From: Methanomicrobium antiquum
GTDB lineage: Archaea > Halobacteriota > Methanomicrobia > Methanomicrobiales > Methanomicrobiaceae
Direction: 5' to 3'
Length of the DNA stretch: 64,000 nt
NCBI RefSeq assembly: GCF_029633915.1
Contig: NZ_CP091092.1
Location: 930,001-994,000 of the forward strand
Every line of letters starts with the position of its first letter. Within the stretch, counting starts at the first letter, position 1. Both the position numbers and the translations under genes were made by a program. The notes under the pieces were generated by a model. The model did no database searches. It had not been told where the DNA came from and saw nothing but the letters and a program-made list of their open reading frames with translations. This document shows positions 1 through 64,000 of the stretch, piece by piece.

Positions 1-644
1 TTGCACTACCCTGCCTGATTTATGGATTCTATAAACTGAAAGCAATGATAAAAGAAAACCGTGAACTTCTTGCTCTTTTAGGGGTGGCAGGAGGTTTTAT
101 CTTTGTTCTTTCAGCGTTAAAACTGCCGTCAGTGACCGGAAGCTGTTCACACCCTACAGGAACCGCACTTTCAGCAGTAACATTTGGACCCTGGATAACT
201 GCAGTTTTAGGATTTATTGTCCTTCTGTTTCAGGCACTTTTTATTGCGCACGGAGGTCTTACAACCCTTGGAGCAAATGTAATGTCTATGGCAGTTGCCG
301 GTCCGTTGGTTGGATATTATGTCTATAAATGTCTTGATAGGATTAACATAAGCTTCTTTGTAAATATTTTTATAGCCGCATTTTTATGTGATGTAATAAC
401 TTACTGCTTTACATCTTTAGAGCTGGCTCTTGCATTTCCTGCAACGGCCGGAGGATTTATTGCATCATTCATGGCATTCTTTGGCGTATTTGCAATTACA
501 CAAATCCCGCTTGCGATTATTGAAGCTTTAGTTTTTGTAGTGATCTTTAAGTATATCATAATGTTAAAGCCGGAACTTCTTGTAAAACTAAAAGTTCTTT
601 CTGAAGAAAAAGTAATTAAATTAAAGGGAGAATTGGAAGAATGA
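1..644 (+). CDS. cbiM: Cobalt ECF transporter S component CbiM (5' partial)
   Basis: Membrane substrate-binding subunit of the CbiMNQO cobalt importer. The reading frame is open from base 3 to the stop at 644, and an Ile-Tyr-Gly-Phe-Tyr-Lys-Leu stretch typical of the CbiM N-terminal region precedes the first in-frame ATG (45), so the true start lies to the left of the window and the ATG at 45 is internal. The family hallmark SVTGSCSHPTGT and the AHGGLTTLGANV loop are present, followed by several hydrophobic membrane segments. It overlaps cbiN by 4 nt (ATGA), so the two are translationally coupled. The metal-binding N-terminal Met-His cannot be seen because it is outside the window. Identification is secure from motifs and from the cbiN-cbiQ-cbiO genes that follow. 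Confidence 0.95.
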   Translation, partial: ALPCLIYGFYKLKAMIKENRELLALLGVAGGFIFVLSALKLPSVTGSCSHPTGTALSAVTFGPWITAVLGFIVLLFQALFIAHGGLTTLGANVMSMAVAGPLVGYYVYKCLDRINISFFVNIFIAAFLCDVITYCFTSLELALAFPATAGGFIASFMAFFGVFAITQIPLAIIEALVFVVIFKYIIMLKPELLVKLKVLSEEKVIKLKGELEE

Positions 645-952
645 AATATAAACTGGAGATAATTACAGCAATCGCAATTGTAATTTTTATAGGAATATTT
701 CTCTATACTGATACTCTTGTTCAGGCAACAGGTGAGGAAGGCTGGGGCGGAACAGATGGCGTAGGATCAGAAATGCTTGAAGAACAGGGATATGAGCCCT
801 GGATTGACAATTCTGATTATACATTTACACCTCCGTCAGGAGAAATTGAATCCTGTCTTTTTGCGCTTCAGGGTGTAATTGGTGGCCTTTTGATAGGTTT
901 TGTATTTGGATCATGGACCACTGAGAGAAGATTTAAGAAAAATTCAAACTAA
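641..952 (+). CDS. cbiN: Cobalt ECF transporter accessory subunit CbiN
   Basis: 103-aa protein with two membrane segments (about residues 6-26 and 72-92) flanking an extracytoplasmic loop containing EEGWGGTDG and YEPWIDNSDYTFTPPSGEIES, the CbiN signature; in the family CbiN binds CbiM and is required for Co2+ uptake. Length is normal. It starts inside the last codon of cbiM (ATGA overlap) and precedes cbiQ by 18 nt, fitting a single cbiMNQO transcript. A T-rich stretch (951-959) follows the stop but is too short to argue for termination before cbiQ. Confidence 0.93.
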   Translation: MKYKLEIITAIAIVIFIGIFLYTDTLVQATGEEGWGGTDGVGSEMLEEQGYEPWIDNSDYTFTPPSGEIESCLFALQGVIGGLLIGFVFGSWTTERRFKKNSN

Positions 953-970
953 TTTTTTTGTACATATTAA

Positions 971-1774
971 ATGTATTATGAATTTTTGGAGGATATTGCC
1001 CAGACTAATTGTATTCGTGATATCCATCCGCTGATAAAACTGATAGTTGGTCTTGGCTGTATATTAATATCTGTATCCTCCAAAAGCGTAATTGCACCCC
1101 TTTTGATTATAATAGTCCTTAGCATTGTAACTGTTAAAATTGCAGGAATAAATCCTAAATTTTATTTAAAACTGCTCTTTATTCCTCTTGGTTTTGCGGT
1201 TATAAGTGTAGCTGTAATAATGTTTATGAGAAACAGTGGCGAGGTAATTTTCAGCTATCCTGTTTTTGACTGGTTTAATTTAACAATTACAAGGGGGAGT
1301 GTAAATGAAGGAATATTGATTCTTTCACGGGTTTTTGCCGGCATGTGCTCTTTGTTTTTTATATCGCTGACAACACCGGTCACAGATATGTTTTTACTTG
1401 CAGTAAAATGTCGTATTCCACGCGAATTAATAGATCTTTCAATGTTAATATACAGGTTTATTTTTGTTCTTATTGAACAGGCCATCCAGATTTATAATGC
1501 ACAAAAAATGAGGCTTGGCTATGGTAGTCTAAAAGAAGGTATAAACAGTTTTGGAATCATGGCAGGAGCACTTTTTATTAATACCTGGAATACTGCAGAA
1601 TCACTTATTCTTGCCATGGATTCAAGATGCTATGACGGAAAATTTGCATTAAATAATGAAAACAACAAATTATCTTATCCCCTTTTGTTTGTGGCCGGAT
1701 TATTCATAGTAATTCTTGGGGTAATTGCATTTTTTACAAAAGATTTCACAATTTTTGGAGCTGTTTTTTCATGA
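971..1774 (+). CDS. cbiQ: Cobalt ECF transporter T component CbiQ
   Basis: 267-aa transmembrane coupling subunit of the ECF cobalt importer. Several hydrophobic helices are visible, and the cytoplasmic coupling region has the family pattern: AQKMRLGYGS around residue 180 followed by LAMDSRCYDG near residue 220, matching the two Ala-Arg-Gly-like coupling motifs that contact the ATPase. Start is the ATG at 971; no strong Shine-Dalgarno is visible, consistent with coupling to cbiN. It overlaps cbiO by 4 nt (ATGA). Role and partner assignments come from the family; the motif and gene order are seen directly. Confidence 0.92.
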   Translation: MYYEFLEDIAQTNCIRDIHPLIKLIVGLGCILISVSSKSVIAPLLIIIVLSIVTVKIAGINPKFYLKLLFIPLGFAVISVAVIMFMRNSGEVIFSYPVFDWFNLTITRGSVNEGILILSRVFAGMCSLFFISLTTPVTDMFLLAVKCRIPRELIDLSMLIYRFIFVLIEQAIQIYNAQKMRLGYGSLKEGINSFGIMAGALFINTWNTAESLILAMDSRCYDGKFALNNENNKLSYPLLFVAGLFIVILGVIAFFTKDFTIFGAVFS

Positions 1775-2955
1775 ATACACTAATAGAAATAAAAAAACTG
1801 AATTACTGTTACCCAAATGGTCCTGATGCTTTAAAAAATATTAATTTCAGCATAAAAAAAGGTGAAAAGATTGCACTTGTCGGACCTAACGGGGCAGGCA
1901 AATCAACACTTTTGTTAATGTTAAACGGGATGTTAAAACCTGATTCCGGAGAAGTATCATATCTTGGAGAACCGGTAAAATATGACCGGAAAAACCTTCG
2001 TGAACTTAGAAGGAAAGTTGGGTTTGTCTTCCAAAATCCTGATACGCAAATAATTGCTCCTACAGTTTTTCAGGATGTTGCTTTTGGTCCGGTAAATCTG
2101 GGTTTCTCCGGTGATGAAGTAAAAAATACAGTTCTTCTATCTCTTTCAAAAGTAGGACTTAGGGGATTTGAAAAAAGACCACCTCATCAGCTGAGTGGTG
2201 GTGAGAAAAAAAGAGTTGCAATGGCCGGAATTTTGGCTATGAACCCTGATGTTTTAGTATTTGATGAACCAACAAGTGCACTTGATCCGGCAGGTTCAGA
2301 GGATATTATGGAGCTTTTGGATGAGATGCACGCTGATGGAAAAACAATTATCATTTCAACTCATGATGTTGAGCTTGCATACCCTTGGGCAGACAGAGTT
2401 ATTCTTCTAAACAGGGGAAGTATTCTCGCTCAGGGGATTCCTGATGAGGTTTTTTATGACAAGGCTCTTGTCAAATATGCAAAACTTTCAATGCCTGTTC
2501 TTTTGGAGCTTTATGAGAGTCTTACTGAAAGAGGACTGAAAAAATCTGAAAACCTTCCAAAATCTATTCTTGATTTTGTTCATATCCTCTCTTTAAACAA
2601 TATAGGCAATTATCCTGCTGAGAAAAAGGAAAAAATAAAATGCGGCAGAATTCATCTGGTCGATGTTGATAAGGTAAAACCCGGGGAAATTCAAAAAATA
2701 ATCATTGAAAATGAGATACTGGCAATTGGGGCAATGGGTTCAAAAGCCAAACTTATGGCAGAAATAGGAAATATTGAACCGGATTTCACATATGGTGTTA
2801 TTGACAAATGTCTATTAAAAGCCATTAACGGCAAAAACACAATGATTATTACATCTGCAGGGATGATTAAAAGAGTTCATGACAGAGTCTTTGAATTTAA
2901 TAAGGAAAGTCTTAGAGATATTGAAATTCTGGATTTTAAAAATTATGCTAATTAA
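1771..2955 (+). CDS. cbiO: Cobalt ECF transporter ATPase CbiO with C-terminal extension
   Basis: ABC ATPase energising cobalt uptake. Walker A GPNGAGKST at residues 38-46, Q-loop VFQNP 86-90, signature LSGGEKKR 141-148, Walker B VLVFDEP 161-167 and H-switch STHD 196-199 are all intact. At 394 aa it is about 120 residues longer than ordinary CbiO: after the usual end near residue 255 comes an extra domain containing IGAMGSKAKLMAEIG and FTYGVIDKCLLKA, whose function I cannot name; it could sense cobalt or a corrinoid (inference). The stop codon lies inside the first unit of a 49-bp tandem repeat. Starts in the last codons of cbiQ (4-nt overlap) and converges on the cbi biosynthetic operon. Confidence 0.93.
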   Translation: MNTLIEIKKLNYCYPNGPDALKNINFSIKKGEKIALVGPNGAGKSTLLLMLNGMLKPDSGEVSYLGEPVKYDRKNLRELRRKVGFVFQNPDTQIIAPTVFQDVAFGPVNLGFSGDEVKNTVLLSLSKVGLRGFEKRPPHQLSGGEKKRVAMAGILAMNPDVLVFDEPTSALDPAGSEDIMELLDEMHADGKTIIISTHDVELAYPWADRVILLNRGSILAQGIPDEVFYDKALVKYAKLSMPVLLELYESLTERGLKKSENLPKSILDFVHILSLNNIGNYPAEKKEKIKCGRIHLVDVDKVKPGEIQKIIIENEILAIGAMGSKAKLMAEIGNIEPDFTYGVIDKCLLKAINGKNTMIITSAGMIKRVHDRVFEFNKESLRDIEILDFKNYAN

Positions 2956-3095
2956 CCAAAAATAAATTATAGGCATTTAAGAAAATACAAAATATGCTAA
3001 TTAACCAAAAATAAATTATAGGAATTTAAGAAAATACAAAATATGCGAATTAACCAAAAATAAAATATAGGAATTTAAGAAAATACAAAATATGC
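2945..3095. repeat. 49-bp tandem repeat, three copies
   Basis: Three head-to-tail units with a period of exactly 49 bp (units beginning at 2945, 2994 and 3043, plus the first bases of a fourth at 3092). Units 1 and 2 differ at one position and units 2 and 3 at two. The unit is AT-rich and begins ATGCTAATTAACC; the cbiO stop codon is inside unit 1. It lies between the convergent ends of cbiO and cbiE. Near-identity suggests recent slippage, so copy number may vary between strains (inference). Confidence 0.93.
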
Positions 3096-3252
3096 AAAAA
3101 AAGATTTATAAGATTTATCAATTATGAAATTACGATTTAACAAAAAAATGATTTTGGCTGAATAAAAAAACCATTTCCTTCGGATTTTATTGATGACAAT
3201 ATTTTGAAATTCACAATTATAGAATATTTTATTTAGTGTTTGTGATTTTTCG

Positions 3253-3837
3253 TCAATATTTTCCTGCAATAAGGGCAAATAGACGACTTTTTATCGCAAC
3301 CCCGGGTCTGGATACAGATGAGGTTGTTATTTTTTCATCTTTATATCCCATATTTTCACAGACTGATATTTTAATTTCAGAATCATATGTGCTTAAAAAA
3401 CTGCATAAATTTAAAAAATCAAATTCAGGATCAGCGATCAAAAAAACAATATAGCCTCTTTTTATTTCTTCAAGAGTTTTTAAAACAGCACTTTCATGAT
3501 TCTTGCCATGCGCATTTACAACAACTGCACGAGTTAAGGGAATTTTTAATTTTGCAAAAGAATACTGCATAGAAGAAATGCCGGGAATAATTGTTCCTTT
3601 AAGATAGCCAAGACCTGCAAGCATGGGATCTCCGGTTGAAAGCACTACAGCATCGTCTGGAAGCTCATGAAGGGCTTTGTAATCTGTTATCTCGTGAACC
3701 CTGCATGAAGCACTTATATATTTTCTACAGATATCAATGGCCCTTTTTGAGCCGTAGATGAGAGTAGCTTTTTTTACAGCATTTATTGCCTCTTCTGTAA
3801 GCATCCCTGGTCCGCATCCTGCACCAACAATAATCAT
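3253..3837 (-). CDS. cbiE: Cobalt-precorrin-7 C5-methyltransferase CbiE
   Basis: SAM-dependent tetrapyrrole methylase that methylates C5 of the corrin ring; partner of CbiT. The N-terminal IIVGAGCGPGMLTEEA motif and the STGDPMLAGLG loop (about residues 67-77) are the methylase fold signatures. 194 aa, normal for the stand-alone CbiE of archaea (in many aerobes it is fused to CbiT as CobL). The ATG overlaps the cbiD stop by 4 nt. It is the last gene of the cbiTLFGHCDE operon and converges on cbiO. Confidence 0.9.
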   Translation of the reverse strand: MIIVGAGCGPGMLTEEAINAVKKATLIYGSKRAIDICRKYISASCRVHEITDYKALHELPDDAVVLSTGDPMLAGLGYLKGTIIPGISSMQYSFAKLKIPLTRAVVVNAHGKNHESAVLKTLEEIKRGYIVFLIADPEFDFLNLCSFLSTYDSEIKISVCENMGYKDEKITTSSVSRPGVAIKSRLFALIAGKY

Positions 3838-4856
3838 CCTGAATCACCTGTAATTACTCCGTTTCTGTCTATTAATACAACTCTCAAATCAGGAAACTTT
3901 TTTTTGCTTTTTGAAAAGGTTTCTCTGACAATCCTGTCCCATTCCTGCGATACACTCATATCCTCTACTGTGCAGTATTTAGTATCTTTTAGAATATCAG
4001 GATCTATGAACTTCATTATAAGGGCAGGAAGCCCACAGAGAATGACTTCTTTTGAGTTTTCAGCGGCGATTATTCCTTTTTCCATGTATTTGCCGACAAG
4101 TACAACCTCATGATTTGGAAACATTAATCTTGAATATCTAAGTCCCACTCTTCCTGTTGTGAGAACAACTTTTTCATATCCTTTTATTCTTTCAATAGCA
4201 GACTCTGTCAGATGATCATCCCAGGGTTCGACAAGGCCTGTTGAACCAAGAACAGAAATGCCTCTTTTAATCCCAATCTTTGGATTGAGTGTCTTAAGAG
4301 CTGTTTCTCTTCCATCGGGTATTGTCAGCTCAACCAAGACTCCACTGACACCTGCATCTTTCAAAGCCTCTTTTATAGATGATAAAATACAGTCCATGGC
4401 AGTTTTGCTTATCGCAGGTTCACCTTTTTTGAAGCGTGGTGTATCTCTTTCATATCTCCCGATACCTTCCCCGGCTATCAGTTCAACTCCGGATTTTTTT
4501 GGAATTGCTTTGGCACAGAAAAGAATTTCAGATGTTATATCATCCTTATAATCGCCTGAATATTTTCTGCTTTTACCTGTGCCGTATTTTCCTTCAGCTA
4601 ATACCTCGAATATAAGATTGTATGGCAATTTTATACTTACGGAAACAACCGGGTTGTTAGAACTTTTAAGTGAGAGAACTGCGGCTTTGCATGCCGCCGC
4701 GGCTGTTGTTCCGGTCGTAAACCCTCTTTTTAAAACAGAACCGTCTGATGTTAAGATACCAAGACCTTTTTGTGCAAGCTCAAGGCTTTTTTTATCAGGG
4801 CATGCGTTAATCCATGATTTCGGATACTCATAGCCTGTTACAGGATCGGTTACCAT
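3834..4856 (-). CDS. cbiD: Cobalt-precorrin-5B C1-methyltransferase CbiD
   Basis: 340-aa CbiD, which methylates C1 of the contracted ring in the anaerobic B12 pathway. The family motif KRGFTTGTTAAAACKAA is at about residues 43-59, followed by VSIKLPYN, the IAGEGIGRYERDTP loop and the LGSTGLVEPWDD segment, all typical of CbiD. Starts at ATG 4856, 20 nt after the cbiC stop; overlaps cbiE by 4 nt. CbiD exists only in the oxygen-independent route, so its presence fixes the pathway type. Confidence 0.94.
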   Translation of the reverse strand: MVTDPVTGYEYPKSWINACPDKKSLELAQKGLGILTSDGSVLKRGFTTGTTAAAACKAAVLSLKSSNNPVVSVSIKLPYNLIFEVLAEGKYGTGKSRKYSGDYKDDITSEILFCAKAIPKKSGVELIAGEGIGRYERDTPRFKKGEPAISKTAMDCILSSIKEALKDAGVSGVLVELTIPDGRETALKTLNPKIGIKRGISVLGSTGLVEPWDDHLTESAIERIKGYEKVVLTTGRVGLRYSRLMFPNHEVVLVGKYMEKGIIAAENSKEVILCGLPALIMKFIDPDILKDTKYCTVEDMSVSQEWDRIVRETFSKSKKKFPDLRVVLIDRNGVITGDSG

Positions 4857-4876
4857 ATCAGATAAAAGAAAATGAT

Positions 4877-5509
4877 TCAGTTTTTTCTCTCAATGTACAT
4901 TGTAATGATTTCATTAAGTGCGGCTACTGCAGGTGGTGTGCCCCCTCTTGTGCCTCTGTTTGAAATTGACGGGACATCTTTTGTCCTTAAAAGCTCTTTT
5001 GATTCTTTGGCGTTGACAAAGCCAACAGCACTCCCTATTACAAGAGCAGGTTTTATTCCCTCATCAATAATATCGCAGACAGTCATAAGAGCTGATGGTG
5101 CGTTTCCAATAACAACGATTGAGCCTTCAATTCTGTCTTTAAGTGCAATAAATCCTGCAGAACTTCTTGTAATCCCTTTTTTTTGCGAGATTTCAGATCC
5201 GTAATCAAGTGCACATACAACTTCACTTTCATGTTCTTTTTTTCTGATACCTGTGTGTACCATTTTGATATCGGTTATTATCAGAGCCTTATTTAAAAGA
5301 GCTTTAAGTCCGGCATTTATGGGATCATTTCTAAACTCCATAAGATCTGCCATAATAAAATCACCAACAGATATTGCACATCTTTGTTTTATTCTGTCTT
5401 CCAAAGTATTATTGCCGATAATTTCTTTTGCAATTGCCCGGCTTTCAGAAGAAATTTTAAAGCCTTCCTTTGTATCCGCTCCCGGATCAATATATGTATT
5501 TTCGCTCAT
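4877..5509 (-). CDS. cbiC: Cobalt-precorrin-8 methylmutase CbiC
   Basis: 210-aa methylmutase that moves the C11 methyl to C12, giving cobyrinic acid. Conserved segments seen: MVHTGI with the catalytic His, VIGNAPSAL, IKPALVIGSAVGFVNAKESK and RGGTPPAVAALNEI. A GAGGGG Shine-Dalgarno-like run sits directly before the ATG. The start overlaps the end of cbiH by 23 nt, which indicates coupled translation in the operon. Confidence 0.93.
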   Translation of the reverse strand: MSENTYIDPGADTKEGFKISSESRAIAKEIIGNNTLEDRIKQRCAISVGDFIMADLMEFRNDPINAGLKALLNKALIITDIKMVHTGIRKKEHESEVVCALDYGSEISQKKGITRSSAGFIALKDRIEGSIVVIGNAPSALMTVCDIIDEGIKPALVIGSAVGFVNAKESKELLRTKDVPSISNRGTRGGTPPAVAALNEIITMYIERKN

Positions 5510-6260
5510 AACCCCTCGGTGTGATTATTCCTTTTTTCTCTCCAATCTGCATGAATCGTGATTCATCTCCCCCGATTATAACAATTGAGTGCATGTCAAC
5601 ATAACTGTCATCATCAAAGAGTTCCTGAAGAGTATAAAATCTTGATTCTTCATTATCTCTGCATGCATTTTTTACAACTGCAACAGGTGTGTCAGGATTT
5701 TTGAATTTTAATGCCCATGAAAGTGCAACTCCGAGATTATCCGGTCTGCCACGGCTTTTAGGATTATATAAAGAAACCGGAATGCCCATCTGGAATGCAA
5801 GATTAAGTCTTTTTTCGATAATTTCCATGGGTGTTAGTAGATCAGACAAAGATATTGTTGCAAAATCCCCTGAAAGAGGTGATCCTATTCTTGATGCCGC
5901 GGCAGTTGCAGCTGTAACGCCAGGAATCACCTCAAAATCAATATCTGCACCGTCATGCTCCAGCACTTCAAGAACAATTCCTGCCATACCATAAACACCC
6001 GGATCTCCGCCGCTTACCATTGAAACTATATTTTCTTTTGCAAGCTCAATACATTTTCTGGCGCGTTCAACCTCCTTTCCCATTGAACTCCAGATGATCT
6101 CTTTTCCATTAAGATGATCCTTTATCAAATTAAGGTAAAAGTCATTTCCGATGACATAATCAGATTCATCTACTGCTTCTATAGCTCTTTTTGTGAGATA
6201 TGATGTGCTCCCGGGACCTGTTCCAACGATATAGAGTTTGCCCTTATCTGATGATTGCAA
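5487..6260 (-). CDS. cbiH: Cobalt-precorrin-3 C17-methyltransferase CbiH
   Basis: Tetrapyrrole methylase that adds the C17 methyl group and drives ring contraction in the anaerobic pathway. GKLYIVGTGPGS at the N terminus and VSGGDPGVYGMAG and VIPGVTAATAAASRIG further on are CbiH/CobJ signatures. I place the start at the TTG at 6260 because GGGAGAG lies 6 nt upstream; an in-frame ATG at 6281 would add seven residues but lacks a good ribosome site and would overlap cbiG further. With the TTG the overlap with cbiG is 17 nt and the protein is 257 aa. Start choice is inference; the family call is firm. Confidence 0.9.
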   Translation of the reverse strand: MQSSDKGKLYIVGTGPGSTSYLTKRAIEAVDESDYVIGNDFYLNLIKDHLNGKEIIWSSMGKEVERARKCIELAKENIVSMVSGGDPGVYGMAGIVLEVLEHDGADIDFEVIPGVTAATAAASRIGSPLSGDFATISLSDLLTPMEIIEKRLNLAFQMGIPVSLYNPKSRGRPDNLGVALSWALKFKNPDTPVAVVKNACRDNEESRFYTLQELFDDDSYVDMHSIVIIGGDESRFMQIGEKKGIITPRGYERKYIY

Positions 6261-7119
6261 TTGTAACTCTCCCAAATACATTTTTTTTCATAATTATCTC
6301 TTTTCTCTTGGATAACGCAAGCGCTGATGATTCACAGACTCCACAAAGCCCTATTTTATCAGATGCTCTTGATGGTGATGGAGGATTTTGCATGTTTATT
6401 GCTTCATCCTCCAGAAAAACAAGATTTCCACCTAATGAATTTATTGCATCTATAAGGCCTGTCTCATCCTCTTTTAATTTAGTGGTTGTGTAGGCCAAAA
6501 TGTCTTCTTTTTTTATTCCTGAAATTTTTAATGACTCATAAATAGCGTTTAATACTTCATCTTTTGAAACTCCTCTTCTGCATCCAACCCCTACTATGTA
6601 TTCACCTCTTTTTAGAAGGATTGACACAGCAGGTGATACGGATGCTATTGCAGGGCCTGTCAGGATATAGCGGGGAATTTTTCCACTTATGATTGCGGCA
6701 TTAACTGTCCTTGTTGAGTCCTTGTTTAAAATTTCAAGATTCTCAATATCAGCTACAGATTCAACAGACATCAGGCCTTTTGTCTCAGTTGCGGTTGTAA
6801 TTACAGAAATTAATCCAAACCTCTCTAATTTTTTTGCAAGTGCGTTTCCGCCATGATGACCTCCTGCAATAGGAATTGCATACTTAAAATCAGGACTTAC
6901 AACAACAACACAAGGGTCTGTCCATTTATCAGCTAAAAGACCGGCAATACCTCTGACAGCAATGCCGGCAGACATTACAGCTATAATATTTTTGAAACGT
7001 GAAAAACATTCTTTGAATATCTCAGAATTATATTCCAGATATTCCGCATCAACAGCACAGGCTAGTTTTCCTGCCTCTTCTTCAAACGCCTTTAAGGAAA
7101 TTACTGCAGTATCTTTCAT
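6244..7119 (-). CDS. cbiG: Cobalt-precorrin-5A hydrolase CbiG
   Basis: 291-aa enzyme that opens the delta-lactone and releases the C2 unit as acetaldehyde in the anaerobic route. Visible hallmarks: the N-terminal part with AVMSAGIAVRGIAGLLADK and PIAGGHHGGNALAK, and the C-terminal domain starting YIVGVGCRRGVSKDEV. Both halves expected of CbiG are present, and length is slightly short. Its ATG overlaps the cbiF stop by 4 nt. It lies between cbiF and cbiH, as often seen in methanogen cbi operons. Confidence 0.92.
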   Translation of the reverse strand: MKDTAVISLKAFEEEAGKLACAVDAEYLEYNSEIFKECFSRFKNIIAVMSAGIAVRGIAGLLADKWTDPCVVVVSPDFKYAIPIAGGHHGGNALAKKLERFGLISVITTATETKGLMSVESVADIENLEILNKDSTRTVNAAIISGKIPRYILTGPAIASVSPAVSILLKRGEYIVGVGCRRGVSKDEVLNAIYESLKISGIKKEDILAYTTTKLKEDETGLIDAINSLGGNLVFLEDEAINMQNPPSPSRASDKIGLCGVCESSALALSKRKEIIMKKNVFGRVTIAIIR

Positions 7120-7832
7120 TCGTATAAATATGAATTTACAAATCCGGAATCAATTGCATCCACTACTTTCCCGATGATAATCAGTGCAGTTTTATCAATC
7201 CCTGCATATCGTGCCTTTTTAGCAACATCAGATACTGTTCCCTTGATAATTTTTTCGTCAGGCCATGTTGCTTTGTAAACTACCGCCGCAGGAGTATCAG
7301 GCGGACATCTGACTTTAGCAAAAATTTCTTCCATATGTTCTGTTCCCAAAAAAATGACCATGGTCTCGCCCAGTTCAGACATTTCTGCGATTTGGTCCTT
7401 TTTAAGAGTCGTTCCTGCAGGCCTTGTTACAATTACAGACTCTGATACCCCTCTTAGTGTAAGCTGTGTGCCAAGTGCCGCGGCGGCGCCGAACATTGAT
7501 GAAACGCCTGGCACTCTTATTGTCTCTATCCCATCCTGTTTTAAAAGAGTGACCTGCTCAATTATTGCACCATATAGAGATGGATCACCTGAATGAAGTC
7601 TGACGACAATTTTACCTGATTTTGCACCTTCAGACATGATTTTTGTCATTTCTTCAAGCTTCATTCCCCAGCTGTCATATTTTTCAGATGCCGGACAATT
7701 CTCAACCAGAACCGGGTTTACAAGCGAACCTGCATAAATTAAAATATCTGCCATATCAAGCAGTTTTTTGCCTTTGACAGTTATCAAATCAGGGTCTCCA
7801 CAGCCTGCACCGACAATATATACTTCATTCAT
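7116..7832 (-). CDS. cbiF: Cobalt-precorrin-4 C11-methyltransferase CbiF
   Basis: 238-aa SAM-dependent methylase adding the C11 methyl. MNEVYIVGAGCGDPDLITV is the N-terminal SAM-binding loop, and VVRLHSGDPSLYGAIIEQ, TIRVPGVSSMFGAAAALG and the LTLRGVSESVIVTRPAGRT-like segment (here ending in PAGTT) are diagnostic for CbiF/CobM. Starts 3 nt after the cbiL stop and overlaps cbiG by 4 nt. Normal family length. Confidence 0.94.
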   Translation of the reverse strand: MNEVYIVGAGCGDPDLITVKGKKLLDMADILIYAGSLVNPVLVENCPASEKYDSWGMKLEEMTKIMSEGAKSGKIVVRLHSGDPSLYGAIIEQVTLLKQDGIETIRVPGVSSMFGAAAALGTQLTLRGVSESVIVTRPAGTTLKKDQIAEMSELGETMVIFLGTEHMEEIFAKVRCPPDTPAAVVYKATWPDEKIIKGTVSDVAKKARYAGIDKTALIIIGKVVDAIDSGFVNSYLYE

Positions 7833-7835
7833 TTT

Positions 7836-8444
7836 TTATTTCCTCGCAAACATAACGCTGAAATATGAGCTTTTCTCTGGAATTTCTTCGTTTCGGAATA
7901 TTTTTTGATCTTTCATATACATCTTTTCTGCAAGGATAAATTCCCTGTAACCTTCTGTTTTAAGATTTTTCATAATTTTTTTAGGATTTTTAACCTTTAA
8001 AAGAATCTTTGAGTCTTGTGGTGATCCGTCTGTTATTAAAATTCCTCCGTTTATATTTACCTCTGAGGCGGATGCAAATGCTGTAATGGAGCTTATTCCA
8101 GGAATTGTTTTGTATTCTATAGAAGGATATTTTTCATCAATTATGTCACATAGTCTTTTGAATGTTCCATAAAAATTGGGATCTCCAAGAATACAGAAGA
8201 CTGCAAGACCTTTTTTTGCAACAGGAACTATTAGATCTGCGTTTTTGTACATACATTTCTTTATGTAGTCTTCATCATCAGTCATTGGGAATGAAAGAAC
8301 AACAGGGTCGTCTCTGTAGGGAGAGATTATTTCTTTTGCTACATTTCCGGGAACAAAAACACAGTCTGCTTCTTTTATCATTCTGACTGCCTTTACTGTT
8401 AAGAGTTCGGGGTCTCCCGGGCCTATTCCAACTGCGACAAGCAT
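7836..8444 (-). CDS. cbiL: Cobalt-precorrin-2 C20-methyltransferase CbiL
   Basis: 202-aa first methylase after cobalt insertion, methylating C20. Motifs: VAVGIGPGDPELLTVKAVRMI at the N terminus, VFCILGDPNFYGTFKRL, and TIPGISSITAFASASEV. Slightly shorter than the bacterial CbiL average of about 230 aa. Its ATG directly abuts the cbiT stop (TAGATG). Operon position and motifs distinguish it from CbiF and CbiH. Confidence 0.92.
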   Translation of the reverse strand: MLVAVGIGPGDPELLTVKAVRMIKEADCVFVPGNVAKEIISPYRDDPVVLSFPMTDDEDYIKKCMYKNADLIVPVAKKGLAVFCILGDPNFYGTFKRLCDIIDEKYPSIEYKTIPGISSITAFASASEVNINGGILITDGSPQDSKILLKVKNPKKIMKNLKTEGYREFILAEKMYMKDQKIFRNEEIPEKSSYFSVMFARK

Positions 8445-8969
8445 CTAGTTCACTTCTCCAACTATGATATATACAGGATTTATTGGTTTTAGCATAATAT
8501 CGCCAACAAGCGGATACGAACGGGAAATCTGTACGTGAATTGCTTCCTTAAAAATTCCAAGCTGCTTCATTTTATCAATGGTCTTTTCAACTGTTCCTAA
8601 AAGAACTGCATTTACAACAATTTTTTTGCGGACTTTGGTGGAGAGTATTTCCAGAATTTCTTCGATGTTAGTTGACCCTCCAAGAAATGCAGAATCCAGA
8701 TCTTCAATATTTTTTAGAATTTCTGATGCTTCTCCCTTAATTATTTTGATGTTTTTCTGTCCTGATTTTTCAGCTTCAAGTTCGGCGCACTCTATGGCTT
8801 TTGCTCTTTTATCGATTGCTATTACACTTTTGCATATTTTTGACGCATGAACAGAAATTTTCCCAGTGCCGCATCCTATGTCTGCTAAGACGTCATCACT
8901 TTTTAAATCAAGTTTGAAGAGAGATATTGCCATAATTTCGTCCTGTGTGGGACCACCTTTTAGCTCCAT
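8445..8969 (-). CDS. cbiT: Cobalt-precorrin-6B C15-methyltransferase (decarboxylating) CbiT
   Basis: 174-aa class I methyltransferase methylating C15 and decarboxylating the C12 acetate. GGPTQDEIMAISLFKL followed by LADIGCGTGKISVHASK (SAM-binding motif I, about residues 32-48) is the classic CbiT N terminus; DSAFLGGSTNIEEIL follows. It is the first gene of the cbiTLFGHCDE operon. The 148-bp gap to the divergent ferredoxin gene carries an AT-rich TATA-like stretch near 9005-9020 suited to this strand. Confidence 0.92.
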   Translation of the reverse strand: MELKGGPTQDEIMAISLFKLDLKSDDVLADIGCGTGKISVHASKICKSVIAIDKRAKAIECAELEAEKSGQKNIKIIKGEASEILKNIEDLDSAFLGGSTNIEEILEILSTKVRKKIVVNAVLLGTVEKTIDKMKQLGIFKEAIHVQISRSYPLVGDIMLKPINPVYIIVGEVN

Positions 8970-9117
8970 ATTTAAAATCCCTGAAATGTTTTAATAAATT
9001 TTAATTGTTATAATATATATCCGGATTGTTTTTTTTATATATCCCAGTCTTTTTTTGACTGATATTTTATTTTTAAGTAGTAAAAGTTAAAGTGCGAATC
9101 AGCTAAATATATGAAGA

Positions 9118-9300
9118 ATGATCAAAGTTCGTAGAGAGGTCTGCGGCTACTGCGGGGCATGTGTTTCTGTCTGCCCTGAAGGAGCAATTGAGCTTATTGA
9201 CGCTTACCTTTCAATTGATAATGAAACCTGCAAACTCTGTAAAATTTGTTTAAGAGTTTGTCCGCTTGCTGCACTGGAGGAGGTTTCAGATGAAGAATGA
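9118..9300 (+). CDS. 2[4Fe-4S] ferredoxin, probable electron donor to geranylgeranyl reductase
   Basis: 60-aa ferredoxin with two CxxCxxCxxxCP clusters: [12 protein letters not shown] (residues 9-20) and [12 protein letters not shown] (residues 41-52). It overlaps the next gene, a geranylgeranyl reductase, by 11 nt. Established knowledge: in Methanosarcina acetivorans a neighbouring ferredoxin supplies electrons to geranylgeranyl reductase for full saturation of archaeal lipids, so the same role is inferred here. The ATG at 9118 lacks a clear Shine-Dalgarno. Confidence 0.9.
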
Positions 9301-10489
9301 ATATGATGTTTTGATAATCGGCGGTGGTCCCGGAGGTGCGCTTGCAGCAAAGACATGTGCAGAAAAAGGACTTTCTGTTTGCATTATTGAAAAGAGACCT
9401 GCAATTGGTGTACCTGTACGCTGTGCCGAAGGAATCGGAGAAGATTTAATAGGGGAATTTTTTGACGAACTTAACCCGAAGTGGATATCAGAAAAGATTA
9501 AGGGAGCCAAATTAATATCTCCGGATGGCAGCAGTTTTTATCTGAGTCCTGAGATGGCAGGAAATGAGGTAGGATATGTTCTTGACAGGAAATTCTTTGA
9601 CCGTGATCTAATCTGGCTTGCTGTAGAATCAGGTGCCGAGTGCTATGTAAAAGCACGTGCTGTTGATGCAATTATGGAAGACGGGGTTGTAAAAGGTGCT
9701 GTCATAGAATATTTCGGAGAAAAAAAGGAGATTCGTGCGAAGGTTGTAATCGCCGCAGATGGTGTTGAATCTAAGTTTTCAAGATATTGCGGTGTTGACA
9801 CAACTGTTCCTTTAAGAGAACTTGAAACCTGTGCACAGTATCTTATGACAGATATTGACATTGAGCCCGGAATCACTGTTTTTTATGTGGGACGTGAAGT
9901 AAGTCCGGAAGGATATATCTGGATATTCCCAAAAGGAGACAGGACGGCAAATGTCGGAATAGGTATTTCAGGTACACAGTCAAAAGATTCAAGCCGTGCA
10001 AAGGATTATCTTGACAAATATGTCAAAAAGAACTTCCCTGACGGAAAAATAATAGAGCTCATTGTCGGCGGAGTTTCAGTCTGCAAACCACTTGAATGCA
10101 CTGTTGCTGATAACCTGATAATTGTCGGGGATGCCGCCCGCTTAAGTGATCCAATTACCGGTGGCGGAATCTATAACGCCATGTATACAGGACGTCTTGC
10201 AGGAGAGGTTGCATCGGAGTGCATACGCTCAAATGACTGTAGTAAAGAAAAACTTATGAAATATGATACAACCTGGCGTTCTTCAAGGATGGGTAAGGCT
10301 CTCGAAAGGAATTATCAGATAAAAGAAATTTTTGTCAAACTATCAGATGCACAGTTAAATTCTGTATTAAATTCAGTAAATAATCTGGTAATGAAAGAGT
10401 TTTCAACTCTTACACTCATAAAAGAGATAATTAAAACCAATCCCAGGCTTGTAAAGGAGCTTTCAGGATTAAGAAAATTTTTTGAATAA
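9290..10489 (+). CDS. Geranylgeranyl reductase (digeranylgeranylglycerophospholipid reductase)
   Basis: FAD-dependent reductase that saturates the isoprenoid chains of archaeal ether lipids. An FAD-binding [16 protein letters not shown] motif opens the protein, PVRCAEGI matches the family Cys-containing motif, and [15 protein letters not shown] is the second flavin-contact region near residue 280. The start at ATG 9290 (399 aa) is set by GGAGGAGG 6 nt upstream; an upstream in-frame ATG at 9266 lies inside the ferredoxin gene and has no such site. Co-transcribed with the ferredoxin. Some family members act on other isoprenoids, so the precise substrate is inferred. Confidence 0.9.
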
Positions 10490-10556
10490 ATTAAATTTTA
10501 AATTTTTAATCTGACATTTTTTTTTAATTTTTATGATTAGTGTCAAATCTGATTGC

Positions 10557-10694
10557 TATGAAAGTCAAAATTCCTGATAAACTTTCATCACTTTTTGTGT
10601 GATGAAAAAAGCTCATCATGTGCGTTTTATATGAAAATCACTTTGTAACTTACACGGAATCAGTGCATGAAATATAATTTCATGGACGTTTTTA
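10557..10694 (+). repeat. Dispersed multi-hairpin intergenic repeat, copy A
   Basis: 138-bp copy of an element found repeatedly in this window. In order: TATGAAAGTC, CTGATAAACTTTCATCAC, GTGATGAAAAAAGCTCATC, an ATGAAAATCAC/GTAACTTAC imperfect stem, then CATGAAAT-ATA-ATTTCATG followed by GACGTTTTTA. TTTCATCAC can pair with GTGATGAAA and the final 8-bp stem precedes a T-run. It occupies most of the 349-bp gap between the convergent ends of the reductase gene and trkA; nothing else is recognised there. Confidence 0.9.
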
Positions 10695-10838
10695 ATGAAA
10701 CTTTTTGATTAATCACTTTGAGATTTAAATCCGGATTTCATAATAAATATTTTATAAAAATGTTGCATGGGTAAAAAATATTTTAGGAACATTTTTTAAA
10801 TCTTTTTCGGATTTACTTTTTTTGGATTTTTAAGCTGT

Positions 10839-11504
10839 TTATTTTGGACTTTTAAGCTGTTTATTTAATGTTCTTATACATTCTTCTTCTGCCTGCTTTT
10901 TTGTAAAAACCATTATTCTGTCATTAGGCCTGATTCTGACAGTTCCATTTGGAATTATTATATCTTTTCCAACTCTTATTATTGCAATAAATACAAAATC
11001 AGTGACGTCAAGCTCTTTTATTTCATGATCAACGAAGGGGGCGTTTTCATCAACTGTCATCTCAAAAATTGTTCCGCCGGGAATCATTGCCAGCTGTTCC
11101 ATATTCGGATTTTCAGACCAGTAATAGAGTCTGTTGGCAACAAGTTCGTCAGGATTTTCACTGATTCTGACACCTACTTCCTTGAAAAGCTCTGAGTGTT
11201 CAATTTGATTGACTATTGATATGAGATTTTTCACTTCAAATCTTTTTGCAAGCCAGCATGTCATGAGGTTCACTGCATCGTCACTTGTTGTTGTGATAAG
11301 TGCATCTGCCCTGTCTATTCCGGCATCTTCCAGAATTGATTTGTCTGTGGAATTTCCTGTTATTGCCATTACATCAATGTGTTCGAGTATCTCATTACAG
11401 CGATTCTCGTCTTTATCAATAACAACGACATTATCACCGTGCTCTGATGCGATGGTGGCAAGACTTTTTCCGATTCCTCCAAGACCTATTATGATGATGT
11501 ACAT
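10839..11504 (-). CDS. trkA: TrkA-family potassium transport regulator (RCK_N-RCK_C)
   Basis: 221-aa cytoplasmic regulatory subunit of Trk/Ktr-type K+ uptake. The N-terminal NAD-binding Rossmann fold starts MYIIIIGLGGIGKSLA, with the acidic end VIDKDE at about residue 35; a C-terminal RCK_C domain covers about residues 135-215. One RCK unit, as in KtrA-like proteins rather than the duplicated bacterial TrkA. No TrkH/KtrB membrane subunit is nearby, so its partner is unknown. Divergent from rnhB, with a 58-bp gap containing an AT-rich TATA-like stretch. Confidence 0.9.
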   Translation of the reverse strand: MYIIIIGLGGIGKSLATIASEHGDNVVVIDKDENRCNEILEHIDVMAITGNSTDKSILEDAGIDRADALITTTSDDAVNLMTCWLAKRFEVKNLISIVNQIEHSELFKEVGVRISENPDELVANRLYYWSENPNMEQLAMIPGGTIFEMTVDENAPFVDHEIKELDVTDFVFIAIIRVGKDIIIPNGTVRIRPNDRIMVFTKKQAEEECIRTLNKQLKSPK

Positions 11505-11562
11505 TTTATCACGTATCCTGTATGGTTATACATATAATTTATGAAATCAATAATCCTTTTAA

Positions 11563-12201
11563 GTGATTTGTGGAATAGATGAGGCCGGGAAAGGTTCTGT
11601 TCTTGGACCTATGGTAATTTGTGGTGTGGCTGGAAGATCACTCTCTGATTTTGAAGATAAAGGTTTTAAGGATTCTAAAACACTTTCACCTTCCCGGCGT
11701 GAACAACTATATGAAGTAATTGTTTCTGAATTTAAAACAGCTTTTGTTATTCTTGAGGCGCAGGAAATAGATAAACTCAGACAGTCTCATTCTATGAACA
11801 CAATTGTTGCAAAATCTCATGCGCGTGCGGCTGAGATGCTTTCGGTTGAAAAAGCATATGTTGATGCATGTGATGTGAATGAAGTACGTTATGGAATTCG
11901 TGTCAGTGAATATATGAAAAATCCTGCTGTAGTTATTTCAGAGCATAGGGCAGACAGTAAATATGCAATAGTGTCTGCCGCATCAATAGCGGCGAAAGTA
12001 AAAAGAGACAGAATAATAGAGAAGTTATCAGAAGATTTTGGCGATATTGGGAGTGGATATCCGTCTGATCCCAAAACAATATCTTTTTTGGAGAATTATA
12101 TTTTTAATAACGGAGAATGTCCTGTAATCGGACGAAAAAGCTGGAAGACTGTTTCAAACATAACTGGAAAAATAAACCAAAAAAGTATTTTCGATTTTTA
12201 A
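11563..12201 (+). CDS. rnhB: Ribonuclease HII
   Basis: 212-aa archaeal RNase HII, which nicks RNA in RNA:DNA hybrids and at single ribonucleotides in DNA. GIDEAGKGSVLGPMV (residues 4-18) carries the catalytic Asp6 and Glu7, DACDV supplies the third acid, and SAASIAAKVKRD and GSGYPSDPKT are conserved downstream elements. The start is GTG at 11563. T-rich sequence (12190-12212) around and after the stop could terminate transcription. Confidence 0.94.
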   Translation: MICGIDEAGKGSVLGPMVICGVAGRSLSDFEDKGFKDSKTLSPSRREQLYEVIVSEFKTAFVILEAQEIDKLRQSHSMNTIVAKSHARAAEMLSVEKAYVDACDVNEVRYGIRVSEYMKNPAVVISEHRADSKYAIVSAASIAAKVKRDRIIEKLSEDFGDIGSGYPSDPKTISFLENYIFNNGECPVIGRKSWKTVSNITGKINQKSIFDF

Positions 12202-12279
12202 TTTTTTTATTTATGGATAATAATCAGGATTGCATCTTAGAGAAATTTCATCAGTAGTGCAGTCAATATATTATGCCAG

Positions 12280-13584
12280 ATGGATTTGCTGTTAGTTGTG
12301 CTGTTTTGTCTTGCACTGTATTTTCTAATAACAGGTTATATAAAAGCAAATAATCTCTGGGAGAAGCATATAGTTTTTTATGGGCCGATTCTTGGAATAA
12401 AAACAGATAATGTAAAATTTTTTGATAAGTTCATTCCATTTTCACGTTTTTTTAAGATATACGGGACACTTGGGGCACTTATGGTTGTTGTAGTTTCAGT
12501 ATTGATGTCTTTGATGATGATTTTTACACTGCAAAAGACAATCGAGTCGCCGCCTGCTCCCACAGGGATTTATGAGCCTCAAAATATTCTTGCAATTCCT
12601 GGTGTAAATGAATTTCTGCCGCTCTCATTTGCAGTATTGTTTGCCTTTATTGTTACTCTTATAGTTCATGAGGGAGGGCATGGTATTCTTTCCCGCATTG
12701 AAGGTATAAGAGTTAAGAGTACTGGTCTTTTATTTTTTGTAGTTCCTATTGGTGCTTTTGTTGAACCTGATGAAGAGGATGTTGAAAAAGCAAAACCTTC
12801 TTCCAAGATAAGGATGTTTGGCGCAGGCATTACGAATAACATGCTTGTTGCATTTCTGAGTTTTATTGTAATTGTTGGTCTTATGAGTTTTGCGGCGCCT
12901 GCTGATACACCGTATCTGAAAGGGATATACAAGGATTATCCTGCCTATGATGCAGGTGTTCCTTCAAACTCATTAATTGTTGCAATAGATGGAGTGAAGG
13001 TTGATTCACGTGAACAACTCTCTCAGGTGCTTGACAAAACAAGACCTGGTGATGAGATAACACTTACAGTCTTTAATGATAATAATTTAGAAGATTATAC
13101 TCTCACTCTTGAAAAATGGCCTGATGAATTAAGTTCTGCTGATTCCGGATTTATGGGAGTTTATTATTATGATTCTTATTCAATAAAGGCAGTGTCTGAT
13201 AATATTCTTAAAAGTCCTTTAGGTCCGCTTCTTTTAATTTATGTTCCTATTAATGCGGTGATGGAGGATGATTCTTTAGGTCTTGGCATTATGGCATTTG
13301 ATTCTTCCGATTCAGCGGCATGGAAAACTCCGTTTGAGGGATTCTGGACGGTAGTTCAGGTATTTTTCTGGTTATTCTGGCTGAATTTTGCTGTTGCAAC
13401 ATTCAACGCTCTTCCTTTTGTACCGCTTGACGGTGGATATATTATGCAGGAAGGAGTCAGAAAATTTTTTGAGAAGAGAAAGATTTCTGTAAAATATGCA
13501 AATTATGTTGTTGCAGGTATAAGCTGGTTTATGATAATGGTTGTTGCATCAATTATCATAGTTCCGTACCTGTCTGCTGTATGA
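12280..13584 (+). CDS. Site-2 protease-like membrane metalloprotease (M50) with PDZ domain
   Basis: 434-aa intramembrane zinc protease. HEGGH at residues 130-134 is the HExxH zinc motif inside a hydrophobic segment, and NALPFVPLDGG near residue 380 is the second M50 motif supplying the third ligand (Asp). A PDZ-like domain lies between them (about residues 205-275), with the carboxylate-binding region DYPAYDAGVPSNS. Membrane helices are at the N terminus, around both motifs and at the C terminus. The substrate is not inferable from context; M50 enzymes usually cleave membrane-tethered regulators or remnant signal peptides. Confidence 0.9.
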   Translation: MDLLLVVLFCLALYFLITGYIKANNLWEKHIVFYGPILGIKTDNVKFFDKFIPFSRFFKIYGTLGALMVVVVSVLMSLMMIFTLQKTIESPPAPTGIYEPQNILAIPGVNEFLPLSFAVLFAFIVTLIVHEGGHGILSRIEGIRVKSTGLLFFVVPIGAFVEPDEEDVEKAKPSSKIRMFGAGITNNMLVAFLSFIVIVGLMSFAAPADTPYLKGIYKDYPAYDAGVPSNSLIVAIDGVKVDSREQLSQVLDKTRPGDEITLTVFNDNNLEDYTLTLEKWPDELSSADSGFMGVYYYDSYSIKAVSDNILKSPLGPLLLIYVPINAVMEDDSLGLGIMAFDSSDSAAWKTPFEGFWTVVQVFFWLFWLNFAVATFNALPFVPLDGGYIMQEGVRKFFEKRKISVKYANYVVAGISWFMIMVVASIIIVPYLSAV

Positions 13585-13935
13585 TATATAAAGATAAAAG
13601 AAGATAAATAGAATCATATAAAAGACACATAAAAAAGCCGGATAAATTTCAAAAACCTGATAAAATAACAGAAAAACTAATTTTTTTCTTATGGATTTTG
13701 TGGAATAATCTTCATAAAGTCTGTATTTCTGGGAAGTATTAAAAAAATCTCCATTAAGAAGATGAATTTTTATTCAGGCTAAATTAACTGCTTCTTAAAA
13801 ATCTGAAAAAACAATTGTAGAAGGAATATATGATATATATTGAATTAATATGTCAGAATAATAAAAAATTTTACTTTTAAATAGATTAAAACTTTCAGAT
13901 TTTAATTATTTCAATTTATAGAGGTACAGTGCGGC

Positions 13936-13986
13936 AGGCTCAATTTTTAATCGAAAGATCATTAAAAAGAACTTCATATTGAGCTT
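13936..13986. other. Nested inverted repeat, possible structured RNA
   Basis: Outer arms AGGCTCAAT and ATTGAGCTT (9 pairs with one G-T) enclose inner arms TTTTTAAT and ATTAAAAA, with a CGAAAGATC-like loop and a 10-nt bulge on the right side. It sits alone in a stretch without genes. It could be part of a small RNA or a chance AT-rich fold; there is no independent support. Confidence 0.3.
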
Positions 13987-14435
13987 AATTTTATTATAGG
14001 ATCTGCGCATCTAAAAAGTGTAGTTTTATTTAAAAATAAAATAAAATTATATTATTGATTTTAAAATACTGAATCCTGTCAAAAAAATACCATCTCTCTA
14101 AAAGTCTATAATGAAATAATGGTCATAAAATTAAAAAATTAGGACAAAACAGACGTTTTGGATTAAAATTATTATAATTTTTTGTATTGAATAATTCAAT
14201 TTGTTTTAAAATCCACATTCTTTTTTTTCGTTAAATAAGTCTATTCTGTTATTTATTGTATTAATTTTTTTCTTATAAGATTTTGAAAATTTTTAAAAAT
14301 ATAATTGTATTGTGATATATTTATGTTCATTCAAAATCTTTTTATCCCTGAGATGAATTATTAGTTTGATAATTTATCAAAAAAGCCAAACCATTTGGAA
14401 AAAATTGTGCTGTAAATTTGTGAAAATTACTTCCC

Positions 14436-14518
14436 CCGCATCCCACCTAAATCAGGTAAAAGTTCAAATGGAATAATCAAAAACCGGATGTCCAAATCTG
14501 ATATTTTAAAAAATGCGG
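14436..14518 (+). promoter_or_regulatory. Possible structured 5' leader of the decarboxylase gene
   Basis: CCGCAT (14436-14441) can pair with ATGCGG (14513-14518) just upstream of the Shine-Dalgarno, while the overlapping CATCC (14439-14443) can pair with GGATG (14486-14490), making two mutually exclusive folds; a small ACCT/AGGT hairpin lies inside. This is suggestive of a switchable leader but rests on 4-6-bp stems only. Confidence 0.25.
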
Positions 14519-14540
14519 CATGATAAAAGAGGATAAAAAA

Positions 14541-15722
14541 ATGAATGACAACGGGTGTAGTATCAAAGTGCATCATATTGGTATTGATAAAAAAGAAATG
14601 CTTCAGGGATTGGCAAAAGAGCATGGAACTCCAATATTTGTTATAGATCATGAAGTTATAAGAAAAAATTACAGGGATTTCAAAGAGCGTCTTCCTGATG
14701 TTCAGATATATTATGCAGTCAAAGCCAATTCAAATCCGGAGATAATCAGGACATTATATGATTTGGGATGTAGTTTTGATGTCGCATCAATGCCCGAATT
14801 TATGCTTGTTTATGAAAACATCAAACATCTTCCTGAAAAAGAGCGTCTTGAATGGATTTATGATAAAATAATTTATGCAAACACAATTAAACCTGAAGAG
14901 ACTCTTGAGGCACTAAATCATTACAGGCCTCTTGTTACATTTGATAATATTGAAGAGTTGAAAAAGATAAAAAAATTTGCTCCACAGGCAGGACTTGTTC
15001 TAAGACTCAGGGTTCCGAATACCGGTTCAATGGTTGAGCTCTCATCCAAATTCGGTGTTGATCCAGGCGATGCTGTAGATATAATCGAAAAAGCTATTGA
15101 GATGAGACTCACAGTTGAAGGTTTGAGTTTTCATGTAGGAAGCCAGTGCACAAATTTTGAAAATTATGTACAGGCTCTTGAAATTTCGGCGAATGTTATA
15201 TCTGAAGTTGAAACAAGAACCGGCGAAAAGATTGGACTTTTGGATATTGGCGGAGGATTCCCTGTAAAGTATCATCACAGTGTAAAGTCAATTCGAACAC
15301 TTGCTCAGCTTTTGAATGAAGAATTTGAGCGTCTGCTTCCGTCAGACATTCAGATAATGGCAGAACCCGGAAGATTTCTGGTAGCAAATGCATGTACTGT
15401 TGTAGCAAAGGTTGTTGGAAAGGCATTTCGGGATGGAAAACCCTGCTATTACATAAACGATGGCGTTTACCATACATACTCCGGACAGGTGTTTGATCAC
15501 TGTATATATCCTGTTCTTTCATTCAAAGAAGGAGATACTCAGATATCAGCTGTTTTCGGGCCGACCTGTGATGCATTTGATACAATTACCCTGTCAGCAG
15601 AACTGCCTGAACTTGAAATTGGCGATTTGGTCTATTCAGAAAACATAGGAGCATATTCTCATGCATCATCGACTTATTTCAATGGTTTTCCGCCGGCAAA
15701 AGTCGTACACATAAATAAATGA
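14541..15722 (+). CDS. Ornithine/diaminopimelate decarboxylase family (fold III PLP), probably ornithine type
   Basis: 393-aa PLP enzyme. YYAVKANSNP holds the PLP lysine (residue 61 from this start), LSFHVGSQC and LLDIGGGFP are the phosphate-binding segments, MAEPGRF is the conserved Glu-Pro-Gly motif, and GPTCDAFD carries the active-site Cys-Asp pair. The Cys-Asp-x-x-Asp form is typical of ornithine decarboxylase, whereas diaminopimelate decarboxylase usually has Cys-Glu-x-x-Asp; ornithine (or lysine) decarboxylation to a polyamine precursor is therefore inferred. ATG 14541 is preferred over 14520 because AGAGG lies just upstream. No other polyamine gene is adjacent. Confidence 0.85.
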   Translation: MNDNGCSIKVHHIGIDKKEMLQGLAKEHGTPIFVIDHEVIRKNYRDFKERLPDVQIYYAVKANSNPEIIRTLYDLGCSFDVASMPEFMLVYENIKHLPEKERLEWIYDKIIYANTIKPEETLEALNHYRPLVTFDNIEELKKIKKFAPQAGLVLRLRVPNTGSMVELSSKFGVDPGDAVDIIEKAIEMRLTVEGLSFHVGSQCTNFENYVQALEISANVISEVETRTGEKIGLLDIGGGFPVKYHHSVKSIRTLAQLLNEEFERLLPSDIQIMAEPGRFLVANACTVVAKVVGKAFRDGKPCYYINDGVYHTYSGQVFDHCIYPVLSFKEGDTQISAVFGPTCDAFDTITLSAELPELEIGDLVYSENIGAYSHASSTYFNGFPPAKVVHINK

Positions 15723-15746
15723 ACAAATAAATAAAAAAAGATAAAA

Positions 15747-16820
15747 TCAGATCCATCTTTTTTTTCTGAAAAATAATATCATAACGAGAGATATTGCAAT
15801 CATAAATATGATTGTTGCCGGGTATCCCAAAGCCCATCCCAGTTCCGGCATAAAATGAAAGTTCATTCCATATATTCCTGCAATAAATGTCAGAGGGATG
15901 AAGATTGTAGCAATAATTGTTAAGACTTTCATGACCTCATTCATCTTATTGCTGATGCTTGAAAGGTAAATTTCACGCAGTTCAGATATCATATCCCTGT
16001 ATGTTTCAACTGTATCTATTATCTGGATGATATGATCTGATACATCATTTAAGTAAATCTGAGTTGTCTGGCTTATCATTTCAGAATCGCTTCTTCTGAT
16101 GCCTGATATCATGTCCCTCATAGGCCAGGTTATTTTTCTTAAATAGATCATCTGCCGTTTTAATGAATAAATCTGATCCATTATCTCAGAATCAGGATTT
16201 TTTAATACATTGTCTTCTATGTCTTCTATTTTATCTCCGATTGATTCAAATGCAAGAAAATAACTATCAACAATCATGTCGATAATCATATACATAAGAT
16301 AATCTTTACCGGATTTTGTAATTTTATTTTTATTATCTTTTATTCTTTGTTTAATATTTTCAAAACCGGGTACTTCAGATTCACTAATTGTAATAATTAC
16401 ATTTTCAGCAACTATTATGCTGATCTGTTTTGATGTTATTTCTTCTTTAAAAAAAACATATTTCAGTGATATGAAAAAATAATTATCAAAATTCTCAAAT
16501 TTAGGCCTGAGATATGTGTTTAGTGAATCTTCAAGTGTTAATGGATGAATATTAAATGCCTGACCTAAATTTTCGATTTTATCAATGTCTAAAAGGCCTT
16601 TTATCTCAATCCATCTTATTTTGCCGTCATTTTCTATTTTTTTAAGATTTTTTATATCAACAATGCTGTATTCCTGCAATGAACTATCATCAAATTCTAT
16701 GCAGTTTACTATGGTTTTTGCAGGTTCAGTTTCACTTATTCCAATGAGAGTTCCTGGTGCCATACCTGCCTTTGAAGATTCTTTAGTGCTGTGTTGCTTT
16801 AATATCGGCATTTCAATCAC
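15747..16820 (-). CDS. corA: CorA-family magnesium/cobalt transporter
   Basis: 357-aa divalent cation channel. A long soluble N-terminal domain with predicted helices ends in two C-terminal membrane segments separated by the selectivity loop YGMNFHFMPELGW near residue 325, which contains the invariant Gly-Met-Asn. The LTLEDSLNTYLRPKFENFDNYFF region is typical of CorA. The short basic C-terminal end (RKKRW) is cytoplasmic. Converges on the decarboxylase gene with a 24-nt gap. Mg2+ versus Co2+ preference cannot be told from sequence. Confidence 0.94.
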   Translation of the reverse strand: MIEMPILKQHSTKESSKAGMAPGTLIGISETEPAKTIVNCIEFDDSSLQEYSIVDIKNLKKIENDGKIRWIEIKGLLDIDKIENLGQAFNIHPLTLEDSLNTYLRPKFENFDNYFFISLKYVFFKEEITSKQISIIVAENVIITISESEVPGFENIKQRIKDNKNKITKSGKDYLMYMIIDMIVDSYFLAFESIGDKIEDIEDNVLKNPDSEIMDQIYSLKRQMIYLRKITWPMRDMISGIRRSDSEMISQTTQIYLNDVSDHIIQIIDTVETYRDMISELREIYLSSISNKMNEVMKVLTIIATIFIPLTFIAGIYGMNFHFMPELGWALGYPATIIFMIAISLVMILFFRKKRWI

Positions 16821-16928
16821 ATTTTATATTAATTCAATTGTTGAAATTCTAAATTTTAAAATTTGAATAATAAGACCCGGATATTGAATATTGTATTATT
16901 GTTTGTTTTTGCATAAATGCGTTTATGG

Positions 16929-16984
16929 GTTTACCATAAAAACGTCCATGAAAACTTTTTTTTCATGAACTTTTTTTGGTAAAC
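16929..16984. repeat. Nested hairpin related to the dispersed repeat's terminal module
   Basis: GTTTACCA (16929-16936) pairs with TGGTAAAC (16977-16984), and inside it CATGAAAA pairs with TTTTCATG; TAAAAACGTCCATGAAA matches the end module of the dispersed repeat in reverse orientation. It lies in the 391-bp gap between corA and the RHH gene; the remaining sequence there holds the operators described separately. Confidence 0.6.
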
Positions 16985-17133
16985 AAAAATGAAAAAAGTT
17001 TGAACAGAGATTTTGTGAAGATTGAATAAACAATGAAAAGATAAAATTTGGAAAAAAAGTGGGCCGGAATAAAAATATTAAAAAATGGATTTTTATTGGT
17101 ATAATGGGCAGATTTATGGATATATTTTAGGAA

Positions 17134-17211
17134 GTTACATTTTGTAACGTCTTTTCTTCAATACTGTTACAAAAAGTAACATCTAAATTATTAGGTGTTT
17201 CATAATGTAAC
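17134..17211 (+). promoter_or_regulatory. Three evenly spaced operator-like palindromes
   Basis: Perfect 15-bp palindromes GTTACATTTTGTAAC (17134-17148) and GTTACAAAAAGTAAC (17166-17180), followed by a degenerate third, GTTTCATAATGTAAC (17197-17211), which abuts the RHH start codon at 17212. Centres are 32 and 31 bp apart, about three helical turns, so all face the same side of the DNA. TATATTTT (17121-17128) just upstream, or the AT-rich 17184-17193, could be the TATA box. The arrangement fits cooperative autorepression by the RHH protein (inference). Confidence 0.75.
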
Positions 17212-17391
17212 ATGTCAAAAGTAATCAGAGTGCAGGAGGATGCAATAGAAATTGCTTTAAAATATGGTAATTCTGTAAGCGAAGGTATAAGGTCAATGGA
17301 AAATCAATTGAAAAAACAAAAGTCCGGTATTGATATTGAGGATATTAGGGTAGTAATCCAGGAAGAACTTGAAAATTTAAGGAGATATTAA
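17212..17391 (+). CDS. Small ribbon-helix-helix (CopG/Arc-type) DNA-binding protein
   Basis: 59-aa protein. The N-terminal KVIRVQED strand followed by two helices (about residues 9-19 and 21-32) separated by a GNSVSEG turn is the ribbon-helix-helix pattern of CopG/Arc regulators and of many antitoxins; the tail is charged and helical. The ATG at 17212 follows directly on the third operator-like palindrome; there is no strong Shine-Dalgarno, so the message may be leaderless. It ends 3 nt before the metallophosphoesterase start, so the two form one unit. RHH assignment is by pattern, not by search. Confidence 0.7.
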   Translation: MSKVIRVQEDAIEIALKYGNSVSEGIRSMENQLKKQKSGIDIEDIRVVIQEELENLRRY

Positions 17392-17394
17392 ATT

Positions 17395-18690
17395 TTGAAT
17401 TATGAAGTTTCCCTGTCTTTGAATATAGTTTCAGCAGGCAGAAAAATCTCTGACAGAATTGATGAAATAAAATCTGCGGCTCCCTATTTTGATTATAATT
17501 TTAAAAATGAAATTTTATTGTTTAGCATAAAATTAAGTGATAAAAACGAGTTAAAAACTTTTTTGAATATTGTCGGAAAAAAATTGTTCCAAAAAAAATA
17601 TCTGACTTTAAAAATTGACGGCTGGAGAAGGCAGAAAAAAGGAGAAAAATATGTTTTAAGTTTTCCTGTAAGTCTCCTTGACAGAGATTCAGATTTAATT
17701 TTTGAATTAATTTCGGAGATAAAAAATTCAGTCATATCCGATCTTCCTATGCTCAACAATGAAAATAATTATTTTGACATAACATTTGCTGAAACAAAAA
17801 ATTCAGAGGATTTCAATTATTTCTGGTCGGCAATAGGAGAAAAAAATACTTTTTTTTCAGAACTGCTTTTAAAAACCATTTACAAAAACTGCCAAAAACC
17901 AAATCATGTTCCAAGAAAATTTTGTTTTTCCTTTGACATAATGGAAGTTAAAATCTTAGTAAACAATAAAAACTACGGGTCTTACAATCTGCCCCTGGGC
18001 AGGTTTGTTTATGCATCTGAAAAAAAAATGGTGAAGCAGACTCTTCAGAAATACAGACTGTTAAAAGGGTATGAATTAGCAGAATCTGATGAGAATAAAT
18101 CAGGAAAAATTGTTGAAAATAAGAAAGTCTCTTTTTTTGCAATATCAGACCTGCATCTTGGTCATTTTGATATTATTGATGCAACTGCACGCCCTTTTAT
18201 TACGACAAATACTGATGAAATGGATAAAATCCTGATCTCAAACTGGAATAAAATGGTATCTGAGGGGGGTGTGGTTATTTATGCAGGCGACCTCACATAC
18301 AATCTGGATTCATCAAAAGCAGATAATTACATAAAACAATTAAACGGGAAAATAATTTTTGTCAACGGAAATCATGATACAGTTTCGTATGAAAGCCGGT
18401 TTCAGTATGAATTAAAATATAAAGATCACTTGTTTTTATTCATTCATAATCCCAAATTTTCTCCCGATAACTATCCTGGCTGGATTGTCCATGGACATAC
18501 GCATAACAGCAGAATGTGTGACTGCCCCTTTATAAATTTCAAAAAAAGAACAATCAATATAAGCTGTGAATTGACATCATACCGTCCAATAAATCTTGAT
18601 GAACTGGTTGAAATTATAAATAATGGTTCTATGGGGGGAATTGATAAGATATATAGTATTGATACTGGCTCATTTTTTTATGTGGAATAA
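17395..18690 (+). CDS. Calcineurin-like metallophosphoesterase with novel N-terminal domain
   Basis: 431-aa two-part protein. The C-terminal part (about residues 248-400) is a metallophosphoesterase with the full motif set: FFAISDLHLGH, VIYAGDLTY, FVNGNHD and WIVHGHTHNSR, so both metal sites look intact. It resembles the small family of predicted phosphoesterases with a two-metal site. The N-terminal 240 residues have no motif I recognise. Start is a TTG at 17395 with AAGGAG about 10 nt upstream, immediately after the RHH gene. Substrate unknown; the RHH partner suggests a stress-controlled or toxin-antitoxin-like module (inference). Confidence 0.85.
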   Translation: MNYEVSLSLNIVSAGRKISDRIDEIKSAAPYFDYNFKNEILLFSIKLSDKNELKTFLNIVGKKLFQKKYLTLKIDGWRRQKKGEKYVLSFPVSLLDRDSDLIFELISEIKNSVISDLPMLNNENNYFDITFAETKNSEDFNYFWSAIGEKNTFFSELLLKTIYKNCQKPNHVPRKFCFSFDIMEVKILVNNKNYGSYNLPLGRFVYASEKKMVKQTLQKYRLLKGYELAESDENKSGKIVENKKVSFFAISDLHLGHFDIIDATARPFITTNTDEMDKILISNWNKMVSEGGVVIYAGDLTYNLDSSKADNYIKQLNGKIIFVNGNHDTVSYESRFQYELKYKDHLFLFIHNPKFSPDNYPGWIVHGHTHNSRMCDCPFINFKKRTINISCELTSYRPINLDELVEIINNGSMGGIDKIYSIDTGSFFYVE

Positions 18691-18777
18691 TATTTTCTAT
18701 GAAGATGGGGAGTTAGAACTCCCTGATAACTGTTTTTAGTATAGAATTTGTAGAGTTTAATCACCCTTTTTTTCAGG

Positions 18778-19791
18778 TTACATCTTATTTTTGGCTGAAA
18801 CAGATGCGTTGATTACATTCTCACAGATGTCTGCGGAATAATCAGCAACCCTTTTGATACTGTCTGAAATATTTACAATATTTACTGCCACAGATGCTTC
18901 AAATTTCATTGATTCAGTATTGATTTTTTTGCACTGACTTTCAATACATTTTGTTTCTGAAATAATATCATTTGCAGAATATATATCCCTCTTAAAGAAG
19001 GCATCCATGCCTGACTGAAATAATCTGACGGCCTCATGGTTTACCTCTTCAATCTGTATCATTAAATTTTCTGGTAACTTTTTGCCTGAAAGTTTTTTTA
19101 CATTACTGGCAATTCTAGTTGCATGATCTCCTACTCTTTCAATTATTCTGCTGGCAAGAAATAAAACAACAGCATCTTCAGTTGAAATCTTCATCTTTTT
19201 TGAAAGATTCAGATCGTTTAAGATAAGATTTGATTGCCGTCCAATAAGCCAGTGGAGCCTGTCGACATCATTGTCACGAAATATTATATTTTCAGCCAAA
19301 GACAGGTCATTTTCTTTTAATGCAGAAACAGCATCCTGATGCATCTTTACAACAATGACAGACATCCTTAGTATTGTTTTATTAAGAGGCATTTCAGACG
19401 GATTTAAAAGATCTTTTATCAGAACCATGTTGTCTGTTTCATCAACAACTTCCTGTCCAATCGCCATTGTAGTAAATTCTCTTATAATATGCATTGTAAA
19501 CGGGGGAAGACGTCCCTGGGCCCATATTTTCAAAGAAGTATAACCTGAGATATATGCTCCAATAAGACACCTTAGGAAAAAAGTCCTGTCAGTCGTGGAA
19601 TTTATCTCAAACTCCCAGGTTTTTTGTATGCTTTCTCCACTTGTGTTTGGTGTTATAAGAATATTTCCGTCATTTTGAATAACAAGACCTATAGGATCAT
19701 TTTTTTTTATATTTCTCTCTTTTATCCAGTCTTTTGGTAGAGAAATTATATATGATGAACCTCCGCTCATCTGAACCTTTCTTATATCCAT
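18778..19791 (-). CDS. phoU: AbrB-PhoU fusion, phosphate uptake regulator
   Basis: 337-aa archaeal PhoU-type regulator. An AbrB/SpoVT-like DNA-binding domain opens the protein (RKVQMSGGSSYIISLPKDW, residues 4-22), followed by two PhoU helical repeats: about 110-210 with RIIERVGDHATRIASNV, and 225-330 with SIKRVADYSADICENV, both carrying the metal-binding E/D-x-x-x-D pattern. Encoded divergently from pstS across 137 bp. The fused DNA-binding domain suggests that it acts directly on the pst promoter (inference); a second PhoU without this domain is at the end of the pst operon. Confidence 0.9.
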   Translation of the reverse strand: MDIRKVQMSGGSSYIISLPKDWIKERNIKKNDPIGLVIQNDGNILITPNTSGESIQKTWEFEINSTTDRTFFLRCLIGAYISGYTSLKIWAQGRLPPFTMHIIREFTTMAIGQEVVDETDNMVLIKDLLNPSEMPLNKTILRMSVIVVKMHQDAVSALKENDLSLAENIIFRDNDVDRLHWLIGRQSNLILNDLNLSKKMKISTEDAVVLFLASRIIERVGDHATRIASNVKKLSGKKLPENLMIQIEEVNHEAVRLFQSGMDAFFKRDIYSANDIISETKCIESQCKKINTESMKFEASVAVNIVNISDSIKRVADYSADICENVINASVSAKNKM

Positions 19792-19806
19792 ATATACTGG
19801 TATCTA

Positions 19807-19903
19807 TATTCAAACCTATAAAAAATATTCTAACCTTATTTGAATATGTGTTTATATGACATATATGTTCTATTTCGAAAACGCCTATATATTCTCATTT
19901 GAA
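19807..19903. promoter_or_regulatory. Divergent phoU-pstS control region with TTTGAA inverted repeats
   Basis: TATTCAAA (19807-19814) and TTTGAATA (19839-19846) form an inverted pair with starts 32 bp apart, and a further TTTGAA is at 19898-19903 near pstS. TATA-like ATATATG and CTATATATTC stretches lie between 19852 and 19895. These could be sites for the AbrB domain of the divergent PhoU regulator; this is inference from repeat pattern and position only. Confidence 0.4.
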
Positions 19904-19928
19904 CTTTTATAATGGTGAATGAAAACCT

Positions 19929-20807
19929 ATGAATGGCTTGAAATTAACTGGTCTAAAAACTGCAGTAATTGCTGCATTTGTAGTATGTATGGTCATGGTC
20001 TGTGGATGTCTGGGAAGTGATTCTTCTTCCGGAAACAATCCATTATCTGAGAAGGAATCTATTGAAACCCTGTCAGTTACAGGTTCGACAACTGTTCTTC
20101 CTGTTGGCCAGGCTGTTGCTGAAGAATTTATGCGAATAAATCAGAATGCTGATATTCAGTTGTCCGGCGGTGGTTCAAGTGTTGGTGTGCAGGCTGTTGG
20201 TGAAGGAACAGCAGATATTGGAATGGCATCACGTGAACTAAAAGACTCTGAAAAGGAGAAGTATCAAAATCTTGTTCAGCATGTTGTTGCAAAAGACGGC
20301 ATTGCACTAATTGTCAGCAATGAAAATTCAATATCTGAAATCACACTTGATTCTGTAAAAAAGATCTATAAAGGTGAGATTACAAACTGGAAAGAACTTG
20401 GAGGCAGTGATATGGCAGTTGTTGTTGTCGGGCGTGATAGTTCATCCGGAACAAGAGAATTCTTCGCTGAAAAAATAATGGGAGATGATGATTTTGTATC
20501 AACACAGCTTGAGAAAAATTCAAACGGCGCTGTTCTTCAGACTATAAAGCAGACTCCTGGTGGCATTGGATATATCAGTATGGGATATCTTGATGAAAAT
20601 GTCAAAGCTCTTAAAATAAATGAGAATGGTGCTGTAATAGAGCCAACTACTGAAAATGTACTGAATGGAAGATACCCCGTTGCAAGAGGACTTAATATGT
20701 TCACAAATGGTGAACCACAGGGCCTTGCTAAAGAATATCTTAACTTTCTGCTTGGAGAATCCGGTCAGGCAATTGTTGTAAAAGAAGGATATGTCTCAGT
20801 AATTTGA
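19929..20807 (+). CDS. pstS: Phosphate ABC transporter substrate-binding lipoprotein PstS
   Basis: 292-aa extracytoplasmic phosphate-binding protein. The N-terminal hydrophobic signal ends in a VCGC lipobox with the lipid-carrying Cys at residue 27. Phosphate-contact segments are visible: SVTGSTTVLPVGQAVAE, LSGGGSSVGVQAVGEG, and GRDSSSGTREFF, with Ser, Asp and Arg ligands. First gene of pstS-pstCA-pstB-phoU; 240 bp with hairpin-forming sequence separate it from the permease, which may allow PstS to be made in excess. Confidence 0.94.
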   Translation: MNGLKLTGLKTAVIAAFVVCMVMVCGCLGSDSSSGNNPLSEKESIETLSVTGSTTVLPVGQAVAEEFMRINQNADIQLSGGGSSVGVQAVGEGTADIGMASRELKDSEKEKYQNLVQHVVAKDGIALIVSNENSISEITLDSVKKIYKGEITNWKELGGSDMAVVVVGRDSSSGTREFFAEKIMGDDDFVSTQLEKNSNGAVLQTIKQTPGGIGYISMGYLDENVKALKINENGAVIEPTTENVLNGRYPVARGLNMFTNGEPQGLAKEYLNFLLGESGQAIVVKEGYVSVI

Positions 20808-20820
20808 TGAAATTTAAAAA

Positions 20821-20882
20821 AACTGTTCATGAAACTAATTTTTCATGCGATAGTTATCATGGAAATCAGATTTGATTTTCAT
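20821..20882 (+). repeat. Degenerate repeat fragment, paired hairpins after pstS
   Basis: CATGAAA...TTTTTCATG forms one stem (20828-20847), and ATGGAAATC pairs with GATTTTCAT in a second (20859-20882). The pattern resembles the hairpin modules of the dispersed repeat but is diverged. Its location between pstS and the permease gene would suit partial termination or 3'-end protection of the pstS message (inference). Confidence 0.45.
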
Positions 20883-21046
20883 TTATTAAATTTCTCTAAT
20901 TTTGATATAGTTGCTAAATAAGTAATATTCAGCTTTCTTTCAAGATTTGGTGAAGTTTTTTTTAGATTTAATCTTTGATCAAATCTTTAAAAAACCAATC
21001 TGCCAAATTCAGGCAAAGGAGGCTTATTAATAAAGGTAACTGGGAA

Positions 21047-23041
21047 ATGAACAGCAAATTGGCCCAAAAAATGAACAATGAAATGTTTGAATTATACGGA
21101 TGTACAATGCAGAATCTTTATTCAAAAAAATATCTTGAAGAAATAATCATAAAAGCAATTCTTTTCTTAGCGGCAATTTTTGCTGTTGTGACTGTTTTTT
21201 TCATTCTTGTTTTTCTCATTAAAGAGTCGGTTTTTGCATTTTCAACAATAAATCCTTTTGATTTTCTCTTTGGAAGTGTTTGGAATCCTACGGGGATAAA
21301 TCCGGAGTATGGAACACTTCCTCTCTGGACAGGGACTATTCTTGTTACAATCGGCGCAATGGCTATTGCAACACCGCTTGGAATAGGATGTGCGATATAT
21401 CTCTCTGAAATTGCATCTGACAGATTGAAAAAAATTCTTCGCCCTGCAATTGAGCTTTTATCAGGAATTCCCTCAGTAGTTTACGGATTCTTCGGGCTTG
21501 TTGTACTTACAAACTGGCTTAGAATTACTTTTGATGTACCTTCAGGTGAATGTTGGCTTGCAGGTTCTGTTCTTCTGAGTATTATGGCGCTTCCAACAAT
21601 AATCAGCGTCTCAGGAGATGCAATAAGTGCAGTGCCTGTATCTTATAAAAACGGGTCATTTGGTCTTGGTGCAACACACTGGCAGACAATAAGCAGAGTA
21701 ATTCTTCCTGCATCTTTTTCAGGTATAACTGCGGCTGTAATTCTTGGAATGGGAAGAGCAATTGGTGAGACAATGGCTGTTTTGATGGTAGTTGGAAATG
21801 CAGGAATTATTCCTTCTCCTATCACAAATGTTCTGTCTCCGGTAAGAACACTTACATGTACCCTTGGTATTGAGATGGGTGAAGTTGCAGTAAACAGTGA
21901 ACATTACTATGCTTTATTTGGTGTTGCAGTCCTTCTTTTACTTATAACTCTGACTGTAAACTTTTTTGCGGGATATTTAATTAAAAATCTTAGCATATCC
22001 AATAAAAAAGACATTAGAGGATTTAAAGGTCTTAGAGAACTTTTTTCAAAAAAGAAATTTTCAGCAAAAAAGATAACCAAAGTTCTAAAACTAATACTCT
22101 ATGTAATACCTGTAATAATATTATTTTATTTATTTGGGTTTTTGACTGCCTTTGTTTTGTGTTTTACAGCTTTTGTATTTTATTATCTGTCAAAAAAATT
22201 AACTCCGGCAAATTCACAAAAGATAGTGTTTTTTTTAATTCGTTTATCTGCTGTTATTGTTCTAATGGCTCTTGCAGTAATTCTTTTTGATATATTCTCA
22301 AAAGGTATTCCGGCAATCTCCTGGGAATTTTTAACACAGTCTCCTTCAGGACTTGGACGTTATGGAGGGATATATCCGGCAATTGTTGGAACCGTGTATC
22401 TTGTTTTTGGATCAGTTCTTTTTGCTCTTCCAACAGGTGTGGGAGCGGCTGTTTATCTTGTCGAATATACAAAAGAGGGTAAAATTACGTCAATAATCAG
22501 ATCAGGTGTTGACCTTTTAAATGGTACTCCCTCAATTGTTTTTGGTCTTTTTGGATTTTCATTTCTGGTTTTATACCTAAATTTTGGAGTATCCCTTATT
22601 GCCGGGCAGATAACACTTGGTATAATGATTCTTCCAACAATTATCAGAACAGCAGAAGAATCTTTAAAAAGTGTACCGCAGTCAATCAGACATGGAAGCC
22701 TTGCACTCGGAGCATCAAAATGGCAGACAATTATAAAGGTGGTAATACCTCCTGCACTTCCGGGAATTATTACCGGAACAATTCTTTCTGTTGGAAGAGC
22801 CGCAGGCGAGACTGCCCCTATAATGTTTACGGCAGTTGTTTTCTCTTCAAAATTTTTGCCTTCATCTGTATTTGAACCTGTAATGGCACTTCCATATCAT
22901 CTTTTTATTCTGTCAACGAACGTGCCGAATGCTCAGACAAACCAGTATGGGACAGCACTGGTTCTTGTATGTTTTGTCTCTTTTGTCTATCTTGCGGCAA
23001 TAATTGTCAGAAATCATTATCAGAAATCTGTAAAATGGTAG
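21047..23041 (+). CDS. pstC-pstA: Phosphate ABC transporter permease, PstC-PstA fusion
   Basis: 664-aa single protein joining both permease subunits. The N-terminal half is PstC-like, with [17 protein letters not shown] and [18 protein letters not shown] coupling (EAA) loop; the C-terminal half is PstA-like, with [17 protein letters not shown] and [18 protein letters not shown]. Between them (about residues 310-410) are extra hydrophobic segments and a basic linker. I use ATG 21047; an in-frame TTG at 20975 would add 24 residues. No frameshift or internal stop, so the fusion looks real. The pstB gene follows at 38 nt. Confidence 0.9.
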
Positions 23042-23078
23042 ATTTCAGGTTTATTTGTATAAAAAAAGGAGGAATGTA

Positions 23079-23843
23079 ATGAAAAACGAAGATATAATTC
23101 TTGAAACCAAAAATTTATTTTTGAACTATGGAGATAAGCAGGCTTTAAAAGAAGTGAGTCTGAAGGTTTACAAAAACAATGTTACAGCCTTAATTGGCCC
23201 TTCCGGTTGTGGAAAGTCTACTCTTCTGAGATGTTTTAACAGGCTCAATGATCTTTTAGATAACTGCCAGATTAAAGGTGAGGTACTCTACCATGACAAA
23301 AACCTGTATTCACAGGGCATAGATGTTGTACAGATGCGAAAGAAAATAGGCATGGTTTTCCAGCACCCAAATCCTTTTCCGAAATCGATTTATGAAAATG
23401 TTGCATATGGTCCGCGTGTACATGGAGTCAAAGATAAAAAGACACTTGATGAAATAGTAAAAAGATCTTTGAAAAAAGCGGCATTATGGGATGAAGTTCA
23501 TGAAAGACTTTTTGATAATGCAATGAGTCTTTCCGGCGGTCAACAACAGAGGCTTTGTATTGCAAGAACACTTGCTGTAGAGCCCGAAATAATTCTAATG
23601 GATGAACCCTGTTCCGCATTGGATCCTATTGCAACATCAAAGATTGAATCTCTGATTGATACATTAAAACAGGATTTCACAGTGATTATTGTGACACACA
23701 GCATGCAACAGGCGGCAAGAGTCAGTGATTTCACCGGATTTATGTATCTTGGGGAGATGATTGAGTTTGGAAAGACAGAAAAAATTTTTTCAGCTCCTGA
23801 AGTGGAGCTTACAAATAATTACATAACCGGCAGGTTTGGTTAA
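23079..23843 (+). CDS. pstB: Phosphate ABC transporter ATPase PstB
   Basis: 254-aa ATPase. Walker [11 protein letters not shown]-loop [20 protein letters not shown] (the PstB-specific region), signature LSGGQQQRL and Walker [14 protein letters not shown] are all present, ending with the typical NNYITGRFG. The start is ATG 23079, 8 codons inside the longest frame, because GGAGG lies 7 nt upstream. It sits between the fused permease and phoU. Confidence 0.96.
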
Positions 23844-23856
23844 AGGAGATATTGAT

Positions 23857-24507
23857 ATGACAGATAAATTTCACCTGGAAATTCAAAATCTGAAAAAAAT
23901 TACAGCAGAAATGGGTCACTTTTCAATGAAGATGTTTACCGATTCTTTAATGGCATTGAAAAATCTTGATGAGGAAAAGGCAAAAGATGTCTATTTGCGA
24001 AAAGAAAAACTCTTAGAGTACAATAAATTAATTGAAGAAGAAACAATTCGTATTTTATCATTATTTCAGCCGGTGGCAGGTGATTTGCGAACAATTACCT
24101 GCATTAGTCAGATGAACACGTCATTTTATCGTCTGGGAAGAAATGCAAAAGAAATTTCAAATTTTATTGAATTTATGCCACAATTTTCACATCTTGGAAT
24201 TATGAATTCAATATGCCATATGGCCGGTTGTGTATTATCAATGCTCTCAGACTGTCTTTATGCATTTGAAAATGAAGATGCAGAGATTATAAAAACTTTT
24301 TCAGGACGTGAACAGGACATTGATAACCTTCAAAAAACAATCTTTCGTGAAAGTATTACATACATGATGGAGGACAATTCAAAAATAACTGCCTGCACCG
24401 AGTATGTTATGGCATCACGCATTCTTGAAAGGATGGGGGATCATGCCTGTCTAATGGGTGAGAAGATTTATTTTATGATAAAAGGGCAGATGATTGAGAT
24501 AAATTAA
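23857..24507 (+). CDS. phoU: Phosphate uptake regulator PhoU
   Basis: 216-aa helical PhoU with two repeats: the first ends near NTSFYRLGRNAKEISNF and the second near ASRILERMGDHACLMGEK, each with the acidic metal-binding motif. Start at ATG 23857 with AAGGAG upstream. In the family PhoU connects the Pst transporter to regulation. Unlike the divergent regulator at 18778-19791 it has no DNA-binding domain, so the two PhoU proteins probably divide the work, one on transport and one on transcription (inference). Confidence 0.92.
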   Translation: MTDKFHLEIQNLKKITAEMGHFSMKMFTDSLMALKNLDEEKAKDVYLRKEKLLEYNKLIEEETIRILSLFQPVAGDLRTITCISQMNTSFYRLGRNAKEISNFIEFMPQFSHLGIMNSICHMAGCVLSMLSDCLYAFENEDAEIIKTFSGREQDIDNLQKTIFRESITYMMEDNSKITACTEYVMASRILERMGDHACLMGEKIYFMIKGQMIEIN

Positions 24508-24512
24508 ATTTT

Positions 24513-24564
24513 CATGAAATTACTTCGTAACTTACATGAAATATAATTTCATGGACGTTTTTTA
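24513..24564 (+). repeat. Dispersed repeat fragment (3' half), after phoU
   Basis: Contains the TACTTCGTAACTTACATG stem region directly joined to the terminal CATGAAAT-ATA-ATTTCATG hairpin and GGACGTTTTTTA. The 5' modules and the spacer between the two hairpins are missing. It lies 6 bp after the end of the pst-phoU operon in the same orientation, where the hairpin plus T-run could act as a terminator. Confidence 0.8.
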
Positions 24565-24684
24565 GGGCATAAAAAGGAGATTTTTAAATGTCTTATATAC
24601 GTTAAATTTTTTGAAAAAGAACTTTGAAAAAGTATGATCCTTTGATAAACCAAAATAAATTCTCAAATTTAGTTTTTTTAAGAT

Positions 24685-25176
24685 TTATAGGTTTTTTTTG
24701 CAGAAAAAACCGACATATGTTAAAAATTCTTCAACTGCACTAATTCCGCCATCCAAAAAAATTGCACCGGATACAGCTTCTATGCATTCAGCAAGCACAC
24801 GGCCTGAAGTCCAGATGTGCTGTTGTTTTTCGCCTTTGCCCCAAAAAACATAATTCTGAAGTCCAAGAAGTTCAGCAAGATTTCTGAGTCTTGTCATGTT
24901 GACAAGATCCGATTTTTTTATTGAAATTATACCTTTTTCATGCTCTCCTCTCTGCATTATATGCATAATTACAACAACATCAATGACTGCATCACCAAGC
25001 GTTGCATAAGCATCCATATAGTCCTCTTTTGGAAGATTATTCTCCTTTCCATAAGCATGCCTTATAAGGGCTCTTAACAGAAGAGATTCATCTGAAAAAT
25101 TATAACCAATTTTTTTTTGAAAATATTCAAGACTTCTGTTATCAATTGATTCAAGCTCTATTCTGTCCACCACCAA
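24685..25176 (-). CDS. RNase III-domain protein without dsRNA-binding domain (Mini-III-like)
   Basis: 163-aa protein comprising only an RNase III catalytic fold. AYATLGDAVID (residues 56-66) corresponds to the family signature, with Asp62 retained but Ala58 in place of the usual Glu, and LAECIEAVSGAIFLDGG (128-144) supplies Glu133; the SDLVNMTRLRNLAELLGL helix is also typical. Both the absence of a dsRNA-binding domain and the Y-x-x-LGDAV form recall bacterial Mini-III. Start uncertain: TTG 25176 or GTG 25173/25170, none with a clear Shine-Dalgarno. Likely RNA-processing nuclease; substrate unknown. Confidence 0.75.
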   Translation of the reverse strand: MVVDRIELESIDNRSLEYFQKKIGYNFSDESLLLRALIRHAYGKENNLPKEDYMDAYATLGDAVIDVVVIMHIMQRGEHEKGIISIKKSDLVNMTRLRNLAELLGLQNYVFWGKGEKQQHIWTSGRVLAECIEAVSGAIFLDGGISAVEEFLTYVGFFCKKNL

Positions 25177-25303
25177 AAATTAAAAAACATATGAATTTGC
25201 TGTTTTCAAAGAAAATATGAAAAAGCTATAAATTTATGTTGATAGTAATTATTCAGCCTCTATAGCACCTATTCTTTGATGCAAAAATATAATTGGCGAT
25301 TTT

Positions 25304-25693
25304 TTATGCATAACCTGTTATTTCATAGTCAACAGATGAGGATTTTTCTGCACATTCTTTGCCGTGAATAATGACATTATCAACCATTTTTGCAAGCATA
25401 TCAGGATAAACAGCGCCTACAATCTCTGCAACAGGCTTTCCGTTGCAGAAGAATTTGAAGGCCGGAACTGACATTATTCCATATCTCTCAGCTATCCACG
25501 GATCGTTTTGAACATTTATTCTTCCAAAGACTGATTTGCTTTGAAAGTCATGAAATAATTTTTCAAAATAGGGAAGCATTGTTTTGCAATGTGGACAATT
25601 CTCATTATAAAACATCACAATTACAGGTTCTGTACTTCTTTCAACCAGCTTTTCCCAATTATTAATTTCCAGTTCAAGGATTTTATCCGCCAT
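25304..25693 (-). CDS. Thioredoxin-fold protein with CPHC active site
   Basis: 129-aa thioredoxin-like protein. FYNENCPHCKTMLPYFEKL carries a Cys-Pro-His-Cys redox pair, and SVPAFKFFCNGKP contains the cis-Pro loop. A CPHC motif is more oxidising than CGPC and is common in archaeal Trx/glutaredoxin-like proteins. The start ATG 25693 is chosen over the in-frame GTG at 25702. No partner reductase is adjacent. Confidence 0.88.
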   Translation of the reverse strand: MADKILELEINNWEKLVERSTEPVIVMFYNENCPHCKTMLPYFEKLFHDFQSKSVFGRINVQNDPWIAERYGIMSVPAFKFFCNGKPVAEIVGAVYPDMLAKMVDNVIIHGKECAEKSSSVDYEITGYA

Positions 25694-25771
25694 AGAAAAC
25701 ACCCAGTTATGTGTGAAAAATCACCACGTTTGTTAATCCTTTTTTAAATGAGTTAACAAATATATGTTGAA

Positions 25772-26248
25772 TTATTTGTTTTTTAATGCAACAATATCAG
25801 TAACTCCTGTTAACTTCCAGATATTGGATCTCTCCTCAGTTGCAATGGATTCAAGAGGTTCAGACGGCTCATGACCCAGTGCAGAAAGAATATTTGGAGA
25901 TAATTTTTTTTCTTTTATCATATCTATGAATTTTTGTCTGATTTGTTTTTTCGTAATCGTATCTGTCTCCTCAATCAGGTATCCCTGCATTGTCACAAAG
26001 TTATAGAATGACAAATCATCAGAATATCTTTCAATTTCAACAGATACATGAGGATTTAATTTGTACAAATCATTTTTACGACCATATTTAGTTGATAAAA
26101 AGTACAAAAATTTTCCGTCAAATATGTACAAAAAAGGAGCAAGATATGGATACTTATCTCCTTTAAATGCAATTCGACATATAAAGCCGTCCTGTATGAG
26201 TCTGTTATACTCTTCAACTTCCATCTTTGGTATCTTAACAATCTCCAT
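25772..26248 (-). CDS. Pyridoxamine 5'-phosphate oxidase-like FMN-binding protein
   Basis: 158-aa split-barrel flavoprotein. The pattern GFICRIAFKGDKYPYLAPFLY...GKFLYFLSTKYGRKNDLYKLNPHVSVEIE is the FMN-binding beta-barrel core of the PNPOx-like family, in which flavin or F420 binds at a dimer interface; YNFVTMQGYLIEE follows. Short members of this family serve as stress or flavin-binding proteins rather than true PNP oxidases. Cofactor (FMN or F420) and substrate are not resolved. Confidence 0.8.
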   Translation of the reverse strand: MEIVKIPKMEVEEYNRLIQDGFICRIAFKGDKYPYLAPFLYIFDGKFLYFLSTKYGRKNDLYKLNPHVSVEIERYSDDLSFYNFVTMQGYLIEETDTITKKQIRQKFIDMIKEKKLSPNILSALGHEPSEPLESIATEERSNIWKLTGVTDIVALKNK

Positions 26249-26385
26249 TATGTTTCACAACCTTTTGTTTCATAAATTTTCTATTTTGAAATCCTTGCAT
26301 TCAATAGTAATAAATATTTCTTAATAATTTTTGTGTGATACTCAGTTTTGATTTTCATAACAACTGTTTATGAAATAAAATTAAT

Positions 26386-26523
26386 TAAAAGCGTTCATGA
26401 AATTATATTTCATGCAACAGTTTCATGTAAGTTACGAAGTAACTTTCATGTAAAAGCCCAATGATGAGCTTTTTTCATCACACAAAAAGTGATGAAAGTT
26501 TATCAGGGATTTTGACTTTCATA
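26386..26523 (-). repeat. Dispersed multi-hairpin intergenic repeat, copy B (reverse)
   Basis: Full 138-bp copy in reverse orientation, from TAAAAGCGTTCATGAAAT to GGGATTTTGACTTTCATA. The GTTAC-GAA-GTAAC stem and the TTTCATCAC/GTGATGAAA pair are perfect. It lies in the 434-bp gap between two genes on the minus strand; the rest of the gap is AT-rich with nothing recognised. Confidence 0.9.
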
Positions 26524-26682
26524 CCAAATGAATGAATTTTTTGAAAGGATTAAAAAAAGCGAAATAATTTCTGGACAAAACAGAATAGAAGAGAATAAAA
26601 AATAATAAAAGAAGAAAACCAAAAAAAAATAAAATAATATTTTTGTTTAACTGGTATTTTTTATTTGTAATTCCCTGTGTAT

Positions 26683-27756
26683 TTAGTCTTTTTTATCCGG
26701 CGGAATTTCTGCATCATCTACAGGAGTTGTTGGATCTTCAAGATTTTTTATCTTATTCTCAATAGTTTTTACATATTCTGATGCTTCGCTTATATCTTCG
26801 TCAGCCAGTGATTTACCAAGTATTGACTCATCCAGTTCTACATCCTTCCAGCTTTCATCTGAAGATTCATCATCTTCGGCTCCTAAGAATCTGGCGCTTT
26901 GTTTTATAAGACCTGAAAGTTCAAAGGGGAAAATTATCTTAGTAGCTTGTCCGTTAGACATCTGTTTTAATGCATCAAGTGAAAGAACAGTAATTGCCTT
27001 TTTGTCAAGCGGTCTTGAACCAAGGGAAAGTATTCTAAGCCCCTGTGCTTCTCCCTGAGACTGAAGGATTCTTGATTTTCTGTCACCTTCAGCACGAAGA
27101 ATTTTACTCTGCCTGTCACCTTCTGCTTCAAGAATCATTGACTGTCTTTTTCCTTCGGCTGTAAGAATCGCAGATCTCTTCTCACCATCTGCCCTTAGAA
27201 TTGCGGCACGTCTTTCACGCTCTGCCGCAGTCTGCTCTGTCATTGCCTGTTTCACAGCACCTACAGGATCTACTTCCTTAATTTCTACGCGCTCTACTTT
27301 GACACCCCACTGGTCTGTTTCGCGGTCAAGGATATCTCTTAACTTGTTGTTGATAAGTTCCCTGTTATAAAGAACCTCATCAAGCTCCATGTCCCCGATA
27401 ATCCCTCTCAGAGTGGTCTGTGCAAGTGCAAGTGTTGCGAGTCTGTAGTTTGATACTTCGAAGTAGGATTTTTCAGGATCAATTACTTTGACATAAACAA
27501 TTGCATCAACATTTGTCGGGGAGTTGTCTTTTGTAATTACTTCCTGCTTTGGAACATCCATAACCTGTGTTCTCAAATCGATCTTTATAACTTCGGTGAT
27601 AAATGGAATGACCCATCTAAAACCCGGATTTAATCTACCGATATATTGTCCAAGCCTTATCTGTAAAGCCTGTTCATATGGCTGAATAATTATTACTCCT
27701 TTGGCAAAGATTAGAATGATTGCCAATACTAAAATTACAGTTATTAAAGTACTCAA
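26683..27756 (-). CDS. SPFH/Band 7 (stomatin-like) membrane protein
   Basis: 357-aa stomatin-type protein: an N-terminal membrane anchor (residues 1-25), the SPFH domain (about 25-180) with LGQYIGRLNPGFRWVIPF, and then a long coiled coil of repeated Ala-Glu-Gly units (AILRADGEKRSAILTAEG) at residues 180-245. The C terminus is acidic. Start TTG 27756 overlaps the nfeD stop by 4 nt (TTGA), preceded by GAGGAGGAG. SPFH-NfeD pairs organise membrane microdomains and in archaea NfeD-type proteases cleave stomatin; this NfeD lacks the protease part. Confidence 0.92.
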   Translation of the reverse strand: MSTLITVILVLAIILIFAKGVIIIQPYEQALQIRLGQYIGRLNPGFRWVIPFITEVIKIDLRTQVMDVPKQEVITKDNSPTNVDAIVYVKVIDPEKSYFEVSNYRLATLALAQTTLRGIIGDMELDEVLYNRELINNKLRDILDRETDQWGVKVERVEIKEVDPVGAVKQAMTEQTAAERERRAAILRADGEKRSAILTAEGKRQSMILEAEGDRQSKILRAEGDRKSRILQSQGEAQGLRILSLGSRPLDKKAITVLSLDALKQMSNGQATKIIFPFELSGLIKQSARFLGAEDDESSDESWKDVELDESILGKSLADEDISEASEYVKTIENKIKNLEDPTTPVDDAEIPPDKKD

Positions 27757-28214
27757 TTTAACTCCTCCTCAACAATTACATGAACTCCCTCTGAATCCGT
27801 AACTTTTACTTTTTTCCCGGCATCAATAAATCCACCGGTAGTCTTGGCGCTCCAGTCAACATTGTCTATCCTGACTTTTCCGGATATGTTGTCCGGTTCA
27901 GCTTTAATTACTACAATTCCTTTCTTACCGATAAGAGAATCTCTGCTTGACGTGAAAGGACGAGTGTTTCCGGACGCTATTTTACTGTAAATCCACACCG
28001 TAATTCCTGCGGCAGAAAGTGCAGTAAGAATACCTATTAAAATAATCCAGCTTGAGCTGAAAATCTCCGGAAATAACAAAGAGACAGCACCGATTATTAT
28101 TAGTGTAGTTCCGGGAACAGCAAGGAAAAAGCCCGGATTGAATGCTTCAAGTAAAAGTAATATGACACCTATTACTATCAGGATCCACCCAAGGGCAATT
28201 ACTTCCGCAACCAT
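27753..28214 (-). CDS. NfeD family membrane protein (short form)
   Basis: 153-aa short NfeD: three to four hydrophobic segments in the first 90 residues, including LLLEAFNPGFFLAVPGTTLIIIGAV-type sequence, and a C-terminal OB-fold-like domain with SLIGKKGIVVIKAEP and GKVRIDNVDWSAKT. No ClpP-like serine protease domain. First gene of a two-gene operon with the SPFH protein. Role is as partner for the stomatin (family knowledge). Confidence 0.9.
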   Translation of the reverse strand: MVAEVIALGWILIVIGVILLLLEAFNPGFFLAVPGTTLIIIGAVSLLFPEIFSSSWIILIGILTALSAAGITVWIYSKIASGNTRPFTSSRDSLIGKKGIVVIKAEPDNISGKVRIDNVDWSAKTTGGFIDAGKKVKVTDSEGVHVIVEEELN

Positions 28215-28377
28215 TGTCTAAGATGATTGTTTTGATTTTATATAGATATATATGATTGAAAAAGTTCAATATAATCCTGTTTAATATAAAAGTGATATGA
28301 GGTTCTTTTAAATTTGAATTTAGTATGGATGGATATTTTTCAGATTGAGCAATGTGTAAAATTCAGTGTTTCAGTAA

Positions 28378-29244
28378 TTATCTGGCAAGATACGCAATTC
28401 TTGAACCTTTTGGTATCTGAATATTGTCTGCAATAGGCTCACATTTGACCATCATAAGGTATGCAACAGGAGGTAGTTTTAATGTTTTTTTGTATTCGCT
28501 TAGTGATTCATAGTTTGCCATACCTTTTGAGATGATAAGTGTTGCAGAATTGATTGCGTCTTCTACTTCCTCCGGAATTAGATTCATGTTTAAACCTAAT
28601 TCGGATACACCTGATGTATTTTCATAAAGATTATCTGCGATTTTATCAATTTCAAGAAAAAGAGCATCTTTTATAGTTGCATCATTAATTATTGGTCTGC
28701 TTTTTACAACTACTGTTACATGTGAGCCATTATTTTTGAGATGTTCAATGAACTTTTTATCAAATACAATTTCTCCGCAGTTGTCACAGAGGTAAACAAC
28801 TCTTCTGCACAACTTTTCTATCTCATCCGTATCATCATGACTAAAGCCTTTTTCAAATTCACCGGTAAAAAATCCGACAAAATCATCAGTTACCTTATGT
28901 TCTTTTGATCCATAATCAAGAGTGTTTGCAATAACACAGGCAAGAGCGCAGTCCCGGAAGGTAACAAGCCTCTCTTCGATTTCAGAGAGAAATAATTCTG
29001 CTTCATTATTGGTAGTTTCTTTTATCTCTTTGTAAGGGTCGGTATTTCCAACCATTTCACACGCGGTTCTGTGAATCCTGCTGGAAATCTCAGGAGATGG
29101 AAGTTTTTCAGATAATGCTTTTGTTAGTTCCTTTTTGCAGACATCGACAATCTCATTTATTACAGAGTCATTGTCACTTGCGATTCTGCATTCGTACTCT
29201 ATTCTTGTTAAAAGGCAGTCAAAACATCTGTCAGTTATTTGCAA
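28378..29244 (-). CDS. DUF89 damage-control phosphatase-like protein
   Basis: 288-aa member of the DUF89/ARMT1-like family of metal-dependent phosphatases thought to remove damaged phospho-metabolites. N-terminal CFDCLL (the CxxC of the archaeal subgroup), YLCDNCGEIVFDKKFIEHL with the Asp-Asn-x-x-Glu metal site, and SKGMANYESLSE are visible. Normal length. Substrate is not known for this subgroup. It is monocistronic, and the divergent region in front of it holds copy C of the dispersed repeat. Confidence 0.85.
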   Translation of the reverse strand: MQITDRCFDCLLTRIEYECRIASDNDSVINEIVDVCKKELTKALSEKLPSPEISSRIHRTACEMVGNTDPYKEIKETTNNEAELFLSEIEERLVTFRDCALACVIANTLDYGSKEHKVTDDFVGFFTGEFEKGFSHDDTDEIEKLCRRVVYLCDNCGEIVFDKKFIEHLKNNGSHVTVVVKSRPIINDATIKDALFLEIDKIADNLYENTSGVSELGLNMNLIPEEVEDAINSATLIISKGMANYESLSEYKKTLKLPPVAYLMMVKCEPIADNIQIPKGSRIAYLAR

Positions 29245-29332
29245 TTTAATTCACCAGGATATTTTTCAGTATTTTTCATCTGTTTGGTCTGTTTATTTAT
29301 CAGTTCATTTATTCAGTATATGAATAATTTGC

Positions 29333-29470
29333 TATAAAAATCAAAATTTCTGATAAACTTTCATCACTTTTTGTGTGATGAAAAAAGCTCATCATGTGCG
29401 TTTTACATGAAAGTTACTTCGTAACTTACATGAAACTGTTGTATGAAATATAATTTCATGGACGTTTTTA
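29333..29470 (+). repeat. Dispersed multi-hairpin intergenic repeat, copy C
   Basis: Full 138-bp copy and the best match to a consensus: TTTCATCAC-TTTTTGT-GTGATGAAA, GTTAC-TTC-GTAAC within flanking CATGAAA and TACATG, and CATGAAA-TATAA-TTTCATG-like final stem then GACGTTTTTA. Lies in the 570-bp region between divergent genes (DUF89 and DHH), the only copy in such a position. Beyond it the region is AT-rich, with a TATA-like TTATAAAT at 29776 for the DHH gene. Confidence 0.9.
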
Positions 29471-29814
29471 GTGATTTTGAGAATTATCTCCGTTTGGTCT
29501 CAATCAAAATCAGGCTGATTTATTAGATTCTAATTATTCTCTAATATTATTCTCGAATCGCAAGATAAATCAGTTTTTATTGTGTCAATTCATATGGTTT
29601 GTTTATAAAATAAATTTTAGTATCATTTTTTATTTTCATCAGATTCAGGTTTTGATATTTTTAATTAATAAATGGAGGTAAATGAATCATATGTCTGATA
29701 AATAAATCAGTATTCCAATTGAATTGATTAAATCATAAAAATTTGCTGAATTTAATTCCTTTATAATCCCATTACTTATAAATCATCCAGTTGAATAAGT
29801 GTACAGGAATACTG

Positions 29815-30795
29815 ATGAGCAGAAAAAAAAATAAAAAAGGTGATAACACAGGATTTGTTAAAGCACTAACCGAGAGAAAAACAGGCATTGTTCATTTGAC
29901 CCACAATGACCTGGACGCGGCAGGGTGTGACTCTGTTCACAGGATAAAATATGGAAGTGTTTTTACAATATGGTCATCTGTAGGGAAATTTCCCGGAAAT
30001 CTCCTGGCGGTTTCAAAGACTCCTGGTAAAGGTGATATAATAAGCATCTCAGATTTAGGCTATCATGACAGCGTTATCAACTCCTTAAAAATCGCAAAAG
30101 ATAATGGATGGATAATTGAGTGGCGTGATCATCACAGATGGACGGACGATGAGAAAAAAAAAGTGATGGAAATTGCTGATTATTTATGTGTTGATACAGA
30201 TGTATGTGCTACAGGAATAGTTGCAAGAGATTTGATGCCTGGTGACAACTGGTCAAAAGAGATTGCAAGAGTTGTATGTGACTATGATCTCTGGAAGCAT
30301 AATGATGAAAACTCCAAAATTCTTGGAGAGGTCTGCACAAAAAGAAAAAATCTTGATCTGGTCCGAGATTGTCTTTTAAAGGGAAGTATAACAAACACCG
30401 CTATTCTTGAAATATACAAAGAAATATCTGAAGAAAAAGAAAGTGCAATTGAAAAAAGTATAAAAAACACCAAACTTTTTCAAGGAAAATATATTGTTGC
30501 ATTTGCTCCTCTTTATGGGTATCCAAGCGAAACCGCACATGCAATAAGAGACAGGATGGGGACTGATATTGAAGTAATTGTATCTGAAAGCGGTAAGTTT
30601 TCAATAAGGTCTGCTCCTCCGGTAAGCCACATTATTGCTAAAAAATTCAAAGGTGGAGGACACCCCCCGGCTGCCGGAGGAATGTTTGAATTTTCTCTCT
30701 CAGATAAAATATCATTCTTCCTTTTTAAGAAAAATAAACATTTTAAAGAGCTTTTTGATTTTACTGAAAAATTAGATGAAATTATGAATGTATGA
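29815..30795 (+). CDS. DHH/DHHA1 family phosphoesterase-like protein
   Basis: 326-aa protein of the DHH superfamily. HLTHNDLDAAGCDS near the N terminus is the first metal-binding Asp motif (with Asn replacing one residue of the usual HxDxD), EWRDHHRW is the DHH motif, and the C-terminal DHHA1 domain ends with FKGGGHPPAAGGMF, which binds nucleotide or RNA. Start ATG 29815 is preferred over TTG 29791 because AGGA lies 6 nt upstream, and TTATAAAT is located 39 nt upstream. Likely a nuclease or oligonucleotide phosphoesterase of the NrnA/RecJ type; substrate unresolved. Confidence 0.83.
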   Translation: MSRKKNKKGDNTGFVKALTERKTGIVHLTHNDLDAAGCDSVHRIKYGSVFTIWSSVGKFPGNLLAVSKTPGKGDIISISDLGYHDSVINSLKIAKDNGWIIEWRDHHRWTDDEKKKVMEIADYLCVDTDVCATGIVARDLMPGDNWSKEIARVVCDYDLWKHNDENSKILGEVCTKRKNLDLVRDCLLKGSITNTAILEIYKEISEEKESAIEKSIKNTKLFQGKYIVAFAPLYGYPSETAHAIRDRMGTDIEVIVSESGKFSIRSAPPVSHIIAKKFKGGGHPPAAGGMFEFSLSDKISFFLFKKNKHFKELFDFTEKLDEIMNV

Positions 30796-30899
30796 ATGTC
30801 TAAATCACAGGTTTTAATTTTTTCAATCTATAATCTCTTTTTCAGATGAATTGTTATTATAAAAAAAGCTGTCTTTTAAAAGTTATTTTTATTATAAAA

Positions 30900-31691
30900 T
30901 TATCTCATTACAAAAGAATTCTCTTTTAAATCCTTCCAGAATTCCTCTCCAAAACCGTTTGTAAATCCTCCTGAAATAATATTTTCAGGATCAAAATACT
31001 CAAGGCATTTTTCAAAGTCATCATTATTTCCGTTGATTACAGCTATTTTCTTAATCTCATATTCATTCATCAGTTCATAAACACCGGCAAGTTTTGAGGG
31101 TTTTACTGCTATAAAATTCTGATATTCAAGGACTGACTCAAGAGTCTTTGATTCTCCTGCCATAGAGAAGAATAATACCCTGTTTTTGGATAACTCCTCA
31201 AGTTCGGTTGAATCGAATAGGTCTGAGATTAAAAGATGCTCTTTTATTCCGCAGTCACGCTGACAGCGCATAATTTTTTTATAGACATCACAAAGACCAC
31301 CGATAAAATCATCTCTTTTTTTGTAATATGCGTCCTCAATCCCAAGTCCTGATGGAGGAGGGAAGGAAAAAGATGCATTCTTTGAAATTTTTTTGATTCT
31401 TTCGGAATCATATGTCAAAAAATCAAGAGATGCATCTGGCTCTGATGTCAAAAATCCTGATTTAATTCCAATAAAAGACTCTTTTATTCTCCGGCTGTAA
31501 AATTCTCCTCCGGCGCACAAAAAATCAACGTATTTTTTTTGATCCTTTATCTGAGATTCAATTTCGTAAGATAAAAGATCACAGCATGTCTTATGTTCAG
31601 AAAGTATCCATTCTGCAAGTCGTTTACGTGACGGATTTTCAGGTTCGCCAGCACCAAATGATTTAAGAGTGAGATTTTGCCTTTTTTTCAT
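30900..31691 (-). CDS. Uncharacterised 263-aa protein divergent from metG
   Basis: I do not recognise this family. The protein is soluble with no signal peptide or membrane segment. It has a Cys-rich centre (GLCDVYKKIMRCQRDCGI) and a C-terminal stretch with IAVINGNNDDFEKCLEYF and SGGFTNGFGEEFW, which looks like an alpha/beta fold. The ATG is at 31691 and the metG ATG at 31736, so the two starts are only 44 bp apart, facing away from each other. Coding potential is supported by codon use similar to neighbours and the clean uninterrupted frame. Confidence 0.75.
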   Translation of the reverse strand: MKKRQNLTLKSFGAGEPENPSRKRLAEWILSEHKTCCDLLSYEIESQIKDQKKYVDFLCAGGEFYSRRIKESFIGIKSGFLTSEPDASLDFLTYDSERIKKISKNASFSFPPPSGLGIEDAYYKKRDDFIGGLCDVYKKIMRCQRDCGIKEHLLISDLFDSTELEELSKNRVLFFSMAGESKTLESVLEYQNFIAVKPSKLAGVYELMNEYEIKKIAVINGNNDDFEKCLEYFDPENIISGGFTNGFGEEFWKDLKENSFVMR

Positions 31692-31735
31692 TGGATATTA
31701 TGTATTTATACTCTCTAAAAGCTAAAAACATAAGC

Positions 31736-33754
31736 ATGAGTAATACACCATTGCTTGTGACATGCGGACTGCCATATACAAACGGTCCATGCCACATTGG
31801 CCATCTGCGTACTTATGTACCTGCGGATTTTTTTGTCAGGCACAAGAGGCACTGTGGTGAAGAAGTGGTTTTTATTTGCGGTTCAGATAATCACGGAACA
31901 CCTATTGTTATCAGCGCTGAATCAGAGGGAATAACCCCGCGGGAGATGTCAGAGCGCTACAATGATCACTTTGATATTACCTTTAAAAAAATGGGTATTG
32001 AGTTCAATCGTTTTGGAATGACTGATGATCCTGAAAATCACAGGATGACCAAAGAAATTGTTCAAAATCTGATTAATAACGGACATATCTACAAAAAAAT
32101 TATCAGTCAAAGCTACTGTCCTCATTGTGAAATGTTTCTTCCTGACAGATATGTTGAAGGGACATGCCCTTACTGCGGTGAAAAAGCCAGAGGAGACGAG
32201 TGCGATCAGGGCTGTGGAAAACACCTGGAACCTGGTGAACTAAAAGATACAGTCTGTAAAATCTGCGGAGCGAAAGCAGAATTGCGTGATCAGGAACATT
32301 ATTTCTTCAGACTTGGAGATTTCAACGAATTCCTGCAGGATTATCTGCCAAATCTTAAGGGAACATCAAATGCCAGAAACTATGCGGCCGGATGGGTAAA
32401 AGAGGGGCTTCATGACTGGTGTATTACAAGAACACTCAACTGGGGTGTAAAATTTCCGGGAAATGAAGAGCTTGTTGTATATGTCTGGGTTGATGCTCCA
32501 ATAGGTTATATCTCGTTTACAAAAGAGTGGGCTGATTTAACAGGCGGAGACTGGGAGCGTTTTTGGAAAGGTGATTCTTCTGTAATTCATTTTATAGGTC
32601 AGGATATTATTTATCACCATTGCGTTTTCTGGCCGGCAATTTTGAAGGGATCAGGATTTATGCCCCCTGAAGCTGTTGTTGCAAGCGGAATGGTAAAAAT
32701 CGAGGATAAAAAATTTTCTAAGAGCAGAGGTTATGTTGTCTGGACAAATGAGGATTATCTTGATCTTGGTTTATCTCCAGATTATCTCAGATACTACCTT
32801 TTATCATATACAAGTCATACTAAAGAGCTGAATTTTTCATGGAAAGAGTATCAGGCCAGAGTAAACAATGAACTTGTAGATACTATTGGAAATTTTTTCT
32901 ATAGAACAATGCATTTTACCTCCAAAAAACTTGGTGAAATCCCACAACTAAATCCGGACAAGGAGATTCTTGATGAAATCTCTGGAACAATTTCTGAAGT
33001 TTCGCGCTATGTATCTGAGTATGAGTTCAAGTCAGCAATTGAAGCAATTATGGCTCTTGGAAATTATGGGAATACATACATACAGACAAATGCGCCATGG
33101 AAGCTGATAAAAGAAGATAAGGATGCGGCAAACCAGGTAATTAGAAATTGTCTTCAGATTGTAAAGGCACTTACAATTCTTCTGGACTCAGTTATACCTG
33201 AAAAAGCCCAGAAAGCCTGGGAACTTTTAGGATTTACTGATAAGGTAAAGGACAGAGAAATTTCTGATGCCTTGACAGGATTTGAGTCAGTTAAGCTTCT
33301 GGCACCTGAGATAATCTTTAAGAAAATTGAGGATGAAGATGTTGAAAAATATGAACAGACTCTGAATATGAGAGTGAATGAGGCTAAATTAAAAGAAAAT
33401 TCAAAAGTTATAGACAATACAAGAAAAGAGGAAGAAAATATGATAACAATTGACGAATTTGCAAAAGTAGAACTTAAAACCGCAACGATTATTGAGGCAG
33501 AACCAATAGAGGGCTCAAAAAAACTTCTTAAAATACAGGTTGATCTGGGAGATGAAAAGAGACAGATTGTTTCAGGTATTGCACAGTTTTATAATTATGA
33601 AGAGCTTGCAGGAGAAGAAGTGGTTGTTGTAACAAATTTAAAGCCGGCAAAGCTTTTCGGTGTTGAGTCAAATGGTATGATTCTGGCGGCCGGAGAGGAA
33701 GCCGCGCTTTTAACAACAAAATTGAAGGTTGCTCCGGGGACAAAGATTCTCTAA
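31736..33754 (+). CDS. metG: Methionyl-tRNA synthetase with C-terminal tRNA-binding domain
   Basis: 672-aa class I synthetase charging tRNA-Met. HIGH motif HIGHLRT at residues 20-26, two zinc knuckles in the connective domain (CPHC...CPYC and CDQGC...CKICG), and the KMSKS-like KKFSKSRG. A C-terminal EMAPII/Trbp111-like OB domain (about residues 572-672; FAKVELKTATIIEAEPI and GVESNGMILAA) is fused in the same chain. I use ATG 31736 because the family begins just before LLVTCGLPYTNGPCHIGH; the longer frame from 31691 overlaps the divergent gene's start. Confidence 0.95.
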   Translation: MSNTPLLVTCGLPYTNGPCHIGHLRTYVPADFFVRHKRHCGEEVVFICGSDNHGTPIVISAESEGITPREMSERYNDHFDITFKKMGIEFNRFGMTDDPENHRMTKEIVQNLINNGHIYKKIISQSYCPHCEMFLPDRYVEGTCPYCGEKARGDECDQGCGKHLEPGELKDTVCKICGAKAELRDQEHYFFRLGDFNEFLQDYLPNLKGTSNARNYAAGWVKEGLHDWCITRTLNWGVKFPGNEELVVYVWVDAPIGYISFTKEWADLTGGDWERFWKGDSSVIHFIGQDIIYHHCVFWPAILKGSGFMPPEAVVASGMVKIEDKKFSKSRGYVVWTNEDYLDLGLSPDYLRYYLLSYTSHTKELNFSWKEYQARVNNELVDTIGNFFYRTMHFTSKKLGEIPQLNPDKEILDEISGTISEVSRYVSEYEFKSAIEAIMALGNYGNTYIQTNAPWKLIKEDKDAANQVIRNCLQIVKALTILLDSVIPEKAQKAWELLGFTDKVKDREISDALTGFESVKLLAPEIIFKKIEDEDVEKYEQTLNMRVNEAKLKENSKVIDNTRKEEENMITIDEFAKVELKTATIIEAEPIEGSKKLLKIQVDLGDEKRQIVSGIAQFYNYEELAGEEVVVVTNLKPAKLFGVESNGMILAAGEEAALLTTKLKVAPGTKIL

Positions 33755-33856
33755 AAACCTGAAAAGTAATTTGCATGCAAATTATGATGAAATAAACATT
33801 CATGAACTTTTTTTTTCATTTTCATTCAGTTTATTATTTTATTTAGTTCATTTTGC

Positions 33857-33929
33857 CATGAAAACTAAATCCTGATTTTCATAAAACATGAAATGTAGGA
33901 TGAAAATTTGTTTTATGAACGTTTTTTAG
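33857..33929 (+). repeat. Dispersed repeat fragment near tRNA-Arg
   Basis: Diverged terminal part of the dispersed repeat: CATGAAAACTAAAT/GATTTTCAT stem, then a CATGAAAT module and ATGAACGTTTTTTAG. Together with a weaker ATTCATGAAC segment near 33800 it fills the gap between metG and the tRNA gene. It ends 6 bp from the 3' end of the tRNA, in the opposite orientation to it. Confidence 0.55.
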
Positions 33930-33935
33930 AAAAAG

Positions 33936-34010
33936 CGGACCTGGAGGGATTCGAACCCCCGACGTCCGGGTTAGAAGCCCGGCGCTATATCCTGGCTAAG
34001 CCACAGATCC
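33936..34010 (-). tRNA. tRNA-Arg (anticodon TCT)
   Basis: 75-nt tRNA on the minus strand. The acceptor stem GGATCTG pairs perfectly with CAGGTCC (one G-T) with discriminator G; D-arm GCTTAGCCAGGATATAGC, anticodon arm CCGGG-CTTCTAA-CCCGG giving anticodon TCT (reads AGA), and T-arm GGGGG-TTCGAAT-CCCTC. No intron and no encoded CCA. The 3' side is close to a dispersed-repeat fragment. Confidence 0.97.
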
Positions 34011-34105
34011 CTTTGCAGTATTAAAATTGTGCTCTATAATGTTAGACATTTTAGATATTAATTGTTTGCAAATGATTCCTGAAAAAAAAGAGAAGCTATT
34101 CTGGA

Positions 34106-34507
34106 TCAACCTGCATTGAACATGCAGGAACAGATTACATCTACCCTTGTTGGTTTGACCCAGTCTTTTCCGTCAACACTTTTTGCAAAAGTCTGATCAA
34201 CGTATTTTACTTTTAGACGTGCCGACATTCTTTCACGTTCTTCACAGTAATATGGGTGAATATATTCAACCATTCTTTTCATATTGATTGTAATTCCGAG
34301 TACTTCAACAATAATACCCTGATCTCCAAGCGAGAGATCATCCAAATCAATTTCTGTCAGGAATATGTGATCCCCTGGAAGAACATCAGTCAGAGTAATT
34401 ATGTTGTGAGCGCTCTGAAGTTCAATTGTTCTGGGCTTTGATTTTTTCAACTCTTCAATTATTGCATGAGATATACCTGTTATTGCATTAATCTTCACTG
34501 GAATCAC
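34106..34507 (-). CDS. DUF473-like conserved archaeal protein
   Basis: 133-aa protein. The pattern ITGISHAIIEELKKSKPRTIELQSAHN with GDHIFLTEIDLDDLSLGDQGIIVEVL resembles the archaeal DUF473 family of unknown function; this is from memory of the family, not a search. Rich in beta-strand pattern after residue 30, with a Cys pair near the C terminus (CSC). Its ATG overlaps the stop of the PAC2 gene by 4 nt, so it is translated together with a likely proteasome-assembly protein. Confidence 0.65.
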   Translation of the reverse strand: MIPVKINAITGISHAIIEELKKSKPRTIELQSAHNIITLTDVLPGDHIFLTEIDLDDLSLGDQGIIVEVLGITINMKRMVEYIHPYYCEERERMSARLKVKYVDQTFAKSVDGKDWVKPTRVDVICSCMFNAG

Positions 34508-35226
34508 CCGTACATAGGAAGATGCTCTTTTTTGGGAACATCCTGCTGATTTTCACTCTGACGGACCTGTTCTGCCATCTTCTGCATTGATGCCTCAATC
34601 TCTTCTGCCTGTTCAAGAAGAGGTTCAACATCAACATTGAAATGGAAAACGTCATTTAATACATTCAATACAGAAACAGATGATCTTGGATCTGGAGCAT
34701 TTATGGTTTCACCCAAAAAGCCAATTGCAGGAATTCCAAGAGTTTTGCACTCCGTAAGAAGACTTCCAGGCATTCCTGAAATGCTTCCCATTGGAAGAAT
34801 TTCTGTTTTATCTTTTAATGTCTCAAGATAGGCGGGCTCTGATGCAACACCAAAAACACGTTTTTCAAATGTATTTGTAATAATTCCTGCGAGAATAACA
34901 ACCTGCTTTAATTTATGACCGTTAAGCCACTCAAGAATACCTGTTGTTACTTCATAGCAAATAGAGGTGTGAATTGGAATGTCTGATACAAAAGCTACAT
35001 ATGAATCTTTACTGTAAATTCTAATTGGAGCATTTATAACACCATCCACCATCATTGCAACAGGTGGAAAATATTTGCTTGTAATGCTTCCAATATATTC
35101 AAAACCTCCATTGTCAACAAGATATTGTGTTGAAATGCTACCTACAAGACCGCTTCCCGGAAATCCCATTAAAGCGGTAATCTCTTCCCCTTTTGGAGCT
35201 TCAGATATAACCTTTATGTCTCCCAT
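34504..35226 (-). CDS. PAC2-family protein (proteasome assembly chaperone-like)
   Basis: 240-aa PAC2 protein. LMGFPGSGLVGSISTQYLVDNGG at the N terminus, PIRIYSKDSYVAFVSDIPI, and VILAGIITN with PMGSISGMPGSLL are family landmarks; the C-terminal part (from about 205) is a charged helix. Archaeal PAC2 homologues (PbaB-like) help assemble the 20S proteasome or bind unfolded protein. First of a two-gene unit with the DUF473-like gene. The exact role here is inferred from the family. Confidence 0.85.
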   Translation of the reverse strand: MGDIKVISEAPKGEEITALMGFPGSGLVGSISTQYLVDNGGFEYIGSITSKYFPPVAMMVDGVINAPIRIYSKDSYVAFVSDIPIHTSICYEVTTGILEWLNGHKLKQVVILAGIITNTFEKRVFGVASEPAYLETLKDKTEILPMGSISGMPGSLLTECKTLGIPAIGFLGETINAPDPRSSVSVLNVLNDVFHFNVDVEPLLEQAEEIEASMQKMAEQVRQSENQQDVPKKEHLPMYG

Positions 35227-35429
35227 TTAGTAAAAACCTCCAATATCCCCAGGATAATTTTTAAAATATGCCATAGAATACCAATTTATTTACTCTGCAT
35301 ATAGTATTATCGGTGAGTAATAAGATTTTTTCATATTTGAGATGCAATAAGACCTGCAATTTGGATTTATTTATGAAAATAAGGTTGTAATTAATTATAT
35401 TATTATAATTCATTAATTCATAAATGTTA

Positions 35430-35494
35430 CATGAAAGTTACTTCGTAACTTACATGAAATAGTGCATCAAATAATAATTTCATGAACGTTTTTA
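35430..35494 (+). repeat. Dispersed repeat fragment (3' half)
   Basis: Begins CATGAAAGTTAC-TTC-GTAACTTACATG, continues with GAAATAGTGCATCAAATAATAATTTCATG and ends GAACGTTTTTA. The first hairpin is perfect; the second is eroded by one base change and an insertion. The 5' half is missing. It lies in the 483-bp gap between the divergent PAC2 and DUF5611-like genes; nothing else is recognised there. Confidence 0.85.
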
Positions 35495-35709
35495 TAAAAA
35501 ACCCGCATGACAGGCGGTTTTTAGCACATATATTTCATAAAACAAAAACAATGAAAGAATTTTTTGGAATTTTTGTTTATCATAGCACATATTGAATTAC
35601 TACTTATGGAATTTTTTTAAGTTATGTGACAAATAACATAACCAAAAAAAAGTGATCTTTTTTAAAAATCCAAAAAGGATTAATGCAAAGGCATAATAAA
35701 TAAATAACC

Positions 35710-36054
35710 ATGCAGGAATATTCAATTAAAAGAGGTTTTAAAGACGGTCTTTATGAAAGATTAAAAGACGGACTTGTAAAAAATTTTGACATAGAACCTG
35801 AAGAAAATCAGGGGCATTGTAAAATTAGCTATGGCTCATTCAATATTCTGGAGGCATGGTTAAATGACAAGGAAAACCTTCTTATTGTAGATACTGTTTC
35901 AAACGTTGAAATTTATGATAAATATTCAGAGGAAGAAGCAGACAAAATTGTTCTTGACACAAACAAAAGATTCAGAAAGTACCTTGAATATGTTACAGGT
36001 TACAATACAAAAGAAAGGAAAAAGAAAGCGGCCGATGCTGTAAAAAATAAATAA
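35710..36054 (+). CDS. DUF5611-like small archaeal protein
   Basis: 114-aa soluble protein, alternating alpha/beta pattern: YSIKRGFKDGLYERLKDGL, then CKISYGSFNILEAWLNDKENLLIVDT, then a basic helical C terminus. It resembles the small methanogen family annotated DUF5611 (from memory). Monocistronic, with AT-rich sequence upstream; copy D of the dispersed repeat follows downstream. No function proposed. Confidence 0.65.
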   Translation: MQEYSIKRGFKDGLYERLKDGLVKNFDIEPEENQGHCKISYGSFNILEAWLNDKENLLIVDTVSNVEIYDKYSEEEADKIVLDTNKRFRKYLEYVTGYNTKERKKKAADAVKNK

Positions 36055-36151
36055 TCCCTGATTTGCATTAAATTTTGTTATTAATCTTTTTTTTGGAGAA
36101 TTTAATTTACAAAAACTGTTTTAGAAAATTTATTTTTAAGAAACTATTTGC

Positions 36152-36290
36152 TATGAAAGTCAAAAATCCCTGATAGACTTTCATCATTTTTTATGTGATG
36201 AAAAACGCTCATCATGAATGTTTCACATGAAAGTTACTTCGTAATTTACATGAAATTGTTGATTGAAATAGAATTTCATGAACATTTTTT
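36152..36290 (+). repeat. Dispersed multi-hairpin intergenic repeat, copy D
   Basis: Full copy. Here ATGAAAGTC at the start pairs perfectly with GACTTTCAT (9 bp), while the competing stem reads TTTCATCAT/ATGTGATGAAA. The GTTAC/GTAAT stem has one change and the last stem reads GAAATAGAATTTC. Ends GAACATTTTTT. Lies between the convergent ends of the DUF5611-like gene and leuS, 42 bp from the leuS stop. Confidence 0.88.
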
Positions 36291-36332
36291 ATGAAAATCA
36301 GAAAAAAAGAAATTGAGTTTTTTTTTTGGTTT

Positions 36333-39116
36333 TTACTCAATAAGAATTGCCGGCTTAAATGGCAGTGCCATACGCGCTTTTTGATGAGTGCTTTCATCAG
36401 AATTTACAATATTTACAGGAAGATTGTATTCTCTCTCAATAAATTCCTTTGTTGACTCAAAAACTGCCTTTTCATCAATACCAGATTCAACAATTCTGGT
36501 TACAAGTTTGGGCGGCAGTTTGTGAATTAAATTTGTAATCTGCTTTACAGCATCTGTTGTCTCTTTGCCGCGTTTCTTCATGGACTCATCTTTCATAATT
36601 TCCTGTATGACCCTGTTTCTATCAGAAGTTTGTGCAATTGTCTTAAAGACATCATATTTCCAATTAGATGATACAAAGAGAGTAATTGAAGATGAATCTA
36701 TCTGGATGAGTTTCAGGATTGATTCAATATCTTCAACCGTTCTTGTCAGAAGCTCTTCTGAAAGTTCAATCCCAACATCCACTTTATTACTCTCACATAC
36801 AGGCCAGTTAGCAAATGCAATATTTCCATTATTGCCGGATATCTCCCAGAGCCTCTGGCATGTGAAAGGAATGAATGGTGCAAGAAGCCTTATCCATATA
36901 TTATTGATATCTTTAAGAACAGATGAGCCTTTAACACCTTCCGGAAGGCGGCGGCGATACCATTTCAGGTCTGTTTCAACACCAAAATATGCTTCCTGAA
37001 GAGCCTGCCTTGTCTGGAAAGATGAAAGTGCATCGGTTGTATTTGTAATACGCTCCTGCATCCTTGATAAAAGCCAGTTGTCAATCGGATATTCATCTTT
37101 AAATTCTAAGGAATCATGAATTGTATTCCAGAATCTGTCTATTTGTTTTCTGGTCGATGATACAAGTTCACTTCTCCAGTCAAAGTCCTGCCATGGTTCG
37201 GCACTGCCGACAAGGAACATACGAACAGTATCAGCGCCAACATCATTGACTGCATCCTCAAGAAGAATCACGTTTCCTTTGGATGAGGACATCTTTGCTC
37301 CCTCTAAAAGACCCATTCCAAAGACTACCATACCTTTTGGCTGTAAATCTTCTGAAAAAATTGCATTGTGATGGAATAACTGGAATGTTAAGTGATTAGA
37401 GATCAAGTCTTTTGCAGAGAAGCGGAAATCGTAGGGATACCAGTATAAGAATTCTTTTCTTAAGTCTTCCACTGTCTCTTTTGGAAGAGGTAGTGATTCT
37501 GAATCTCCTTCACCTTTAAAGACATAATCAAATACCTCCGGCGTTAATTTTTCAGCCTCAATCTTCAGGAGCTTATGAGCGATTGTATAAAACGCCATGT
37601 AAATAGTAGAGTCAGAGAGTGGTTCAACAAGCCAGTTTTTGTCCCATGGAAGATGTGTTCCAAGGCCAACCTTTCTTGTACATGCCCAGTCTTTTAACCA
37701 GTCAATTGTTCTCTCAAACTCTGTTCTGACCTCTGAAGGAACAAGATCTATTTTATCAAGCTGTTCATGAATCTGTTTTTTCCATTCCTGATCGCTGTAC
37801 TGCAGGAACCACTGATCTTTTAAAATTCTGACAAAAACACGGCTTCCGCACCTGCACATAACATCTCTGTTGTCGAAGTCATACATAACAAGAGAACCGT
37901 ACTGCTCCAGCATAATTGCCGCAAATTCATCACGTGCAAATTTGACAGGTTTTCCGCCGTACTGTGGAAGCATTTTTCCGCCTGAAAATTCGGCACTGTA
38001 AATTTCCTGAGTAAGTGTTTCCATTCCGGGATCATTTTGATCTGTTATACCGGATTTTTCAACAGCATCCATTGCCGGAAATTCCCCGTATCCAGGAACA
38101 GTGATAAGTGAAATTGGTTTAATTTCAGTATATTTTCCCTGATTTTGAAGATCACGGAGTGCAATATAATCAAAAGGAGCATGGGCAGGAACACTCATTA
38201 CAATACCTGTTGCCATATCAGGATCAACAAATTCAGCAGGCAGAATTTTAACATTCCCACAGAACGGATGTGATACAGTTTCATCAATAAGGCTTCTTCC
38301 TGATATTTCGCCTTCTTCTGTTATTTCATGTTCCTGAAGTGAAAGTTTTAATGCCGCTTCCGGTGATAAAATCCATTTTAAACCATCAAGTGTTACTTTT
38401 TTATAGGTGACATCAGGATTTATCCAGAGGTTTGTAACACCATATGTTGTTTCAGGCCGAAGAGTTGCACATGGAATTTTGTATTCTCCCCAGTTAAACA
38501 TCACAAGAGTGAATTTTACAATTTCAGCTTTTTCACCCTCTAAAAGATCATGATCTCCTACAGGATTATCACACTGGGGGCAGTACTTGACAGGATGTGC
38601 ACCTCGAATAACCCTGTTTTGCTCCATTAAATGCAGATACTGCCACTCAATAAATTTGCTGTACTGCGGATATACTGTTGTGAACCTGCGTCTCCAGTCA
38701 ATTGAAAGTCCGCATGAGCTCATGACTCTTTCATACTCATTGCTGAAGTACTTTACAATCTCCATCGGGTCAACAAATTTATTTAAAATATCCTCAGGAA
38801 CGCGGTACAATTCCCGATAAAGCCTGGTTGTTTTTTCATCGCCGTTTGCAATCCTTTTCGAGATTCCAATAACAGGAGAGCCTGTTACATGAAATGCCAT
38901 AGGAAAAAGAACATGTTTCCCCTGCATCCTCTTGTACCGTGCAATAACATCCGGCACGATATATGTTCGCCCGTGACCGACATGCATAGCACCGCTTGGA
39001 TAAGGATAGGCAACATTCAGGTAAAATTTCTCTGAATCGTTAGGATCGACCTCAAAATCCTGTTTCCATGATTCAAGACATTTATTTTCATAATTTTTCA
39101 TATCATATTTACTCAA
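36333..39116 (-). CDS. leuS: Leucyl-tRNA synthetase (archaeal type)
   Basis: 927-aa class I synthetase. The HIGH motif is [14 protein letters not shown] (HVGH at residues 45-48), a CP1 editing domain lies at about 190-440 with [13 protein letters not shown] and the conserved Thr-rich editing site, and [10 protein letters not shown] is the KMSKS motif. The long C-terminal helical region is typical of archaeal/eukaryotic LeuS. Ends convergently with the DUF5611-like gene. Downstream partner of the PIN-ATPase operon on the same strand (39-nt gap). Confidence 0.97.
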
Positions 39117-39155
39117 TCTGTATCACTCCGTAGTTTTTTGAAAAAAAAATTGTTT

Positions 39156-41081
39156 TTAGACAGGTCTGAGTCTGATTTCTTCTCCATCATTATATCGGCG
39201 AATCATTTCCATCGCTATGCTGTTGTTTTTGGACATATGAATTTCACCCTGATCGTTTACTGTTGCTGTAAAAAGGTATTCTTTTCCGCCAAAAACATCA
39301 ACAATTTTTCCTTTATGCTCTTTTGCCATAATTGACAAAAATTTTTTGTCAACTTTTATCTCAATTCCGTTGCTGTTAGCAGAGGATGAGGGAAGTTCAG
39401 GTTCAAGCGATGATGTTTTTTCCACAACCTGCTCTGTATTGTTGGTTCTTGAAAGTTCGCTTCTTGGACGGATGTCTATTCCAATGCTTAATTTGTTTAC
39501 AATCGCTGCAACATTTTTGCCGCCTTTTCCAATTGCCGCAGGAACATCCTTGTCATCAATATAAACAACTGCCTTGTTTTCATTCTGCATTTTCACTTCA
39601 ACTGAACCGTCAGTAAATCGTCCAATTTCTCTTTGAATTTCTCTTTCTACAAGTTTTAAAGAGATATCTTCATCCGGAAGGGTGATGCTTAATACTTCGG
39701 AAGTTTCAGGTTCATCTGCAACAGGGAATTTAAGGACAATAGTTGCACCATCATAGCAGAAAATTTCTGATTCTCTCTCTTTGTTATCGCTATTTACAAC
39801 AGAAATGACAGGTCTTGATGCAATATCATCATCCTCATCAGGAATGCTTTCAGGTACTTTGAATTCAAATGAAACATCATATATCTTTGAAATATCCCCG
39901 TCTTTTATTGAGATGATAGTGTCTATAATCTGTGGAATAATACCAAACTCTGTCTTTCCAATAAATCTCTGAAGTGCATCATGAGCGTCATTTGCATGTA
40001 CAACGCCAACCATGCCAATTCCTGCAAGTCGCATATCTGCAAATACACCAAAATCTGATGATTTTCTGAGTTCATCAAAGATAACAAAGTCCGGTCTCAT
40101 CAGAAGCATTACTTCGGATGTATTTTCCATACTTCCCTCAAGTGCTGTGTATTGAGTTATATGATCAGGCACCTGGATATCACGGGGAGCTTCCATAGTT
40201 TTTACAGAATACTCTTTTTCTGAGAGATATATTGCAATACTCTGGGCAAGAGTCGTTTTTCCAATACCCGGAGTTCCGGTAATTATAATGCCTTTTCTGC
40301 CGGCCAGTAATCTGTTTTTAACAACATCTGCTTTATTATAATCGTCAATATTTCTGTTTACTATTGGTCTTACTGCCGTAATTTCCATACCATCTGAAAA
40401 AGGTCTTCTTGCAATTGATATTCTCATAGAGCCAATCTGAACAATTGTAATTCCACGTTTTTCAAGTTCGATGAATCCGTCAGGATCGCGTTTTGCACGT
40501 TCAAGGATCTCCTGGGCGATGTGCTTTAACTCATATTCGGATATTGAGTCATCCGATAAGACCACATTTTTGCTCTCTTTTAAGGTTCCTTTTTTGGCAA
40601 CGGGTTTCGCGCGCTCTTTTAAAAAAACTGCAAGTGTATTTTCATCGAAATAGTTGTCAATCATCAAAGGCGAGAAATCGCCTATTTGTGGCTTTAAATA
40701 AATAACGTCAAGCCCTTTAGCTTTGGCAACTTCTGATTGAACGACATCGCTTGTTATGAATTTTGCATCATCATAATCAAGAGCAACTCTTCTTATTAGA
40801 GCATCAATTTCTCCGCCGCTTGCAAGTTTAACCTGGTCAAGACTTGGTCTTTCACCAACATATTCTATCTTAATTATCCCTTCGTCTGCAAGTTTTGAGA
40901 GCTCCTGAAGCTCTGTCAGGCCGCTAAAACCTATTTCACGTCCCTGGTTGGCCTGTGCTTCAAGTTCTGCTATTACGGCCTCCGGAACAATTATTGTGGC
41001 CCCTTTATATTCACCAGATTCCTGTATCATCGAGGTGATGCGTCCATCAATAACGACGCTTGTATCAGGTATAAGTTTCAT
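39156..41081 (-). CDS. PIN-domain / PilT-like ATPase / KH-domain protein
   Basis: 641-aa archaeal protein with three parts: N-terminal PIN nuclease domain (residues 1-130; acidic residues Asp6, Asp93 and Asp112 visible), a P-loop ATPase of the secretion-ATPase class (Walker A GTPGIGKTT at 269-277; VIFDELRKSSDFGVFADMR and HANDAHDALQR), and a KH RNA-binding domain with GKGGKNVAA near residue 525. This architecture is a conserved but little-studied archaeal family (COG1855), probably acting on RNA. Gap to hisI 34 nt; leuS follows. Confidence 0.92.
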   Translation of the reverse strand: MKLIPDTSVVIDGRITSMIQESGEYKGATIIVPEAVIAELEAQANQGREIGFSGLTELQELSKLADEGIIKIEYVGERPSLDQVKLASGGEIDALIRRVALDYDDAKFITSDVVQSEVAKAKGLDVIYLKPQIGDFSPLMIDNYFDENTLAVFLKERAKPVAKKGTLKESKNVVLSDDSISEYELKHIAQEILERAKRDPDGFIELEKRGITIVQIGSMRISIARRPFSDGMEITAVRPIVNRNIDDYNKADVVKNRLLAGRKGIIITGTPGIGKTTLAQSIAIYLSEKEYSVKTMEAPRDIQVPDHITQYTALEGSMENTSEVMLLMRPDFVIFDELRKSSDFGVFADMRLAGIGMVGVVHANDAHDALQRFIGKTEFGIIPQIIDTIISIKDGDISKIYDVSFEFKVPESIPDEDDDIASRPVISVVNSDNKERESEIFCYDGATIVLKFPVADEPETSEVLSITLPDEDISLKLVEREIQREIGRFTDGSVEVKMQNENKAVVYIDDKDVPAAIGKGGKNVAAIVNKLSIGIDIRPRSELSRTNNTEQVVEKTSSLEPELPSSSANSNGIEIKVDKKFLSIMAKEHKGKIVDVFGGKEYLFTATVNDQGEIHMSKNNSIAMEMIRRYNDGEEIRLRPV

Positions 41082-41115
41082 TGAAAACCTCCCTTTAAAA
41101 TAATGTATTCAATAC

Positions 41116-41487
41116 CTAATTAGCATATACCTTATCAGGATCAAAAATTTTGTTCCCGACAATTTTTCCATCAACTGTTCTGTAAAAACAACTGTCATAT
41201 CCGGTATGGCAGGCACCGCCTTCCTGATGCACTTTATACAAAAGCGCATCACAATCACAGTCTATTAAAATTTCTGTTATTTTTTGGACATGACCGCTCT
41301 CTTCTCCTTTTTTCCAGATTTTTTTTCTACTGCGCGAAAAATAATGCGCATATCCGGTTTTGATAGTTAATTCTACGGCCTCTTTATTACTCCATGCAAC
41401 CATCAGTATCTTTCCTGTTTTGTTATCCTGGACAACAACGGTAACAAGTCCGTTTTTGTCGTAATTTATATCCAGTTTTTTATCCAT
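41116..41487 (-). CDS. hisI: Phosphoribosyl-AMP cyclohydrolase
   Basis: 123-aa HisI, third step of histidine synthesis. [40 protein letters not shown] is the substrate region (shown in part: [16 protein letters not shown]), followed by the zinc/magnesium-binding [11 protein letters not shown] and [17 protein letters not shown]. Stand-alone form without HisE. It starts right at the end of the peptidase gene (41487/41488) and no other his gene is nearby. Confidence 0.96.
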
Positions 41488-42279
41488 TCAAATCACTCCC
41501 ATGATAAATTTCATAATTTCATATAGCAAGTCTCCTGCAAATAAGGCAGTAATATAACCAAAAGTTATTGGAATTATAAAGGGAAGGCCGTAAGAAATCC
41601 AGACTTTTCCTGAACGTGTATATATATCCAGTTCTTTTTTGTATTCATCCGGATTTCTTTTTAAATCCTGCGTATACATTCTTCTTTTTCCAGAAATCAT
41701 TCTCTTTACAGATGCTTTAAAGGAAATAAAATTTCTTTGAACACCATTTTCTGTATCTGCAAATTCTTCCATAATAAATCCGAAAGAGTCGGTAATTTTT
41801 TTTCCATCAACAGGAAATCCGACAAACATATTGAAGAGTGGAGCCTTATTTCCTTTTGAAAGATTAAACAAAAATATCCCTAATGGTGCGGCCAGATTTA
41901 AAATCACAGCATTTATCAAAACTGAAAGCGGAAAAAACGCAATTACAGGATAGCCAAATATTGGTTCAAGAGGATATAACGGGACAAGTGCTGTAATAAA
42001 AATAAATGCCCATGCATCAGCACCTCCAAAAAGATGAAGGTATGCAGATGATATGTAAAACATAACACACAGCATTGCCGTGAGAAACAGATATCCAAAA
42101 GCAATTCGTAAATCTTCCAAAAGGAGAACTGCATAAACCCAGCATGACATTGGAATACCAATTAAAAGCATTGGGTACCAGGTCTTAAAAGGAACTCTCC
42201 TTTCTCTTAAATCAAGTAATGATGCATATAATAATGTGATTATTATCGCTGCGGATGAAATAAGAAGCGGTTCTATCAT
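41488..42279 (-). CDS. A24-family prepilin/preflagellin-type peptidase
   Basis: 263-aa membrane aspartyl protease. The first catalytic Asp lies in SLLDLRERRVPFKTWYP (N-terminal LDL-R-R motif) and the second in HLFGGADAWAFI, the archaeal G-x-x-D form, with several membrane helices around them. This class removes class III signal peptides from pilins and archaellins. The gene is divergent from the pilus ATPase/membrane-protein set at 42622-48297, which supports a role in that system (inference). The cytoplasmic insert of about 70 residues between helices is unusual but not unique. Confidence 0.85.
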   Translation of the reverse strand: MIEPLLISSAAIIITLLYASLLDLRERRVPFKTWYPMLLIGIPMSCWVYAVLLLEDLRIAFGYLFLTAMLCVMFYISSAYLHLFGGADAWAFIFITALVPLYPLEPIFGYPVIAFFPLSVLINAVILNLAAPLGIFLFNLSKGNKAPLFNMFVGFPVDGKKITDSFGFIMEEFADTENGVQRNFISFKASVKRMISGKRRMYTQDLKRNPDEYKKELDIYTRSGKVWISYGLPFIIPITFGYITALFAGDLLYEIMKFIMGVI

Positions 42280-42426
42280 GAATATTTAACATTGTATGCC
42301 ACACTTTTTATGTCTGACGATGATTTGACAGTTTGAAAGGATTGTGGTGGTGATGTTTTTCGTTCACTCATTGCAGTATATTTATCAGAATTTCTGTTTA
42401 TAATGTAAAACATGATTGTGATCTGG

Positions 42427-42465
42427 ATGAAATAGTGCATGAATTATTCATTTCATGAATGTTTT
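42427..42465 (+). repeat. Dispersed repeat fragment (terminal hairpin)
   Basis: ATGAAATAGTGCATGAATTATT followed by CATTTCATGAATGTTTTTG in altered spacing matches the last module (ATGAAAT/ATTTCAT stem plus T-run). It sits in the 342-bp gap between the peptidase gene and the pilus set. A TATA-like TTTTTATTTTTAATAAAT lies at about 42580-42597, ahead of the pilus genes. Confidence 0.55.
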
Positions 42466-42621
42466 TGAAAAAAATTATTGGAATAGATATCTTCAAATGT
42501 GATGTATTGGATAAAAACATATTGAAATAATAATACAATTTATGATGATTATCTTATTTCTCCAAAATTCATCAATACATTTTTATTTTTAATAAATTGC
42601 ACAGGAGACATATGAGCAGTT

Positions 42622-43236
42622 ATGCAAATGGCAGAGCTTTTTGAAAAAGCAATAACCAACTCAAAATATTTAGGGGATTTTGAATACGGCAAACTCCTGG
42701 ATTATATTGATGATAAAAATTTAAATGCTGTTGCCACAAATGACAATAAAAAAGGAAGTATAATTCTTATTTTTGTTGACGGTGAAGCAGCAGGTGCGGC
42801 ACAAATTGATGATTATGGTATGCTTTACGGTGATAAGGTAATTTATAGTCTGGATAAGTCAGGGACATTTAAACTTTATACCACTGAGAAAAATTTAGCT
42901 GATTCTCTTGCTGCAAGAACAAGGATTTTTGATAAAAAGTATCTCAAACCTGAAAAATTTTCATCAGATTTACAGGATATCAAAAGCTTTAGTACTAAAC
43001 CGTCAAAAATAAAATTCATTGTTATAAAGGATGAAAAACCACTGACAGGTGTCAAAGTAATATTAAAAAAAGACAATGCCCCCGGCACATATGATTATAC
43101 CTCTTTTGATGGAAGTTGTGGTTTTGTTTTGCAGGGCGGAGATTACCTGTGCACTATTATTGAAAATGAGGAAACTGAACATTCATATCATATAAAACTT
43201 GAAGGGAAAAGCACAGAAATAACAATTAAATTATAA
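42622..43236 (+). CDS. Uncharacterised first gene of the pilus-like operon
   Basis: 204-aa soluble protein of a family I do not recognise. N-terminal part (1-115) has alternating strands and the GEAAGAAQIDDYGMLYG loop; the C-terminal part (from about 125) reads like a small beta-sandwich of the carboxypeptidase-regulatory type (LTGVKVILKK, TYDYTSFDGSCGFVLQGGDYLC). The only good Shine-Dalgarno (ACAGGAGA) is spaced for an ATG at 42612 in another frame, giving a 10-codon ORF that overlaps this start; ATG 42622 or 42628 would start this gene. Adjacent genes suggest pilus regulation or assembly (inference). Confidence 0.7.
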   Translation: MQMAELFEKAITNSKYLGDFEYGKLLDYIDDKNLNAVATNDNKKGSIILIFVDGEAAGAAQIDDYGMLYGDKVIYSLDKSGTFKLYTTEKNLADSLAARTRIFDKKYLKPEKFSSDLQDIKSFSTKPSKIKFIVIKDEKPLTGVKVILKKDNAPGTYDYTSFDGSCGFVLQGGDYLCTIIENEETEHSYHIKLEGKSTEITIKL

Positions 43237-43246
43237 TTATCGGAGT

Positions 43247-46200
43247 GTGTTTAATTTGAAGGAGAAAAAAAGAGGATTTAAAAATTTTTTAAAAAAAGAT
43301 AAGAAAGAAACGGATTTCATAAATTTTGAAACTAATTCTCTTATAAGTAATGAAAGAATTAGTGATGAAAAAGATGATTTAGAAGATAAAACAGGTTTTT
43401 TTTTAAAGAATAAGAACAATTCACAAAACGGTGATTTAACAGATCTCATTAATAAACTGCAATCACAAAAAACAAGCGGGGAATTTATAAGATCAGATAT
43501 TAAAAAGGACATAAAAAAAGAAGAATCTGATTCTAAAAAAATAATTAAATATCCGGAAACCTTCGAGGAAATAACTGAATTTGAGCCTATAGCTGATACT
43601 GAATTAAACATAACAGATGCTGAACTAAATATTGTTGATACTGAGCTGAAGAATAATGAACAAAATGAACTAAGAAAAGATTTGAAGAATAAAGAAATTT
43701 CACACTCTGCAATATCAAATTCTGACCTGTCTAATATTTTGTCAAGAATAAAAAAGACTGAGAATATTGAGGATAGACTGGAAAATCCTGAAAATATGTC
43801 TTCATATAAAAATGGAATAAATCATAATGATCAATATAATCAATACAATAAAAACACTGAGGATATTGAAAATGGGGAAAATACAGAAAATACAGAATCC
43901 GGATCAGACCTGAAACGAATATTAGGGAGAATAAAAAATGCTGAGAAAAGAAAAGACAATATCCCTGAAATTTCGGTTATTCCTGATAAAAATAATCAGA
44001 CTGATAATATAGAAATTCCCAGGAAAGATGAGATTTTAAAATCCAAAGAAGATAATCTTGAAATTTCGAAAGAAAAAATTAATGAGGAAAAAAATGCTGA
44101 TGAGCAGATTATTCAAACAAGAAGAACTGATTCAACCCACTCATCTGACAATCAGGCTGAAGAACCGGATGATAGCTCACAATTTGAATCTTCAATAACT
44201 TTTGAGAAATCAAAAGAATTAGATGAGGCAAATGACCAAAATGGTCAAAATGAAAAAGATCGACAAAGTAATGTTTCGGCAACAAACAAATCTGAACAAG
44301 ATTTGCCTGAAGTTACTTTTTCAGAATCAGAAAGAGAGAACGAATCCTCAAATGAAAAATATTCTGTAAAAAAATACAACGCCAAAAAGACACAATGGTC
44401 ACAGCCGGAAAAAGAAGAAGATGATATTTTAGAATCAACAGATGATCCAGAAATTAATTCCAATCAGACTAAACCTTCATATCCTGCCAAAAAAACAATC
44501 TGGTCTGATGGCGATTTGGAAATTGATGAAAAACAAGCAGGAGTTAAATCTGTAAATGAGATTGATAACAGCTATTCCGGACTAATTCTCCCTGAAGGTG
44601 CAACCTTTGAAATTGAAGAGTTCAGAGCAAAAACATTAAAAGATGGAATTGATTCTGAAGATCACGAATTGATTCTCTCAAAAATAAATAAAATTTATTC
44701 AGAATATTTTCCACCTATTGACCTTGAACAATTAAATAAGCTTGATTTAACTGAAATAACTGAAAAAAAGCCGAAAGAAAAGAAAGGATTTTTTAAGAAA
44801 ACAAAGACTGATAAATCTGAAAAAATTGAATATAACCCTTCTGTTCATGGTCCTGTAGTTGATCTGACTTTTAATGAGGCGGAAGGTGTTGAGGAGGTTG
44901 ATTTATATCCTGTAAATGAACCATACGCATATGTCAGAATAGTTTTTGACAAAAACACGAACGAATACATCTATAAAGTACTTGAGCCTGTCTTAAATCC
45001 GGCAGAAAAAAAATTTTACAGGGAAATCGAACAGCGTCTTTTTGAAACTCTTGATGTTAATACTAAAGAATTAACAAAAGAGAAAGCAGGCGAAATCCTG
45101 AAAGATTCTGTTGATGAAATCATTTTGGATTATGGAATCAAATTAAATCCTGCTGAAAAGGCAAAACTCGTATATCATATCCACAGGGAATTTTTAGGTG
45201 ACGGATTAATTGACGCAGTCATGCATGACAAGTATATTGAAGATATATCCTGCGATGGTCTAAATACACCTATATTTGTATTCCACTCAAATTATGAATC
45301 ATTACAGACCAATTTATTATACAAAGACACTACAGGTCTTGATTCATTTGTTACAAAACTGGCTCAGAAAGCCGGAAAATACATCTCAATTGCTGAACCC
45401 ATGCTTGATGCAACAATGTCTGACGGATCACGTATCCAGATGACTTTGGGAACCGAAGTTACAGCTCATGGTTCAACATTTACAATACGTAAATTTAAAG
45501 ATGAGCCAATAACTCCAACAGATCTTACAGAATGGGGCACTTTTTCTCCTCTTTCTATTGCATACATCTGGCTTGCAGTAGAAGCAGGAAAGTCATGTAT
45601 ATTTGCCGGTGGTACAGCGTCTGGGAAAACAACATCGCTTAATGCAATATCCCTGTTTATCCCGCCGCTTGCAAAGATTGTGACACTTGAAGATACCAGA
45701 GAATTAAAACTGCCACATTTAAACTGGATTCCAAGTGTTACCAGAGAATCATTTGACAAGGATGGAAAAGGCTCTATTGATATGTATGAACTTTTAAGAG
45801 CCGCACTTCGTCAAAGACCTGAGTATATTCTTGTCGGTGAGGTAAGAGGTGCAGAGGCACAGACACTTTTCCAGGCAATGAGTACAGGCCATGTTACATA
45901 TGCAACAATGCATGCAGATTCAGTTGCAAGTGCAGTTCATCGAATCGAAAATCCGCCTCTTAATGTTCCCAGAAATATGTTAAGCTCATTAAATCTTATG
46001 AGCGTTCAGGTTCAGGCAAGAATAGGAGGTCAGAGAATAAGAAGAAACAAGCAGTTAATTGAAATACTGGATATCGATCCAAGGACAAAGGAACTTATAA
46101 CAAATGAAGTTTTCAAATGGCATCAGTCAACTGATGAAATAAGGTATTCAGGAAAATCATACATTTTAGAAGATATAATGGAATCACGCGGCTGGGATGA

Positions 46201-46360
46201 AACAAGAATGGTAGAAGAGCTTAAAAGACGCCAGGAAATTCTTGAATGGATGAGAATTAAAAAGCTTAGAAACTATAAAGATGTCGGAAAAGTACTGATG
46301 TCTTATTATCGCGATTCAGAGGCTGTGATCAAACTTGTAAGAGAGGATTTGTATGAATAG
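43247..46360 (+). CDS. Type IV pilus/secretion ATPase (GspE/TadA-like) with long disordered N terminus
   Basis: 1037-aa ATPase. Residues 1-540 are highly charged, Asn/Glu/Lys-rich and probably disordered, with repeated short motifs ((S/G)DLxxILxRIK at 61-75, 158-172 and 218-233; Y-x-AKKT-x-WS at 377-385 and 412-420). From about 555 it is a standard secretion ATPase: Walker A FAGGTASGKTT (786-796), Asp box LEDTRELKLPH, Walker B YILVGEVRGAE (860-870), and HADSVASAVHR. GTG start 43247 with GGAG upstream. Overlaps the next gene by 8 nt. Archaeal homologues are usually about 500-600 aa. Confidence 0.9.
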   Translation: MFNLKEKKRGFKNFLKKDKKETDFINFETNSLISNERISDEKDDLEDKTGFFLKNKNNSQNGDLTDLINKLQSQKTSGEFIRSDIKKDIKKEESDSKKIIKYPETFEEITEFEPIADTELNITDAELNIVDTELKNNEQNELRKDLKNKEISHSAISNSDLSNILSRIKKTENIEDRLENPENMSSYKNGINHNDQYNQYNKNTEDIENGENTENTESGSDLKRILGRIKNAEKRKDNIPEISVIPDKNNQTDNIEIPRKDEILKSKEDNLEISKEKINEEKNADEQIIQTRRTDSTHSSDNQAEEPDDSSQFESSITFEKSKELDEANDQNGQNEKDRQSNVSATNKSEQDLPEVTFSESERENESSNEKYSVKKYNAKKTQWSQPEKEEDDILESTDDPEINSNQTKPSYPAKKTIWSDGDLEIDEKQAGVKSVNEIDNSYSGLILPEGATFEIEEFRAKTLKDGIDSEDHELILSKINKIYSEYFPPIDLEQLNKLDLTEITEKKPKEKKGFFKKTKTDKSEKIEYNPSVHGPVVDLTFNEAEGVEEVDLYPVNEPYAYVRIVFDKNTNEYIYKVLEPVLNPAEKKFYREIEQRLFETLDVNTKELTKEKAGEILKDSVDEIILDYGIKLNPAEKAKLVYHIHREFLGDGLIDAVMHDKYIEDISCDGLNTPIFVFHSNYESLQTNLLYKDTTGLDSFVTKLAQKAGKYISIAEPMLDATMSDGSRIQMTLGTEVTAHGSTFTIRKFKDEPITPTDLTEWGTFSPLSIAYIWLAVEAGKSCIFAGGTASGKTTSLNAISLFIPPLAKIVTLEDTRELKLPHLNWIPSVTRESFDKDGKGSIDMYELLRAALRQRPEYILVGEVRGAEAQTLFQAMSTGHVTYATMHADSVASAVHRIENPPLNVPRNMLSSLNLMSVQVQARIGGQRIRRNKQLIEILDIDPRTKELITNEVFKWHQSTDEIRYSGKSYILEDIMESRGWDETRMVEELKRRQEILEWMRIKKLRNYKDVGKVLMSYYRDSEAVIKLVREDLYE

Positions 46361-47276
46361 TTACGAACGGTTCTGCTTTAATCTTCTTGGTGAAAGAGTA
46401 CAAAAAAAAAGAGATGACTATAGTTCTCTTCGGAATGAAATGCTTAAAGCCAGAATGAAAATTTCATTTGAAGCATATCTTTCAACAGCATATGTAAGTT
46501 CAGTTTTTGCCGGATTTTTTATGGCGGCAATAATTGGTATGATTACTTTTATCTTCAGACTTCCTGAACTTATTGTTTACAGAGGAAATTTACCTGATAT
46601 TTTTTACGAATTAAGTCAGTTCAGTCTTATAATCGGAACAATTTTAACAATAATAATATCTCTGATTATCTTTGGAGGCATTACATATGCAATATTTCTG
46701 GTTTATCCGAGCATTCTTTCAAGCGACAGAAAACGAAATATTGATGCAACACTTCCGTATGCAATTAACTATATTACTGCAATGTCAACTGCCGGAATCA
46801 CTCCGGCAGAGGTTTTCAAACTTCTTGGTGAAAGTGAAATTTATGGGGAAAGTGCGGTTGAGGCACGCTATATCACAAGAGAGGTTGAAATATTTGGAAA
46901 AGATCTTCTTGAGGCCTTAAGAACAGCAGGACAATACACTCCCAGTGACAGGATGAGGGATTTTTTGCAGGGTTGTGTTGCAAGTATCTCAAGCGGCAGT
47001 AACCTAACAGAATACTTTAGAAATAAGTCCGAGCAGTACACCCGTGAAAACAGACTTGAGCAGAAAACTTTTCTGGAAACTCTCGGACTTATTTCAGAAT
47101 CATATGTGACTGCACTTGTAGCAGGAACTTTATTTTTAATAATTCTTCAGTCAATTATGTCATCAATCAGCGGTGATTCAAATCCCGTTTTCTTATATGC
47201 CGTTATATACGGGATAATTCCTCTTGGCAGTATAATGTTTGTGATATTAATTGATTCGATGACTCCGGAGGCCTGA
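46353..47276 (+). CDS. Type II secretion/pilus platform membrane protein (GspF/TadC-like), first copy
   Basis: 307-aa protein with membrane segments at about 50-80, 90-125 and two near the C terminus, surrounding the GspF/TadC cytoplasmic region: ATLPYAINYITAMSTAGITPAEVF (shown in part: LPYAINYITAMSTAG) and ELDLLEALRTA-like segment. It is the inner-membrane platform for the ATPase. GAGAGG precedes the ATG; overlap of 8 nt with the ATPase gene. The next gene is a second TadC-like protein, 4 nt after this one. Confidence 0.88.
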   Translation: MNSYERFCFNLLGERVQKKRDDYSSLRNEMLKARMKISFEAYLSTAYVSSVFAGFFMAAIIGMITFIFRLPELIVYRGNLPDIFYELSQFSLIIGTILTIIISLIIFGGITYAIFLVYPSILSSDRKRNIDATLPYAINYITAMSTAGITPAEVFKLLGESEIYGESAVEARYITREVEIFGKDLLEALRTAGQYTPSDRMRDFLQGCVASISSGSNLTEYFRNKSEQYTRENRLEQKTFLETLGLISESYVTALVAGTLFLIILQSIMSSISGDSNPVFLYAVIYGIIPLGSIMFVILIDSMTPEA

Positions 47277-47280
47277 TTTT

Positions 47281-48297
47281 ATGAGTATTTTTAAGAAAAA
47301 AGACACTGGAGAAGATAAGAATATAAAAAGTAAAGATGATGAGCAACAGGAAGAAATTCTTGAGAAAATAGAAGTCAGGAGAAAAAAGAGCGAAGGTTTT
47401 AACCGGATATTTGAGCACCCTTTTTTGGTTTTAACTGAAAAACCGGAGAATATTCTTCTCGTGTCAATTCCACTTGCTCTTTTATTCTTTTTAGGAGGAG
47501 TTACAACCACAGTAATGCAGTACGGGTTAATCTCTCTAATAAAATCTACATTTATTGATGATTTATTTGTATTTGCACTTATCATTGCACTTTTGCCCTT
47601 CACAATTCTGGATTTAAAAGAAGCAATGCGCAGAAGAAGTATTGAGACTGCTCTTCCAAATTTTTTCAGAGATGTTGCAGGAATGAATGAGAGCGGGATG
47701 ACTCTTCCAAATGCAATCAGCACAGTCTCAAACGGGGATTATGGAAAACTCACTTCATATATCAAAAAAATGAATAATGAAATTTCATGGAATATTCCTT
47801 TTATTGAGGCAATTTTCAGATTTGGTGAGAGTCTTGGAACACCTCTTGCAAAAAGGAGTGTTGATCTTGTTGCAAAGGCAAGTTTAGCCGGAGGAAATGT
47901 GAGCGAAGTCTTAAAAGCCGCTGCAAACGATTCTTATGAGTTCATCAATCTGGCAGATGAACGAAGAAACAATATGATGATTTATGTGGTGATTGTACTG
48001 GTGTCATTTCTTGTCTTTATGGGTGTAATTGCAATTATGACAAGCACTTTTCTTGAAACAATGGCAAATGCAGGTTCTGCTGTCCAGGGCTCAGGCAGTT
48101 CAGGTCAGTCTCTTTCTTTTGGAGGGAATCTGGATATGGACTTATATAGACGTATATTTACACATGCATCATTAATTCAGGGGTTCTTCTCAGGTCTTGT
48201 GGCAGGTCAGATGGGTGAAGGCAGAGCTGTTGCCGGATTGAAATATTCTATTATCATGATGGCTATTGCGTGGGTCGCTTTCAGATTTATTATCTGA
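47281..48297 (+). CDS. Type II secretion/pilus platform membrane protein (GspF/TadC-like), second copy
   Basis: 338-aa protein. A charged N-terminal tail (1-60), membrane segments near 60-110, the cytoplasmic TadC region with ALPNFFRDVAGMNESGMTLPNAI and GGNVSEVLKAAANDSYEF, and three C-terminal membrane segments. Start ATG 47281 with GGAGG upstream. Two adjacent platform genes, with one ATPase, mirror the archaeal pattern of paired TadC-like proteins. No pilin gene follows in this window; the gap after it holds repeat copy E. Confidence 0.88.
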   Translation: MSIFKKKDTGEDKNIKSKDDEQQEEILEKIEVRRKKSEGFNRIFEHPFLVLTEKPENILLVSIPLALLFFLGGVTTTVMQYGLISLIKSTFIDDLFVFALIIALLPFTILDLKEAMRRRSIETALPNFFRDVAGMNESGMTLPNAISTVSNGDYGKLTSYIKKMNNEISWNIPFIEAIFRFGESLGTPLAKRSVDLVAKASLAGGNVSEVLKAAANDSYEFINLADERRNNMMIYVVIVLVSFLVFMGVIAIMTSTFLETMANAGSAVQGSGSSGQSLSFGGNLDMDLYRRIFTHASLIQGFFSGLVAGQMGEGRAVAGLKYSIIMMAIAWVAFRFII

Positions 48298-48546
48298 ATA
48301 TTTTTTTAGACTTTTTAAAAAATTTCCTGATTGGATTTACACTTCTAATTGGTAGAATTTATTTTTTTCAAATCAGATATTTCTCCAGTTTAAGTAGAAT
48401 TAATTAAAATTTCGAATTTAAAATGGTCAAGATATTCAAAACGAATAGCTTGATCGTTTTTATTAGCAGAATTTAAAAATAATTCTTTTAACTAAAATCA
48501 ATTTGGAGTAGATTTGTCACGAAAATCTTAAATTTTTGATCTAAAT

Positions 48547-48753
48547 GTCAAAATTTAAAAAAAGATTTTCATCGTTTTTTGTGTGATGAAAAAAGCTCAT
48601 CATGTGCGTTTGTTATGAAAGTCTAAAATCCCTGATAGACTTTCATCAGTTTTTGTGTGATGAAAAAAGCTCATCATGTGTGTTTTACATGAAAGTCACT
48701 TTGTAACTTAAATGAAACTGTTTTCATGAAATATAATTTCATGGATGTTTTTA
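48547..48753 (+). repeat. Dispersed multi-hairpin intergenic repeat, copy E with an extra half copy
   Basis: A 5' half copy (48547-48612, TTTTCATCGTTTTTTGTGTGATGAAAAAAGCTCATC-type modules) is followed directly by a full copy (48614-48753) that starts TATGAAAGTC, has the perfect ATGAAAGTC/GACTTTCAT pair and ends CATGGATGTTTTTA. Lies in the 479-bp gap between the convergent pilus and HTH-PAS genes. It is the only place where modules are duplicated in tandem. Confidence 0.9.
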
Positions 48754-48776
48754 TGATAAATTGATTATGATTAATT

Positions 48777-49607
48777 TTATTCTTCCTTTTTCAGTTCAGC
48801 ATATTTTTTTATAAATTCTCTGATATTTTCTGCTTCTTTCCAGCCAATATCAATCTCTTTTAATTTCCTGTCAATTTCTATTGCCTGATTGTATACAATT
48901 CCTGCTGTTTCTCCACCTTCCAAATCAGTTACACCAACAATTGTCTGAAGAGGATTTCTGATATCTGCGTTTAATTTTTCAAATTCTTTTATATTTCCCA
49001 TGAAAACACCAAGATTTTTAACAAGCTCCTTTAGGTTTTGCTCACTTTCTTTTAAAGCTTCAACAGATTTTTTGTAATCTGTGATGTCTTCCATAATTAT
49101 TGTAAATCCTGGTGTACCATCTGTAAATACAGTGGGAATAATTTTAATTTTAAAGTAAAGTGGTGAATTATTTTTAATAATAGTTATCTCTTCATTGATC
49201 TCACCAGTTTCTGCCGCTTTTTTGACATAATTCTCTATATTTAAATTAAAGTCATTAAAAAGATCATGGCAGTTCATCCCTTCAGGTTTCTTTACTTTTG
49301 AGTCAATAAGCTCTAATAATTTTTTATTTGCACTTACAACATTGCATTTGTCAGATACAAGCAGTACTGAATCTGACGTAAAATCCATCATCGTAAACAT
49401 TGGGACTCTTTTGGACTGGTAAAAAACTTTTGCCTGACCATAAGATTCCATATCCACCTGACCCAAAAGCAGCATTAATTCCAGATAATGTCCAACTGAT
49501 ATTCTATTTATTCCGATTGCTTCAGATATCTGTTTGACAGACATGCCTCTGGGATTTTCTTTAAGGACTTCAAGTATCTTTGAAAATTCCTTATGATCAT
49601 CAACCAT
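48777..49607 (-). CDS. Winged-helix/PAS sensor regulator with pseudo-histidine kinase tail
   Basis: 276 aa. Residues 1-70: winged-helix DNA-binding domain (GMSVKQISEAIGINRISVGHYLELM). Residues 75-185: PAS domain. Residues 190-276: a helical region with LNADIRNPLQTIVGVTDL, which matches the dimerisation helix of histidine kinases (H-D-I-R-N-P-L) but with Ala where the phospho-accepting His should be, and no ATPase domain follows. It therefore looks like a one-component regulator that has kept a kinase-like dimerisation element. Converges on the pilus set. Confidence 0.85.
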   Translation of the reverse strand: MVDDHKEFSKILEVLKENPRGMSVKQISEAIGINRISVGHYLELMLLLGQVDMESYGQAKVFYQSKRVPMFTMMDFTSDSVLLVSDKCNVVSANKKLLELIDSKVKKPEGMNCHDLFNDFNLNIENYVKKAAETGEINEEITIIKNNSPLYFKIKIIPTVFTDGTPGFTIIMEDITDYKKSVEALKESEQNLKELVKNLGVFMGNIKEFEKLNADIRNPLQTIVGVTDLEGGETAGIVYNQAIEIDRKLKEIDIGWKEAENIREFIKKYAELKKEE

Positions 49608-49889
49608 GATAATCTTTATATCGTTTCATTAAAAAGAAGTTTACTATTGGAGTGCATTCAAATACTTATGATCCTGTCTGAAGTGATTTGCCATTAAAAT
49701 CAAAATTCCAAAAAGAGATAATCCTCAGTTACTGTGTGATGAAAATGCACATCATATGGATTTAACATGAGAATCACGTTATGATTTAAATTATAGGATG
49801 TATGAAAATTTGTGTAAAACAAATGTTTTATCAAAAATTTTTTTAAAAAAAAAGATTTTTAGAATACAGAGTTTTATTTTTTCATCTTT

Positions 49890-50195
49890 TTATTTTTTCA
49901 TCTTTTCGATTTCTTCTTCGACTTCATCTGCTCCTTCTTTGTAAAATTTCTCTTCATCAGGAGCGAGTTCATGAAGAAGTCTTAAAAATTCGCCGGCGTG
50001 TACACGTTCTTCATCGGCAATATCAATCAGAACTTCCTTTGCAAGTTCATTGTCGATTGACTCTGCAAGCTGCATATAGAGTTGAATTGCCTCATATTCA
50101 GCAGAAACCATAAATCTGATTGCTCTGATTAACTCTTCATCGGTTAATTTACGGTCATTTTTTAATCCTGAAAATGGATTTCCGAATTCTGGCAT
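49890..50195 (-). CDS. Small ferritin-like protein (encapsulated-ferritin/rubrerythrin type)
   Basis: 101-aa two-helix ferritin-like protein. Iron-ligand residues are visible as Glu33 in SAEYEAIQLYMQLAE and Glu63/His66 in ADEERVHAGEFLRLL, the half-ferritin pattern of the encapsulated ferritin family, which must dimerise to complete a di-iron site. The acidic C-terminal tail (EEEIEKMKK) could be a targeting tail. No encapsulin shell gene is near. A clean TATA-like AAATATATACG lies upstream, divergent from the next gene. Confidence 0.82.
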   Translation of the reverse strand: MPEFGNPFSGLKNDRKLTDEELIRAIRFMVSAEYEAIQLYMQLAESIDNELAKEVLIDIADEERVHAGEFLRLLHELAPDEEKFYKEGADEVEEEIEKMKK

Positions 50196-50272
50196 TTTTT
50201 TTAACCTCGAATATTTCTTGTATCTCTACAACGTATATATTTTACGATTGAGATCAAACTGATTTAATAAGG

Positions 50273-50293
50273 TGCAAAATATATTCTTTTGCA
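50273..50293. promoter_or_regulatory. Inverted repeat before the 147-aa orphan gene
   Basis: TGCAAAA (50273-50279) and TTTTGCA (50287-50293) form a 7-bp perfect inverted repeat separated by 7 bp, touching the Shine-Dalgarno (CAGGAG) of the next gene. It could be an operator in the divergent region or an mRNA hairpin that hides the ribosome site. Confidence 0.35.
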
Positions 50294-50309
50294 GGAGATT
50301 TTTAAGTTT

Positions 50310-50753
50310 ATGAAGAAAAGAAGTCTTGATGCCTTAAAGGGAGAAAACCTTGAAGATAAGTTAAAAACTATTGGAATAATTAAAGGAGAAGAATCAGACG
50401 TATTGGAACTTGATAAACTTGGTAAAAAATATGGTCTTGAGATAATCCTTTATTTTGAAAAAGATCTGGCAATTAATTCCACTTATGAAAAAGATCTTAT
50501 TGACTTTAAGTATGAAGATGAATTTGGAAGACCATTTATCAGCGCTGAGAGATTTCTAAAGTTTGGTCAGGAAAATGATCCTACTTTTGAAAACCGCCTG
50601 ACTGAATTTCCTCTTATGATAACAATTGCTGAATTTGGAGAGAGAATTAATGATGATGGCAGTAAAAAGAACTATATTAAAGGTCTGATGCCGTTTTTAG
50701 ATGAATTTGATGTTGATAAAGAGCCTGGACCGGTTATTGGCGACAGCAGTTAA
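50310..50753 (+). CDS. Uncharacterised 147-aa protein
   Basis: I do not recognise this family. The protein is soluble, mixed alpha/beta, acidic at the C terminus (FDVDKEPGPVIGD). Start ATG 50310 is chosen because GGAG lies 12 nt upstream; an in-frame TTG at 50289 would run through the ribosome site. Divergent from the ferritin-like gene with a shared 114-bp control region, so joint regulation is possible (inference). Confidence 0.65.
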   Translation: MKKRSLDALKGENLEDKLKTIGIIKGEESDVLELDKLGKKYGLEIILYFEKDLAINSTYEKDLIDFKYEDEFGRPFISAERFLKFGQENDPTFENRLTEFPLMITIAEFGERINDDGSKKNYIKGLMPFLDEFDVDKEPGPVIGDSS

Positions 50754-50807
50754 AAACAATTTAAAAAATAAAAACTGATTTAGACAAAATAGTATTATTC
50801 CCGATTG

Positions 50808-51416
50808 TTAATCTTTAAAATAACCCTTTTTTATTTTAATACCTGGAAGTCTTCCACAGGCTCTTATGAATTCCAAAACCTCAAATCTGTTTTTTATACC
50901 AACTTTGTCTTCAACTCCCGAACACACATCCACAGCATAAGGTCTTACAGATGTTATTGCTTCAGACACATTTGATGAATTAAGCCCGCCTGCCAAAATT
51001 ACGGGCATATGCGACTTTTTTACTATTTTTTTAGCATATTCTGCATTATAGGCTTTTCCATTGCCGTGCGATTCATCAACAATTAAAGCATCACAGTCAT
51101 CAGGAATTTCAGATTCGCTCCCAATTACTCTGATAAGCCGCCCTCTAAAAGTATCCGGAATTTTACAATTCGTTGAAATTTGGATTGCATCAGGATTTAG
51201 AGAAATTATCTCATTTAGTTTTTCATATGAAGTCGTGTGTGTTACAACGACTTTTATTATAAAAGGGCCAAGAGCTGAAAAAATTTCATCTGCTTTATCA
51301 ATTGAAATATTACGCTTTGACTCTTTGGATATAACAACACCTATTGCATCTGCCCCTGCTTCTTCAATGAATAAAGCATCTTCCACATTTGTAACGCCAC
51401 ATATTTTTATCCGCAT
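50808..51416 (-). CDS. trpF: Phosphoribosylanthranilate isomerase
   Basis: 202-aa TIM barrel of tryptophan synthesis. MRIKICGVTNVEDA begins the barrel with the catalytic Cys (residue 6), Asp in ALIVDESHGNGKAY is the general acid region, and PVILAGGLNSSNVSEAI with DVCSGVED forms the phosphate site. Start ATG 51416 rather than TTG 51431, because the family starts right at this ATG and GGAAG precedes it. No other trp gene is in the window. Confidence 0.93.
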   Translation of the reverse strand: MRIKICGVTNVEDALFIEEAGADAIGVVISKESKRNISIDKADEIFSALGPFIIKVVVTHTTSYEKLNEIISLNPDAIQISTNCKIPDTFRGRLIRVIGSESEIPDDCDALIVDESHGNGKAYNAEYAKKIVKKSHMPVILAGGLNSSNVSEAITSVRPYAVDVCSGVEDKVGIKNRFEVLEFIRACGRLPGIKIKKGYFKD

Positions 51417-51563
51417 TTTATCATCTTCCAATATAGCCTGATATCTATTTATTTTTGTTAATTATGATAGTTATTAATGGGATAAAAAATGAAGTGAAAA
51501 TAACAAGGAAATAAAATCGGACAGTGATAATTTCAATAGCAAAGAAAACAAAGGATTGAGTAA

Positions 51564-52337
51564 ATGACAAGTAAAAAAATTATTTCATGGAATGTTAATG
51601 GAATAAGAGCTGTTGCAAAAAAAGGGTTTTTGGATTTTATATCTTCAGAATCACCTGATATTTTGTGCATACAGGAAACAAAAGCACAAGAAGATCAGCT
51701 GACATCTGCAATCAGACATCCAAAAGGATATTACTCATATTTTTCTTCTGCAGAAAAAAAAGGATACAGCGGAGTTGCAGTCTATACAAAAGATGAACCA
51801 ATTAGTATCAGAAAAGGATTTGAAAATCCTGAATTTAATAATGAAGGAAGAATTTTAATTTTAGAGTATTCAGAATTTTATTTATTTAATATCTATTTTC
51901 CAAACGGCAAGATGTCAAAAGAGCGTCTTGATTATAAGATGAAGTTTTATGATGAATGCCTCTTAGAAGTCGAAAAACTTCATAAAAGCGGTAATAATGT
52001 AATTATTTGCGGTGATGTGAACACTGCACATAAAGAAATTGACCTGGCAAGACCGGCTGAAAATTCCAAAATTTCAGGGTTTTTGCCGCAGGAGAGAGAT
52101 TGGATTGACAGGCTTTTGGATTCCGGCTTTTTGGATACTTTCAGGATTTTTACAAAAGAGCCGGGATATTATTCATGGTGGGATCTGAAATCAAAAGCCC
52201 GCGACAGAAACGTAGGATGGAGAATAGACTATTTCTTTGCAAACAAAGAGGTAAAAGAAAAAATCAAAGATGCTTCAATAATGTCTCACATCTATGGTTC
52301 TGATCACTCCCCTGTGCTTCTTGAGATAGATATCTGA
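51564..52337 (+). CDS. xth: Exodeoxyribonuclease III (AP endonuclease)
   Basis: 257-aa DNA repair nuclease that cuts at abasic sites. IISWNVNGIRA, LCIQETKA with the catalytic Glu, YFPNGK, ICGDVNTAHKEIDLARP (Asp-Asn pair), and SDHSPV with the catalytic Asp-His close the active site. Full length and complete. Monocistronic; divergent from trpF. Confidence 0.96.
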   Translation: MTSKKIISWNVNGIRAVAKKGFLDFISSESPDILCIQETKAQEDQLTSAIRHPKGYYSYFSSAEKKGYSGVAVYTKDEPISIRKGFENPEFNNEGRILILEYSEFYLFNIYFPNGKMSKERLDYKMKFYDECLLEVEKLHKSGNNVIICGDVNTAHKEIDLARPAENSKISGFLPQERDWIDRLLDSGFLDTFRIFTKEPGYYSWWDLKSKARDRNVGWRIDYFFANKEVKEKIKDASIMSHIYGSDHSPVLLEIDI

Positions 52338-52504
52338 ATATTTAATTAAATTATGTAGTTCTGATAAAATTACACGAGAAATTTACATTTGTATCATAAA
52401 CTAAAATATATTTTTTAAAAGTTTGCAGATAAAAAATCGGTTTTAAAAAAATTATTTATGAATAAAAGTTTTATATATTTTTTGATTATAATTCCCTGAT
52501 ATTA

Positions 52505-53422
52505 TTATTCGCCTTCATATATTTTAAGTGCAGTTTTAACATCAGCATTATCAATTGTAATTGCTGAAATTGCATTGCACATCCTTATTGCCTCAGAAAG
52601 TGATTTTTGATGGATATTTCTTCCGGTTGCATTTCCTGATGCACCACCTGTGTGTATCTGATCATAAAGCTGGGTTAAGAATTTCTCAGCAGAAGTACTG
52701 GAACCTCCGGCGCACACAAGACCTGTGTTTCCGGCCGCAAGTGATGCTTCCTTTAAAAGTTCGGCAGAGTTAAAACCCTCTTTTTTAGGTGCATTTACTT
52801 TAACAAAATCAGATCCAAGTGTAGCTGCGGCACCTGCAGCACCGGCAATAAGATGTGGGTCTTTTTCATCTTTTACAGCAGTTCCGCGCGGGTAAATCCA
52901 TAACACTACTAAAAGTCCGTTCTGATGGGCATCCCAGATAAGTTGTGCTGCCTCAGCAAGCATCTGATCTTCATATTCGCTTCCAAGATAAATTGTATAG
53001 CCTATGCCTCTTATTTTAAGTCCGCTTTGATCACGCAGTTTAACGGCCTTTTCAACGCTGTAAAGCATTCGGCTGTGAGGATCTTTCTGATTTGTTTTTA
53101 CAAGATGAGTCTTGGAGTTCATTTTTAGAAGATAGTTTATATCACTATATTTTTTTCCATACCTTGCTACCAGACCTGGCTGTGCGGCAAAAACACCTAT
53201 TTTACTGCTGTTTGCAATTTTGAAGAGATGTTCGGGACAGGCATCATCAATGTGAATATTATCTCCGTAAAAATCGTCATTTAAATGTTCAATTTTTTGA
53301 TCCCCTGCAAAAAGCATGAGTCTTTTAGTCCCGTGTGTTATTGCTCTGTAATTTTCGATATATGTTGCTTTGGCACTTTCCGGAACATCGGCCGGAACAT
53401 CAACACTAAACGTATCAGACAT
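52505..53422 (-). CDS. Archaeal class I aldolase (fructose-bisphosphate aldolase/DeoC-LacD family)
   Basis: 305-aa TIM-barrel aldolase. RLMLFAGDQKIEHLN opens the barrel, WIYPRGTAVKDEKDPHLIAGAAG is the middle with DFVKVNAPK carrying the likely Schiff-base Lys, and CAGGSSTSAEKFL with GASGNATGRNIHQ the phosphate site. Sugar-phosphate aldolase; could make or split fructose 1,6-bisphosphate or act in the 6-deoxy-5-ketofructose aromatic pathway. Start ATG 53422, seven codons inside the longest frame, with CAGGAA upstream. Confidence 0.85.
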   Translation of the reverse strand: MSDTFSVDVPADVPESAKATYIENYRAITHGTKRLMLFAGDQKIEHLNDDFYGDNIHIDDACPEHLFKIANSSKIGVFAAQPGLVARYGKKYSDINYLLKMNSKTHLVKTNQKDPHSRMLYSVEKAVKLRDQSGLKIRGIGYTIYLGSEYEDQMLAEAAQLIWDAHQNGLLVVLWIYPRGTAVKDEKDPHLIAGAAGAAATLGSDFVKVNAPKKEGFNSAELLKEASLAAGNTGLVCAGGSSTSAEKFLTQLYDQIHTGGASGNATGRNIHQKSLSEAIRMCNAISAITIDNADVKTALKIYEGE

Positions 53423-53682
53423 ATATATTCCTGGATTTACCAAATAATAAAGTTTGTTGGATTTGTTTTATTAAGGAGATATATTTCTTTTGTCTGAGAT
53501 AATTTTTTAGACAGTCACCAGTTTGTAAGATTGAAGGTTCATAAAATTAAGTTTTAATCCATTTTTTTCATTTGATTTATTCTTTTTAATTTTAGTGATT
53601 AAAATCTAAAATCAAAAAATCTGATTAGGTTTTAAAAAAAGAGAAAAGTAATAAAAATATACACATCCTATTGGGTGATGAA

Positions 53683-54756
53683 ATGTTTTTTTTTGATAAG
53701 AGTGATGCTTTTTTGAGGTATCTTTTAATTGGCGCATTAATAATGGTAATACTTGTTGGAATGAATATTACATCATATCTCATCAATATGATTGTGATAT
53801 CTTTAATTCTTGCAATGCTTGGAACACCTGTATTTTATATTCTAAAGAAAAGAGGATTTTCTGATATTGTTTCTGTTGCGGTGATAATGGTTATTTACGC
53901 TTTAATAGTTCTGGGTTTTGTAATATTAATCTTTGAATCATTTAATATGCTGATTGTAAATCTTCCAAAATATGAAGAGCTTTTTACATACCGTATTAAC
54001 GACCTGCTTGATATTTTAAAAAATTTTGGATTTACAACTGAATCACTGTTTAGTTTGACTCCTGACTGGAGTTTAATTTCAAAATTAACGCTTATGATTG
54101 CCGGTAGTGTTTCGGCGTTGTTGATGGATGGTTTTTTTATTGTTGTAATTACGTGTTTTCTTTTGCTTGAAATACCTGCACTTCCCGGAAGAATTATAAA
54201 AATAACCGGAGGCGATGATAAATTAACAGGCCAGTATCAGGAAATGTGCAACAGTATGATTGGATGGATTGTTGCCAAAACCAAAACCAATCTTGTTCTT
54301 GGAGGAGCTTTTGGGGCGATGCTTTATGCAATGGGGATAGATTTGGCATTATTCTTAGGAGTTTTAGCTGTTGTCTTAAGTTATATTCCATACATAGGGC
54401 TTTTAATTGTTGCAGTGCCGGCAGTAATCCTTGCATGGCTACAGCTTGGTCTTATTGGTGCAGTAATTGTTGTTGTAGGAATCTGTATAATCAACGCTAT
54501 TGTTGAAAACATCGTATTTTCAAAATTTGCTGAAAAAGATATGAATATGCCACCTCTTGTTGTAATTTTGTCACTAATTCTCTGGACATGGGTTTTAGGA
54601 CCAATAGGGATGCTGATATCTGTTCCTTTTACAATTATGATTTTAATTGCGTTTAGATACATTGAATGCACAAAATGGATACCTGTTATTCTTGGAATGG
54701 ATGAAAAAAGACCGTATGAGGATGAAAAAGCAAATTCTGATAAAGAATCTGTATAG
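53683..54756 (+). CDS. AI-2E family transporter (PerM/YdiK-like permease)
   Basis: 357-aa membrane protein with about eight hydrophobic segments and a soluble region near 70-140. VVLSYIPYIGLLIVAVPAVILAWLQLG and FSKFAEKDMNMPPLVVILSLILWTWVLGPIGMLISVP (both shown in part) are typical of the family, which includes Na+/H+ antiporters and autoinducer exporters. Start ATG 53683 is chosen over TTG 53671 because GGGTGATG precedes it. Substrate unknown. Confidence 0.88.
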   Translation: MFFFDKSDAFLRYLLIGALIMVILVGMNITSYLINMIVISLILAMLGTPVFYILKKRGFSDIVSVAVIMVIYALIVLGFVILIFESFNMLIVNLPKYEELFTYRINDLLDILKNFGFTTESLFSLTPDWSLISKLTLMIAGSVSALLMDGFFIVVITCFLLLEIPALPGRIIKITGGDDKLTGQYQEMCNSMIGWIVAKTKTNLVLGGAFGAMLYAMGIDLALFLGVLAVVLSYIPYIGLLIVAVPAVILAWLQLGLIGAVIVVVGICIINAIVENIVFSKFAEKDMNMPPLVVILSLILWTWVLGPIGMLISVPFTIMILIAFRYIECTKWIPVILGMDEKRPYEDEKANSDKESV

Positions 54757-54787
54757 TTTTTCTGTGAAATAATCCTGAAAGATTCAT

Positions 54788-54927
54788 AGAAAACTTTCAT
54801 GAAATTATATTTCATGCACCGGTTTCATGTAAGTTACAGAGTAACTTTCATGTAAAACCCGCATGATGAGCTTTTTTTCATCACACAAAAATCCTGATAA
54901 GTTTATCAGGGATTTTAGACTTTCATA
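54788..54927 (-). repeat. Dispersed multi-hairpin intergenic repeat, copy F (reverse), variant
   Basis: Reverse copy, from AGAAAACTTTCATGAAAT to GGGATTTTAGACTTTCATA. The usual AAAGTGATGAAA section is replaced by ATCCTGATAA, which makes a new self-complementary CCTGATAAGTTTATCAGG stem in place of the lost one. Other stems (GTTAC-AGA-GTAAC) are intact. Lies 31 bp after the AI-2E gene in the 714-bp gap; next to it is the MITE-like element. Confidence 0.88.
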
Positions 54928-54937
54928 ACAAATTCAT

Positions 54938-55195
54938 TAGTAACCTGACTTTGCCACTTGGTCTTTTGAAGTGCATTATTCCCAAAAATGTCAAAAATAA
55001 TCGTTATTGAATTTGACAGTTGGGACATATTTGCATGCAAAACATCAATTTTATTTTTATAATGCCAAAGTCATTTAGAATTTAAGCCCAGAATGATGCT
55101 ATTTTTGGTAACATTTTCAAAAATTCCTGGAACTGTCAAATTTAATTCTTGCACAATATAATGAATTTGAGTGATGTGGCAAACTTAGGTAGTAA
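54938..55195. mobile_element. MITE-like element with TIRs and 6-bp target duplication
   Basis: A 246-bp element (54944-55189) bounded by CCTGACTTTGCCAC (54944-54957) and its inverted partner GTGGCAAACTTAGG (55176-55189; 12 of 14 match), flanked on both sides by the direct repeat TAGTAA (54938-54943 and 55190-55195). A second, inner inverted pair AATTTGACAGTT (55010-55021) / AACTGTCAAATT (55131-55142) is perfect. It has no coding capacity. This is a textbook non-autonomous element pattern; the source transposase is not in the window. Confidence 0.85.
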
Positions 55196-55389
55196 TTTTT
55201 TTTGAATGCTTCAAATAAAAGTATAATATATAACTAAAACCGTCTGAATCTGATTTTTACAGCAAATAGCATTTTATTCGGCACCAATTTTTTCAATAAG
55301 CATTTTCTAAAAAAGTTTTAATTTGTGGAGGTCTTTTTTTTTGATTGGATGATATAGCTGTGCCTGTATCGGGGTAACCTTAATTTTTT

Positions 55390-55404
55390 ACGTGTCGGAC
55401 ACGT
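55390..55404. other. Perfect palindrome with flanking T/A runs
   Basis: ACGTGTC-G-GACACGT, a 7-bp stem with a single-base centre, followed on the plus strand by TTTTTAT. It is 67 bp beyond the panE stop. Possible operator or bidirectional termination element; on the minus strand the following bases are A-rich, so it does not look like an intrinsic terminator for panE. Confidence 0.35.
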
Positions 55405-55470
55405 TTTTATTTAACAGGGTATTATGGCTTCCCTTATACTGACACAATAAAAAATAGCATTTTCCGGTAT

Positions 55471-56490
55471 TTATTGATCCTGCGTGCACTGTGAAAGTGA
55501 GACTTTATTCTCCTGATATTTTATAAGACTGCATATGCAGGAATTAAAAGGGGTCTCAATTTTTTGTTCTTTTCCAAATCTGACTACTGCACCATTGATA
55601 AAATCTATCTCTGTTTTTCTATTCAATTGGATATCCTGATACATTGAAGTGTATGCATTTGAAAAGGAAGGAATCAAAATGTCAAAGAGATAATTAAGGT
55701 AATCTTCCGGACCCGCCCACTTTGTCGTTATTTTTTTGGCAGACATTACCAAAAACGTCTCTTTTATTAGTCCGGTAATTAAGGATTTTAAATTTTCATC
55801 AAGAACATCGCCTACAGGAATTGATAAAAGAGCCGTTAAAGGATTTACAGCAATATTTAGTAGAGATTTTTCCCAGATTGCACTGCGTATATTTTTTGAT
55901 CTTTTAGCATTTATTCCGGATTTTTTAAAAATTTCAATCAATTGTTCCAGTTCAGAATTATAATCCGGGATAGAATTATTATGAGAGTTTTTCCGGAATT
56001 CACAAGGATAAATTCCAAGTTTTAGAGGTTCACTTTCACTCATTACTTTTACAAAACCATCTTTTGGTGAGCTGAAATTTGTTGTAATTGTGGCGCCTAT
56101 TATATTCTCTGCATATTTTTCGATTATCTCCTCGTTTCCGATTCCGTTCTGGATGCTTACAATTATATTGTTCTTAAATAAATTCTGATATTCCTCACAG
56201 ATTTTTTCAGTGTCACTGCTCTTTGAAGTTATAATAATGAAGTCAAATTTTTTGTTATCGGAGGGGATTAATTCTTCAAAAAGCTCATCTGACTTTGTAT
56301 AGCATCTGATATCATGAATAATTTCCTCACCCCAGATTCCTGATTTATACAGGCCTTTTTGTGAAATTGCATCTGCATGTCTTTTTCTGCATACAGCAGA
56401 GACATAACAATTTTTTGACAGCATTCCTGCAATTGAGAGTCCCACTGCACCAGCGCCGAGAATCATTATTTTTGGTTCTTTGGATATCAT
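55471..56490 (-). CDS. Ketopantoate reductase-family protein (PanE/ApbA)
   Basis: 339-aa NADP-binding oxidoreductase. MILGAGAVGLSIAG is the Rossmann fold, VSIQNGIGNEE the cofactor-side motif, IWEKSLLNIAVNPLTALLSIPVGD carries the catalytic Lys, and NRKTEIDFINGAVV the conserved C-terminal region. Normally reduces ketopantoate in coenzyme A synthesis; some homologues have other substrates. No other CoA genes in the window. Confidence 0.87.
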   Translation of the reverse strand: MISKEPKIMILGAGAVGLSIAGMLSKNCYVSAVCRKRHADAISQKGLYKSGIWGEEIIHDIRCYTKSDELFEELIPSDNKKFDFIIITSKSSDTEKICEEYQNLFKNNIIVSIQNGIGNEEIIEKYAENIIGATITTNFSSPKDGFVKVMSESEPLKLGIYPCEFRKNSHNNSIPDYNSELEQLIEIFKKSGINAKRSKNIRSAIWEKSLLNIAVNPLTALLSIPVGDVLDENLKSLITGLIKETFLVMSAKKITTKWAGPEDYLNYLFDILIPSFSNAYTSMYQDIQLNRKTEIDFINGAVVRFGKEQKIETPFNSCICSLIKYQENKVSLSQCTQDQ

Positions 56491-56665
56491 TTTGTGAATA
56501 GTTATTCTGTTTAATGAAGATTATTTTTTGTATAATCCGCAATTGTTGTAAAAATTACAAAATAAAGATTTTTGTATTAACAATTTCTATAAAATTTGTT
56601 TAAATTCAGATTATCGGGTACGTGAATAGTATTTTTTTAGACAATAATCTGAAATTTTTATCCAA

Positions 56666-57007
56666 TTAAGAATCTATATTAAACATCACTGCTTCTCTTT
56701 CAAGGAAATATCCGAGAATCGTTCTTATTAGCACTGTTACTGCAAGAATTATCAGTTCATCCTGTGTTGGAGATATAACAGTCATTAATATATCTGAAAT
56801 AATCAGAAATTCAAGGCCAAGAACGATTTTTGTTGTTAAATCTATCCTTATCTTTCCATATGTCAAATTTGTTTTGTTAAGTTCACGCAGAACAATTCTG
56901 AATGTAGCAATTCCTCCTCCATATACAATAATTGCGGCGCCTGCTATTTCAAAAAAAAGAACAACAAGTTGTATCGCATTAGAAACGGGTATAAGATCAG
57001 CAGTCAT
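56666..57007 (-). CDS. DUF1622 family membrane protein
   Basis: 113-aa small membrane protein with three hydrophobic segments (about 10-38, 56-75 and 80-100) and the family pattern FEIAGAAIIVYGGG and KIVLGLEFLIISDIL. Function unknown. It follows the MBL/rhodanese gene by 36 nt on the same strand and may be co-transcribed with it and the SLC13 permease. Confidence 0.82.
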   Translation of the reverse strand: MTADLIPVSNAIQLVVLFFEIAGAAIIVYGGGIATFRIVLRELNKTNLTYGKIRIDLTTKIVLGLEFLIISDILMTVISPTQDELIILAVTVLIRTILGYFLEREAVMFNIDS

Positions 57008-57043
57008 AAAATAAAATCCGGTTTGTAGATAAATTAGGTTTTT

Positions 57044-58414
57044 TCAGGACTTTAAAAATCCTGCATTTCTATAGCCTGTAATTCCACCTGCTGCGTTATA
57101 GACATATTTAAAGCCCTTTTGTTTTAGTATAGAACATGCAATGCTTGAACGGTGTCCAGAACCGCACATTGCAATTACAGGTTTTTCCGATTCAAGTTTT
57201 GTATATTCTGTTCTAAGATCCATTCCCAAAATATTTATTGCGCCTTTGACGTGGCCTGCATCAAATTCATCCTTTGAACGAACATCTAAGAGGGTATACC
57301 CCTCTTTTGTAATTTTTTCATGTACTTCCGCAGGTGAAAGCTGATAAATATGCTCCGTTTCATATCCAGACATTACCCATGCGTGAGTACCGCCTCTTAA
57401 ATATCCAAATGCTCTGTCAAGACCAACTCTTCTAAGCATTACTGTAGCTTTATCAGCCTTTTTGGGATCATTTGTCACTAATAAAATATCCTTGTCAGGC
57501 GGTAATATCCAGCCTGCAAAAGTTGAGAAATTTCCACTTACATCAATATGATAACTGCCGGGGATATGCTGACCACCAAAAGTAGCGTAATCCCTAAGGC
57601 TCACAATAATTGTATTGCCCTCCTGCGATTTTTCTCTGAAATCTTTCGGACTCATGGGTTTTGGACTGGAAAGAGTCTTTACAAGTACAGGCCCTTTTCT
57701 GTTTATGTCACTGCATCTTGCAAAATGATCTGGTGCAGGGGGCATATCTTCTGTAAGTGATTTTACAAACTCATTAATGTCTTTTATTAAAAGAGCAGGA
57801 TTGTGTTGTTTTTCATATCCAATTGTTGAAAACCTCATAGAACCCATTGCCTTCCCGCACAATGAACCTGCACCGTGTGCGGGAAGAACAAAGCAACTAT
57901 CGGGGAGTTTCATCACTTTATCATGGAGATTATGGTATAGTTTTTCTGCAAGCTCTTTGGCCCTGCCCGGAAAAAGATCTGGTCTTCCTACATCATTTAC
58001 AAAAAGCGTATCGCCGGTGAATGCCAAAACCGGCTCTTCTCCTCTTGAAAGATCTGAGACTGCATAAACAAGACAGTCAGGAGTATGACCCGGAGTTTCA
58101 AGGACATGGAATTTCATATCCTCAATTATGAATTCGTCTCCCTGTTCTACTGCAACATGCTTAAAAGTGCAGTTTCCTGCCTTCGGAGCATAAATTTCTG
58201 CTCCTGTTGCATCTGCAAGATCAAGATGTCCTGATACGAAATCGGCATGGAGGTGAGTTTCAATAATGTGTGTAATTCTGAGTCCTTCTTCCTCGGCAGC
58301 CTCTAGATACCAGTCAATATCCCTGCTTGGATCAACAATTGCACATGTTTGATTTCCCCCAATAAGATAGGAACTGTGAGCAATTTTGTCAATGAAAAAT
58401 TGTTTTAACAGCAT
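57044..58414 (-). CDS. Metallo-beta-lactamase/rhodanese fusion (persulfide dioxygenase-like)
   Basis: 456-aa protein: an MBL domain (1-240) with ETHLHADFVSGH (the H-x-H-x-D motif) and FTGDTLFVNDVGRPDL, then two rhodanese domains. The last one has VIAMCGSGHRSS with a catalytic Cys, while the first lacks a Cys in its loop and is likely inactive. This is the ETHE1/persulfide dioxygenase plus rhodanese architecture used in sulfide/persulfide handling, though oxygen-dependent activity is unlikely in a strict anaerobe, so its real reaction is open. Downstream of the SLC13 gene by 33 nt. Confidence 0.88.
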   Translation of the reverse strand: MLLKQFFIDKIAHSSYLIGGNQTCAIVDPSRDIDWYLEAAEEEGLRITHIIETHLHADFVSGHLDLADATGAEIYAPKAGNCTFKHVAVEQGDEFIIEDMKFHVLETPGHTPDCLVYAVSDLSRGEEPVLAFTGDTLFVNDVGRPDLFPGRAKELAEKLYHNLHDKVMKLPDSCFVLPAHGAGSLCGKAMGSMRFSTIGYEKQHNPALLIKDINEFVKSLTEDMPPAPDHFARCSDINRKGPVLVKTLSSPKPMSPKDFREKSQEGNTIIVSLRDYATFGGQHIPGSYHIDVSGNFSTFAGWILPPDKDILLVTNDPKKADKATVMLRRVGLDRAFGYLRGGTHAWVMSGYETEHIYQLSPAEVHEKITKEGYTLLDVRSKDEFDAGHVKGAINILGMDLRTEYTKLESEKPVIAMCGSGHRSSIACSILKQKGFKYVYNAAGGITGYRNAGFLKS

Positions 58415-58447
58415 TGTTATTACCTCTGTCTCTTACAGACCAGTAAT

Positions 58448-60235
58448 TTATACAAATAATATATAAATCAATCCTACAGAGATTGCAATAAATAACATTG
58501 TCATGACGCTTCCTGCCCTGATAAAATCAGAATTATTGTATCCTCCCTGACCCATTAGAAATGCATTTACCTGGTGTGTTGGCAGAATAAATGAATTTGA
58601 AGCACATACAGCTGTCAAAAGTGCAAGTCCGCGGGGATCAATTCCTGAATCAACTCCGATTAATATTACAAGAGGAACCAGAATTACTGTTGCCGCAACA
58701 TTTGACATAAAAAGGCTGAAAAAGGTTGCAAGAGCTCCAATAGCAATAAGAATCAGTAAGGGATTTCCTCCTGTGGCAAAATTTGTAATATTTTCAGCAA
58801 TAAATGACGCTGTACCTGTATTTTCCATTGCTATTCCAAAAGGGATCAGTCCGGCAATCAAAAAAACAGTTCTCCAGTCTACTGCTCTGTAAGCCTCATC
58901 AATGTTTAGAACTCCAAAAAGCACCATTGCTATTGCACCGGTAAGAAGAGAAAGTGAGAGAGAAACTCCTGCAAAGGAAAGTCCTATACCTCCAGCAAAA
59001 CAAAGAACAGCAACAAGTGATTTGGACTGCTTAAGTTCCTTTTCTTCCAAATCATGCAAAAGGAGGAAATCACCGTTGCTACCGGCTTTTCTGATGCTTC
59101 CCCATGATCCGTATACAAGAAAGGAATCGCCGGCATTTAATTTTGTTTCTGAAAAGTCATATTTAAGGTCCTGATTTTTTCCTGAAAAAACGATAATCTC
59201 CAGTCCATACGTATTTCTGAATGCAAGTTCTCTTATTGTTTTTCCGATAAGCTTTGAACGTGGTTTTAAGATTATCTCGGCAAAACCTGCATTTTCTTCT
59301 CCTGTCAACTCGTCCAGATAAGATGTTGTTATGGCAGTTTCAAGTCCAAATACATTTTTGAAATTTTCTACATTTTCAGAAGTTCCAAGGAGTGTCAGAA
59401 TTTGCCCCTCTGAAAAAACAGTATGTCTCCATGGCGCATATGTAATATTTTTTCCATCCTTTAAAGCAAGTAATACAAGTGAATAATTGTTAAGGCCCAA
59501 ATCTTCGCGTTTAAGGCCGATCAATGGTGACTTTTCAGGAATGTAAAAATGATATTTTTGTTTTGGAAGATTCCAGAGTTCAAAAAATTTATCTTTTTCT
59601 GATTGCTGGCTCTTTTCAGAATCAGTATTTGGAAGTACGTATTTGCCTAAAAGAGTAAAATATGTGATTCCTGATAAAAGAAGGCATAAGCCTATTGGAG
59701 TTACTGAAAAAAAATTGAAAGGTTCAAGGTTTCCCTGTTCTAAAAGATCATTTAGCAAAATTAAGGGAGATGAGCCGATCATTGTAAGTGTTCCACCAAT
59801 AATCGCAGAATATCCCATCGGCAGTAAAAGCCTTTTTTTAGATATCTTTGTTTTTTTGGATATTCTAAGAATTGCCGGAAGGAAAAGTGCCGCTGAACCA
59901 ATATTTTGTATAAATCCCGAAATTATACCAACAAATCCGGAAATTATTCCTGTAATTCTGCGTTCATCATCTCCGCCAATGTTAACAATCTTTCGTGATA
60001 ATTTTATCATTAAACCTGTTCTGTCAATTCCATATCCAAGAATCATTACAGAAATAATAGATATTACAGCATTGCTTGCAAACCCTGAAAATGTCTCGGC
60101 AGGTGTTATAAGTCCAAGCCACCCCAGTGTAAGCATTACAATTATTGCAACAACGTCGACTCTTAATGCCTCAGTTACAAACAGAATTACCATTATGAGA
60201 AGGATTAAACATATGATGATTATCTCCGGAGTCAT
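58448..60235 (-). CDS. SLC13/DASS-type anion permease with two RCK_C domains
   Basis: 595-aa membrane transporter. N- and C-terminal membrane halves surround a soluble central part with two TrkA-C/RCK_C domains (about residues 215-300 and 305-385, for example SPLIGLKREDLGLNNYSLVLLALKDG and LKPRSKLIGKTIREL, shown in part). ALLTAVCASNSFILPTHQVNAFL is the conserved DASS C-terminal motif. The family moves dicarboxylates, sulfate or related anions with Na+. Linked to the MBL/rhodanese gene, so a sulfur anion is an attractive substrate (inference). Confidence 0.88.
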   Translation of the reverse strand: MTPEIIIICLILLIMVILFVTEALRVDVVAIIVMLTLGWLGLITPAETFSGFASNAVISIISVMILGYGIDRTGLMIKLSRKIVNIGGDDERRITGIISGFVGIISGFIQNIGSAALFLPAILRISKKTKISKKRLLLPMGYSAIIGGTLTMIGSSPLILLNDLLEQGNLEPFNFFSVTPIGLCLLLSGITYFTLLGKYVLPNTDSEKSQQSEKDKFFELWNLPKQKYHFYIPEKSPLIGLKREDLGLNNYSLVLLALKDGKNITYAPWRHTVFSEGQILTLLGTSENVENFKNVFGLETAITTSYLDELTGEENAGFAEIILKPRSKLIGKTIRELAFRNTYGLEIIVFSGKNQDLKYDFSETKLNAGDSFLVYGSWGSIRKAGSNGDFLLLHDLEEKELKQSKSLVAVLCFAGGIGLSFAGVSLSLSLLTGAIAMVLFGVLNIDEAYRAVDWRTVFLIAGLIPFGIAMENTGTASFIAENITNFATGGNPLLILIAIGALATFFSLFMSNVAATVILVPLVILIGVDSGIDPRGLALLTAVCASNSFILPTHQVNAFLMGQGGYNNSDFIRAGSVMTMLFIAISVGLIYILFV

Positions 60236-60581
60236 GTCAAATCACAGATTGAATTCTTTGTAATTTTTTTATTTTTTTATTGGACTGCAGATAAAATGTT
60301 GAATTTATGAAAGTTTCCAGTCAGATTGTTGTTCCATAATCAGAATTTTTTCTTTTTCTTAAATTATGTATAACTGATAATGAAATTATTCCTGAAAAAT
60401 TTATTTCACGAATGTATTTCATTCAGATATTTACCAATATGATTCCTGTAATCTTTATAAGGTATTTATATTCAGGTAAAGTCTTCAAGATTAATAATAG
60501 TTTACAAAAATATAATTGCCGTAATTCACAATAATTAAATTATAATTACAGATGATGCAATTTCTAAATTATATTTTTCCA

Positions 60582-60595
60582 GACAGATATCTGTC
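60582..60595. promoter_or_regulatory. Perfect 14-bp palindrome upstream of the heme-precursor operon
   Basis: GACAGATATCTGTC, perfect and isolated, centred 80 bp before the first start codon of the precorrin-2 dehydrogenase-hemABL set, with a TATA-like TTTATTTAATTA about 25 bp downstream at 60614-60625. Position just upstream of the presumed TATA box suits a regulator site. The rest of the 433-bp gap is AT-rich and holds only a weak trace of the dispersed repeat near 60400. Confidence 0.5.
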
Positions 60596-60668
60596 AGATT
60601 TTTAGTAATACGATTTTATTTAATTATTCAGACAAAGTTTTATTTTATGAACTTCAAATCATATTTCA

Positions 60669-61292
60669 ATGATTCCTCTGATCCATGATATGAATGGAAA
60701 AAAAGTCGTGATTTTTGGCGGAGGAGAGGTAGGATTTCGAAAAGCATCATTTTTTTATCCCGAATCTGACATCTATGTTGTAAGCAGAACATTCTATAAA
60801 AAATTCAACAGCATAAATATTACAGCAATAGAAAAAGAACTAAATGACGCAGAGGACAATTTTTTTTTGGATATAATCAACGAAAGTTTTTTAGTTGTTG
60901 CGGCAACTTCTGATCAAAATTTAAATAACCATATAGGCAGGTTATCAAAAAAAGCAGGTATTTTGTTTAACAATGCTGATGGTAATACAGGAGATGTAAT
61001 GATTCCTTCTGTTATTTCAGGCAAAAATTATATGATTGCAATATCAACCTGCGGTAAAAGTCCCGGAATGTCAAGATATATAAGAAAAAGTCTTGAGGAG
61101 AGATTTCCAGACCTTGATGAAATGATATCTCTTCAAAGTGAAGTCCGGGAATTATTAAAGAAAAAAGAACCCGTGCAAAAGAGAAGGAATGAAATTCTGC
61201 GCAATATAATATATGATGAAAAAGTCTGGGAAGAATTAAAAAGAGACTGGAATTCAGCGTTAATTTACATACAGGAGAAATATTTTCGATGA
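60669..61292 (+). CDS. Precorrin-2 dehydrogenase/sirohydrochlorin ferrochelatase-like
   Basis: 207-aa Met8p/CysG-N-type enzyme that oxidises precorrin-2 to sirohydrochlorin, and may chelate metal. VVIFGGGEVGFRKASFF is the NAD-binding loop, FLVVAATSDQNLN the middle motif, and FNNADGNTGDVMIPSVI with STCGKSPGMSRYIR the C-terminal catalytic region. In methanogens this product feeds B12, F430 and siroheme. Overlaps hemA by 4 nt and begins the operon. Confidence 0.9.
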   Translation: MIPLIHDMNGKKVVIFGGGEVGFRKASFFYPESDIYVVSRTFYKKFNSINITAIEKELNDAEDNFFLDIINESFLVVAATSDQNLNNHIGRLSKKAGILFNNADGNTGDVMIPSVISGKNYMIAISTCGKSPGMSRYIRKSLEERFPDLDEMISLQSEVRELLKKKEPVQKRRNEILRNIIYDEKVWEELKRDWNSALIYIQEKYFR

Positions 61293-62572
61293 ACAGCAAA
61301 CTTCTCACATCAGTTGCCTGTGCAGGCCTGACACATCATGAAGCAAATATAGAAAAATTAGAGGAATTTCGTTTTTCTGATGAAGAGCAGTTTTTACAGG
61401 ATGCAAGAGAGCATTTCAAAGGTGTTGTCCTGCTACAGACCTGTAACAGGGTTGAGATATTTGTTCAGGGTGAATCCATGGCTCTTGAGAATTTTCTCGA
61501 GTCTAAAGGAAGAAGTGGGTTTTGGACTCTGGAAGGCTGTAAAGCGCTGACACACCTTCTCAGACTTGCTTGCGGAATGGACTCAATGATTGTCGGAGAA
61601 GATCAAATTATAGGTCAGTTGAAAAAGGCTTTGACATTCGCACATGAGGTAGGCGTCTGCAGTCAGGTTCTTGATTTGTGCATAAATAAGGCAGTTCATA
61701 CAGGAATAGAGGTCAGGAAAAGAACTCATATAAATAACGGTGCTGTATCGATAGGCTCAGCAGCTGTAAAACTTGCAGAAGAATTATTAGGAAGCCTTGA
61801 AGGGCGGCACATCCTTGTAGTCGGCGGCGGTGAGATGGGAAAACTTGTTGCACAGGCTCTTGCGGCTAAAAATTTAACTGCAATTTATGTGACCAACAGA
61901 ACTTTTGAGACTGCAAAGCGCCTGGCAGAAGAAATTGGCGGAAAAGCCGTAATGATGGATGAATTATATCATTACATATCATTATCCGATGTTGTTATCT
62001 CATGCACTGCCGCACCACACCCTGTCATCCACTGTGAGCCTTTACGTGAGATAATAAACAGACAGAGATGGCCTATAGAAGAAGTAAAAAAACCCTTAAT
62101 CCTCATAGATATTGCCCAGCCGCGTGACATTGAGGAGAATGTTTCAGTGATTGAGGGAATAAAATTATTCACAATTGATGATCTCAGAAGTGTAAGTGAA
62201 AAAAACATGAAATCCCGCCGGCAGGAGGCTTTGATGGCAGAAGCGTTTTTAATTGAAGAATCAAAGCATTTCATAACTCTTCTGAACAGAGCGTGTGCCA
62301 ATGAAACTCTAGGAGATCTTCATACATGGGCAGAGTCCATCCGTATTCGGGAAAGAGACAAAGCACTTGCACGGGTAAACAACGCTGATGAAAGAATAAA
62401 GGATATTTTTGATGACTTCTCAAAAGTTTTAATGAAAAAACTTCTTGCCGATGCCACATTTGCAGTGAGAAGCTGTGCAGAATACGGCGATCTGGAGACA
62501 GCAGATAAACTTGTTCTTGCGATTACAAGAGGAAAAAGACCATGTTCCCCGAGAGAAGACTTAGAAGATTAA
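61289..62572 (+). CDS. hemA: Glutamyl-tRNA reductase
   Basis: 427-aa enzyme reducing Glu-tRNA to glutamate semialdehyde, first committed step of the C5 tetrapyrrole route. VLLQTCNRVEIF holds the catalytic Cys, GMDSMIVGEDQIIGQ is the family signature, and ILVVGGGEMGKLVAQAL the NADPH site. ATG overlaps the previous stop by 4 nt. hemB overlaps its last 31 nt. Confidence 0.97.
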   Translation: MNSKLLTSVACAGLTHHEANIEKLEEFRFSDEEQFLQDAREHFKGVVLLQTCNRVEIFVQGESMALENFLESKGRSGFWTLEGCKALTHLLRLACGMDSMIVGEDQIIGQLKKALTFAHEVGVCSQVLDLCINKAVHTGIEVRKRTHINNGAVSIGSAAVKLAEELLGSLEGRHILVVGGGEMGKLVAQALAAKNLTAIYVTNRTFETAKRLAEEIGGKAVMMDELYHYISLSDVVISCTAAPHPVIHCEPLREIINRQRWPIEEVKKPLILIDIAQPRDIEENVSVIEGIKLFTIDDLRSVSEKNMKSRRQEALMAEAFLIEESKHFITLLNRACANETLGDLHTWAESIRIRERDKALARVNNADERIKDIFDDFSKVLMKKLLADATFAVRSCAEYGDLETADKLVLAITRGKRPCSPREDLED

Positions 62573-63540
62573 GAAAAAGAAACCTTCAGCCATTGTTCAA
62601 AGAGACAGTGCTGACAAAAGATGACCTGATAGCGCCTTATTTTTTTGACGAGACAATAACCCAAAAAAAGCCTATTGATTCAATGCCCGGGCAATACAGA
62701 TATCCTGTTTATCAGGCAGGTAATATTGCTGAAAAATTAAAAAAGCAAGGAGTCAGAGCTATGCTTTTGTTTGGAATTCCCAAAGAAAAGGATGCTGCTG
62801 GAACCTCGGCATGGATAGAAGACGGGGTAATACAAAAAGCAGTATTTGAAATTAAATCAAAAGTGCCTGAAATGGTTGTGATAACTGATGTTTGTGCATG
62901 TGAATATACAGATCACGGCCACTGTGGAATAATCGGTGAATCCTGTGGCGGCTTAAAAGGAGACAGTCTTGATCTTTTAAATGATGAATCACTGGATATT
63001 ATGGCACAGATTGCAGTATCCCATGCAAAAGCCGGCTGTGATATTGTAGCACCGTCATGCATGCTTGATGGTATGGTTATGACTATAAGAGATGCTTTGG
63101 ATGATGAAGGATTTGAGGAAATTCCAATAATGTCTTATTCAACAAAGTTTTCAAGTGCATTATACGGACCATTCAGGGATGCCGCTGACTCAAAGATGTC
63201 GTTTGGAGATCGCTCAACATATCAGATGGCGTATGAAAATCCAAGAGAAGCTTTTTTAGAGTCTAAACTTGATTTAATGGAAGGTGCTGATATCCTGATG
63301 GTCAAACCGGCCGGATTTTATCATGATATAATTAATAAGGTATCATCTCTTGGATTACCTGTTGCTGCATATCAGGTGAGCGGTGAATATTCGATGATAA
63401 AAGCTGCTTCTGAAAAAGGATGGATTGATGAGAAAAAAATTGTAATGGAAAGTCTGATTGCAATCAAACGTGCAGGTGCAGATTTGATTATTACATATTA
63501 TGCAGAAGATGCAGCGAGGTGGATTGATGAAAAAAAGTAA
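62542..63540 (+). CDS. hemB: Delta-aminolevulinic acid dehydratase (porphobilinogen synthase)
   Basis: 332-aa enzyme condensing two ALA molecules to porphobilinogen. [14 protein letters not shown] is the Cys-rich zinc site; the two Schiff-base lysines sit in [14 protein letters not shown] and [11 protein letters not shown]. Length is normal. Starts 31 nt before the hemA stop (AGAGG upstream) and overlaps hemL by 14 nt, showing tight coupling. Confidence 0.97.
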
Positions 63541-64000
63541 AAGCAGTGAATTATTTGATACAGCAAAGAATCTGATGCCCGGTGGTGTCAGCAGTCCTGT
63601 GCGTGCGATAAAGCCGTACCCGTTTTATACAAAAAAAGCTGGTGGCTCAAAGATAATAACAGAAGACGATGAGATTTTAACAGATTGCTGTATGGCTTAT
63701 GGTCCTCTTCTTTTAGGACACAGCCCGCAGTGTGTAAAAGAGGCAATTAGAAATCAGGTCGAAAAAGGCTGGATATATGGAACACCTTCTGAGACTGAGA
63801 TAAAACTTGCAAAAATAATAATCCGGGATTATCCTTCAATTGATATGTGCAGGTTTGTTTCAAGTGGTTCTGAAGCAACAATGGCGGCAATAAGGCTGGC
63901 CCGTGGTTTTACTAAAAAGAAGGATATTATAAAGATTGAAGGCGGTTTTCATGGTGCACATGACGGAGTTTTGATACAGGCCGGTTCAGGTGCAACAACA
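63527..64000 (+). CDS. hemL: Glutamate-1-semialdehyde 2,1-aminomutase (3' partial)
   Basis: First 158 codons of a PLP aminomutase that makes 5-aminolevulinate. [19 protein letters not shown] is the family N terminus, and [19 protein letters not shown] with [13 protein letters not shown] follow in order. The start is ATG 63527 with GAGGTGG upstream, inside the end of hemB. The gene runs off the right edge, so the PLP lysine is not seen. Confidence 0.96.

What the first reader, a model, noticed from the sequence alone, without database searches (positions are those of the whole stretch)
17134..18690. RHH protein and metallophosphoesterase behind three phased operators
Three 15-bp GTTAC-N5-GTAAC palindromes with centres 32 and 31 bp apart run up to the start codon of a 59-aa ribbon-helix-helix protein, which is followed after 3 nt by a metallophosphoesterase with an unknown N-terminal domain. 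This is the arrangement of an autoregulated antitoxin-toxin or stress module, but with a phosphoesterase as effector, which I do not know as a described pair. The small gene is easily missed because it is under 60 codons.
Basis: partly seen in the sequence, partly recalled or inferred. Interest (0 to 1): 0.7.

Follow-up and report, generated by a model that had tools for sequence, protein, structure and literature searches.

The report
Self-regulated DNA-binding gene, changing partners
A tiny methanogen gene for a probable DNA-binding protein sits behind an array of about three evenly spaced binding sites found at essentially no other promoter in its genome; it looks like a self-regulating gene that keeps its sites but changes its neighbour (here a phosphoesterase), rather than a toxin-antitoxin pair.

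Summary
Two exact GTTAC-N5-GTAAC palindromes (17134, 17166) and a third with one mismatch (17197, GTTTC) step 32 and 31 bp up to the ATG of a 59-aa gene; a 431-aa phosphoesterase follows after 3 nt. The two exact sites are the only exact ones in the 2.44-Mb genome.

The toxin-antitoxin reading is not supported. The small protein is a single-copy gene in four families of one order (Methanomicrobiales). Its operator array stays with it across families; the neighbour does not: phosphoesterase in the window's family, an asparagine-synthase-like gene in another, none in two others and in five genomes of the window's own family. The phosphoesterase also exists without it. The small protein is the more conserved (65% mean identity against 46% and 24% for the phosphoesterase domains). 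One operator always lies at -46 to -51, before a TATA-like box; one family uses a 6-bp spacer.

Best reading: a self-repressing DNA-binding protein that here also controls a 2H-metallophosphoesterase whose 2H site has lost its catalytic histidines. The RHH fold is plausible but unproven. The protein is absent from Pfam; its signal, and its output beyond its own promoter, are unknown.

The parts
17134..17148 (.). operator 1, GTTAC-N5-GTAAC, at -78 from the ATG
   Evidence: exact match; homologous position -77 to -79 in other members of the family
17166..17180 (.). operator 2, GTTAC-N5-GTAAC, at -46; the copy present at -46 to -51 at every small-gene promoter that has operators
   Evidence: exact match
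17181..17196 (+). A+T-rich stretch with a TATA-like sequence (ctaaatta, about 17183-17190) directly after operator 2; would place the start of transcription near the ATG (leaderless mRNA), inferred
   Evidence: sequence; TATA-like sequence at the same place in most homologous promoters; not experimentally shown
17197..17211 (.). operator 3, GTTTC-N5-GTAAC (one mismatch), abutting the start codon
   Evidence: site at -15 to -17 in families f1 and f3
17212..17391 (+). 59-aa probable DNA-binding protein (extended N-terminus plus three helices, RHH-like), single-copy, order-specific
   Evidence: ORF; orthologues in 24 of 28 family genomes and 76 of 199 order genomes; model helices 7-18, 22-37, 42-58
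17395..18690 (+). 431-aa two-domain phosphoesterase: residues 1-201 degenerate 2H-phosphoesterase fold, residues 244-409 calcineurin-like metallophosphoesterase with metal-ligand motifs DLH, GD, GNHD, H, HGHTH kept

Best explanation
The 59-aa protein is a small, self-repressing DNA-binding protein specific to Methanomicrobiales. It most likely binds, as dimers or pairs of dimers, the palindromes that line up on one face of the helix at 31-32 bp steps across its own promoter. The copy at -46 abuts the TATA-like box, and in this family another covers the presumed transcription start and start codon, so filling the array should block TBP/TFB and RNA polymerase and hold the operon at a set level. 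In the window's family the same transcription unit (or, in Methanogenium, its own operator pair) brings a two-domain phosphoesterase under this control. Its metallophosphoesterase half looks active, probably on an RNA end or nucleotide; its 2H half has lost both catalytic histidines and probably serves for binding or structure. Shown here: operator conservation, near-uniqueness and position; changing partners; domain identities. Inferred: binding by this protein, repression, the phosphoesterase's substrate, any ligand.
For: Array at -78/-46/-15 (f1, f3) or about -110/-79/-47 (f4, f6) of the small gene. f4 uses a 6-bp spacer at nearly all sites and has its own subtype of the protein. Paired arrays are found almost only at this gene: in the f3/f6 searches every hit lies there, controls 0; same with the f4 pattern. 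In g6 (Methanogenium) the pair lies in the gap directly before the phosphoesterase ATG in 4 of 5 genomes, tying the operator to the phosphoesterase. In g4 a second pair lies before another gene set. Small protein single-copy in the genomes searched, bar two fragmented assemblies with two hits. 2H fold Z 11-14 to Usb1/LigT, metallophosphoesterase Z 16.4 to 1xm7.
Against: No direct evidence that this protein binds the sites. RHH fold not confirmed by Pfam, PHROGs, profile comparison or Foldseek. Three g1 genomes (G002, G003, G005) and G025 keep the pair without recognisable operators at it. In five genomes the phosphoesterase is elsewhere, with no operator within 400 bp upstream in the four whose upstream DNA could be read, so its control is not a constant feature. 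A repressor whose only clear target is itself needs another output that was not found.
Confidence: 0.72

Rival explanations
1. Type II toxin-antitoxin module: the small protein neutralises the phosphoesterase by direct contact through its C-terminal helix, and the complex represses the operon.
For: Gene order and 3-nt gap as in type II modules; conserved C-terminal helix ending in RY; both genes present in the same 24 of 28 family genomes, although assembly gaps remove linked genes together.
Against: Small gene present without the phosphoesterase in f3, f4 and most of f6, unlinked in g8 and g9, with an Asn-synthase-like partner in f6. Phosphoesterase present without it in f5 and f2. One copy per genome, not found in viral contigs, small protein more conserved than the effector in 136 of 136 genome pairs.
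Confidence: 0.07
2. The array is not mainly a promoter operator but a single chromosomal site for another job (segregation, replication arrest or anchoring), like the centromere-like repeats upstream of plasmid partition genes; repression is a by-product.
For: Array essentially confined to one place per genome, phased at about three helical turns; no clear regulon; in 11 of 13 complete genomes the gene lies 0.37-0.49 of the circle from orc1-1 (positions).
Against: Two complete genomes are at 0.14 and 0.17 and relatives are not independent; no partition ATPase was noticed beside the gene; the array is tied to the TATA-like box and in g6 has moved to the phosphoesterase promoter.
Confidence: 0.1
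3. The palindromes are bound by another regulator (for example a winged-helix dimer, whose half-sites 10 bp apart would fit well) and the small protein does something else.
For: A 5-bp half-site repeated 10 bp apart also fits a helix-turn-helix dimer; RHH fold unproven.
Against: The array accompanies the small gene through changes of place and partner and is almost confined to it, as expected of autoregulation; a foreign regulator would be expected to have other targets.
Confidence: 0.11

Closest known systems
RHH (MetJ/Arc, CopG, NikR) repressors
   Same: About 60 aa, extended N-terminal stretch followed by two short helices, palindromic operators in its own promoter
   Different: No Pfam, PHROGs or profile match; helix A about one turn shorter than in Arc or FitA (comparison from memory); extra conserved C-terminal helix ending in RY
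Type II toxin-antitoxin operons with RHH antitoxins
   Same: Small DNA-binding gene first, few-nt gap, operator array over the promoter
   Different: Second gene is exchangeable or absent; single-copy, order-specific; small protein better conserved than partner
2H phosphoesterases (LigT/ThpR, Usb1; PF13563)
   Same: N-terminal domain has the fold (Z 11-14)
   Different: Both HxT/S histidines lost in the window protein
Small calcineurin-like metallophosphoesterases (Aquifex AQ665, 1xm7)
   Same: C-terminal domain, metal-ligand motifs kept (Z 16.4, 26% identity)
   Different: Fused to a 2H domain; 1xm7 is titled a protein of unknown function, and the substrate here is unknown too

Membership tests
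RHH superfamily | Sequence profile match to a known RHH family | tested here: not met
   No Pfam RHH hit at E<=1 in 23 members; hhalign against four RHH sequences written from memory gave probability 0.3; PHROGs only weak unnamed hits
RHH superfamily | Strand-helix-helix core forming an intertwined dimer | tested here: inconclusive
   Monomer model: extended 1-6, helices 7-18 and 22-37, pLDDT 75.6; no Foldseek match; dimer not modelled
RHH superfamily | Binds symmetric operator DNA through the N-terminal ribbon | not testable with these tools
   Operators conserved but binding not measurable here
Type II toxin-antitoxin module | Antitoxin and toxin genes form a conserved co-inherited pair | tested here: not met
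   Pair linked only in part of one family; each gene occurs alone elsewhere
Type II toxin-antitoxin module | Second protein is toxic and neutralised by the first | not testable with these tools
   Needs expression tests
2H phosphoesterase superfamily | Two-lobed 2H fold | tested here: met
   Residues 1-201, Z 11-14 to Usb1, LigT, archaeal 2'-5' RNA ligase-like proteins; PF13563 hits in 8 of 30 homologues, best 7.8e-14
2H phosphoesterase superfamily | Two H-x-T/S motifs | tested here: not met
   NEIL and FDIT in the window protein at the aligned columns; no member of family f1 keeps both histidines; 46 of 80 named loci keep both motifs and none of those has the small gene
Calcineurin-like metallophosphoesterase | Motifs DxH, GD, GNHD, H, GHxH | tested here: met
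   D252, H254, G298-D299, G325-N326-H327-D328, H351, H366, H368 invariant in 30 sequences; Pfam PF00149 E 3.7e-4, 0.1 bits under its cut-off; fold Z 16.4

The most novel reading that the evidence does not exclude
An order-specific family of tiny DNA-binding proteins outside known families whose essentially single chromosomal target is a phased array at its own promoter, kept across four families while the downstream gene was exchanged (2H-metallophosphoesterase, Asn-synthase-like, none): a portable self-limiting expression cassette, or a single-site DNA-organising protein whose promoter is its site.
Probability: 0.4. Interest if true: 0.6.

Novelty: new variant of a known kind. Interest (0 to 1): 0.45.

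Why it matters
It gives an unusually clean protein-operator system in methanogens: one gene, almost one target, dozens of natural variants, and a matching spacer change (5 to 6 bp) in one family. It can show how an archaeal autoregulator tracks its site and how a regulator changes operon partners. It also identifies a two-domain 2H-metallophosphoesterase family whose 2H active site is lost in the family where it came under this control.

Tried and rejected
Regulon in the window genome: 1-mismatch sites are not enriched (25 against 108 for the reversed control); of 12 inspected, none had the promoter geometry. Viral origin: viral contig scan found no relative. Defence system: PADLOC gave only a 53-residue partial hit to a candidate family (PDC-S10) for the phosphoesterase. 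PDB sequence search: no relative of the phosphoesterase at E<=0.01, none convincing for the small protein. Foldseek with the small-protein model: nothing. Origin or terminus location: suggestive but not independent. Bacterial promoter and terminator scan: not informative for an archaeon. Literature: no paper in the held library combines metallophosphoesterase, toxin-antitoxin and ribbon-helix-helix; nothing on this regulator was seen in the titles and abstracts listed.

Full report
What is there. Three 15-bp palindromes at 17134, 17166 and 17197 (the last with one mismatch) step 32 and 31 bp to the ATG of a 59-aa ORF (17212-17391), and a 431-aa ORF follows 3 nt later. The window is a stretch of a single-contig 2.44-Mb genome of a methanogen; it is placed in one genus (g1) with genomes that, by matching contig lengths and coordinates, include Methanomicrobium mobile and Methanomicrobium MAGs. 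The two exact palindromes are the only exact copies in that genome.

The small gene. Orthologues occur in 24 of 28 genomes of the family, in 76 of 199 of the order (families f1, f3, f4, f6), and in a sample of 393 genomes of the phylum only within this order. They are single-copy; two fragmented assemblies show two hits. None was found in viral contigs. In 17 linked pairs of family f1 the mean pairwise identity is 65% for the small protein, 46% for the phosphoesterase domain and 24% for the N-terminal domain of its partner, and the small protein is the better conserved in all 136 comparisons. It has an extended N-terminus and helices at 7-18, 22-37 and 42-58, which fits an RHH with a short helix A plus a C-terminal helix; but no Pfam family, PHROG, profile comparison or structure match supports the RHH assignment, so I treat it as plausible only.

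The operators. In f1, f3, f4 and f6 the small gene's promoter carries palindromes of the form GTWAC-N5/6-GTWAC at about 31-bp steps: -78, -46, -15 in f1 and f3 (some members keep two of these, g7 one), and about -110, -79, -47 in most f4 and in f6. The copy at -46 to -51 is present at every small-gene promoter that has operators and in most is directly followed by a TATA-like sequence (acatttatc, acatataaat, aaattaaatc), so that copy would cover the TFB recognition element, and in f1 and f3 the next copy would cover the transcription start (inferred from archaeal promoter geometry; no TSS data). Family f4 uses a 6-bp spacer at nearly all sites. Genome scans for two palindromes in register found, in f3 and f6, only this promoter, with zero control hits, and the same holds with the f4 pattern. 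Within f1 the near-exact hits are at this locus apart from a few: a second pair in three g4 genomes before a 176-aa gene and a PAS histidine kinase, divergent from a small membrane-protein gene, and pairs in G002 and G005 (and a 2-mismatch one in G003) at sites not clearly promoters. In g6 (Methanogenium) the small gene's promoter has no sites, but in 4 of 5 genomes a pair lies in the gap to the phosphoesterase, next to the latter's ATG.

The partner changes. In f1 the phosphoesterase follows the small gene in 19 of 24 genomes; in g8 and g9 it lies elsewhere, without operators upstream where that could be read, while the small gene keeps its own. In f6 the next gene is an Asn-synthase domain protein (PF00733, E 2.4e-33), in Methanocorpusculum-type genomes starting right at the stop codon of the small gene, and in others followed by gatC/gatA-like or gatA-like genes (gat names by reading the sequence; genus name by inference). 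In f3 and f4 no co-directional partner directly after the gene was seen. In f5 and f2 the phosphoesterase occurs without the small gene. This is the pattern of an independent autoregulator with replaceable cargo, not of a toxin-antitoxin pair.

The phosphoesterase. The model is good (pLDDT 90). Residues 1-201 superpose on 2H phosphoesterases (human Usb1 Z 14.1, E. coli LigT 12.6, archaeal 2'-5' RNA ligase-like 13.0) and 244-409 on the metallophosphoesterase 1xm7 (Z 16.4). Relatives in Methanoregulaceae and others keep both HxT/S motifs and match PF13563; no member of f1 keeps both histidines, whereas metal-ligand motifs of the second domain are invariant. Of 80 named loci, 46 keep both motifs and none of these has the small gene; the 8 with the small gene keep neither. 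Enzymes of the 2H superfamily are proposed to clear 2',3'-cyclic ends in RNA repair (PMC7824862), so an RNA-end or nucleotide substrate is a fair guess for the original protein; in f1 only the metallophosphoesterase half can be catalytic by known chemistry.

Mechanism, with status. Step 1, the small protein binds the palindromes: inferred from order-wide accompaniment, spacer change and near-uniqueness. Step 2, binding blocks initiation: inferred from position next to the TATA-like box and over the start. Step 3, in f1 this also sets the phosphoesterase level: inferred from the 3-nt gap and, independently, from the operator pair before the phosphoesterase in Methanogenium. Step 4, a signal relieves repression: not known.

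Limits. Incomplete assemblies remove linked genes together, so co-absence in four f1 genomes (76-94% complete) is weak evidence. Taxonomic labels beyond contig titles are inferred. The 31-32 bp steps equal about three helical turns, so the sites face one side; that cooperative binding follows is inference.

Noticed in passing
L110, L111, L117 (G021, G011, G010): Several GTTAC-N5-GTAAC-like palindromes 118-251 bp apart lie near a xerA-like recombinase gene; possibly unrelated sites of the recombinase or another regulator.
   Followed up: no
L109, L118, L121: In genus g4 a second operator pair lies between a small membrane-protein gene and a 176-aa gene followed by a PAS histidine kinase, the clearest candidate for a second target.
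   Followed up: partly
L138-L142, L145, L147: In family f6 the small regulator gene is directly followed by an Asn-synthase-like gene (315-341 aa), in some with gatC/gatA-like or gatA-like genes downstream.
   Followed up: partly
positions: In 11 of 13 complete genomes the small gene lies 0.37-0.49 of the chromosome away from orc1-1, but 0.14 and 0.17 in two.
   Followed up: partly
window 18778-24507: A MazE-like (PF04014) plus PhoU (PF01895) regulator, a PstS-like protein, a 688-aa fused Pst-like permease, PstB-like and PhoU-like proteins lie downstream of the pair; a similar regulator gene is also beside the phosphoesterase in G016 (L004).
   Followed up: no
L114 (G005) and G002:C33:6728-6799: Two GTTAC-N5-GTAAC palindromes 57 bp apart recur in two Methanomicrobium genomes, away from the small regulator gene.
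   Followed up: no
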